Assembly (NCBI GenBank): GCA_027315225.1
Contig: DAHUYJ010000009.1
Coordinates: forward strand, 1-35,893
Source: Candidatus Saccharimonadota bacterium
GTDB taxonomy: Bacteria; Patescibacteriota; Saccharimonadia; Saccharimonadales; UBA4665
Direction: 5' to 3'
DNA length: 35,893 bases
Shown: positions 1 through 35,893 of the stretch, piece by piece
Layout of the letters: every line of letters starts with the position of its first letter
Position numbering within the stretch: the first letter of the stretch is position 1
The notes under the pieces: generated by a model
Told to the model about the DNA's origin: nothing
The model's database searches: none
Seen by the model: only the letters and a program-made list of their open reading frames with translations
Program-made: the position numbers and the translations under genes

Positions 1-512
1 TAAGTTTTTATGGCGGACAAAGGGGTACGTAGTTGGTGAGAAGCCAATGATATAAATTCGCTCTTCATCCGATCAACCTCCTCTTCGAAGGTGATATCGC
101 GAAACACCTCAATGGCGCCAAGAGGCTTCCCGCGCAATATGATTGGGGAAGCATTTACGGCTAAGGCGACTTTTTGGCCGTCTTTGCGTCGGTAGTATGT
201 TTTTTCGGTGACTGGCCGTCCTGTCAAAAAGGCTTTTGTAATCGGTTGGTCGATCAGGTTAATAGGTTGGTCGTCTATGGTTACAGCAACGATTTTTTTT
301 GGGAACCAGGTTCCAAGCAGCTCAGCCTCGGTATACCCCAATAATTGCTGTGCAACTGGGTTAACACGCGTAATTCTGCCGAACTCGTCTGTCGAAATCG
401 CGCCATCTCCGATGCTTGTGAACAGCGCCTCGGCTTCTGCGCGTTGTTCATGCGCCGATAGTCTTGGCTGGGGCAGCGGTTTCTTAATAGATTTATTCAT
501 ATTAGCAGACAT
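1..512 (-). CDS. PAS-domain sensor histidine kinase, partial (C-terminus beyond left edge)
   Basis: The frame is open to the window edge, giving 170 visible residues. Residues about 25-145 form a PAS domain, with the typical GDGAISTDEFGRITRVNPVA opening and a PAC-like end (GAIEVFRDIT). It is followed directly by the start of a HisKA dimerisation domain, whose H-box is FISLASHQLRTPLSAIKT. His159 is the expected phosphoacceptor. The ATPase domain lies outside the window. No membrane segment is visible before the PAS domain, so the kinase is probably cytosolic unless it works with the 8-TM protein encoded two genes upstream. The ATG at 512 follows the upstream stop by 8 nt and has an AGGG-like ribosome site, so the three genes look like one operon. 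The signal sensed is unknown. Confidence 0.88.
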   Translation of the reverse strand, partial: MSANMNKSIKKPLPQPRLSAHEQRAEAEALFTSIGDGAISTDEFGRITRVNPVAQQLLGYTEAELLGTWFPKKIVAVTIDDQPINLIDQPITKAFLTGRPVTEKTYYRRKDGQKVALAVNASPIILRGKPLGAIEVFRDITFEEEVDRMKSEFISLASHQLRTPLSAIKT

Positions 513-520
513 CTGGATCC

Positions 521-802
521 CTAATGCTTCTTAGAATTATTGCCAGTCGGCTCATCCTTGGCAAGCTTTTTAAGCTCCGTCGTGTACTCTTCTATGATTT
601 CGCTGTCGTCGGTAAGCAACGAAACGGCTACCCTGATCCAGTCAATAAGCTCCCTAAGGTCTTTGTGAGACAATTGTTCTGGGGGTTTGTGCAGATGGCT
701 TTCAACTTGCCGCGAGATAAAGCGGCCTGCGGCAGGTCCCAAGTATACATGGGTGACACGGGTTACCTGTTCGTACAGCGAGGCACCTTTGCCATTCGCC
801 AT
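521..802 (-). CDS. Small soluble protein of unknown function in a sensor-kinase operon
   Basis: A 93-residue protein starting MANGKGASLYEQVTRVTH. I do not recognise the family. The sequence is predicted helical, with a basic N-terminal half (GPAAGRFISRQVESHL) and an acidic C-terminal half, and it has no signal peptide or membrane segment. I chose ATG 802, not the further upstream ATG at 841. The 802 start lies just past the upstream stop (804-806) and has a GAGG ribosome site about 9 nt upstream, whereas 841 would overlap the upstream gene deeply. Its place between a membrane protein and a histidine kinase suggests an accessory part of that signalling unit. That role is inference only. Confidence 0.7.
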   Translation of the reverse strand: MANGKGASLYEQVTRVTHVYLGPAAGRFISRQVESHLHKPPEQLSHKDLRELIDWIRVAVSLLTDDSEIIEEYTTELKKLAKDEPTGNNSKKH

Positions 803-803
803 A

Positions 804-1742
804 CTATACTTCCTCGATCTTTTTAAGCCGAAAAGCCCCAACTCCCAGTAAAATAAAGCCTACAGCGCCGATAATCCGAAATGTGGAAGACAATACCAAG
901 CGATAGCCAAGAACTAGATGTTCAATCCTAGGATGAAGGCTGTAAGTATATTGTAGCGCAACAGCGCTTACGATAATAATAATCAGCCCTACTGCCAGCA
1001 GACGTAGGGCCTGACGATAAAGTACACCATTGATATGCTTGCTGTAGATATGTATCTCATAGGCAGCCAAAAGGCCGGCGAACCATGCGTAGAGATAGGG
1101 GATCATGACTGATACAACCATCAGCCAGACAGGCAAAAAGTAAGGGTTATGCGCAGAGCCCAAGCTACTCAGGTCAAAATTTCGGAACGTGAGGTAGCAA
1201 TATGAAACACCTGCCACTAAGAATATTACTATTATACTGCGTACACTACCTAAGCTCAGGCCCAGTTTGGCCCTGTTAATAAGTCCACGTGAAGCGTTAC
1301 CTATTATTCCGAACGCCAGCAATGAAAATGCCAGGTTTACGTAGTTACTTATAATAACTGCAGGCTTATAAAAGCCCGGGGAGTGGCTTACTAATCCGCC
1401 AAAAGCCAGGTTCATGATAGCAGTTACTGCTAAGCTCCAGGCCAGCCATGCGGAACCGGTAGCCAATTTATCAAAATGTTTGCCTTCCGGAGTCTTTTTG
1501 ACACTTGCGGCATATTCCCGCAACTTAGCATATCCGGCGAATGCCACCAGCCACGTAACCAAGGCGGGCAGCGATATGGCAAACAGCACTGTGCGGTATT
1601 CCCACAATGAAAAATGGTGCCTAGCCAAAATTCTGTTGCCGACAGGAATTGCAAAAATTAGGACAATATACAATACAATCAACAGTGCCGCCTGTTGCAT
1701 AGTCCTGGTGGTTGATCGGGTAGCCTGCTTGTTGTTTGCCAT
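804..1742 (-). CDS. Eight-TM membrane protein of unknown function, first gene of sensor-kinase operon
   Basis: About 312 residues with eight clear hydrophobic segments. The first is near residues 18-35 (ALLIVLYIVLIFAIPVG) and the last near the C-terminus (GAVGFILLGVGAF), followed by a short basic/acidic tail. I see no catalytic motif and do not recognise the family. Two starts are possible: GTG at 1751 or ATG at 1742. I prefer 1742 because GGTGAG sits about 5 nt before it. The stop at 804 is followed within 2 nt by the next gene, so it is probably translationally coupled to the small protein and the PAS kinase. It may be the membrane sensory partner of the kinase, or a transporter; the sequence does not decide. 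Confidence 0.78.
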   Translation of the reverse strand: MANNKQATRSTTRTMQQAALLIVLYIVLIFAIPVGNRILARHHFSLWEYRTVLFAISLPALVTWLVAFAGYAKLREYAASVKKTPEGKHFDKLATGSAWLAWSLAVTAIMNLAFGGLVSHSPGFYKPAVIISNYVNLAFSLLAFGIIGNASRGLINRAKLGLSLGSVRSIIVIFLVAGVSYCYLTFRNFDLSSLGSAHNPYFLPVWLMVVSVMIPYLYAWFAGLLAAYEIHIYSKHINGVLYRQALRLLAVGLIIIIVSAVALQYTYSLHPRIEHLVLGYRLVLSSTFRIIGAVGFILLGVGAFRLKKIEEV

Positions 1743-1860
1743 AACTCTCACCGGTAATTAGACAATCCTCAGTTAATATTAAAACACACTTCTTTAGGTA
1801 GCGGGTAAGATTTTCGACATTACTTGACACCAAAAAAATCACGTTTCACCCAAAAGCTAC

Positions 1861-1901
1861 TTGTGCATTACGTAATGTGTACGTAATAATGCTTACGTTA
1901 T
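1861..1901 (+). promoter_or_regulatory. Promoter with three TACGTWAT repeats before the flippase-like gene
   Basis: TTGTGC (1861-1866), a 17-nt spacer and TAATAA (1884-1889) form a plausible promoter ending only 10 nt before the ATG at 1900. Overlapping it are a perfect 12-bp palindrome CATTACGTAATG (1866-1877) and two further copies of its half-motif, TACGTAAT (1880-1887) and TACGTTAT (1894-1901). These could be an operator, but the binding protein is unknown. Confidence 0.45.
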
Positions 1902-2856
1902 GTGGCTACCCTACGGCCCTCTTGGAGCTAACCGTAAGTACGTGATTTTAACGTTGCTATTGCTGGCTGCATTGTATGCATTGGTGCCTCAATTGGGTGA
2001 ATTTCGCTCCAGCTGGGGCCTGTTACGTCATCCAGATGCGGTTTGGACCGGTACTGCCATTATCTTTACGGTGGCAACCTATTTCGCAGCCGCAATGACA
2101 TACCTGCTACTGGCTTTCAAGCCCCTTGTATACAGCCGCACAGTAGTCGTTGAATTGGCAGCTACCTTCATAAACCGTCTTCTACCGGCAGGCATTGGGG
2201 CACTAGGCTTTAATTATGCCTACTTGCGACGGATGCGTCACACTGGCACACAAGCCGCCAGCGTAGTAGCCGTTAACAATCTTCTCGGGGTGGTCGGCCA
2301 CCTCTTGTTGCTGGTGGCCAGCCTGGCAATTCTGCCAAACCATTCGTTCGGCGCCCTGCAACATGACCATTCCCTGCATATTGTGGTCGGATTTGCCGTA
2401 GTAGGCCTAGTTACCATTGTTGTCATAGCAGTTATTTTTGGCAAACAGCATCTTGAGAAAGCTATTACGGCAATCCTGCGCAACCTAGCGCATTACTGGA
2501 AGCGTCCATATTCATTGATCCTAGCGCTGCTCAATTCAATGTTCCTGACAGCCTGCAACGTGCTGTGCTTGTGGTGTTCGGCTACAGCTGTAGGTATCCA
2601 TGTACCGCTTATAGCAGCACTTTTGATCTTCAGCTTCGGTGTTACAGCTGGAACTGCAACGCCTACCCCGGGCGGGCTGGGCGGCTTCGAAGCCGGCTTA
2701 ACGGCTGGGTTCATCGCCTATCATGCCGGAACGCCGTCTGCGCTGGCGGCTGCCCTATTGTATCGTCTCGTCAGCTATTGGCTGCCTCTGCTGGCAGGGG
2801 TCCCTGCTCTTATAGCTTGTCAGCGTCATGGGTGGTTTCTTGCCGATGCGGGTTAG
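1900..2856 (+). CDS. Lysylphosphatidylglycerol synthase TM-region / flippase-like membrane protein (UPF0104)
   Basis: A 318-residue polytopic membrane protein matching the flippase half of MprF/AglD (LPG_synthase_TM family). Supporting features are the NRLLPAGIGALGFNYAYLRR segment near residues 92-111 and the family hallmark TPTPGGLGGFEAGLTAGF near residues 253-270, with about eight hydrophobic segments. Members of this family flip or support transfer of modified lipids across the membrane. The soluble aminoacyl-transferase domain found in full MprF is absent here; a protein with that domain is encoded at the far right of the window (34691 onward). No clear Shine-Dalgarno sequence precedes the ATG, and the promoter lies very close, so initiation may be nearly leaderless. 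The lipid substrate cannot be read from sequence. Confidence 0.85.
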   Translation: MWLPYGPLGANRKYVILTLLLLAALYALVPQLGEFRSSWGLLRHPDAVWTGTAIIFTVATYFAAAMTYLLLAFKPLVYSRTVVVELAATFINRLLPAGIGALGFNYAYLRRMRHTGTQAASVVAVNNLLGVVGHLLLLVASLAILPNHSFGALQHDHSLHIVVGFAVVGLVTIVVIAVIFGKQHLEKAITAILRNLAHYWKRPYSLILALLNSMFLTACNVLCLWCSATAVGIHVPLIAALLIFSFGVTAGTATPTPGGLGGFEAGLTAGFIAYHAGTPSALAAALLYRLVSYWLPLLAGVPALIACQRHGWFLADAG

Positions 2857-2894
2857 TGCAGGATTCTAAGCTAACAGCCTGGTCAGCAAGCATG

Positions 2895-3641
2895 CTACAT
2901 TTGGATACGGTTGAAGCGGTTCACCGCAAAATAGAGACAGGCCACAAACGTGATAGCCATTACTATAAGGTCTTTTTGGAGACCGAAATCAGTTTGGCCG
3001 GACAGCAAATAGCGTAATGCGTCCACCATATAGCTGACAGGGTTATAGGTGCTGATAATGCGCAGCGCGGTTGGTACGTGGTTCAGGGGATAAAGCGCGC
3101 TGGACAAGAAGAATAGCGGCATCACCAGCAGGTTGTTGATGCCTTGGAAGCCCTGGAAGTCATCTACCATGGAGGCCATTCCCGCGCCAAAAGATGTCAG
3201 GGCCACGCACATTAGTACCAGCACCAAAAAGGCGGGCACAACAGCTAACCAATCATGGGGCCTGAAGCCAAACAAGATAGAAATAATAAATACCAAGATG
3301 CCCTGGAAAATGGAAATTGTGGCACCGCCCACAGCGCTGCCGAGAAGGATCTTTATGCGTGATACTGGCGCGACGAGCATCTCGGCCAGGAAGCCGAACC
3401 GCTTGTCCTGCAATATAATTATGCCCCAAAAAATACCGGATAGAAGCACCGTTTGCGTAATAATGCCAGGCACCAGGAACTCCAGATAATTACCTTCTCC
3501 GGCCCGTCGGTATATAGCCCCTATGCCATACCCTAATGCCAGCAATAGCAGTATAGGCTGACCGATCGAGCCGAGTAGACGAGAGCCGCTACGCCAGTAG
3601 CGCCGAACCTGCCTGAGCCATAGTACAAACATAACCCTCAT
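2895..3641 (-). CDS. ABC-2 type transporter permease (DrrB-like)
   Basis: A 248-residue membrane protein with about six hydrophobic segments, typical of ABC-2 exporter permeases. Conserved features include FLVPGIITQTVLLSGIFWGI near residues 54-73 and PLFFLSSALYPLNHVPTAL followed by NPVSYMVDALRYLLSG, which is the usual ABC-2 ending. It would form the membrane channel with the ATPase encoded immediately upstream; the ATPase stop is 6 nt before this ATG. Such pairs export drugs, lipids or polysaccharides; the substrate is unknown. ATG 3641 is taken as the start, with AGGT about 10 nt upstream. An in-frame ATG at 3632 is a weaker alternative. Confidence 0.9.
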   Translation of the reverse strand: MRVMFVLWLRQVRRYWRSGSRLLGSIGQPILLLLALGYGIGAIYRRAGEGNYLEFLVPGIITQTVLLSGIFWGIIILQDKRFGFLAEMLVAPVSRIKILLGSAVGGATISIFQGILVFIISILFGFRPHDWLAVVPAFLVLVLMCVALTSFGAGMASMVDDFQGFQGINNLLVMPLFFLSSALYPLNHVPTALRIISTYNPVSYMVDALRYLLSGQTDFGLQKDLIVMAITFVACLYFAVNRFNRIQM

Positions 3642-3647
3642 GGATGC

Positions 3648-4451
3648 TTACCTAAGTCTCCTGTTACGTATTGCCATCTTGGCATTCAAGGCATTGTTAT
3701 CGCCCGACTCGTCACGTAGCGTAGTGCCTGTTAGCTGGAGGTAGGCACCCTCCAGCGTCTTGGTCTTGGTCTGTTTGCATAGCTGGGCAGTTGTGCCCAA
3801 GGCTACGATCTTGCCGTGGTCTATAACAGCAATACGCTCGGCTACTGCTTCAGCCTCGTCCAGGTAATGGGTGGTAAAGAATATAGTCATGTCTTTTTCA
3901 TGGCTCAACCGCTTCACGTAATTCCACATGAGGTTCCTGGTCTGTGTATCTAGACCCAGCGTCGGCTCGTCAAGAAATAGCACCTGTGGCTCGTGCAACA
4001 GGCCACGGGCAATTTCCAGACGACGACGCATTCCACCCGAAAAGGTCTTGACCATGGAGTCTTTGCGTTGCCAAAGCTCAACCAGTTCCAGAAGCTCTTG
4101 AATACGCTCCTGCTGCCGTGCCTTGGGAACACTATAGAGTATCGCGTGCAGCTCCATATTCTCGTACGCTGACAGTTCTTCGTCCAGACTGGGATCCTGG
4201 AACACGATACCGAATGATTTTCGGGCCGAGTCGCGCTCTTTGGTCACGTCGTGGCCAGCCATCATTAAGCTGCCTCCTGTTGGACGGAGCATAGTGGTAA
4301 GCATTTTGATAGTGGTGCTTTTGCCGGCGCCATTAGGACCCAAAAAAGCGAAGATTTCACCCTTTTTGACATCAAAGTTTATGTCATCGACGGCTACTAT
4401 CTTGCCAAAACGCTTCGTTAAGCCGCGCGCGGCAATGATTGGTTCAGCCAT
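3648..4451 (-). CDS. ABC transporter ATP-binding protein (DrrA/CcmA-like)
   Basis: A 267-residue cytosolic ATPase that energises the adjacent ABC-2 permease. Residues about 4-230 hold a complete nucleotide-binding domain: Walker A GPNGAGKST near 38-46, Q-loop FQDPSLD, ABC signature TFSGGMRRRLEIARGLL near 136-151, Walker B VLFLDEPTLGLD and the switch histidine in FFTTHYLDEAE. The short C-terminal tail fits drug/daunorubicin-resistance-type exporters. An SD (GAGAGGAT) precedes ATG 4451, and a TATAAT box sits at 4471..4466. The promoter region is shared with the divergent phosphatase-fold gene. Confidence 0.93.
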   Translation of the reverse strand: MAEPIIAARGLTKRFGKIVAVDDINFDVKKGEIFAFLGPNGAGKSTTIKMLTTMLRPTGGSLMMAGHDVTKERDSARKSFGIVFQDPSLDEELSAYENMELHAILYSVPKARQQERIQELLELVELWQRKDSMVKTFSGGMRRRLEIARGLLHEPQVLFLDEPTLGLDTQTRNLMWNYVKRLSHEKDMTIFFTTHYLDEAEAVAERIAVIDHGKIVALGTTAQLCKQTKTKTLEGAYLQLTGTTLRDESGDNNALNAKMAIRNRRLR

Positions 4452-4465
4452 ATCTTATCCTCTCT

Positions 4466-4496
4466 ATTATACAGGTCAAACTATATTTTGTATACT
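4466..4496. promoter_or_regulatory. Divergent promoter region between ABC exporter and EEP-family gene
   Basis: On the minus strand a consensus TATAAT (4471..4466), preceded by TG, lies 15 nt before the ATPase ATG. On the plus strand TATACT (4491-4496) lies 28 nt before the ATG at 4524. No convincing -35 hexamer supports either one, so both calls rest on the -10 boxes and their placement. Confidence 0.45.
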
Positions 4497-4523
4497 GATG
4501 ATAAATTCACAGGTGCCCATATA

Positions 4524-5288
4524 ATGACAATTAAGATTATCAGTTTGAATTTATGGTTGGGTGGAAAATTATTACCGTCGATTATAGATTTTCTGCGGAC
4601 CGAAAACGCTGACGTCCTGTCCCTGCAGGAGGTTTATAACAGCCAGGACCCGGCATCAGAAAACAGGTACCGCTCGATACTAAGCCTGCAGGGGCACCTG
4701 CCTTATCCATATTCAAACTTTGCGCAGTCCTTCATCCATGATGGCCCGGCTGGCAAAATACCGCAAGGCAACGCGGTACTCTCCAGGTTTCCGCTCACTG
4801 CCAAACCAGGGCGCTTTTTGCTGGAAGCAACACGCGATTATTATCAGGATGAGCCCGACCAGTGGCCCATAATACCCCGAATGCTTCAACATGTTGAACT
4901 GCATACGCCGGGCGCTGACGTGCAGCTTTTTAACATGCACGGAGTATGGGATATTGAAGGCTCAAAATACACTCCGGCACGTCGGTATATGCATGACGTT
5001 ATTATCGAGGAGCTGAAAAAGCAATCAGGCGAACATATTATTCTGACCGGTGACACCAACGCGCAACCAACCAACCGAGCCATGCACGATATCGAGAACT
5101 ACCTGGATCCAGCCTTTGACTCGAGCCTGACTACAACTTTTAACATGCGCCGCAAAGACAAGCCTGGATATGCTACCGCAGCCGTTGATCTAATGTATGT
5201 CAGCCGGAATATTAAGGTCGCGTCATGGAGTTGTCCTGATGTTGATATATCAGACCACCGTCCATTAGTGGTTGAACTTAATCTTTAA
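4524..5288 (+). CDS. Endonuclease/exonuclease/phosphatase family protein
   Basis: A 254-residue single-domain protein of the EEP (DNase I-like) fold, which hydrolyses phosphodiester or phosphomonoester bonds with divalent metal. All landmark residues are present: Asn9 (IISLNLW), the metal-ligand Glu36 (LSLQEVY), a histidine in FNMHGVWD, the GDTNAQP motif and the terminal SDHRPLV catalytic pair. There is no signal peptide, so it is probably cytosolic. ATG 4524 is chosen over an upstream in-frame TTG at 4488 because AGGTG lies about 9 nt before it and the protein then begins exactly at the first fold strand. The substrate could be nucleic acid, a phosphoinositide-like lipid or another phosphoester. 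The gene is convergent with gnd. Confidence 0.88.
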   Translation: MTIKIISLNLWLGGKLLPSIIDFLRTENADVLSLQEVYNSQDPASENRYRSILSLQGHLPYPYSNFAQSFIHDGPAGKIPQGNAVLSRFPLTAKPGRFLLEATRDYYQDEPDQWPIIPRMLQHVELHTPGADVQLFNMHGVWDIEGSKYTPARRYMHDVIIEELKKQSGEHIILTGDTNAQPTNRAMHDIENYLDPAFDSSLTTTFNMRRKDKPGYATAAVDLMYVSRNIKVASWSCPDVDISDHRPLVVELNL

Positions 5289-5313
5289 ACTGACGGCTAC
5301 GCCCTACGCGAGT

Positions 5314-6783
5314 TTACGCGTTATAGCTGGTGGAGCTGGTCTTTCCGCCATGGCCGGTCCAATCTGTATGGAAGAACTCGCCGCGGGCCTTATCTACCCG
5401 TTCATAGGTATGCGCACCGAAGTAATCACGCTGGGCTTGCAGCAAGTTTGCCGGCAGCCGGTCACTGCGGTAGGCGTCGTAAAAAGCCAGGGCTGAACCC
5501 ATGGCTGGCGCGGGCACCCCGGCTTGAACCGCGGTAGATACGACCGTTCTCCAGGAGTCTTGGCCATCCTCTACGGCCTTGGCAAAGAACGGGTCCAGCA
5601 ACAGGTTTGTAAGCTCTGGGTTTGAGTCAAAGGCATCAGTAATATTTCCGAGAAACCGGCTGCGGATAATGCAGCCGCCGCGCCACATCTGGGCTACGCG
5701 ACCGTAGTCCAGGTCCCAGCCGTACTCTTCGGCGGCAGCATGAAGCAACATATAACCCTGTGCGTAGCTGGCAATCTTGGAAGCGTATAGCGCCTGACGC
5801 AGGTGCCCAATAAAGACTTCGGGATTGTCAGGCTTCGGCCGGTTGGCCGGTCCGGCAAGCACCTTCGCAGCAGCAATGCGTTGTTCTTTCAACGCTGAAA
5901 TACAACGCGCATACACAGCTTCGCTGATCAAGCTTACCGGTTGTCCAAGTTCCGCAGAGCTTATGACCGTCCACTTGCCGGTACCCTTTTGGCCGGCGGT
6001 GTCCAGTATTTTATCCACCAGCGGTTTCCCGTCGATATCCTTGAAGGCCAGGATGTCCGCAGTAATTTGAACCAAAAAGCTGTCAAGCTCTCCCTTATTC
6101 CACCCGGAGAAGACCGATGCTATATCATCAGCTTCCAGCCCTAAATAAGCCTCCATGAGCTGATAGGCTTCGCCGATCAGTTGCATATCCCCGTACTCAA
6201 TGCCGTTATGTACCATTTTGACGTAATGGCCTGCCCCTCCCTGGCCGACCCAGTCGCAGCAAGGCGTGCCGTCATCGACTTTTGCGGCAATGCCCTGGAA
6301 GATATCCTTTATGTAAGGCCAGGCAGCCGGTGAACCACCCGGCATAATCGACGGTCCGTGCCGGGCTCCGTCTTCGCCGCCTGATACACCAGTTCCTACA
6401 TACAGCAGGCCTTTTGATTCAACATATTCCATGCGGCGCATGGTATCTGTGAACAGTGAATTGCCGCCGTCAATGATGATATCCCCCGTCTCAAGATGCG
6501 GCAGTATGTGCTCAATCATTTGGTCAACGGGATCGCCGGCCTTAACCATCAGCATGACACGCCGGGGGTGCTTCAATGCAGCGACCATGTCTTCTATCGA
6601 ATGCGCTCCAATAACATTCGTACCCTTGGCCTCGCCGGACAAGAAATCGTCGACTTTGCTGACTGTCCGGTTAAAAGCCACGACCGTAAAACCATGGTCA
6701 TTCATATTCAGGATCAGGTTCTGACCCATGACGGCCAAGCCTACTACAGCAATATCGGCTTGCGGTTCGCTAGTTTGTTTCAT
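5314..6783 (-). CDS. gnd: 6-phosphogluconate dehydrogenase, decarboxylating
   Basis: A 489-residue enzyme converting 6-phosphogluconate to ribulose 5-phosphate plus CO2 with NADP+ reduction. The N-terminal Rossmann fold starts AVVGLAVMGQNLILNM. The substrate loop GTGVSGGEDGARHGPSIMPG and the catalytic helix VGQGGAGHYVKMVHNGIEYG, carrying the conserved Lys and His-Asn, are intact. The C-terminal tail YFGAHTYERVDKARGEFFHTDW is that of the long homodimeric form. ATG 6783 is chosen because AGGATAT stands just before it and the protein starts at the usual place. The open frame extends to 6909, but those 42 residues are not family-like and would run through the divergent promoter region. It is convergent with the EEP gene. 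Confidence 0.95.
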   Translation of the reverse strand: MKQTSEPQADIAVVGLAVMGQNLILNMNDHGFTVVAFNRTVSKVDDFLSGEAKGTNVIGAHSIEDMVAALKHPRRVMLMVKAGDPVDQMIEHILPHLETGDIIIDGGNSLFTDTMRRMEYVESKGLLYVGTGVSGGEDGARHGPSIMPGGSPAAWPYIKDIFQGIAAKVDDGTPCCDWVGQGGAGHYVKMVHNGIEYGDMQLIGEAYQLMEAYLGLEADDIASVFSGWNKGELDSFLVQITADILAFKDIDGKPLVDKILDTAGQKGTGKWTVISSAELGQPVSLISEAVYARCISALKEQRIAAAKVLAGPANRPKPDNPEVFIGHLRQALYASKIASYAQGYMLLHAAAEEYGWDLDYGRVAQMWRGGCIIRSRFLGNITDAFDSNPELTNLLLDPFFAKAVEDGQDSWRTVVSTAVQAGVPAPAMGSALAFYDAYRSDRLPANLLQAQRDYFGAHTYERVDKARGEFFHTDWTGHGGKTSSTSYNA

Positions 6784-6854
6784 ATATCCTATCGGGCATA
6801 GCTTATCTATGACCCATTGTAGCATTATTCCCCAACAGATACGCCCCTGAGCAT

Positions 6855-6863
6855 TTATCCACA
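6855..6863 (+). promoter_or_regulatory. Perfect DnaA-box consensus (TTATCCACA)
   Basis: The nonamer TTATCCACA matches the bacterial DnaA-box consensus exactly. It lies 6 bp upstream of a TTGACA -35 element and in the same orientation as the HdeD-like gene. It is a single copy, so it is not evidence of an origin; a regulatory site for DnaA is possible. Confidence 0.5.
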
Positions 6864-6869
6864 GATAAT

Positions 6870-6898
6870 TTGACATACTCATTATTCGGGGGGATGAT
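6870..6898 (+). promoter_or_regulatory. Promoter of the HdeD-like gene
   Basis: A perfect -35 TTGACA (6870-6875), a 17-nt spacer and GATGAT (6893-6898, four of six consensus bases) precede the gene. The expected transcript start near 6905 leaves a short leader containing the strong ribosome site AAGGAGGGT. Confidence 0.5.
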
Positions 6899-6923
6899 GA
6901 AGGTGTCAACTAAGGAGGGTGTT

Positions 6924-7463
6924 ATGAGCACAGCAAGTGTCACCAAAGACAACTGGTGGGCTTTGGTCTTAGGGGGTGTGGCAACAACTATTTTCGGCGT
7001 AGCCGTGGTCTTTTGGCCAGGTCTTACGTTATTAGTGTTACTCTACCTGTTCGGTGCATATGTACTGATCAGCGGTATTGTCGACGTTATGGGAGGGCTC
7101 AGTTCTGTCGGGCAGGCAGATTCATGGTTCCTGGCTGTTGCGCTCGGCGCGTTTGAGCTTGGAGTTGGGGTGTATTTGCTCCGGCATGTAGCGGTTAAGT
7201 TTGCCACGTTTATCGTATTAATCGGCTTTGTCCTGATTGCACGAGGCATAATTGAGGCGGCTGGCGCCTATCTTAACACCAGGCTATCCTCCAGGGCGCA
7301 GGCATTGAGCTATCTGGCCGGATTAGCAACTCTGGTCGCAGGCATTATTGTCCTGTTTGCCAAGCAGTCGCAAGGCGTAGCCTTTGTGTGGATTCTCGGC
7401 CTGTACGGCATCGTCATCGGCACGATCCACATAACCCAGTTAGCTAGCGGTAATAATAAATAA
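6924..7463 (+). CDS. HdeD/DUF308 family membrane protein
   Basis: A 179-residue protein with about six hydrophobic segments arranged in the repeated two-helix pattern of the DUF308/HdeD family. GGVATTIFGVAVVFWPGLTL and LLVLLYLFGAYVLISGIVD near the N-terminus are typical. In enterobacteria HdeD is linked to acid resistance, but in other phyla the role is unknown. The start at ATG 6924 is certain: AAGGAGGGT lies 3 nt upstream, one of the best Shine-Dalgarno sequences in the window. The frame extends back to 6870, but that part overlaps the -35 element. A clear terminator follows at 7497. Confidence 0.88.
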   Translation: MSTASVTKDNWWALVLGGVATTIFGVAVVFWPGLTLLVLLYLFGAYVLISGIVDVMGGLSSVGQADSWFLAVALGAFELGVGVYLLRHVAVKFATFIVLIGFVLIARGIIEAAGAYLNTRLSSRAQALSYLAGLATLVAGIIVLFAKQSQGVAFVWILGLYGIVIGTIHITQLASGNNK

Positions 7464-7496
7464 GTAATAAATAACTTAACTACCAGTTGATATTAA

Positions 7497-7525
7497 ACAG
7501 ATGGCTTCCGGGCCGTCTGTTTTTT
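7497..7525 (+). terminator. Intrinsic terminator after HdeD-like gene
   Basis: A 9-bp stem (7497-7505 with 7512-7520, one G-T wobble), a 6-nt loop and a run of six T form a standard rho-independent terminator. It touches the stop codon of the convergent cupin gene, so it may serve both strands. Confidence 0.82.
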
Positions 7526-7946
7526 ATGTCCTGTGATTTTGTTTGGCCTTGTCAGACGCCGGCCAGAACTCATCTATCTTGGTCGCGTCAGGATGACTAA
7601 GATGACGCGAAACAGCCCACATGTCTACTGGTTCGTCACCTTCATTACGATGGGAGCGAGGTGTTTTGGGCGCGACGCGCACTGCTGTCCCAGCAGAAAC
7701 TTTCTTAACATCATCGCCAAAACGCATTGTCAGCGTACCCCTGGTTATTATGTATACTTCCTCTACCTCATCATGGTAATGACCGGTGCCTTGCTCAAAA
7801 TCAGAGTGGGGCGGGATGCGAATTAGCGTTACAGCCAACTGTTGGCATCCTAGCATGTCGCTCAGCCTTCGGAACTCGCCCGGCACGTCCGTGCCTGCGT
7901 AGAAGTCCCGCGCGTCATCTGCCTTAACTATCATATAGCCGCTCAT
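7524..7946 (-). CDS. Cupin-domain protein
   Basis: A 140-residue protein with one cupin_2 barrel at about residues 35-115. The first cupin motif is GHYHDEVEEVYIITRGTLTM, with metal-ligand type histidines and glutamate; the second (PKTPRSHRNEGDEPVDM) keeps one histidine. Small single-domain cupins may be isomerases, dioxygenases or sensors, and nothing here selects among them. No Shine-Dalgarno sequence precedes either ATG 7946 or the in-frame ATG 7934. The upstream ATG is kept by default. The gene faces the HdeD-like gene and shares its terminator. Confidence 0.82.
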   Translation of the reverse strand: MSGYMIVKADDARDFYAGTDVPGEFRRLSDMLGCQQLAVTLIRIPPHSDFEQGTGHYHDEVEEVYIITRGTLTMRFGDDVKKVSAGTAVRVAPKTPRSHRNEGDEPVDMWAVSRHLSHPDATKIDEFWPASDKAKQNHRT

Positions 7947-8010
7947 AATATATGCAGCATAGTATGCGCCTGTCTGAGCTGGCTGTGAAACAAGTTACTT
8001 AAAAACGATG

Positions 8011-10056
8011 CTACTTAGTTGAACCGTGGGTAGGCGTAGTACCGTTAGCGAGCAGAACATCGAAACCGTCAGGTTTGTGTAGCATTCCGACAGCCGTACC
8101 GGTCGTGTCGTTCGTACCGTATTGCCAGACCAACGCGCCGGTAGAAGGATCAATAGCCACCATACGGTCGCGGTGGTCATCGTTTGCCATATAAACGCCG
8201 CTGGGTAACAGCTCGACCAGCGAAGGGTGATTGAGCATGCCTGGACCTGACGTTACATGATATTCAGACAATACTTTCCCTTCTCGCGTGAAGCGCACGA
8301 TCGAGCCGGGATTGGCATAGTCGGCAATCAAGTAGTTGTCTGGATTCTTGCCTGGACCGGCGCCAAGCTGTTGCGGATCGGATGGGTATGATATCGGTAG
8401 GTGCGTCGTCCAGACCATCTTGCCCTGCGGCGTATACTCACTCACCCAGGAACCGAATATCTCTGATATCAATACATTACCGTCATACAGGGGGGTATCG
8501 CCGTTCGGAGATCCGAGAGAGGCATTGGGGTTGTGCCGGCAAACCCCGGTTTTGCCGATCTGGCCTACGACCTTTTTTGCTTGGTTAATGAACAGTACTC
8601 TGCAGTTCTGGTCATCGGCGACGACAATATCATTGTTTTTTAATAAATAGGCATCGTCCGGAGCGCGTAAGTAACCGTACCCAGAACCGGGTTGAAGCGG
8701 GTGCCCATATGTCCACAAAATCTTGCCAGACGGATACCCTAGTTCTATAACAGTGTTGTTATTCTCTTGATTAGAGATAATTTCAGTACCACTATTTGCA
8801 AAAAAAGCATCGTCTGGAAAGTAAAACCCACTCGCGGCTTGCACGTTCGTAGATGATGACGGGTACCGCCAGGTGATCTGTATAGCCGGATTCATTACCA
8901 GCAAGCGGTTATTGCCACGGTCGGCAACCAGCAATTTACCGCCATAATATGGTGAACCGGCGCCAGGCTGGCCGGCAATTCCGAATTTAACGTTTGGTGT
9001 AACCATTTGCACGGTGGAAACTATCTGGTTGTTGGACTCGCCGCCCACCAGCCATGCCCGGGAGCCAATGACCGCCACACCAGTATTCGATACAGGCAGC
9101 TGCAGACGTCCGGCGGGCAAGAATTTGTGTTGTACCGTATCAACTGCCCATATAGTGTTATAGGTCAGTGAGCTATTAGGGACTGATACGCCTGGTACCT
9201 GTGTCGTGCCGACGCCTGGCGTAATAGGCTCAGGCGTGGTACTCTGGCCGCCGGCCACAAACATTTCATTATTAATAGTGAATGCCGAGGCGCCCTCCAG
9301 CGGTACCGGTAGCTTCCAGGATTCGCTCCGGATCGTCCGGGTAGCAGTATTTATGGCCTGGACTACATCAACAGGCTTGCCGTCCTGCGGGCCTCCAATA
9401 GCCTCCCCGCCAAAAACATAAATCATATTGCCAAGAGCTGCAACGGCTGGGTAACGAACTGGCACAGGGAGCGGACCAATGCCCGTAAAGTTAGAGCCAT
9501 CGGCTGTCATTAATACCTGCGCATCGGCCTGAGAACCGTTGTAACCGCCGATAATATAAGTCTCCTTGTTGACCGTAACGGCGACGGCATCAGACCTAAG
9601 TCCCAGCAATTTGCCACCGCTGATAATCGAGCCGTTGAGCGTAAACGTATACGCCGTATCGACTGAGCTTGTGTCGCCGCCGCCGAATATGCCATATGAA
9701 CCACCTACTAAGGCGCTAGCGGCATCGTGCACCGGTGCAGGTAGCGTACCAGTATTCGTAAGCGCACCGTTACTGGTGTTGAGCGTGTAGATACCGCTCG
9801 TTGAACGGTTATTGGTCGTCAACCCGCCCGCCAGCACAAGTTTTTTCTCCGACGGCCCCGTAAAAACAGCCATACGGCTGAGTGGTGCTTGAAGCTGCCA
9901 AGGCAAAAGTCCGGATTCAACGGCTGGCAGGTTCTTAACTGGCGACGGTTTTAGCGCTGCGGCAACCGGTCGGTCATTATTACTTATCTTGGCTGGACTG
10001 GCCTTCGCCGTATACCACCACACCGTGCCGCCGCCCACTATGACCGCAAACGCCAC
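8011..10056 (-). CDS. Membrane-anchored beta-propeller protein with Kelch-like and NHL/PQQ-like repeats
   Basis: About 681 residues from GTG 10056. The N-terminal half (about 60-360) carries Kelch-like blades recognisable by repeated YxFGG or VxGG units (YGIFGGGDTS, TYIIGGYNGS, IYVFGGEA, MFVAGGQS, AWLVGGES). The C-terminal half (about 370-670) has NHL/PQQ-like blades such as LLVADRGNNRLLVMNP and DIVVADDQNCRVLFIN. A hydrophobic segment at the extreme N-terminus anchors it, so both propellers probably lie outside the cell. The start is doubtful. The frame stays open to 10152 and adds a basic region (HILRRWWFWVAF) that makes a better anchor, yet no ATG, GTG or TTG exists there. An ATT at 10140 lies exactly 7 nt after a TATAAT box. 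The ligand is unknown. Confidence 0.8.
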   Translation of the reverse strand: MAFAVIVGGGTVWWYTAKASPAKISNNDRPVAAALKPSPVKNLPAVESGLLPWQLQAPLSRMAVFTGPSEKKLVLAGGLTTNNRSTSGIYTLNTSNGALTNTGTLPAPVHDAASALVGGSYGIFGGGDTSSVDTAYTFTLNGSIISGGKLLGLRSDAVAVTVNKETYIIGGYNGSQADAQVLMTADGSNFTGIGPLPVPVRYPAVAALGNMIYVFGGEAIGGPQDGKPVDVVQAINTATRTIRSESWKLPVPLEGASAFTINNEMFVAGGQSTTPEPITPGVGTTQVPGVSVPNSSLTYNTIWAVDTVQHKFLPAGRLQLPVSNTGVAVIGSRAWLVGGESNNQIVSTVQMVTPNVKFGIAGQPGAGSPYYGGKLLVADRGNNRLLVMNPAIQITWRYPSSSTNVQAASGFYFPDDAFFANSGTEIISNQENNNTVIELGYPSGKILWTYGHPLQPGSGYGYLRAPDDAYLLKNNDIVVADDQNCRVLFINQAKKVVGQIGKTGVCRHNPNASLGSPNGDTPLYDGNVLISEIFGSWVSEYTPQGKMVWTTHLPISYPSDPQQLGAGPGKNPDNYLIADYANPGSIVRFTREGKVLSEYHVTSGPGMLNHPSLVELLPSGVYMANDDHRDRMVAIDPSTGALVWQYGTNDTTGTAVGMLHKPDGFDVLLANGTTPTHGSTK

Positions 10057-10146
10057 CCAAAACCACCATCGCCGTAAGATGTGTTTTTGGTTATTGTGCG
10101 CCGGACGCGACGCATTATAATTTTTTTCTATAATTTTAATGAACTT

Positions 10147-10175
10147 ATTATACTACCTCTAGAGATATTGCACAA
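10147..10175 (-). promoter_or_regulatory. Promoter of the beta-propeller gene
   Basis: On the minus strand TTGTGC (10175..10170), a 17-nt spacer and a perfect TATAAT (10152..10147) form a good promoter. The predicted transcript start is about 10140, upstream of every candidate start of the propeller gene. Confidence 0.6.
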
Positions 10176-10198
10176 AATACGCTACCTCCGACATAAGG

Positions 10199-10226
10199 TT
10201 GCAATTATTCATAATTGTTGTAATAT
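10199..10226 (+). promoter_or_regulatory. Promoter of the sigma-like regulator, leaderless geometry, with inverted repeat
   Basis: TTGCAA (10199-10204), a 16-nt spacer and TAATAT (10221-10226) end 7 nt before the ATG at 10233, so the predicted transcript begins at the start codon. The spacer holds an inverted repeat AATTAT-TC-ATAATT (10203-10216), placed where a repressor or autoregulator could sit. Confidence 0.55.
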
Positions 10227-10232
10227 GTAGTT

Positions 10233-11957
10233 ATGAATGGGTTTCCCCAATATCATGAGATTGCCCAGCAAAGCAGTGAGACAACAGAGCACATTTTGGA
10301 TTTGGCAGATCCCCTAGACCGGATGCTTAACGGCTACATCGATGATATATCCAGAGACCGGTTACCGACAGGGACCGAGCAGAGAGACCACGTACTAGGA
10401 GTTCAGCACGGCAGCCTTGTGTCAGCTAAAGAACTGATCGAAAGTCATGCCGGACTGATAGCAGCAGTCGGGTATCGGTTTAAAAGTCGCGGAATAGGTA
10501 GTAGCGAACTTCTTGCAACGGGGAGTAAGGAGTTAGTGAGAATTGCCCTGCATTATGACACAAGCAAAGGCTTAAAGTGCTTTAATGATGATATCGTTGT
10601 CGCCTTGGAGCACAGGTTTAGGAGCATGCTTGACGGTGAACCGGTGCCTGCCTATGCATACCCACCGACAGCCTCATCGCCTATGGATAACGTGGTTCAT
10701 TTTGTGCAAGGTTTAGAACACGTTAATCCTTCTAAGCCACTGGAACCCTCCAGCGGCTCAACCAGGCTCATGATAGAAAAAATGACAGGCCGTTTGGCTG
10801 CTCTCAAACAATCCAAAGCGAGGGAAAACGTCGCGGCTCTTAAGCCCGCCGGGAGAGCTGTACTGCCTTATCTTCACTTACCGGTCGAAGAGATTGCAGA
10901 GTCCCAAGGTTTGACGCCTACTGCTTTCGGTAAAGTTATGGAAGGCGTCAGGGACAAGCTGCAAGTACCCAGCAGGCTGGGTGCGGCAATCGTAGCGCAC
11001 GAAGCAGGGGTTCAATTTCACGATTTACGGCCATCGCCCCCTATAGCCTCATTGACCATAAGACAGCGACAAGTAGCCAGCAGGGTTATAAATGGTAACA
11101 GAGAGATTGCAGGCACCCTTGGCATAACCCAACGCCAGGTAATGTATGCATTAAGAACGTTGTACAAGATTACTGGTGCACGCAATCGAAACGAACTGGG
11201 GCTGATGGCGCACGTTGAGAAATTTGAGCCGTCCCCGGAAGAACTTGCTGCCATACCTGAAGCCTTGAAGGGTTTTACTCACCTGCAGCAAAAAGTGTTG
11301 CCAAGACTGCCTATGCGTTACAAAGAAATCGCAGAAGAGCTGGACACCAGCAAAGATGCCATCAACAGAATCATGCTCACTTCCCGCGCTTCACTAGGCG
11401 TCAGCAATAACGTAGAAATGGCACTTGAGCTGCGCAGAAGAGGAGTGAAATTCGACATCCGTGTTCCGAAATGCGATATATCCACTATGTTGCCGGACGA
11501 TGACATGAAAATCCTTGAATCGCTCGATTACTTTTCGGATAAGGCTATTGGCAAAGCGACCGGTATTCCGCCAGAGCATGTATCGAATATTATCCTCAGC
11601 AGCTTCAGAAAGACAGGCGCCCGTACACGGGTCGAGTTGGCGCTCATGCTGGCAGAATTCGATACAGGTGAACGCCGTTTGCGCGACACCAGAACGCGTC
11701 GGCAGGTTCTGGCTGACAAGCTGGGCGTTGAAGGCATCAGCGATGATGACCTGACAGCCTATATTTCCCGTCTCACCTCAAAGCAACAGCGCGAAGCAAT
11801 GACGTTTTACCTGGCGTATGACACCGATGCCAGCGAACCTCCGTCATGGAAGGATATAGGCAAAAGATACGGCATTCGCAGCGCGTCAGGCAAAGCCAGC
11901 TTAGCTGTTGGGCGCATCCGCGAGATGATAGAGGAAGACAAACAGCTAGGCAGTTAG
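10233..11957 (+). CDS. Sigma-factor-like regulator with tandem LuxR-type HTH repeats
   Basis: 574 residues, not a standard family in this arrangement. Residues about 62-131 (ELIESHAGLIAAVGYRFKSR, then LKCFNDDIVVALEHRF) resemble sigma-70 region 2. Four HTH units follow at about 203-261, 274-331, 347-408 and 421-476. Each looks like a LuxR/GerE domain and shares an ending of the type KTGARNRxELxLM. The clearest opens LTIRQRQVASRVINGNREIA. The C-terminus, about 507-567 (LTSKQQREAMTFYLAYD, then SWKDIGKRYGIRS), resembles sigma region 4. No receiver, sensor or membrane domain is seen. It is therefore a cytosolic DNA-binding protein, perhaps a divergent sigma factor or its relic. It is divergent from the propeller gene and upstream of the Rpf-like gene, so envelope regulation is plausible. 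No Shine-Dalgarno sequence exists; the promoter geometry suggests a leaderless mRNA. Confidence 0.8.
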   Translation: MNGFPQYHEIAQQSSETTEHILDLADPLDRMLNGYIDDISRDRLPTGTEQRDHVLGVQHGSLVSAKELIESHAGLIAAVGYRFKSRGIGSSELLATGSKELVRIALHYDTSKGLKCFNDDIVVALEHRFRSMLDGEPVPAYAYPPTASSPMDNVVHFVQGLEHVNPSKPLEPSSGSTRLMIEKMTGRLAALKQSKARENVAALKPAGRAVLPYLHLPVEEIAESQGLTPTAFGKVMEGVRDKLQVPSRLGAAIVAHEAGVQFHDLRPSPPIASLTIRQRQVASRVINGNREIAGTLGITQRQVMYALRTLYKITGARNRNELGLMAHVEKFEPSPEELAAIPEALKGFTHLQQKVLPRLPMRYKEIAEELDTSKDAINRIMLTSRASLGVSNNVEMALELRRRGVKFDIRVPKCDISTMLPDDDMKILESLDYFSDKAIGKATGIPPEHVSNIILSSFRKTGARTRVELALMLAEFDTGERRLRDTRTRRQVLADKLGVEGISDDDLTAYISRLTSKQQREAMTFYLAYDTDASEPPSWKDIGKRYGIRSASGKASLAVGRIREMIEEDKQLGS

Positions 11958-11975
11958 TGGTTGAAAGATATAAAT

Positions 11976-12003
11976 TTGACTATCAACGCCAATTTGGTAT
12001 CCT
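11976..12003 (+). promoter_or_regulatory. Promoter of the Rpf-like gene
   Basis: TTGACT (11976-11981), a 16-nt spacer and TATCCT (11998-12003) lie just after the regulator's stop. The predicted transcript start near 12010 gives a leader of about 107 nt. Confidence 0.5.
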
Positions 12004-12010
12004 AAGAACT

Positions 12011-12035
12011 CGTGCTTGTGACTAGGACAGGCACG
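12011..12035 (+). promoter_or_regulatory. 5'-terminal stem-loop in the Rpf-like mRNA leader
   Basis: A 9-bp stem (12011-12019 with 12027-12035, one G-T pair) with a 7-nt loop would form at the first bases of the predicted transcript. No T-run follows, so it is not a terminator. It could protect the mRNA 5' end or be a regulatory element. Confidence 0.45.
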
Positions 12036-12117
12036 TCACCGATGATTGTACTTTAGACACACAAATGAAAATCTATAACGTAATGTGGGTACATCAAAGG
12101 AGTTTTAAGGAGAGTTA

Positions 12118-12765
12118 ATGCATTTAAAAGCGTTGACGGCGGTTGCAACAATCGCCGTATTAGCTGCTGGTGTTGGTTCAATCGGACATGCCAGCGCACA
12201 AAGTCCAACTACAACTACTAATTCAAGCCAATCGGTAGAAGTTGCGCCCGGTGACACGTTGTCGGGCATCGCGAGCAGGTACGGAACGACTTACGTACGG
12301 GTGTTTGATGCCAATCCGGATATCCAAAATCCAGATTTAATATACCCCGGCGAGGCCATCCGTATACCGGCTCCCGGCGAGCAATTGGCAGACCGGTTAA
12401 GCCCGGCTCCGAGCACGCCGCAGCCTGCTGACTCGGATCCGGATGCGGCTGTAGAGACGCCCCCCGTAACTCCCGCGTCTACGCAATCGCCGGCACCTTC
12501 TCCGCCCGCACCGGCAGCCACTTCAGCGCCATCAGGCGTATGGAACGAACTCGCGCAGTGCGAATCCGGCGGCAACTGGTCCATTAATACCGGCAACGGT
12601 TACTACGGCGGCCTGCAGTTTACGCTGTCCAGTTGGCAGTCAGTCGGCGGCAACGGCTACCCCAATCAGGCAAGCGAGTCCGAGCAAATTGCACGGGCCC
12701 AGATGCTTGAAGCCCGTCAGGGCTGGGGCGCGTGGCCTGTTTGCTCAGCCAGGATCGGCATTTAG
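12118..12765 (+). CDS. Secreted LysM protein with resuscitation-promoting-factor-like domain
   Basis: 215 residues. A signal peptide (1-27, ending ASA before Gln28) is followed by a LysM peptidoglycan-binding domain at about 39-84 (VAPGDTLSGIASRYGTTYVR). A Pro/Ala/Ser-rich linker spans 93-140, and an Rpf-type transglycosylase domain spans 141-211. The Rpf core NELAQCESGGNWSINTGNGY contains the expected catalytic Glu149, and Cys148 with Cys209 form the family's typical disulfide pair. Rpf enzymes cleave peptidoglycan glycan strands and wake dormant actinobacteria. A secreted copy in a presumed episymbiont of Actinobacteria could remodel its own wall or its host's. The SD AAGGAG precedes ATG 12118. 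A 17-codon leader ORF (ATG 12065) ends in TAATG overlapping this start, possibly coupled. Confidence 0.92.
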   Translation: MHLKALTAVATIAVLAAGVGSIGHASAQSPTTTTNSSQSVEVAPGDTLSGIASRYGTTYVRVFDANPDIQNPDLIYPGEAIRIPAPGEQLADRLSPAPSTPQPADSDPDAAVETPPVTPASTQSPAPSPPAPAATSAPSGVWNELAQCESGGNWSINTGNGYYGGLQFTLSSWQSVGGNGYPNQASESEQIARAQMLEARQGWGAWPVCSARIGI

Positions 12766-12775
12766 TTAACTGAAC

Positions 12776-12821
12776 AAACTCCCTCTCTTGAGCCTAGTAT
12801 CAAGTTGAGGGAGTTTATTTT
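12776..12821 (+). terminator. Intrinsic terminator after the Rpf-like gene
   Basis: A 10-bp perfect stem (12776-12785 with 12807-12816), extended internally by TTGA/TCAA and followed by TTTATTTT, lies 11 nt after the stop. The hairpin can also form on the other strand and may end the small gene at 12830. Confidence 0.85.
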
Positions 12822-12829
12822 AAGTATCG

Positions 12830-12985
12830 CTAGTCTTCTTCTGCGGCCTCTTCGGCCCGCAATTCTGTGGTTTCGGGCGGGCTGGCTTCAGCAGCAGCCT
12901 CTTGCTTGCTCTTACCTTCCGCCCTTGCCTCCTTGAACTTTTCGTCTTGTTGTTCGGCCAAATTCCCTTGCTCATCAACCGTCAT
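12830..12985 (-). CDS. Small acidic protein of unknown function (51 aa)
   Basis: A 51-residue ORF reading MTVDEQGNLAEQQDEKFKEA at its start and rich in Glu, Ala and Lys, probably one charged helix with a disordered tail. It has no cysteine, signal or membrane segment. The case for a real gene is the perfect Shine-Dalgarno AAGGAGG, 6 nt before ATG 12985, and the terminator hairpin just beyond its stop. Its composition resembles small stress or linker proteins, but I do not recognise it. It is divergent from typA and convergent with the Rpf-like gene. Confidence 0.72.
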   Translation of the reverse strand: MTVDEQGNLAEQQDEKFKEARAEGKSKQEAAAEASPPETTELRAEEAAEED

Positions 12986-13087
12986 ACTCACCCTCCTTTC
13001 ATACCCTAATGCTAGTACATCGTGATTAGCGGATCAGTAAAGGATTTGCTTGACTCAGGTGATTGGCCGGCTTATTGACGGTGTGGC

Positions 13088-13146
13088 TGGTCAGGCGTAA
13101 CTTCTTATGTTATAATCTATCTGAAAGGGAGCGCTGTTAGTGCGCT
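13088..13146 (+). promoter_or_regulatory. typA promoter and leader hairpin
   Basis: TGGTCA (13088-13093), a 17-nt spacer and a perfect TATAAT (13111-13116) predict a transcript start near 13123. The short leader has an SD-like AAAGGGAG (13124-13130), then a 5-bp hairpin AGCGC/GCGCT (13130-13134 with 13142-13146) and TTATTTT before the ATG at 13154. The hairpin would bring the distant ribosome site to a workable distance from the start codon, or mask it. Confidence 0.55.
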
Positions 13147-13153
13147 TTATTTT

Positions 13154-14980
13154 ATGCCAAACGTCCAAGACCCGGTTAAAATTCGGAATATTGCGATCAT
13201 TGCCCATGTAGACCATGGCAAGACAACTCTGGTTGACGGCCTTCTAAAACAATCCCAAACATTTCGCGACAACCAGGCCGAGATGAGCCAGGAACTCATC
13301 ATGGACAGCGGCGACCAAGAACGCGAACGCGGAATTACGATTACCGCCAAAGTAACTGCCGTGCAGTACGGCGATTATCGAATCAACATAATAGACACTC
13401 CAGGCCATGCCGACTTTAGCGGCGAAGTAGAGCGAACGCTTAATATGGCTGACGGCTGTTTATTGATTGTAGATGCGCAAGAAGGACCGATGCCGCAGAC
13501 TAAGTTTGTGCTAAGCAAAGCGCTAGCGGCCGAACTAAGGCCGATTGTAGTTATAAACAAAATCGATAAGCCAGGGTCACGCATAAGCGATGTCGAAGAT
13601 GAATTAGCCGATCTATTTTTGGAGCTTGCAGTGCACGAAGACCAACTTCACTATCCTGTTTACTACGCGGTAGGGCGGGAAGGTAAAGCCTGGAAGGACT
13701 TAACGGCCCGGGCGCAGGATGCGGGGGATTTAACAGAAATTTTTGAGGCTATCATTAATGAGGTCCCGGCACCGAGTATTGAACTGGACAAACCGTTTCA
13801 AATGCTTGTAACTGCATTGGCTTGGGACAGCTTTAAGGGGAAGTATGCAGTCGGGCGTATTACTCGCGGACAAGTAAAACCCGGCGACCAGGTGTGCGTT
13901 TGCAAAAAAGACGGTTCGATAAGTAAGGCCCGGGTAGATAAGGTCTATATGAGCCACGGGCTCAGTAAGTTTGAAGTGGCTAGAGGCGTGGCAGGCGACA
14001 TAGTACAATTAACAGGCATAGCCGAAGTACAAATCGGTGAGACGCTGGCCGATGCCGACAAGCCCGAAGCCCTCGCAGTCATTGAGGTAGAAGCCCCAAC
14101 GCTAAAGGTCTACCTTGGGCCGAACACAAGTCCGTTCAAGGGCCGGGAGGGAGATTTCACCACCAGCCGTCAGATCGGTGAACGCTTGAATAAGGAGTTG
14201 GAAACAAATGTTGGCTTGCGCGTCGAAGACGCCGGCATAGGCTATGAAGTCAGCGGACGCGGCGAGCTGCACTTAAGCGTTCTAATAGAAACCATGCGCC
14301 GGGAGGGTTATGAATTTGAAGTTGGCCGGCCGCAGATAGTCACAAAAAAAGAAAAGGGCCAGACTCTGGAACCTATTGAAGAACTTTTAGTTGAGGTGCC
14401 TGCCGAGCATGTAGGCGCTGTGCAAATGGAACTTGGCCAGCGCAAAGCTACCCTAAAAGAACAATTTGCAGGTCCGAAAGGTATTACGAGACTGGTCTAC
14501 GAACTGCCAACCCGCGCCTTACTTGGTATACGAAATACACTGATGACAAGTACCAGGGGCACTGTGATTATGAATAGTTTGATGATTGGCTACGAACCGC
14601 TAGGCGATGAGTTAAAGCAGTTAAGGAATGGCGTGCTGATCGCTTTTGAAAATGGCATCACTACCCCGTATGCCCTACAGAACGCCGAGGCCCGCGGAGA
14701 TATTTTCGTTGGGCCAGCGGAGCACGTCTACGCCGGACAGGTTATCGGACTTAGTTCTCGAGGGGAAGATATGGAAATTAATGTCTGTAAAGCCAAGCAT
14801 TTAACCAACATGCGCAGCTCTAGCAGCGACGGCGTAGTCCAGCTGACGCCCCCTACTACCCTAAGCCTCGAGCAGTGCCTTGATTTCATCGAGAACGATG
14901 AACTGCTAGAAGTAACTCCAAAAACCCTGCGCCTTCGCAAACGCGAACTCGATCCCAACAAACGAAAACGTAAAAAATAA
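13154..14980 (+). CDS. typA: Ribosome-associated translational GTPase TypA/BipA
   Basis: 608 residues, normal for the family. G1 is AHVDHGKTTL (17-26), switch I has RERGITITAKV, G3 is DTPGHADFSGEVER, and G4 is NKID. Domains II and III (an EF-G-like beta barrel and an alpha/beta domain beginning near residue 305) are followed by the BipA-specific C-terminal domain with YALQNAEARGDIFVGPAEHV and KAKHLTNMRSSSSD. BipA binds the 70S ribosome at the EF-G site and helps 50S assembly and stress adaptation. It is single and complete, with its own promoter and no strong downstream operon partner; the next gene is convergent. Confidence 0.96.
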   Translation: MPNVQDPVKIRNIAIIAHVDHGKTTLVDGLLKQSQTFRDNQAEMSQELIMDSGDQERERGITITAKVTAVQYGDYRINIIDTPGHADFSGEVERTLNMADGCLLIVDAQEGPMPQTKFVLSKALAAELRPIVVINKIDKPGSRISDVEDELADLFLELAVHEDQLHYPVYYAVGREGKAWKDLTARAQDAGDLTEIFEAIINEVPAPSIELDKPFQMLVTALAWDSFKGKYAVGRITRGQVKPGDQVCVCKKDGSISKARVDKVYMSHGLSKFEVARGVAGDIVQLTGIAEVQIGETLADADKPEALAVIEVEAPTLKVYLGPNTSPFKGREGDFTTSRQIGERLNKELETNVGLRVEDAGIGYEVSGRGELHLSVLIETMRREGYEFEVGRPQIVTKKEKGQTLEPIEELLVEVPAEHVGAVQMELGQRKATLKEQFAGPKGITRLVYELPTRALLGIRNTLMTSTRGTVIMNSLMIGYEPLGDELKQLRNGVLIAFENGITTPYALQNAEARGDIFVGPAEHVYAGQVIGLSSRGEDMEINVCKAKHLTNMRSSSSDGVVQLTPPTTLSLEQCLDFIENDELLEVTPKTLRLRKRELDPNKRKRKK

Positions 14981-15019
14981 TTCCTGGCTGGGGGCTGTCG
15001 GTCTAAAACTTTCAGTACT

Positions 15020-16051
15020 TTAGTTCAGGCTCTTGAATGCCCCAATAAATCCATCGATATCTTCGTTTTTTGTAGCCCAGGAACAAACTAAGCGAACTTT
15101 GGAAGTTTGAGGATCAATCTTTTGCCAGATTGGAATATCGTAGTCTGCTTGCAATTTTTTAATGCCAGAATCACTTATGGTTACGAAAGCATGGTTTGCG
15201 TCACCGTTTACAAGTTCAGCGCCGGAATTTTTTAAGCCCTGCCTGAGCTTCCCTGCCATTAAGTTTGCGTGCTCCGCCAGCTTCAACCAAAGGTTGTCCT
15301 CATCAAAGAAACGAGCAAACTGCAAGCTCATAGGACGTTGCTTACCCATGTCGGCACCTTGCCGTTTCATATAAGCTTCAAAGTCTGGCTTTAGTTCATC
15401 ATTATTAATTACTAACGCTTCTCCATATAGTCCACCGTTTTTAGTTCCACCGATATAGAACATATCTAAACCCAGCTGACCAAATTCTGGCATCGTGATT
15501 GCAGCAGTCTTACTCGCCAATGCCATCGCCAGACGAGCTCCATCAAGAAAAGTATAGAGGCCATGTTTTTTTGCATGAGCGACTATTTCTTCCAGCTCGC
15601 TTCTTGAATAAACAGTGCCTTCTTCGGTTACGTTGGTAAGGTATACGACTTTTGGTTTGACAGTAAGATAATCTTCATGAGATTGGAGTGCGTCGTCGAT
15701 CCCTCGAGTTGTTAATTTACCGTTTATTGATTCTACGGCGATAACTTTGTGGCCAGTGGCTTCTAAGGCACCCGCTTCATAATTATTTATGTGACCTGTA
15801 GCCGGGCAAATAACACCCTCAAAAGGTTTAAGCATTGCAGAAAGGCCAACAACGTTGCTGCTGGTTCCGTTAGGCATGAAATGTATATCGGCATCAGGAA
15901 GACCAAAAACCTTTTTGATCCTTGCTGGTCCTAGGGCAGCAACCTTATCCTCTTCAGGATCAATAAAATGATCTAGATTGTTAGCTGCTAAATACGCAAG
16001 AATTTCAGGATGTGCGGAGCCAGGATCGATATCAAAGAAGCTGTATCTCAT
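15020..16051 (-). CDS. Threonine aldolase / beta-eliminating lyase family PLP enzyme
   Basis: A 343-residue fold-type I PLP enzyme. His87 (CPATGHINNYEAGA) would stack on the cofactor. FLDGARLAMAL holds the Asp that contacts the pyridine nitrogen, and Lys204 in IGGTKNGGLYG is the Schiff-base lysine. Members cleave L-threonine or L-allo-threonine to glycine and acetaldehyde, so the gene may supply glycine. The family also contains related beta-eliminating lyases, so specificity is not fixed. No Shine-Dalgarno sequence precedes ATG 16051. A TAGTAT -10-like box ends 7 nt before it, suggesting another leaderless start. The gene is convergent with typA and lies beside tRNA-Gln. Confidence 0.88.
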   Translation of the reverse strand: MRYSFFDIDPGSAHPEILAYLAANNLDHFIDPEEDKVAALGPARIKKVFGLPDADIHFMPNGTSSNVVGLSAMLKPFEGVICPATGHINNYEAGALEATGHKVIAVESINGKLTTRGIDDALQSHEDYLTVKPKVVYLTNVTEEGTVYSRSELEEIVAHAKKHGLYTFLDGARLAMALASKTAAITMPEFGQLGLDMFYIGGTKNGGLYGEALVINNDELKPDFEAYMKRQGADMGKQRPMSLQFARFFDEDNLWLKLAEHANLMAGKLRQGLKNSGAELVNGDANHAFVTISDSGIKKLQADYDIPIWQKIDPQTSKVRLVCSWATKNEDIDGFIGAFKSLN

Positions 16052-16110
16052 TACACTTATACTAGCAGATACTCAGCTGTCATATGGATCTAATTTTGAG
16101 CTGTTGTATC

Positions 16111-16185
16111 TGGCTGGGGCGGAGGGATTCGAACCCCCGAATGCCAGGACCAAAACCTGGTGCCTTACCACTTGGCCACGCCCCA
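16111..16185 (-). tRNA. tRNA-Gln (anticodon UUG), CCA encoded
   Basis: On the minus strand 75 nt fold as a full tRNA. The acceptor TGGGGCG pairs with CGCCCCA. The anticodon stem CCAGG/CCTGG has loop TTTTGGT, so the anticodon is TTG (reads CAA). The T-arm is GGGGGTTCGAATCCCTC. The discriminator G is followed by genomic CCA (16113..16111). Confidence 0.97.
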
Positions 16186-16285
16186 TTACGCGGCCGCGAC
16201 GTGCTTCGCGTGCCACAAGTAAAATAACAGATTAAATTTTAACGTAAACAGCCGGCCAGCACAACTCAGGGACGCCAACAACAGT

Positions 16286-16314
16286 TTGACCAAACTGATA
16301 AGAGGTGCTAGAGT
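16286..16314 (+). promoter_or_regulatory. Promoter of the hydrolase-glycosyltransferase operon
   Basis: TTGACC (16286-16291), a 17-nt spacer and TAGAGT (16309-16314) with an extended -10 TG lie 27 nt before the ATG at 16341. The leader holds a modest AGGTAG ribosome site. Confidence 0.5.
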
Positions 16315-16340
16315 TAGTAATAATTTAGGTAGTCTCCGCA

Positions 16341-17285
16341 ATGCCCAAATCCGCACCCAAAAGCCCTGCTGATTATATCGTGTCGTTGGATATTAACGGC
16401 TTGGAGGGGCGTATGTTACGGCTTAAGTCTCCCGGGACCAGAACAGCCGGTAACCGAGAAATTCTCTTCATATACGGCCACCACTCCAGCCTGGAGCGCT
16501 GGTGGGGCCTCGCGCAGGTGCTTAACCGCTTTGGAGCAGTGACTATGCCTGACCTTCCAGGCTTCGGCGGCATGGATAGCTTCTATACGATTGGAAAAAA
16601 ACCAACAATCGACAACATGGCCGATTACCTGGCAGCGTTTATAAAATTGCGCTACAGGCGTAAGAAGGTCGTTATCGTTGGCATGAGCTTCGGTTTCGCG
16701 GTGGCAACCCGCATGCTGCAGCGCTACCCGGAACTGACCAAGAAGGTTCCGCTGCTAGTCAGCGCCGTCGGTTTTGCCCACAAGGACGACTTCACCTTCA
16801 GCAAACTTCGTTACTATACCTATAGGTGGGGGTCCAAGTTTTTTACATTTCGCCCTGCTGCAATCTTTTTTCGTTACACTGCGCTCAACCCTACGATTTT
16901 ACGGACGTTTTACGGGAAGACCCATAATGCCAAGCATAAGTTCGCGCTGGCAGAGACGCCAGAGCAAGTCAAGCGACTTCAGGACATTGAGGTCGATCTC
17001 TGGCATTCCAACGATGTGAGGACATGGGTATATACCACCAATGAATTTTTGAAGCTCGACAACTGCGGCAAGCGTGTTAACGTGCCGGTCTGGCATATAG
17101 CCGCCAAGAATGACCATTACTTTGATAACCATCTGGTAGAGCAACACATGAGGGTCATCTTCTCTGACTATCATTCGGCTGAGGTTGACTTAAAGGCACA
17201 CGCCCCCAGCACCATTGCCGACGAGAAAGAAGCCGCTCCCTTGATTCCGCCGGCCCTGCGTAGTTACCTGCGCCGGCTTAAGTAG
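16341..17285 (+). CDS. Alpha/beta-fold hydrolase
   Basis: 314 residues with the alpha/beta hydrolase core. The oxyanion strand is ILFIYGHHSSLERWWGLAQV, the nucleophile elbow is GMSFG with Ser116, an acidic residue lies in AAKNDHYFDN, and the C-terminal catalytic His is in DLKAHAPS. The family includes esterases, lipases and acyltransferases. There is no signal peptide, so it is cytosolic or membrane-associated. It leads an operon with two GT4 glycosyltransferases (19-nt gap to the first), which suggests work on a glycolipid or acylated glycan. That link is inferred from context, and the substrate is not visible in the sequence. Confidence 0.86.
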   Translation: MPKSAPKSPADYIVSLDINGLEGRMLRLKSPGTRTAGNREILFIYGHHSSLERWWGLAQVLNRFGAVTMPDLPGFGGMDSFYTIGKKPTIDNMADYLAAFIKLRYRRKKVVIVGMSFGFAVATRMLQRYPELTKKVPLLVSAVGFAHKDDFTFSKLRYYTYRWGSKFFTFRPAAIFFRYTALNPTILRTFYGKTHNAKHKFALAETPEQVKRLQDIEVDLWHSNDVRTWVYTTNEFLKLDNCGKRVNVPVWHIAAKNDHYFDNHLVEQHMRVIFSDYHSAEVDLKAHAPSTIADEKEAAPLIPPALRSYLRRLK

Positions 17286-17304
17286 ATGATATACTTTAAA
17301 TAAG

Positions 17305-18450
17305 ATGAAAATAGGTCTGGTCTGTCCGTACAACATTGACCGCAGTGGCGGCGTCCTGGAAGTCATCCTGGCTTTAAAATCCGGCCTGGAGACACGCGGC
17401 CACACCATTAAAATCATTACGCCCTACCCTCGCAATCATGAACTCGACCAGCGGCCGGACGTGATTTTTGCAGGCACCTCCACGGATTTTAGGACGTTGT
17501 CGTTTTCTGATACGACATCACAAGTCTCCAGTACCGCCGACGCCAAAAAGATCGACGCCATGCTGGAAGCAGAGCAATTCGATATTCTGCACTTCCACGA
17601 ACCTTGGATGCCCCTATTGAGCCGACAGCTCCTGCAGCGTTCTAACTGTGTCAATATTGGCACCTTTCACGCTAAAGTGTCCGAGGCCCTGATGAGCCGG
17701 GCAATCATTAAGCTCGTCACGCCGTACTTAAGGTCAGTCCTCAAGTACTTGCATGAGCTGACGGCCGTGTCAGAGGCCGGCGCTGAATACGTCGCCGGCA
17801 TGACCGACCAGCCTATTACTCTTATCCCGAACGGCATCGACATATCGAAGTACCAAAAAATACGTCCCAGCAGTGAGAAGAGGCCTGACCAAACCCGCAC
17901 AATCCTTTTTGTAGGCCGTCTTGAGGGCCGTAAGGGCGTGGAATATTTGCTGAAGGCCTATAACCGATTTTCGCAAAACAACCATGATGTGAAGCTTATT
18001 ATTGCCGGTGACGGCCCGGAGCGGGAAAAGCTTGAACTCCTTACTGAAGACCTCAAACTGCCAAACGTCAGCTTCCTGGGGTTTGTGAGCGAGGAGCACA
18101 AATTGAAGTTATTGGCCGAAGCCGACCTGTTTTGCTCTCCGGCTGTATTCGGTGAAAGTTTCGGCATTGTACTGCTGGAGGCCATGGCAACCGATACAGT
18201 ATGCGTAGCCGGCGATAATTCCGGCTATATGAGCCTTATGCAAGGTCCGGGCGCTATATCAATCGTTAACCCGAAGGACAGCAAGGAGTTTGCCCGACGT
18301 TTGGAGCTTTTATTATACGAAACTCAGCTCAGGAAGCTATGGCAGAATTGGGCGAAAGAATACGTCCGCCAGTTTGACTACCCCGATGTTGTCCGACGGT
18401 ATGAGGAACTCTACCACGAGGCTTTGAAACGGCATGGGCACGCCGCCTAA
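17305..18450 (+). CDS. GT4-family glycosyltransferase (PimA-like)
   Basis: A 381-residue GT-B enzyme. The N-terminal acceptor domain begins MKIGLVCPYNIDRSGGVLEV, with the glycine-rich loop of GT4 enzymes. The C-terminal nucleotide-sugar domain starts at the TILFVGRLEGRKGVEYLLKA segment. The EX7E motif is in FGESFGIVLLEAMA. It transfers a sugar from an activated donor to a lipid or glycan acceptor on the cytosolic face. The overall pattern is close to the phosphatidylinositol mannosyltransferases of Actinobacteria, but donor and acceptor cannot be fixed. Its 3' end overlaps the next GT4 gene by 17 nt, so the two are probably co-translated. Confidence 0.92.
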   Translation: MKIGLVCPYNIDRSGGVLEVILALKSGLETRGHTIKIITPYPRNHELDQRPDVIFAGTSTDFRTLSFSDTTSQVSSTADAKKIDAMLEAEQFDILHFHEPWMPLLSRQLLQRSNCVNIGTFHAKVSEALMSRAIIKLVTPYLRSVLKYLHELTAVSEAGAEYVAGMTDQPITLIPNGIDISKYQKIRPSSEKRPDQTRTILFVGRLEGRKGVEYLLKAYNRFSQNNHDVKLIIAGDGPEREKLELLTEDLKLPNVSFLGFVSEEHKLKLLAEADLFCSPAVFGESFGIVLLEAMATDTVCVAGDNSGYMSLMQGPGAISIVNPKDSKEFARRLELLLYETQLRKLWQNWAKEYVRQFDYPDVVRRYEELYHEALKRHGHAA

Positions 18451-19588
18451 ACCGCTCAAGATCGGTCTGGTGCTGGACAGCGGGCTGGATAAGCCTGACG
18501 GCGTTCAGCAATACGTACTGGCAATCGGAGAATGGTTCAGGATCCAGGGACACGATGTGCACTATCTGGTCGGACAAACCAGACGTCGCGATATTGAGGG
18601 TATACATAGCCTAAGCCGCAGCATCGACGTGCGCTTTAACGGCAACGACGGGTCCATACCATTATGGGCCGGTAAATCAAAACTGCGGCGGTTTTTAAGA
18701 ACCGGGCGATTCGATGTACTTCACGTGCAGACCCCCCACCATCCTTTACTGGCGCAGCGTATTATTCTGGCTGCCAGCAGGCGCACCGCCATTATCGGGA
18801 CGTTCCATATCGCACCGTATAATTGGCTGTCGACCATAGGCAACAAGGCCTTGGGTGTGTGGTTGCGGCCGTCACTCCGGCGGTTCGACAAGATTGTCAG
18901 CGTATCGGCGGCGGCGGCGGATTTTGCCGGACGTACTTTCGGTATCAAAACGGAGATCCTGCCCAATGTTGTCGACTACCGGCGGTTTCATTCCGCCAAG
19001 CCCTTGCCGGAATATGACGATGACGTCTTGACGATTCTATTTATGGGACGCCTGGTGCAGCGCAAAGGCTGCCAACGCCTGTTGGAAGCCATTGCTGCGC
19101 TGCAGGGGCGCCGCGATTTGCCGAAGTTCAGGGTAGTTATATGTGGAAAAGGGCCTCTAGAGGCCCGTCTCAAGCATTTTAGCGAGCAACACGGCCTTAA
19201 CGACGTTGTGATGTTTACGGGTTTCGTGGATGAAACCGATAAGCCTCGCTACTACGCTTCGGCCGATATAGCCGTGTTCCCGAGCCGCGGCGGAGAAAGT
19301 TTCGGCATCGTACTTATAGAAGCAATGGCCAGCGGCCGCGCCGTAGTACTGGCCGGCGATAACCCCGGATATCACTCTGTTATGGCTCCGCAACCAAAGC
19401 TCTTGTTCGATCCAGAAGACACTAACGCACTGTCTGACGCGCTGGCCGGCCTGATGTTGCATCCTGAACTTCGGCAAACAGTGCGAACATGGGAGGCCGA
19501 TTATGCGAAACAGTTCGATGTCGCTGTGGTGGGAGCCAAGCTGCTGGATATCTACACAAGGGCATTGCGTAAAAAACAAGGAGCATAG
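18434..19588 (+). CDS. GT4-family glycosyltransferase, second of a tandem pair
   Basis: A 384-residue GT-B enzyme related to, but clearly different from, its upstream neighbour. It opens LKIGLVLDSGLDKPDGVQQY, has the donor-domain strand VLTILFMGRLVQRKGCQRLL and ends its active site with GESFGIVLIEAMASG (EX7E). The pair probably adds successive sugars to one acceptor, as PimA and PimB' do in mycobacteria; this is an inference from family and tandem order. The ATG lies inside the previous gene's 3' end and no separate promoter is visible. Confidence 0.92.
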   Translation: MGTPPKPLKIGLVLDSGLDKPDGVQQYVLAIGEWFRIQGHDVHYLVGQTRRRDIEGIHSLSRSIDVRFNGNDGSIPLWAGKSKLRRFLRTGRFDVLHVQTPHHPLLAQRIILAASRRTAIIGTFHIAPYNWLSTIGNKALGVWLRPSLRRFDKIVSVSAAAADFAGRTFGIKTEILPNVVDYRRFHSAKPLPEYDDDVLTILFMGRLVQRKGCQRLLEAIAALQGRRDLPKFRVVICGKGPLEARLKHFSEQHGLNDVVMFTGFVDETDKPRYYASADIAVFPSRGGESFGIVLIEAMASGRAVVLAGDNPGYHSVMAPQPKLLFDPEDTNALSDALAGLMLHPELRQTVRTWEADYAKQFDVAVVGAKLLDIYTRALRKKQGA

Positions 19589-19600
19589 ATAATAAAGGCT

Positions 19601-20719
19601 ATGTGGCGCATTCGCAAGTCCGAGGAAATACCCGAGGTCGCCTTAACCGTATCGTTACAGACGTTTGTCCGGCTGACATTATTGGTGGTCGCCACCATAC
19701 TCTTATTTGCTGCTCTGCATAAGGCGGCCCACGCTTTGTTGCTGATCTTCGTCGCGTTTTTTTTGACGCTGGCGCTGAACGCTCCGGTCCACTGGTTAAG
19801 CAGGCACTTGCCCGGACGTGGACGCGGCAGTCGCTCTCTGGCCACTACGCTGTCATTCCTGATAGTGATCCTGCTGTTTGGCATTTTTGTTGCCAGTATC
19901 GCGCCGCCTTTGGTGCGGCAAACGGGCAATCTGATTGACGCCGCCCCGCGTCTGGTGCAGGATTTGCGCGACCAGAACAGCGGCGTAGGGCGCCTGATTA
20001 GGCGCTATCACCTTGAGAGCCAGGTTGACACCTTCTCCTCCCAGCTTTCAACCCGACTAAAGCATGCCGGAGGCTCGCTTTTTTCGACAGCAGCACGAAT
20101 CGGCAGCAGCTTCTTCTCATTGGTAACCATCTTGGTACTCACCTTTATGATGCTGATCGAAGGCCCGAGATGGGTGGGCTTCTTGCGCCATATGGTACCG
20201 CGTCATCACCACGATATGGCGGATCACCTGGCGCGTGATATGTATAAGGTAATCCAAGGTTTTGTGAACGGGCAGGTAGCGCTGGCGGCTTTGGCAGCGC
20301 TACTCATTATGCCTGCAGTCCTACTGCTGCACATCAGCTATCCGGTAGCTCTTATGGTGATTATCTTTATCTGTGGCCTCATTCCCCTGGTTGGACATAC
20401 GATTGGCGCCATTATTGTGACGATTATAGCGCTGTTCCATTCCGTAACAGCGGCAGTTATTATCCTTGCCTACTACATTCTTTATCAGCAGATTGAGAAC
20501 TACCTTATCCAGCCGCGTATCCAAGCCAATACGACCAATATGTCACCGCTCCTGGTATTTATGTCGGTTGTAGTAGGAGTCAGTTTTGGCGGCATATTCG
20601 CCGGCTTGCTGGCTATTCCCGTCGCGGGTTGTTTGAGAATCGCCTTCTTAGAGTACCTACATAGCCAGGATATTATCGATACAACACGCTTTGAGAGGCT
20701 TACAAAGGCAACCAAATAG
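19601..20719 (+). CDS. AI-2E family transporter (PerM/UPF0118)
   Basis: A 372-residue membrane protein with about eight hydrophobic segments in the AI-2E exporter pattern. Two occur near the N-terminus (LLVVATILLFAALHKAAHAL), a soluble stretch follows at about 105-165, and then come the C-terminal bundle LIMPAVLLLHISYPVALMVI and the family signature QQIENYLIQPRIQ. Members move small molecules or ions; the AI-2 substrate of the name is proven for few. It follows the second GT4 gene by 12 nt and so belongs to the envelope operon. Its last 20 nt overlap the 3' end of the convergent cysS. Confidence 0.9.
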   Translation: MWRIRKSEEIPEVALTVSLQTFVRLTLLVVATILLFAALHKAAHALLLIFVAFFLTLALNAPVHWLSRHLPGRGRGSRSLATTLSFLIVILLFGIFVASIAPPLVRQTGNLIDAAPRLVQDLRDQNSGVGRLIRRYHLESQVDTFSSQLSTRLKHAGGSLFSTAARIGSSFFSLVTILVLTFMMLIEGPRWVGFLRHMVPRHHHDMADHLARDMYKVIQGFVNGQVALAALAALLIMPAVLLLHISYPVALMVIIFICGLIPLVGHTIGAIIVTIIALFHSVTAAVIILAYYILYQQIENYLIQPRIQANTTNMSPLLVFMSVVVGVSFGGIFAGLLAIPVAGCLRIAFLEYLHSQDIIDTTRFERLTKATK

Positions 20720-22103
20720 GACCGCTGGGAGTATCCCTAAGGCCTACGCCTTGTCTGGCTAGCTGCTCTCGAAGCTCGTCTGCGGTTTGCCAGTTCTTAC
20801 TGGTGCGGGCTTGCTCTCTTTGGACGATCAGGTCTTTTTGGGCGGGTGTTATGTCCTGAATGCTCGCCAGGTCAAGCCCCAGAACGTCATCAATCCCCTG
20901 CAGCATGGACACCAAGTGTTTTACCATGTCTTCTTCTATGAGGACAGTCAGAACCTGGTTGTTGATATCACTCAAGAAAGCCAACGCCTGGGGTGTATCA
21001 AGATCATTGGACATAATTCGAATGAGTTCCAGCGGCACGTCTTCCAGGGCGAAAGTTGCGGAATCGCCGACCGTGGGCCTGGCCTGCCAGCGTAAAGCCG
21101 CCATGGCCCGAAAGTCCTGCAGGCGGTTATGGGCGGCACGAAGACTTTCCCAGCTGAACTTTGACTGGCTGCGGTAATGTGACTCCAGAATGTGCAGCCG
21201 CACCGCCATAGGCGATATTCCGGCACTGATAATCTCCTGCAGATGTACGGTATTGCCCAGGCTTTTGGAAATTTTTTCGTTGTCGATCGTGACATGGTTA
21301 CTATGCAGCCAGTAGTTGGCTAAGCGCTTGCCCGTGGCGGCTTCGCTCTGGGCAATCTCATTGGTGTGATGAACCGGTATATGGTCGATTCCCCCGGTAT
21401 GAATGTCCAGTGTCTGGCCGAGATACTTCATGCTCATTGCCGAACATTCTATGTGCCAGCCAGGGAATCCCTTGCCCCACGGGCTGTCCCACTCCATGTC
21501 GCGCTTGCGGTCCTTTGGGGAGAACTTCCATAGCGCGAAGTCCGAAATATTACGTTTTTGCGGGTTGAAGCTGACGCGGGCGCCAGCCTGTTGTTCGTCC
21601 AGGTCAAGTTGCGCGAAATCACCGTAGCGTTCAAAACGGCTGGTATCGTAATATACCCCATCATCAATCACGTATGTGTAGCCCTTCTCTTCCAGCTTTT
21701 TGATCAAGCTTATTTGTTCAGTAATGTGCTCGGTAGCCTTGACCATATGATCCGGCTGTAGCATATTAAGCGTCCTCATCCCTTCCAAGAAGTCTCGGGT
21801 ATAAAACTCGGCCACTTCCCAGGCAGTCTTACCTTCCCTTTTGGCGCCTTTTTCGAGCTTATCTTCGCCTTCGTCGGCGTCGCTTGTCAGGTGGCCGACA
21901 TCGGTAATATTCATCACCCACTTGGGTTGGAGATCGTTGACTTTCAGCGTCCTGATAAGCGTATCCATGCGCACATAATTGAACCAGTGGCCTATATGTG
22001 AGTAATCATAGACTGTCGGTCCGCACGTATACACGCTGACTTTGGGCAGGTCCTGCGGCTTGAATTCTTCTATTTGTCTGGTAAGGGTGTTGTAGAGTCG
22101 CAT
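20700..22103 (-). CDS. cysS: Cysteinyl-tRNA synthetase
   Basis: A 467-residue class I synthetase that charges tRNA-Cys. The HIGH motif is in VYTCGPTVYDYSHIGHW and the KMSKS motif is KISKSLGNT. The zinc ligands expected from the E. coli enzyme are all present: the first Cys in TCGP, the Cys in GWHIECSAMS, and the His and Glu in HIPVHHTNEIAQSEA. The anticodon-binding C-terminal part is complete, ending DTPSGPIWLPL. It follows nrnA by 9 nt and is probably co-transcribed with it. Its 3' end overlaps the transporter gene on the other strand. Confidence 0.96.
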   Translation of the reverse strand: MRLYNTLTRQIEEFKPQDLPKVSVYTCGPTVYDYSHIGHWFNYVRMDTLIRTLKVNDLQPKWVMNITDVGHLTSDADEGEDKLEKGAKREGKTAWEVAEFYTRDFLEGMRTLNMLQPDHMVKATEHITEQISLIKKLEEKGYTYVIDDGVYYDTSRFERYGDFAQLDLDEQQAGARVSFNPQKRNISDFALWKFSPKDRKRDMEWDSPWGKGFPGWHIECSAMSMKYLGQTLDIHTGGIDHIPVHHTNEIAQSEAATGKRLANYWLHSNHVTIDNEKISKSLGNTVHLQEIISAGISPMAVRLHILESHYRSQSKFSWESLRAAHNRLQDFRAMAALRWQARPTVGDSATFALEDVPLELIRIMSNDLDTPQALAFLSDINNQVLTVLIEEDMVKHLVSMLQGIDDVLGLDLASIQDITPAQKDLIVQREQARTSKNWQTADELREQLARQGVGLRDTPSGPIWLPL

Positions 22104-22112
22104 AGCGCTTGT

Positions 22113-23129
22113 TTAATTATCCGGATTGTCGTTTTCATTAAGTAGTTTGGTTGCATATTCCAGGCAGTCGGCCTTGACCTCTTCAAATGAACGGCCGCCA
22201 GTCACCTTGAAGCCGCTGGCAAAGGCGTGGCCGCCGCCGCCCATGTGTTCGGCCAACGCGCCGGCAATTGGTGCAGAAGGATTGCTGCGGATAGCGGCCG
22301 TCACCTTGCCGTCATCATAGCGCTTGAGGACAATCGCCACTGCAACACCGGTAGTTTGCAGCATATCCCCCTGCACGAGGGGCGCAGGGTTATACAACGG
22401 GCTGTATTGGTTGATTTCGGACTGGGGGATACTAACCCAGACAATGCGGCCCTCGGCGGTAAATTCGGTACGTCTTATAAGCTCGGCTTTGTAACGATAA
22501 ATAGCAACCGGCATCTTGGCGTATTCCCGACGCTTTTCCTCCAGTGCCGGCCGGTCAACGCCGTTCTCAACAAACGCGGCCATAATCCGATATGTCCCGG
22601 CTGAAGTCAGCTGGTTGGTAAGCCCTTGCGTATCACCCAGGATTGAGCTCATTAACATCTCCTGCGCGGCCAGCGGCAGCGGCCAATCCAGCTTCTTGGC
22701 CAACAGATAAATCAGCTCGCCGGTTGATGCGCGTTCCGGGTCGTTGATCATTACATTGGCAAAAGGAATGGCCTTCTCCACCGTTGCATGGTGGTCCAGT
22801 ACGGCGCAAGGCTTGGCTGCCAGCCAGGCCTGCTGGCCGGAGTCGGATAATTTCTCCAGCAATGTAGTAGTCGACGCGTCAACAATAATGCTGGCGTCAA
22901 ACCGCCTGGGTAAGTCCCGGTTCACCCGGTCCCAACCGGGCATATAGCGCAGATAACCGGGCATGTCGACGCCGCAGTATAACAGCGGCTCTTTGCCGAG
23001 GTCGCCCAGAATATGTTCCAGCGCCAGCGCACTTCCCAGGCTGTCCGCGTCGGGATTGTCCGCCTGCACAATAACGATTTTTTGAGCAGCCTGTACTAAC
23101 TCTCTGATCTGGTCAGCTGATTTTTCCAT
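22113..23129 (-). CDS. DHH/DHHA1 phosphoesterase (NrnA-like)
   Basis: 338 residues. The DHH domain (about 1-190) shows motif I as QADNPDADSLGSALAL, motif II in IIVDAS, the DHH triad in AVLDHHATVEKA and a further Asp in ILGDTQGL. The DHHA1 domain (about 225-330) ends with the glycine-rich MGGGGHAFASGFKV. Such proteins degrade nanoRNA and/or pAp, or cyclic dinucleotides; domain order and length fit NrnA best. The first motif has Asn where many members have His (ADNPD rather than xHxxPD). It has its own likely promoter inside the recR-nrnA gap and leads into cysS. Confidence 0.88.
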   Translation of the reverse strand: MEKSADQIRELVQAAQKIVIVQADNPDADSLGSALALEHILGDLGKEPLLYCGVDMPGYLRYMPGWDRVNRDLPRRFDASIIVDASTTTLLEKLSDSGQQAWLAAKPCAVLDHHATVEKAIPFANVMINDPERASTGELIYLLAKKLDWPLPLAAQEMLMSSILGDTQGLTNQLTSAGTYRIMAAFVENGVDRPALEEKRREYAKMPVAIYRYKAELIRRTEFTAEGRIVWVSIPQSEINQYSPLYNPAPLVQGDMLQTTGVAVAIVLKRYDDGKVTAAIRSNPSAPIAGALAEHMGGGGHAFASGFKVTGGRSFEEVKADCLEYATKLLNENDNPDN

Positions 23130-23143
23130 AATTCTTATTAATA

Positions 23144-23172
23144 ATTGTAGATTCTTTGCCGCTGAAACCCAA
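23144..23172 (-). promoter_or_regulatory. Promoter of nrnA-cysS
   Basis: On the minus strand TTGGGT (23172..23167), a 17-nt spacer and TACAAT (23149..23144) lie 14 nt before the ATG at 23129, directly after the recR stop. Confidence 0.45.
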
Positions 23173-23173
23173 A

Positions 23174-23779
23174 TCAGACGGCTTGGCGGCCTTCCAGGGC
23201 CCGTCCCAAGCTGATTTGGTCGGCATATTCCAGATCAACGCCTACCGACAGGCCCCGTGCCAAGCGCGTTACTTTGACCTTGCGCTTGCCGATCTGCTGC
23301 TGGATGTACAATGCGGTCGACTCGCCTTCGACGCTGGCGTTGGTGGCCAGGATGATTTCCCGCACCTGGTCCTCATCTATACGGACAACCAGCTCACGAA
23401 CGTGCAGTTGTTCTGGGTTGATATTGTCAATCGGAGATATTAAGCCTCCGAGCACATGGTACGTTCCATGAAACTGGCCGGTCTTCTCTAACGCGACCAG
23501 GTCGAACGGTTCGGCAACAACAGCGACGGTAGTCTTGTCGCGCCTTGGATCGGTATACAGGTCGGATAGCTCCTGACCGGCCGGTACCAAAGCAAAGGTT
23601 TTAGCGCAATAGCCGATACCGCCATCCAGGGCCTTAAGAGAAGCTGCCAGCCGCTTGGAGGCGTCCCCCCCGTTTCGCAGTAGATAATAGGCGTAGCGTT
23701 CGGCTGTTCGGGGACCAACTCCCGGTAACTGGCCAAAAGCTTCGATCAAGTCGCTCAGTGCTGGCGGCAACATAGGCAT
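23174..23779 (-). CDS. recR: Recombination mediator RecR
   Basis: A 201-residue protein of the RecFOR pathway that helps load RecA at gaps. The helix-hairpin-helix is LPGVGPRTAERYAYYLL (18-34). The TOPRIM domain begins VAVVAEPFDLVALEKTG near 85, followed by YHVLGGLISPIDNINPEQL and the second acidic strand ILATNASVEGESTALYI. The zinc finger between them is abnormal. Only Cys58 of the usual four cysteines remains, and the others appear as Thr61, Ser72 and Tyr75 just before the intact DPRRD. It is the only cysteine in the protein. Length and the other motifs are normal, so this is a divergent functional protein rather than a broken gene. It follows ybaB, as in many bacteria. Confidence 0.93.
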   Translation of the reverse strand: MPMLPPALSDLIEAFGQLPGVGPRTAERYAYYLLRNGGDASKRLAASLKALDGGIGYCAKTFALVPAGQELSDLYTDPRRDKTTVAVVAEPFDLVALEKTGQFHGTYHVLGGLISPIDNINPEQLHVRELVVRIDEDQVREIILATNASVEGESTALYIQQQIGKRKVKVTRLARGLSVGVDLEYADQISLGRALEGRQAV

Positions 23780-23802
23780 GGCTTGGTTTCCGGCTTATCG
23801 AT

Positions 23803-24096
23803 TCAGAGTCCCAGGCTGCCCAGCGCGCCCATCATGGGCTGCATTTTTTCGGCGGCCACCCGTTGGCTCTCGGAAATAGCTTCTTTGATCGCGTCCTCGA
23901 TCCAGCGCTCCAATTGCTCAATGTCGTCAAGGTCTACGCTCTTAGGGTCAATACGGACTTTGCGTATCTTTTGTTCGCCATTAATCTCCACCTGGACGGC
24001 CCCGTCGCCTTTTTCGACCGTAATGGTCATCTTCTGCAGTTCGTTCTGGATCTTCTTCACCCGCATCATCATCTTGGCTTGGTCAAATCGACTCAT
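23803..24096 (-). CDS. YbaB/EbfC family nucleoid-associated protein
   Basis: 97 residues in the usual order of the family: a long N-terminal helix (MSRFDQAKMMMRVKKIQNEL), a beta sheet with the conserved VQVEINGEQKIRKVRIDP core, and a C-terminal helix ending MQPMMGALGSLGL. Members form tweezers-like dimers that bind DNA. The gene precedes recR by 23 nt, the classic ybaB-recR arrangement. The SD GAGGGAG lies just before the ATG, and a TATACT box sits at 24129..24124. Confidence 0.93.
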   Translation of the reverse strand: MSRFDQAKMMMRVKKIQNELQKMTITVEKGDGAVQVEINGEQKIRKVRIDPKSVDLDDIEQLERWIEDAIKEAISESQRVAAEKMQPMMGALGSLGL

Positions 24097-24135
24097 AATT
24101 TCTCCCTCTTTTGTGCTTATTACAGTATAACAATG

Positions 24136-25323
24136 TTAACGGCGGTAACGAAAGATAGTATGCGTAGCCTGGTTGTGCGGCCAGGCTACAAAATATGCCC
24201 GCAGGTTATATATACAGCTTAGAACGACGGCTATCGTTACCAGTCCCAGTCCCAGTCCCCTGGCCAGCGGGTTGGAAGGAAACGTTTGCAGCCATTCCCG
24301 CAACAGGTAAGCAACGCCAGCAGCCGCGGCAACGTACAGAAGCGGTACCAACAGGCTTAACGGTACAGGGCCACCTAGACCGACCAAAGCCGCTCCTATA
24401 ATAGCAAATGCCACCAGCAGGCGGGTTCGGCCGGCGCGCCACCTGGTAGCGTAAAAATATATGCCGATAACACAAGCTGCCAGGGTAAACACATCGAGTA
24501 TCGGTGCTCTCCCCAGCCAAAGATTGGGATATTCAGGACCCCTGATAAACAAGTGCACCGGAACCCCAGCCAAATGCTTCAGGAGCAGGAACGGCTTAGC
24601 CAGACGAGCCGGCCAACCCAGCCACGTCAGCAAACCTCCTGACCGGATGAAATGCAGTATCAATAGCGGCAACCATATGAGCCCAGCTAGAACGTAGAGC
24701 AGGTGCTTCCACCATGGCGAAAAGTGGCGCCATCCTGCAAGCAAAGACGTTCTGCGAAAGTACAGGCTTAAGACTATGAACCAGACCATGCCGGGAATAT
24801 ATAGCAATAGTCCCCAGGCCAACATACTGCCATACCATACAACCGCTTTGTCATGATACTTTTGCAGTAGAGTATATATAAGCAATAAGGTCGGCATTGC
24901 CCACAAATACATTACGTCAAAGCTGGCCAGGCGGCTGACATGCAATGTCCAGGCTGACGTAGCAAACAACACCCCCGTTAATGCGGTTATACGGGTGCTG
25001 TGCCACAGACGGATGAGCCAGGCAAAACTGATAATTGTAAGTGCGCCAAACGCGGCATTCGGCAGACGCGTAAGAGTTTGCCCGTGGTGCGCAAACAGGA
25101 CGAACACCACGGAACGCACCGTCTTGAGCGGAAGATAAAACGGCTCATGGTAAATGCCATGCCAGCCTACAGGCACTGTTGCCGCGCTCACTTCGCCGGC
25201 GCCCAAACCGCCCGTCAAACTGCCCAGCTTGTATAGCAGCAACCAGGCCATCCCTGCAAGTAAAACAATCAGGCCGCTTATGAGTCGTTCGTGCCTGCGC
25301 AAATAGTTCACCAATTTTTGCAT
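24136..25323 (-). CDS. GT39-like polytopic glycosyltransferase/membrane protein
   Basis: A 395-residue protein with about ten hydrophobic segments. The N-terminal pattern resembles the PMT/ArnT (GT-C) family: one TM helix, then an extracytoplasmic loop (GSLTGGLGAGEVSAATVPVG) carrying an acidic residue near position 43, a HGIYHEPFYLPLK stretch, and LTRLPNAAFGALTI, which is the typical RLPsalfg helix. Such enzymes take sugars from polyprenyl-phosphate donors and add them outside the membrane. The usual Asp-Glu pair of the first loop is reduced to a single Glu, so activity is uncertain. A TATAAT box (25340..25335) lies only 12 nt before ATG 25323. Confidence 0.72.
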   Translation of the reverse strand: MQKLVNYLRRHERLISGLIVLLAGMAWLLLYKLGSLTGGLGAGEVSAATVPVGWHGIYHEPFYLPLKTVRSVVFVLFAHHGQTLTRLPNAAFGALTIISFAWLIRLWHSTRITALTGVLFATSAWTLHVSRLASFDVMYLWAMPTLLLIYTLLQKYHDKAVVWYGSMLAWGLLLYIPGMVWFIVLSLYFRRTSLLAGWRHFSPWWKHLLYVLAGLIWLPLLILHFIRSGGLLTWLGWPARLAKPFLLLKHLAGVPVHLFIRGPEYPNLWLGRAPILDVFTLAACVIGIYFYATRWRAGRTRLLVAFAIIGAALVGLGGPVPLSLLVPLLYVAAAAGVAYLLREWLQTFPSNPLARGLGLGLVTIAVVLSCIYNLRAYFVAWPHNQATHTIFRYRR

Positions 25324-25334
25324 GTAATTGCTGT

Positions 25335-25340
25335 ATTATA
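25335..25340 (-). promoter_or_regulatory. -10 box before the GT39-like gene
   Basis: A perfect TATAAT on the minus strand leaves a predicted 5' leader of about 5 nt before ATG 25323. Immediately upstream is a small inverted repeat GCCC-CGAC-GGGC, which may be a weak dnaB terminator or an operator. The -35 region is poor. Confidence 0.45.
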
Positions 25341-25388
25341 GCCCGTCGGGGCGTAAAGTAGCAAAGAAGTCGCTACCTACCTGCGTTA

Positions 25389-26753
25389 CTAAGAAAAGGG
25401 TTCTTTACTGTGGCGGGTTTCGACTGAGCGGAAACGTTGCCGTTCGTTATCAAAGTAAAGCTCTACCCCTCCGGTAGGGCCGTTACGGTGCTTCTTGATA
25501 AAGATATCAGTTAACTTCTTCCGGTCAGTGTCAGGATTATAGTATTCTTCGCGGTAAATGAAAGCTACCACGTCGGCATCCTGCTCGATTGACCCCGATT
25601 CACGCAAGTCGGCCAATTGAGGAATTTGCGGGCTGCGGCTTTCTACGGAGCGGCTCAACTGGCTAAGTGCCAGAACCGGCACATTCAACTCCCGGGCAAC
25701 CCCTTTAAGCCCCCGGGAAATCTCGGATATCTCCTGGACACGGTTACCGTCGCCGCCATAACGGGCAGCGCCGCTCATGAGCTGCAAGTAGTCAACAATA
25801 ATCAGCCCCAGGGAACGCCTATGAGCCTCGCGGCGCGCTTTGGTCCGTAAGTCGCTCACGGTTATGCCTGGAGTGTCATCAATGAAGATAGGCGCTTCGC
25901 TGAGCGTTCCCATGGCATGGCCGATCTTCTCAAAATCCGAGTCAGTCAGATTTCCGGTCCGGAGCGCCCAGGCGTCCACCCCTGACTCCATAGACAGCAG
26001 ACGGTCTACCAGCTGTTCTTTACTCATTTCCAGGCTGAAGATGAGCACCGGCTGTTCGGAGCGGATAGCAATATTATGCGCGAAGTTGAGCGCCAAAGCG
26101 GTTTTGCCCATCGACGGCCGGGCCGCTAAAACTACCAGGTCAGAACGTTGAAAACCGGCCAACGTATTGTCCAGGTCCTGAAAGCCGGTTGGAATGCCCC
26201 TGATCTTCTGTTTGTCCTTATGCAGGTCATCCAGGCGGTCAAAACTTTCCGCCAGAATAGCTTCCAGGCTGATAACATCCTGCTTGATGTGCTGCTGACT
26301 GACCTCAAACAAGCGGCTTTCTGCCATTTCTATCAGCTCATTCAGTCGTTTGGACTCGTCATAGCCGAGGTCGGTTATCTCTTTTGAAGCGGCAATAAGA
26401 CGCCGTCGTATGGCTTTTTGGGCGACTATATCGGCATATTGCTCAACGTGCGAAGCTGTTGGTACGAAGTTAGTCAGCTCTGTCAGGTATGACGCGCCAC
26501 CGATGCTATCCAGATGGCCGCTGTTTTTGAGCTGGTCAGTCAAGGTCAACACATCGATGGCCGCCTGCTGCTCATAGAGGTATAGCATGGCCTTATAAAT
26601 ACGCTCATGGCGCTTTTCAAAGAAATCCGCAGCGTGCACGGAATCGGCAACCTTGACAATCGCGTCGCTGTCAATCAGCAGCGCGCCAAGCAGACTGGCC
26701 TCGGCCTCAGCATTTTGCGGTTGCGGACTGGTAGCGGCAGAAGACGGCTCCAT
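25389..26753 (-). CDS. dnaB: Replicative DNA helicase DnaB
   Basis: A 454-residue hexameric 5'-3' helicase that opens the replication fork. The N-terminal domain (about 12-110) starts NAEAEASLLGALLIDSDAIV. The RecA-like domain has Walker A ARPSMGKTALALNF near 210, Walker B with LGLIIVDYLQLMSG, and LADLRESGSIEQDADVVAFI with the arginine and sensor residues. It ends normally (KHRNGPTGGVELYFDNERQRF). No intein or fusion is seen. The ATG lies 2 nt after the dnaX stop with no separate ribosome site, so translation is likely coupled to dnaX. Confidence 0.96.
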   Translation of the reverse strand: MEPSSAATSPQPQNAEAEASLLGALLIDSDAIVKVADSVHAADFFEKRHERIYKAMLYLYEQQAAIDVLTLTDQLKNSGHLDSIGGASYLTELTNFVPTASHVEQYADIVAQKAIRRRLIAASKEITDLGYDESKRLNELIEMAESRLFEVSQQHIKQDVISLEAILAESFDRLDDLHKDKQKIRGIPTGFQDLDNTLAGFQRSDLVVLAARPSMGKTALALNFAHNIAIRSEQPVLIFSLEMSKEQLVDRLLSMESGVDAWALRTGNLTDSDFEKIGHAMGTLSEAPIFIDDTPGITVSDLRTKARREAHRRSLGLIIVDYLQLMSGAARYGGDGNRVQEISEISRGLKGVARELNVPVLALSQLSRSVESRSPQIPQLADLRESGSIEQDADVVAFIYREEYYNPDTDRKKLTDIFIKKHRNGPTGGVELYFDNERQRFRSVETRHSKEPFS

Positions 26754-26755
26754 AA

Positions 26756-28240
26756 CTATGATTCTAGCAATTCAGCGCCGCCAAAAATATTGCTTATGGT
26801 TGTCAGGCTGCCGTTAGACGGTGTTTCGGTAACCGGCGCGGCCGCCTTGGGCGGTTTGGCTTTGGGGTCATGAACAACCTCAATGCTGACTGTGCGGCCG
26901 GTTATCTCCTGAACAATGGCGGCTAGTTTGTCCCTGTTAGCATTCTCGTTCAAGCGCTTTTGGTGGAACGCGAACGCGAAGGCCAGCTGAAGCGTCCCGG
27001 GCTCCGAAAAATCAGGGCTGGCCATACGTACAACGCCGTACAACGTGTTGTGGCGTTGCTTAAGCGCTTGGAGGACGTCGGGCCAGACGGCCTCTGCAAG
27101 GTCGGTTTGCTCATGGTTATTTTTTGCCTTTCCCGAAATAGGCTCCGGCTTGCTGCCAGTATTCTTGTCTGGTTGGGCTTTGGATCCCGCAGGGTCTTCG
27201 GAAGTTTCGGGAGATGGTGTCGTTGGCCTCGGTCCTTCACCATGCAATTGGGCTTGGGCGGCATCAGGCCGCGGCTGCAAGTGTGCGATTTGCGAGTGGT
27301 ATCGCAGCACGGCAATTTCCAGGAACCTTTCAGGCTCCATAGAGCGGGGCACTTCAATCAGTTCACTCAAAAGCCCGAGTACAGCAACCTCGGGAGCGCT
27401 GCCTTCAGCCAGCTTCGCCCGTAAAATCCGGCCCAGCTGTTTGGCTATAAGCGCTGCCTGGTATCCCTGGTCATAGAGCGCGGCTATGTGCTTCATGAGC
27501 CTGGGCGTATCATTCTGAGCGCTGAGCGTCAGGAGCTCACTTACTGCTTCGGTGGGCGGAATGCCCAGCAACCGGCGAACATCGTCTGGCTCCACTTGGT
27601 CAGCCTGGTTGCCGGCCTGGTCAAGCAAACTGATGCTGTCGCGAAAGCTACCTTCCCCGTGGTCGGCAAGCAGCTCCAGCGCCTCGTCGCTGATCTTGAT
27701 TTCTTCCTGCTGGGCAATCTGTTTAAGCTGTCCGATGAGTTCGCTCTTGCCGACCGGCTTGAAGCTGAAGCGCTGCGTCCGGCTGATAATTGTTTCCGGC
27801 AGCTTGTGGGCATCGGTCGTTGCCAGAATAAATACCACATGGGCCGGCGGCTCTTCCAGTGTCTTGAGCAGCGCGTTAAAAGCCTCCCTGGTCAGCATAT
27901 GCACTTCGTCAATAATGTATACCTTGTACTTGGCGCTGGCCGGCGCTATGTATACTTTTTCCCGCAGTTCTCGAATCTCATCGATACGCCGGTTGCTGGC
28001 GGCATCAATCTCAATAATATCGAGGTGGGACGAATCATCACTGTAAGGCAGCCCGTTAACCTCATGTGCCAAAATCCGGGCGACCGATGTCTTGCCAACC
28101 CCGCGCGGCCCGGTGAACAGGTAAGCGTGGCTGAGGCGTCCCGTTTTGAGCGCCTGCCGCAGCGTTGACGTGATATGCTCCTGTCCGATGACCTCAGACA
28201 GGCTCTTCGGTCTGTGTTTACGATATAGAGCTTGCCCCAT
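26756..28240 (-). CDS. dnaX: DNA polymerase III subunit gamma/tau, lacking the zinc module
   Basis: 494 residues, the clamp-loader motor. Walker A GPRGVGKT (44-51), Walker B YIIDEVH (108-114), sensor-1 LATTDAHKLPETI and the arginine-finger SRTQRF are intact. The four-cysteine zinc module that normally sits between ILA..LNC and DIIEIDAASN is replaced by about 11 residues (NGLPYSDDSSH). A Pro/Ser/Lys-rich linker at about 325-385 leads to a C-terminal domain likely to bind the polymerase. No obvious A-rich slippage site for a short gamma form was noticed. No Shine-Dalgarno sequence stands before ATG 28240. It is coupled to dnaB. Confidence 0.94.
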   Translation of the reverse strand: MGQALYRKHRPKSLSEVIGQEHITSTLRQALKTGRLSHAYLFTGPRGVGKTSVARILAHEVNGLPYSDDSSHLDIIEIDAASNRRIDEIRELREKVYIAPASAKYKVYIIDEVHMLTREAFNALLKTLEEPPAHVVFILATTDAHKLPETIISRTQRFSFKPVGKSELIGQLKQIAQQEEIKISDEALELLADHGEGSFRDSISLLDQAGNQADQVEPDDVRRLLGIPPTEAVSELLTLSAQNDTPRLMKHIAALYDQGYQAALIAKQLGRILRAKLAEGSAPEVAVLGLLSELIEVPRSMEPERFLEIAVLRYHSQIAHLQPRPDAAQAQLHGEGPRPTTPSPETSEDPAGSKAQPDKNTGSKPEPISGKAKNNHEQTDLAEAVWPDVLQALKQRHNTLYGVVRMASPDFSEPGTLQLAFAFAFHQKRLNENANRDKLAAIVQEITGRTVSIEVVHDPKAKPPKAAAPVTETPSNGSLTTISNIFGGAELLES

Positions 28241-28282
28241 GTATCTATTCAGTATGAACTATATCGGCGGAATTATAAAGTT

Positions 28283-28792
28283 CTAGAGCGCGGCTTCCAG
28301 CGCAGCCCATTCGGCTGTGCTGTCGTCTTCGGGAATGTTGACGCTCACCTGATCGCCAGGCTTGGCCTTGAAGTAGGTGACGCTCGCCAGAAGCACACGG
28401 TATTTTTTGCCGCTTACGTCGACGAAGTAATGGCCGTTCTCAAGGGCTAGCGCACCAACAACCTGCTTGCGCGGAATCGGGCCTATTTGCTTGTACATAA
28501 ACGCGCCGTCTTCGGCTATGGTCAACTTAAGAATGTCACCTTGGACCAGCTTGGACTTGCTGGCATAGTTGGCAGGTACCGGGTAGGTCTTGCCGTCTGC
28601 GCCAACCATATTCTGCCCATCAAAAACACCTTCTATTACCTTGCCCAGGGTATCGTCGCGGGCAATTGGCGCTACGCTCTTGTCGTCACCTACTAGGCTG
28701 ATCAATAACTCAGTAGCCGCAGCCAAGCTGGTTTCGGCTTCTTGTATTAAGGCCCGTAGGCGCTTCACTTGTTTATCGGGTACGTCAGGCAT
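28283..28792 (-). CDS. Uncharacterised conserved protein, coiled coil plus beta domain
   Basis: A 169-residue protein from ATG 28792; an in-frame TTG at 28813 is the alternative start. Residues about 5-40 form a helix likely to coil (KQVKRLRALIQEAETSLAAA). The rest looks beta-rich with conserved-looking loops: GVFDGQNMVGADGKTYPVPA, then ASKSKLVQGDILKLTIAEDG and a terminal basic-aromatic core KKYRVLLASVTYFKAKPGDQ. It has no catalytic motif or membrane segment. I have the impression that this type occurs widely in CPR genomes without an assigned role. The layout (coiled coil then beta domain) is reminiscent of GreA but the sequence is not GreA. A promoter at 28868..28840 drives it. Confidence 0.78.
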   Translation of the reverse strand: MPDVPDKQVKRLRALIQEAETSLAAATELLISLVGDDKSVAPIARDDTLGKVIEGVFDGQNMVGADGKTYPVPANYASKSKLVQGDILKLTIAEDGAFMYKQIGPIPRKQVVGALALENGHYFVDVSGKKYRVLLASVTYFKAKPGDQVSVNIPEDDSTAEWAALEAAL

Positions 28793-28839
28793 GTTGTCTG
28801 TCTCTCTTGTCAAGTGTTTATTGGTACACTTTCCTCTTC

Positions 28840-28868
28840 AAATTACCACGAAGTATTCCACATGTCAA
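28840..28868 (-). promoter_or_regulatory. Promoter of the uncharacterised 28283-28792 gene
   Basis: On the minus strand a perfect TTGACA (28868..28863), a 17-nt spacer and TAATTT (28845..28840) precede the gene. The leader of about 40 nt contains an AAGTGT/ACACTT inverted repeat. Confidence 0.45.
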
Positions 28869-28882
28869 AAAACATAGTAACC

Positions 28883-28891
28883 TGTGGATAA
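28883..28891 (-). promoter_or_regulatory. Perfect DnaA-box consensus (TTATCCACA)
   Basis: A second exact DnaA nonamer, reading on the minus strand 14 bp upstream of the TTGACA of the next gene and in the same orientation. It lies between the rplL 3' hairpin and that promoter. Confidence 0.5.
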
Positions 28892-28926
28892 GTAAGAAAG
28901 GCAGTCTCTCCGACCGCCTTTCTTAC
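28892..28926 (-). terminator. rplL 3' hairpin, probable terminator without a U-tract
   Basis: An 11-bp perfect stem (28926..28916 with 28902..28892) with a 13-nt loop begins 17 nt after the rplL stop. A T-run does not follow; the next bases are the DnaA box. It may be a termination, pausing or mRNA-stabilising element. Confidence 0.5.
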
Positions 28927-28943
28927 ACTCTTCTTCGAACCCT

Positions 28944-29363
28944 TTATGCCAGTTCGACGGTTGCGCCGGCCTCTTCGAGGGCCTTTTTGGCGTTTTCGGC
29001 GTCTTCTTTCTTAGCCTTTTCCAGAACGGGCTTTGGGGCGCCGTCGACGACTGCCTTGGCTTCACCCAGGCCTAAACCAGTGATATCCTTGACGGCCTTA
29101 ATGACGGCTACCTTCTGGGCGCCGGCGTCCTTAAGGACGACGTCATATTCGCTCTTCTCTTCTGCGGCCGGAGCGGCTTCGCCGCCTGCCGGAGCCGCAG
29201 AAACGGCGACTGCCGGAGCCGCGGCACTGACACCCCAGTACTCTTCTAAGAATTTGACGAACTTGCTGATCTCCAGCGCCGACATCTTGTCGAGCTCAAC
29301 GACCAGTTTTTCAAACTCTTTGGGAACTTCCACCTTTTCTGCTTTCTTATCTTCTTCTGCCAT
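28944..29363 (-). CDS. rplL: 50S ribosomal protein L7/L12
   Basis: 139 residues, somewhat longer than the usual 120-125. The N-terminal dimerisation helices ([20 protein letters not shown]) are followed by an Ala-rich hinge ([20 protein letters not shown]) and the compact C-terminal domain that recruits translation factors ([20 protein letters not shown], then [15 protein letters not shown]). It binds L10 in the ribosomal stalk. The SD AAGGAG lies before ATG 29363, 23 nt after rplJ. Extra length lies at the N-terminus ([16 protein letters not shown]). Confidence 0.97.
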
Positions 29364-29386
29364 GATTAATTCTCCTTAATCGTTAT

Positions 29387-29917
29387 TTATCCGAGTGAGT
29401 CGGCGCGGGCTTGCAAGACGCTCAACACGCCACGCACATTGCCCGACATTACGTTAACAAAGCCGCTGAGCGGAGCCGCGATCGTGCCGACCAGCATGGC
29501 GCGCAGTTGCTCCTTGCTTGGCAGCTCCGCAAGTGCTTTGACATCATCGGCAGCGATAAACCGCCCGTCCGCGTCAATCGCGCCTACGAACTCCAATGTC
29601 GGATGCTGCTTGGCAAAGGCGTGCAAGCTTTGCGCCGGCGCTACTTCGTCCTCGCCGTTAAAAGCGTAGAGCAACATGCCTTGCAGGGCGCTGGTATCAG
29701 TGTCTTTGAACCGGTCATCATCTTTCAGCGCCTGGATAACCAGCCGGTTTTTGACGACTTTGACTTTTGTTCCATTGCCGCGGGCCTCGCGCCGCAAAGA
29801 CTGCAAGGCCTTAACGCCGGTACCTTGGTACTTGGCGACAACCGTCAGCCTGGAAGCACTGAGCAGCTCGCTCACTTCGCTGACAACATCCTGTTTCTGG
29901 GTTTTGGTAAGAGCCAT
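29387..29917 (-). CDS. rplJ: 50S ribosomal protein L10
   Basis: 176 residues, normal for L10. The N-terminal rRNA-binding part begins ALTKTQKQDVVSEVSELL and includes VVAKYQGTGVKALQSLRREA and KVVKNRLVIQAL. The C-terminal helix that binds L7/L12 dimers ends LSVLQARADSLG. It has a strong SD (CGGAGG) before ATG 29917. The upstream gene is not rplA, so the usual rplK-rplA-rplJ-rplL block is interrupted here. It is preceded by a leader of about 155 nt with an attenuator-like hairpin. Confidence 0.97.
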   Translation of the reverse strand: MALTKTQKQDVVSEVSELLSASRLTVVAKYQGTGVKALQSLRREARGNGTKVKVVKNRLVIQALKDDDRFKDTDTSALQGMLLYAFNGEDEVAPAQSLHAFAKQHPTLEFVGAIDADGRFIAADDVKALAELPSKEQLRAMLVGTIAAPLSGFVNVMSGNVRGVLSVLQARADSLG

Positions 29918-30107
29918 ATAGGTCCTCCGAATTATCGGGTTGGCTGTGTTGTAAGACAGGCTATCGACCGTTATTAAACCTGCCTAGTTGTCGTTGCCAA
30001 ACAAAAGCGCCTTCGATCAAGGACCAAAGACGCGCAAACGATCATAAAAGATTGTCTGTACCTAGGCGACATTATCAAGGTATAAAACCCGTCGCTGTCT
30101 CTGGCAA
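29918..30107 (-). promoter_or_regulatory. rplJ promoter and L10-type leader
   Basis: TTGCCA (30107..30102), a 17-nt spacer and TATACC (30084..30079) predict a transcript start near 30072 and a structured leader of about 155 nt. rplJ leaders in other bacteria bind the L10(L12)4 complex for autoregulation. I cannot confirm the kink-turn binding site by eye, so assignment to that RNA family is inferred from position and size. Confidence 0.55.
29999..30033 (-). terminator. Attenuator-like hairpin in the rplJ leader
   Basis: Inside the leader, GCGTCTT (30033..30027) pairs with AAGGCGC (30013..30007, one G-U), followed at once by the T-rich stretch TTTTGTTT (30006..29999). It looks like an intrinsic terminator about 80 nt before rplJ and could be the off-state of an L10-controlled switch. 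Confidence 0.55.
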
Positions 30108-30109
30108 CT

Positions 30110-30430
30110 TCAAGTGGTAATTATAGCAGGCTCTCCGGACTCCGTCAACGGCGGGCTATGCAGCTCGGCTTCTCTTTGCATAGCCAGCTCGCCGGCTTTC
30201 TGCTTAAGGGTCGTGCCTGGCTCAGCTTCAACCTGCCTACGCAGGGCATCCAATTCATCAGTGCTCAGACTCAGGTGTGGTGTACGCGGCTCCACCTTAC
30301 TCTTTGAATCTGTACTGCCGTCTATATACAAGTAGCGTGCCGGGGCGCCCTCCGCCCCTTGCAAAACCGCGCTGCTGCCATTCACCCACAGCAACCGCTT
30401 TTCTTGTACCGGAAATGTTTCCCGACCCAT
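30110..30430 (-). CDS. 106-aa protein of unknown function behind a leader-peptide attenuator
   Basis: A 106-residue soluble protein, unrecognised. The N-terminal third looks beta-rich (KRLLWVNGSSAVLQGAEGAP, then YLYIDGSTDS). The rest is helical and charged (LSTDELDALRRQVEAEPGTT), ending in a probably disordered tail. It has no cysteine, signal peptide or membrane segment. The start is firm: AAAGGAGG stands 5 nt before ATG 30430. A strong intrinsic terminator lies between its promoter and its ribosome site, so expression needs read-through. The rplJ promoter lies just beyond its stop codon. A role in translation-linked regulation is possible but only inferred from context. Confidence 0.75.
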   Translation of the reverse strand: MGRETFPVQEKRLLWVNGSSAVLQGAEGAPARYLYIDGSTDSKSKVEPRTPHLSLSTDELDALRRQVEAEPGTTLKQKAGELAMQREAELHSPPLTESGEPAIITT

Positions 30431-30452
30431 AATTACCTCCTTTAATATAATT

Positions 30453-30478
30453 AAAAACTCCCGCTGTTTAGGCGGGAG
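30453..30478 (-). terminator. Intrinsic terminator (attenuator) upstream of the 106-aa gene
   Basis: A 7-bp perfect GC-rich stem CTCCCGC/GCGGGAG (30478..30472 with 30464..30458), a 7-nt loop and five T (30457..30453) stand only 22 nt before the ATG. No full gene precedes it on this strand; only the 15-codon leader ORF does. Confidence 0.82.
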
Positions 30479-30516
30479 CTGTTTGAACTTGATTTTACAG
30501 GAACAAAAGCTACCCG

Positions 30517-30564
30517 CTATGCTGCGGAAACGACGACCTCAGTGACGAGCTTTGGTTTTTGCAT
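30517..30564 (-). CDS. Putative leaderless leader peptide (15 aa)
   Basis: The ORF encodes MQKPKLVTEVVVSAA followed by TAG. Its ATG lies exactly 7 nt after the -10 box of a TTGACA promoter, so the transcript should begin at the start codon. The last codons contain CCGC, which can pair with GCGGG starting at the stop codon; that GCGGG can alternatively pair with the 5' arm of the following terminator. This is the layout of a ribosome-dependent attenuator. Translation itself is not shown by sequence alone. Confidence 0.5.
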   Translation of the reverse strand: MQKPKLVTEVVVSAA

Positions 30565-30570
30565 GCGTTT

Positions 30571-30599
30571 ATATTCGCACATATGTTGGCGAGTGTCAA
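30571..30599 (-). promoter_or_regulatory. Promoter of the leader-peptide/106-aa gene unit
   Basis: On the minus strand a perfect TTGACA (30599..30594), a 17-nt spacer and GAATAT (30576..30571) predict a transcript start at the ATG of the leader peptide (30564). Confidence 0.55.
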
Positions 30600-30620
30600 A
30601 GATGTTTAATATCGCGCGTC

Positions 30621-30649
30621 TTGACATTTTTTAATATTCAGAGTACTAT
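30621..30649 (+). promoter_or_regulatory. Promoter of the 267-aa orphan gene
   Basis: A perfect TTGACA (30621-30626), a 17-nt spacer and TACTAT (30644-30649) predict a start near 30656 and a leader of about 55 nt. The leader opens with an 11-codon mini-ORF (MGHFNSVTFCI, 30660-30695). Confidence 0.5.
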
Positions 30650-30710
30650 AAAATATTTTATGGGACACTTCAATAGCGTTACTTTTTGTATTTAGTAAGA
30701 CCATAAGAGC

Positions 30711-31514
30711 ATGACAAACGAATACGGACAACCAGTTTCAGCAGAGACCCATAGAAGGTTATTGTTCTCCCAGATGAGATATGAAGCTATTAATGGACTC
30801 TCAGAAGCTGGTTTATCGTCTCTAAACGCAAGCTCAACAGGGATGCTTTCGGGTATCATTAAAGTTAGGCCTGAGTCTGTGGGCATTCTTGACCCAGAGC
30901 TAGTGAGCCTCGAGCAGCATGATTCAAGCCTTGTGGCAGCTCTAGCGATCGCTATATCTGCTGTGCGTGGTAAAGAATCCGCACATGAAACGTTTGAACA
31001 GATATCGCCAGAAGCCCGCATTCATTTGACTGGAGGCCCGAGACAAGCCGACCGGATAGAAAGAGCAAGGGACACTCTAAGAGCCGTTAGTGGCCTCAAG
31101 ATTCCTTTGCTTCGCGAAGTAAGGGTTAAGCCTTTGGTTGAAGGCTCTAAGGCCACCTATTCGGACGAGATGCCTTTACCGAGAATTTTTAGAGTTTTAC
31201 AGGCTGGGGGAGCGGTAGTTTTGCCAGTAGACTTAAAGCCCGTCGGAATGCCATCGAAAAAACGAAAAAGTGTTTTATGGGGTGCGGTAACTGGCTATGC
31301 ACAACATAACAGCCGACAGCTTGGGCCGTATAGCTCTGTGCCAGTAGAAAATGCCTTTGATGCCCCGCAGCAACCTGAACCAACAATAGACTTTGTTGTC
31401 GGCATTGCATCGAGATCGGTGCGTCTTCAGGCTACTCTTAATAACATACAGCTAGGCGATGTGGTCAACCAAAATCCGGAGCCAATCCATACTGTTACTA
31501 AAAACCGACGCTAA
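30711..31514 (+). CDS. Hypothetical protein (267 aa), no recognised domain
   Basis: I do not recognise this protein. The N-terminal part (about 1-125) appears helical (HRRLLFSQMRYEAINGLSEA) with Ala/Leu/Ser-rich stretches. The middle (about 125-190) is basic and mixed (LREVRVKPLVEGSKATYSDE), with a KKRKS cluster near 183-187. The C-terminal third looks beta-rich (IDFVVGIASRSVRLQATLNN) and ends in a basic tail. There is no signal peptide, membrane segment or cysteine motif. Codon use and base composition seem less GC-rich than in neighbouring housekeeping genes, perhaps a sign of relaxed constraint or transfer. Only a weak AAGAG precedes ATG 30711. The gene is convergent with the dTMP operon. 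Confidence 0.68.
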   Translation: MTNEYGQPVSAETHRRLLFSQMRYEAINGLSEAGLSSLNASSTGMLSGIIKVRPESVGILDPELVSLEQHDSSLVAALAIAISAVRGKESAHETFEQISPEARIHLTGGPRQADRIERARDTLRAVSGLKIPLLREVRVKPLVEGSKATYSDEMPLPRIFRVLQAGGAVVLPVDLKPVGMPSKKRKSVLWGAVTGYAQHNSRQLGPYSSVPVENAFDAPQQPEPTIDFVVGIASRSVRLQATLNNIQLGDVVNQNPEPIHTVTKNRR

Positions 31515-31539
31515 AAGCTAAAAGGCTTCCCCGCAGCTA

Positions 31540-33849
31540 CTACTTAAGCTGCTTGAGCTTGAACTGGCTGTAGCGCTCCGCCGCCAGGCGAGTAAGCTCC
31601 GGGTCTTCGTCGGAGTTAACAAACTTCATAGCTTCAGCGATCAGAGGGTGGACTTCTGCTAGCTTTTCATGCATCTGCAATACCAGCTTGCGGTATCCCG
31701 GGTGCCCTTGCGGGCTGGTGCGCAGTTCATGCAGGTGGAACGCCTCGCGAGCATTATAGGTAACTTTCCAGCGCATCTTGTGGCCCAATAGCGTCGCATA
31801 TTGGGCCTCCAGTTGGTATCCGGCTTTTTGTAACAGTCCATACAAACGCACGCTTTTGTCAAAGCATGATTCGAACTGCTCAGTCAGGCCAGCCTCTTCT
31901 ACCAGGCTTGGTATGTCGTAGCCGTAACGCGGCGTCAGCAATTGCCAGTTCATGTCATCAACCATCCGGTGGCGCTGTAAGTCCCGGAAGATTCCATAAT
32001 CGCACACCAGGTCCCAACTATAGTGGGCCTTTTCCAATGCCCGGCCGGGACGATGGCGGCGGTTCAGGCGCTCGCCCATGTACGTACGGTAAACCTTGAG
32101 CTTTTGCTCGTACGGCCAGGCGTTGACCGTAGACTGCAGCTGTTCCAGCGACAGGTTGCTGTGCTCGTAGAGCATATCCGGGACCAGCAGCAACTCGTTC
32201 TTAGGCCAAAAGTCAACCAGGCTGACATCTCCGCCGGTAGCAGGGGCATGGTTGTCCGGTAGGTAATCCTTAGCCAGCTTCTTAACTGATCGTAAGGTGT
32301 TGGCATGGTACGCGATCATGGCGCCGCCGCGCTCCGGCTTATCGGCCCGTTCCAGAAACATGGGTACGACCTTGCGGCCTTGTTCCAGCAAACCCTGACC
32401 AACGTTTTGGGCCTCTGGCAACTCATCACTTAATAGATGCATAACCAGGCTCTCGTAGGCCTGGCCGGAAGCAAAGATACCGACGGTTGATTTGGTGGCA
32501 ACCGGCAACACTGCCCGAACAGCGTCACAAGCCTGGGCTCGGGTAGCGCCTTTCCAGGCAATGTCACGGTCTTTTTCCTGCACACTTGAGTTGCTCCGGA
32601 CATAATCGGTCAACTGCCGCACCATGGCGGAATACGTATCAAAAATCTCGTCCATGATCTGCCGGTACTGCTTATTGAGCAGCGGCTTTAGATCGGGCGG
32701 TATGTAGTAACGATACCTTCCCTCGGCATCTTTCTGGTCGAAGTAGATGTAGCGGGTTGATTGCTCCAGATAGGCGGCCAGCCGACCCCATTCCAGCTTT
32801 TTGGTCAGCAAGTTGGAGGCGTTCTCGATTACCACGTGCAGGCCGGCAAGCTGTTGTACCGAATCGTCTCCGTAAGCCGTGATAACCCGCTTGAGCAACT
32901 GGGCGTCTTTGTCTGCTTTTCCTGCAAATTCATCAAGGATCGTGATTCGCATATCATCACCGCGCCGGCTCAGGCGGGCCATGGCAGCCGCGATAGTGAC
33001 CGGACTTAGCTTATCGGTAAAGGCGTACACGTCTCCGTCAGAACTTGTAATAGCCTCTTTAAGGTAGTCATGCCCGGTCTGGGTAATTTCATAAACGCCA
33101 TCTTTTGACTTGGATACGAAGAGGCCTTCTGCGGCAGTGTCGGCACCAGTTGACTGGCTTCTCTTCTCAATAATCTCGCCGACCGAAGCCGCTGGGGCAT
33201 CCGAGACGGCGCTGGCTGGTCGCCGCATTGCCAGCTCATCGGAGACCAGTTTCCAAATATGGTCCGCCACCACAGACGGCTTATCAGTCGCGAAGATGAC
33301 CGGCAGCTTGCGCTGCTTGGCCTCCCACAAATAACCGGCGCGAACCCTCTCCAGGAAGGTGTCGTCCAGATTGTCGAACCGCTCGCTGTGGTAGCGGCCC
33401 TCCAAACGGCTGCGTAGAATGTTGACCGGCGCGTCCAGCACGACGCACAGGTCCGGCTCGATTCCGCCCACGGCGAAGTTAATGATGCCGTTTATGGTCT
33501 GGTAATCCGGGACATCGCCGCGGCCATAATACTGTATAGCCAGTGTAGTCAGATAATTACGATCAACCAGGCAGGTAACACCTTGGTCAGTGCTTTGCTT
33601 AATAACCTGCAAGCTCTGTGAGCGGGCAGCGTTATACAGCAGGACTTCGGTACGCGTATTCATAGGATAGCGGGGATCCTGGGTAAGTTGCCGGATAGCC
33701 CTGGCTGTCAGGTTGCTCTGGCTATCCGGTTCCCGAAGCGTCCGCACCGGCAGGCCGGCGGCCCGCAACCGGCGGGCCAGCTCCTGGATCTGGGTCGTTT
33801 TGCCAACGCCTTCCGGCCCCTCAATGACAATGTACTTACCCTTAGTCAT
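31540..33849 (-). CDS. Thymidylate kinase fused to a duplicated ThyX-like (FAD-dependent thymidylate synthase) region
   Basis: 769 residues. Residues 1-210 form a complete thymidylate kinase: P-loop GPEGVGKTT (11-19), LREPDSQ near 38-44, the DRN motif at 96-98 and a lid-like RLEGRYHSERF. A linker (210-278) may hold a small winged helix (GVYEITQTGHDYLKEAIT). Two ThyX-like halves follow. The first (about 279-500) has AYGDDSVQQLAGLHV and R356-x7-S364-x-R366-Y367. The second (about 580-745) has RHR (626-628), RYGY (641-644) and YNAREAFHLHELRTSPQG (698 on). ThyX methylates dUMP using FAD and folate; Tmk phosphorylates the dTMP made. The motif residues are split between the halves, so they may act as a pseudo-dimer. 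The ATG overlaps dcd by 8 nt. A non-catalytic half is possible. Confidence 0.86.
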   Translation of the reverse strand: MTKGKYIVIEGPEGVGKTTQIQELARRLRAAGLPVRTLREPDSQSNLTARAIRQLTQDPRYPMNTRTEVLLYNAARSQSLQVIKQSTDQGVTCLVDRNYLTTLAIQYYGRGDVPDYQTINGIINFAVGGIEPDLCVVLDAPVNILRSRLEGRYHSERFDNLDDTFLERVRAGYLWEAKQRKLPVIFATDKPSVVADHIWKLVSDELAMRRPASAVSDAPAASVGEIIEKRSQSTGADTAAEGLFVSKSKDGVYEITQTGHDYLKEAITSSDGDVYAFTDKLSPVTIAAAMARLSRRGDDMRITILDEFAGKADKDAQLLKRVITAYGDDSVQQLAGLHVVIENASNLLTKKLEWGRLAAYLEQSTRYIYFDQKDAEGRYRYYIPPDLKPLLNKQYRQIMDEIFDTYSAMVRQLTDYVRSNSSVQEKDRDIAWKGATRAQACDAVRAVLPVATKSTVGIFASGQAYESLVMHLLSDELPEAQNVGQGLLEQGRKVVPMFLERADKPERGGAMIAYHANTLRSVKKLAKDYLPDNHAPATGGDVSLVDFWPKNELLLVPDMLYEHSNLSLEQLQSTVNAWPYEQKLKVYRTYMGERLNRRHRPGRALEKAHYSWDLVCDYGIFRDLQRHRMVDDMNWQLLTPRYGYDIPSLVEEAGLTEQFESCFDKSVRLYGLLQKAGYQLEAQYATLLGHKMRWKVTYNAREAFHLHELRTSPQGHPGYRKLVLQMHEKLAEVHPLIAEAMKFVNSDEDPELTRLAAERYSQFKLKQLK

Positions 33850-34552
33850 AAGTCGCGCCCTCTATCTTGACCGGCAACGTCCGCTTGTCCCGGTAGGCTT
33901 TCGGTAGTAACATATCCGGCGACCATGTCTTAATAATAGTCTCCAGATCGTCACCTTGCTGGTACTTGCCGCTGAAACCATCGTCGCGCCCTTGCCCGTA
34001 CGTACCCTCGACTTCGCCGGTTTCCAGGAATACGGCCTGGGCAATGCGTTCACCGACCGGCAACAGCACCGTTTCGCGCTCGTTTAGATTGTAGATTTCT
34101 AACGTCAGGCGGTTGATATATCCCGGGTCAACCCAGCCTGCATCAAAGCAAACAGCCACGCCATTGCGCCCCCAGCTGGAACGGGACTTTACCTCATACG
34201 CACCGGGTGGTTTAATTCCGAAGAACTCATGCGTATGAGCCAGGACCCGCTCCCGCGGCTTGAGACTGATAACGGGGTGGTCGAGGGGAATGTTGGCGAC
34301 CGGCTTAAAACCGTTGAGCTTGCACCAATCACCGTGCGGCATGGCCCGGTACGGCCCGTCAAAATAACGCTCCACGTCCTCAGGGTCGAAAGGGTTATAA
34401 ATAGTCCGCTCATTCATCCGCTCAATTCGGTAGTAGTGGTATCCGAGCGTGACGTCCATGCTGGCATGGCTGATATGCTTCGGGTCAAACGGATGGCACA
34501 GTATATGCCCCTCATCTATGGCTTGCCGAATTTGAATATTGCTGTAGACCAC
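33842..34552 (-). CDS. dcd: dCTP deaminase (dUTPase-superfamily)
   Basis: 236 residues, longer than the usual 180-195 because of an insertion near 45-90 (NPFDPEDVERYFDG, then MPHGDWCKLNGF). The trimeric dUTPase-like core is clear: VKSRSSWGRNGVAV, with the Ser and Arg typical of Dcd, then DAGWVDPGYINRLTLEIYNL carrying the conserved Asp-Pro-Gly, and GERIAQAVFLE. It would make dUTP (or dUMP if bifunctional) from dCTP for the ThyX-Tmk fusion encoded directly downstream with an 8-nt overlap. The start is GTG 34552 with AAAGGGG 6 nt upstream. Confidence 0.9.
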   Translation of the reverse strand: MVYSNIQIRQAIDEGHILCHPFDPKHISHASMDVTLGYHYYRIERMNERTIYNPFDPEDVERYFDGPYRAMPHGDWCKLNGFKPVANIPLDHPVISLKPRERVLAHTHEFFGIKPPGAYEVKSRSSWGRNGVAVCFDAGWVDPGYINRLTLEIYNLNERETVLLPVGERIAQAVFLETGEVEGTYGQGRDDGFSGKYQQGDDLETIIKTWSPDMLLPKAYRDKRTLPVKIEGATYD

Positions 34553-34577
34553 CTGCTTCCCCTTTAAAACTGATTCT

Positions 34578-34607
34578 ATTCTAGTGTACTGGGAGCTAGC
34601 TAGGCAA
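34578..34607 (-). promoter_or_regulatory. Promoter of the dcd/tmk-thyX operon
   Basis: On the minus strand TTGCCT (34607..34602), an 18-nt spacer and TAGAAT (34583..34578) give a predicted leader of about 19 nt with the SD AAAGGGG. The spacer contains the palindrome CTAGCTAG. Confidence 0.45.
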
Positions 34608-34675
34608 GCATAAATATAATGTGATTTTTACGCAAATCGGGTTTATAACTGTTATGTTTGAGACGCGCCATTTAG

Positions 34676-34681
34676 TACAAT
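34676..34681 (+). promoter_or_regulatory. -10 box before the DUF2156 gene
   Basis: TACAAT lies 9 nt before the ATG at 34691, so the transcript would be nearly leaderless. No good -35 hexamer is seen at normal spacing. Confidence 0.35.
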
Positions 34682-34690
34682 AATTGGGAC

Positions 34691-35893
34691 ATGAATGTGC
34701 AGCGCATCATCATGCGTAATATATACGCGCACCGCCAGCGAGCAGTGCAGTTTCTGAGCCTGCTAGTCGCCGCCCATGGGCTTTACATCTTGGCCAGCGG
34801 TTTGTTGGAGCTGATTGTGGGCCACCATGCAGCAAGGCATATCAGCGACTTGACTGTTGATATCCCCCTATTGATCGGCCTCAGTTTGATATACCTGGGC
34901 GCGTTGCTGCGCCGCCGCAAACGGACAGCCTGGTTGGTAACCATAATGGCCTACACGTTTTATCTTGGCATAGAGTTGGCCCAACTGGTTGACCGCTCAG
35001 CCTTGCATGACGTCGACCTTCACCTGCTGTTTCTGCTGCGCACGTTCGCATTGCCGCTCTTTATACTGTTACTGCTAGTATTAAGCCAAAAGGCATTCGT
35101 GGTTAAGAGCGACATCCAAGGATTCCGCTTCGCTGCCCGGTTCAGCGTTATTATGTTGACCGTTGCGCTTATATACGGTGTAGCCGGCTTTTTATTGCTT
35201 GATAATTCCGATTTCCACCAGGAGATTAGCTTCCCTAAGGCGCTACACTACACGATTGACCAGTTCAATCTTACTACCAACCAACCTCTCCACCCGTACA
35301 CCAAGCGGGCGCACTTATTCGTTGACTCCCTCTCGTTCGTCAGTCTGGGCGCTATCATATACGTAGGAATTTCGCTGTTCCAGCCGCTCAAGGCACGCTT
35401 CTCGGACCAGCACGTCCAGCGGGAACATATGCTCGCGCTGCTCAAACAGTGGGGTGGACCTAGTGAAGAATTCTTCAAGCTATGGCCGCACGATAAGCTT
35501 TACTTTTTCGACGAAGGAGGCGACAGCGGCATGGCTTTTCATGTTAATCGCGGCGTTGCGCTGGTGCTCAGCGATCCGGCAGGCGATCCCAAGCAATACC
35601 CCGTACTCATGCACCGGTTCGCTAATATGTGTTTCGGCAATGACTGGCTGCCGGCGTTGATCCACGTTTCTGGCACCTACCGCAACCTGTATGAACAGAA
35701 CGGTTTTGTGATGCAAAAGCTAGGCGAAGAAGCGGTCATGAATCTAAACCACTTCCGCTCCCAGGTCGCAAACGGCAAGTACTTCCGACAAATAAACAAC
35801 AAATTCACAAAACTAAGCTTCCAGTGCGAAATACTCAAGCCGCCCCATCACCAGGCTGTTATGCATCGACTGGGCGTTATATCATCGGAATGG
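34691..35893 (+). CDS. MprF-type DUF2156 / phosphatidylglycerol lysyltransferase-like protein, partial (3' end beyond window)
   Basis: Open to the right edge, with 401 visible residues. About six hydrophobic segments occupy residues 15-235 (FLSLLVAAHGLYILASGLLE to LGAIIYVGISLFQPL). The start of the soluble C-terminal domain of the MprF/LysX group follows: MLALLKQWGGPSEEFFKL, then KLYFFDEGGDSGMAFHVNRG, ALVLSDPAGDP, and LYEQNGFVMQKLGEEAVMNL. In MprF this GNAT-like domain transfers lysine or alanine from aminoacyl-tRNA to phosphatidylglycerol, reducing negative surface charge and resistance-linked peptide binding. The start ATG 34691 has only GGGA near it. The amino acid used and final length are not visible. 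The flippase half is encoded separately at 1900-2856. Confidence 0.85.
   Translation, partial: MNVQRIIMRNIYAHRQRAVQFLSLLVAAHGLYILASGLLELIVGHHAARHISDLTVDIPLLIGLSLIYLGALLRRRKRTAWLVTIMAYTFYLGIELAQLVDRSALHDVDLHLLFLLRTFALPLFILLLLVLSQKAFVVKSDIQGFRFAARFSVIMLTVALIYGVAGFLLLDNSDFHQEISFPKALHYTIDQFNLTTNQPLHPYTKRAHLFVDSLSFVSLGAIIYVGISLFQPLKARFSDQHVQREHMLALLKQWGGPSEEFFKLWPHDKLYFFDEGGDSGMAFHVNRGVALVLSDPAGDPKQYPVLMHRFANMCFGNDWLPALIHVSGTYRNLYEQNGFVMQKLGEEAVMNLNHFRSQVANGKYFRQINNKFTKLSFQCEILKPPHHQAVMHRLGVISSEW

Follow-up and report, generated by a model that had tools for sequence, protein, structure and literature searches.

The open reading frame at 10233–11957 of the window, the whole stretch of 35,893 nucleotides analysed here, is one unbroken frame with an ATG start. 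It is present as a single copy in the 966-kb, 97%-complete source genome. Its architecture, listed in Table 1, is well supported by sequence and model comparisons as that of a sigma-70-derived tandem-HTH regulator family of Saccharibacteria-group bacteria. The linker takes the place of sigma regions 2.4 and 3; it has no region 3 match in Pfam or NCBIfam, an absence that is not conclusive. No receiver domain is matched in the protein in the same two libraries. The N-terminal receiver, autoinducer or ATPase domain of LuxR/GerE-type proteins is absent, the N-terminus here being sigma-like. A search of the architecture across Saccharibacteria, which the first-pass annotation had proposed, was run class-wide and gives three relatives: G111 and G063, full-length at 540 aa, and the short G352 at 359 aa.

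Table 1. Parts of the sigma-like tandem-HTH gene, with positions in the window
Feature	Position	Strand	Length or basis
Sigma-like tandem-HTH gene, complete	10233..11957	+	574 aa, stop codon within coordinates
Sigma-70 region 1.2-2.1-2.2-2.3-like domain (residues 25-134)	10305..10634	+	NCBIfam, hhalign, AF2 and PDB matches
Linker (residues 135-203)	10635..10841	+	AF2 pLDDT <50; residues 138-186 predicted disordered
HTH1, type A (residues 204-258)	10842..11006	+	AF2 helices 205-257; likeness to HTH3, z 11.4
HTH2, type B (residues 273-329), LuxR/GerE	11049..11219	+	Pfam GerE; net charge +6
HTH3, type A (residues 347-402), LuxR / sigma-r4-like	11271..11438	+	TIGR02937; AF2 helices 350-402
HTH4, type B (residues 419-477), KTGARTRVELALM ending	11487..11663	+	Likeness to HTH2, z 8.2; net charge -3
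C-terminal HTH, sigma region-4-like (residues 504-574)	11742..11954	+	L047 counterpart passes PF04545

The gene lies between genes for a kelch/NHL protein and a LysM-transglycosylase (Rpf-like) protein, and no anti-sigma gene is recognised beside it. Elsewhere in the window, a ribosomal protein L10 leader (29992-30122, minus strand; Rfam RF00557, 50.6 bits, cut-off 44) precedes a same-strand L10-like gene. An ORF of 267 aa at 30711-31514 (plus strand) has no Pfam match. The gene at 31540-33849 (minus strand) encodes a 769-aa fusion of thymidylate kinase (residues 9-197) and flavin-dependent thymidylate synthase (Thy1, in two stretches), and a dCTP deaminase-like gene (33842-34552) adjoins it, forming a compact dTMP pathway.

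The sigma-like N-terminal domain

NCBIfam models of RpoS, RpoD and RpoH match residues 23-115 of the window protein with E-values of 3e-4 to 6e-3, sub-threshold and mutually consistent; RpoS covers residues 31-115 at 2.8e-4. In the PDB, residues 19-116 match RpoS, SigA and SigB chains, and the 13 listed matches are sigma factors without exception. The TIGR02937 score is 29.9 bits, far below the curated cut-off of 42.9, while the best relative reaches 41.5 bits. The sigma signal is stronger in the relatives (RpoH 2.5e-8, SigF/SigG 9e-8, TIGR02937 1e-10), and a PDB search with the family profile finds SigF (1l0o, 3e-6) and SigA (5e-5). Aligned by hhalign with 36 saccharibacterial RpoD-type sequences, residues 1-170 give a probability of 95.7 and a score of 62.5, colinear across regions 1.2-2.3; column-shuffled controls score at most 16.4 with probability <1%.

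The AlphaFold2 model of residues 18-143, built from four sequences only, has pLDDT 87.6 and pTM 0.81. Its 50 listed structure matches in the PDB are all sigma chains, and an isolated fragment of RpoS (region 1.2-2) is matched with a target TM of 0.78. No single Foldseek E-value for this model is below 0.001, so the sigma case rests on the agreement of hits and on the sequence profiles. The fold is kept across families at 22-27% identity. Profiles and structure prediction together show a predicted sigma-2 fold with regions 1.2-2.3 in the N-terminus. Region 2, placed at about residues 62-131 by the first-pass annotation, is borne out within a domain that is larger than claimed, starting at residue ~25 and taking in region 1.2.

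According to a review (PMC4598750), sigma factors contact the beta-prime coiled coil through region 2.2 and capture the -10 strand with regions 2.3-2.4. We compared the four members with RpoD, SigF and two sigma-like paralogues from the same order at the corresponding positions (E. coli numbering). R385 is changed to G and K392 to Y in all four members, and Q406 becomes A, E, E and K. Other positions of regions 2.1/2.2 also differ: D403 is E/D/F-like, E407 is T/A/K and N409 is S/A/Q. R385, D403, Q406, E407 and N409 are near-invariant in the 36 saccharibacterial RpoD sequences. E407 and N409, however, differ also in the genuine sigma factor SigF, and Q406 is Ala in L064, a full-length sigma-like paralogue of G358 (same order). 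In region 2.3, F427 is retained in all members, while W433/W434 are missing, likewise in SigF. Y430, which we take to be part of the -11 base (-11A) pocket, is kept in G111 and G063 but is H in G352 and D in the window copy. The window copy also has N383 changed to H and an acidic 118-NDD-120.

Judged from these residues, binding of core RNA polymerase by the sigma-like domain is uncertain. The same doubt had been raised from the altered key positions, which are confirmed, but it is weaker than originally written: some of these positions vary in other sigma factors too, so that loss of core binding is unproven. Promoter opening by the window copy itself appears doubtful, since the residues of region 2.3 responsible for -11 base capture have changed. 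We do not class the protein as a working sigma factor since it departs from the defining positions of regions 2.1/2.2.

The HTH array and the C-terminal HTH

The AF2 model of the full protein contains four similar helix sets at residues 205-257, 276-328, 350-402 and 422-477, evenly spaced with a pitch of ~72 residues; its pTM is 0.40 and the mutual placement of domains is unreliable. The helix sets lie at nearly the same coordinates as four repeats noted in the first-pass annotation (~10839-11015, 11052-11225, 11271-11456 and 11493-11660). Their proposed LuxR/GerE nature is confirmed by profile for HTH2, whose residues 273-326 match Pfam GerE with 31.8 bits (E 1.1e-7, cut-off 23.5), the sole Pfam match above cut-off in the protein. 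HTH1 has no Pfam match when searched alone, and HTH1, HTH3 and HTH4 are recognised as LuxR/GerE-type via internal similarity and the model only. HTH3 matches TIGR02937 over residues 331-388 (3.7e-7, under the curated cut-off). The NarL HTH matches the AF2 model with a target TM of 0.83 over 63 columns (rmsd 1.4).

Within the protein, HTH1 resembles HTH3 and HTH2 resembles HTH4 (z-scores in Table 1). From this pairing the array is best read as A-B-A-B, two copies of a two-HTH unit, and a single A-B pair makes up the array of the short G352 protein. The KTGARNRxELxLM-type ending, assigned earlier to all four repeats, is found in repeats 2 and 4 only, whereas repeats 1 and 3 share ...GVxFD...P instead. 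KTGART and the following E in HTH4 are invariant across the four members. The net charges of the window modules are 0 for HTH1, +6 for HTH2, +2 for HTH3 and -3 for HTH4; as they differ, not all HTHs need contact DNA.

A region 4 had been proposed at about residues 507-567. It is not matched in the window copy searched alone with Pfam, nor is it found by hhalign of the C-terminus against RpoD alone, but the L047 counterpart passes PF04545 (Sigma70_r4) over residues 481-514 with 24.8 bits against a cut-off of 24.1; L048 is just under it with 22.1 bits. By this profile the C-terminal HTH is sigma-region-4-like in the relatives. The window C-terminal HTH includes low-confidence stretches in the AF2 model, and the domain is missing from the short G352 form. 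The first-pass annotation had said that it would fail if neither end were sigma-like or if residues 62-131 did not fold as a region-2 bundle; neither is the case.

Distribution, selection and genomic context

The public records of the relatives are RYN_407, UBA6040 and 0813_bin17, the last labelled Parcubacteria although the genome collection places it in the same order as the window. The relatives are 26-29% identical to the window protein (28-29% for the full-length pair), and G111 and G063 are two species from another family than the source genome. About 1,700 genome look-ups at family, order, class and phylum level, overlaps included, gave no further members at strict cut-offs, and the weaker matches that we opened are RpoD-like or other sigma factors. 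The gene is absent from G106, a third species of the G111 genus, and from G587, a second species of the G352 genus. The family is rare and scattered, with four carrier genomes so far. A pattern-based search with the single protein found no relatives in genomes and viral contigs. With the family alignment it returned the three known members and a Microbacterium locus (residues 263-326 only), and nothing in viral contigs. Tblastn gave no match in phages and one in plasmids, to the LuxR part only. This layout is found in no domain model or phage or plasmid record among those searched and is not described in the open-access papers searched, in line with the earlier remark that no described family is known to have such an arrangement.

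Between G111 and G063, 14% of protein residues differ and dN/dS is 0.068, which indicates that the protein is maintained by purifying selection. HTH2-HTH4 are the most constrained part (dN/dS 0.01-0.06), compared with ~0.12 for the N-terminus and 0.13 for the sigma part; the sigma domain is looser, still under purifying selection. Every carrier genome also has its own normal RpoD, which makes the tandem-HTH protein an accessory factor. In the source genome, RpoD is the only region-2 match.

In the relatives the gene is flanked by YaaA and a 782-aa helicase-like protein. The local gene order is conserved between the G111 and G063 MAGs, and no shared neighbourhood was found between the window and the relatives. 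The 98 bp upstream of the gene in these two (L047 9873-9970, L048 9873-9970) are identical at 95 of 97 positions even though synonymous sites are near saturation (dS ~1), a conservation which suggests tightly conserved control DNA. This region has a terminator-like hairpin (z ~-4) and a short AT-rich stretch before the ATG, and no operator could be demonstrated in it. A 14-bp perfect palindrome lies near the start codon in L047 and L048. Palindromes that precede the start codon (CAATTATTCATAATTG in the window, CTATTATATAATAG in G111) were rejected as operators: shuffles reach them at 4-5%, and among the upstream regions of 79 ORFs, 8 have arms of equal length. Also rejected was GTTCGCC-6-GTTCGCC, a direct repeat ahead of the gene in G111/G063, which belongs to the terminator-like hairpin and is not genome-enriched.

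Small genes lie directly upstream in the relatives (L047 9516-9869, 117 aa; L048 9531-9872, 113 aa), poorly conserved between the two species and with no Pfam match. In G358, three consecutive sigma-70 genes (contig C1 ~113217-115864; L063/L064/L066) encode a normal RpoD and two sigma-like proteins of 263 and 395 aa, the longer one with LIAEGN for LIQEGN. Duplication and divergence of rpoD-type genes seem to occur in this order.

Proposed polymerase docking, alternatives and known systems

Profiles, hhalign controls, structure prediction and relatives agree with what had been suggested at first sight, a sigma factor with added DNA-reading modules or a regulator made from sigma parts. We favour, with a probability of slightly below one half, a regulator that has retained docking on RNA polymerase and uses its HTH array to read DNA. 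The sigma-2-like domain would engage the beta-prime clamp helices of the core enzyme, weakly or in an altered way, and the HTH string would bind half-sites that form an extended array ahead of the target promoters. Polymerase would thus be brought to few promoters, by a specialised alternative initiation factor or a promoter-bound activator, and general transcription would be left to the housekeeping RpoD. Several observations argue for this reading: sigma-2 homology comes from four independent methods; the sigma order is colinear, with regions 1.2-2.3 N-terminal and the region-4-like HTH C-terminal; the HTH modules are LuxR/sigma-r4-type DNA binders; the full architecture is kept under purifying selection in two species of another family; and G111 and G063 keep the sigma fold together with F427 and Y430. 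Against it stand the changes of R385, K392 and Q406 in all members, the missing W433/W434 and the window's own changes at N383 and Y430, as well as a window score far under the sigma cut-off, an unseen region 3 and a sigma domain looser than the array.

These changes at core-binding and melting positions also fit a regulator of sigma descent, repressor or architectural, that acts on DNA only and in which the sigma-2-like part would be structural, dimerising or DNA-contacting. The stronger constraint on HTH2-HTH4 than on the N-terminus, the aspartate and acidic stretch of the window copy and the precedent of phage T5 D5, a multi-HTH protein without sigma-2 in which an array can act alone, point the same way. 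However, the sigma-2 fold persists across families, the domain is itself under purifying selection (dN/dS 0.13), and the variation of E407/N409 in SigF and of Q406 in the paralogue means that the changes need not abolish binding. We regard this explanation as possible but somewhat doubtful. It is unlikely that the family is a new sigma class, in which a variable LuxR-type HTH string behind a sigma-2 docking domain directs core RNA polymerase alone. Promoter specificity in such a class would be set by the HTHs, of which the short form has two and the long form four in addition to region 4.

Less probable still is a mimic in the manner of PhyR, where the sigma-like part would bind an anti-sigma or other sigma-binding protein rather than polymerase. 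PhyR illustrates that a sigma-like domain in a larger regulator can act as a mimic (PMC4598750), and polymerase-facing residues are altered here, but no receiver domain was found, PhyR has no HTH array, no anti-sigma gene is recognised adjacent, and with RpoD as the source genome's only region-2 match an anti-sigma would have few targets. An assembly chimera or decaying pseudogene, to which the rare and scattered distribution might point, is very improbable and is refuted by the relatives, two other MAGs having the same architecture and conserved local order, with intact frames and low dN/dS.

If the protein is sigma-derived with variable tandem modules, promoter recognition would be extendable through module duplication. 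If polymerase docking holds, a bacterium with a very small genome and RpoD as its only region-2 sigma match would gain a second polymerase-directing route; if core binding is lost, the protein would clearly exemplify the conversion of a sigma factor into a DNA-binding regulator.

Among known systems, phage T5 D5 and PHROG 323 have several HTHs per chain, one of them sigma-r4-like. The annotation of D5 describes a DNA-binding protein needed for late transcription, and PHROG 323 matches weakly over window HTH2-3. D5 lacks the sigma-2 domain, and hhalign gives a probability of 3%, with one 25-residue HTH stretch in common and no full-length similarity. The alphaproteobacterial anti-anti-sigma factor PhyR likewise reuses a sigma-like domain within a larger regulator (PMC4598750). 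It differs in combining ECF sigma-2/sigma-4 with a receiver domain, without an HTH array. LuxR/GerE regulators (NarL, FixJ, ComA, VraR) share the HTH modules, of which HTH2 passes GerE. To our knowledge each of their chains has a single HTH that follows a receiver or ligand domain, whereas in the window protein a sigma domain is followed by four tandem HTHs. In sigma factors, one region-4 HTH normally reads the promoter. Those of sigma-70 groups 1-3 (RpoS, RpoD, RpoH, SigF) resemble the family in regions 1.2-2.3, by sequence and predicted fold, and in the C-terminal HTH of the relatives. They differ in that the window protein has four inserted LuxR-type HTHs, no region 3 found, altered key positions in regions 2.1/2.2/2.3 and scores under the curated cut-offs. 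The protein may work like a sigma/LuxR chimera.
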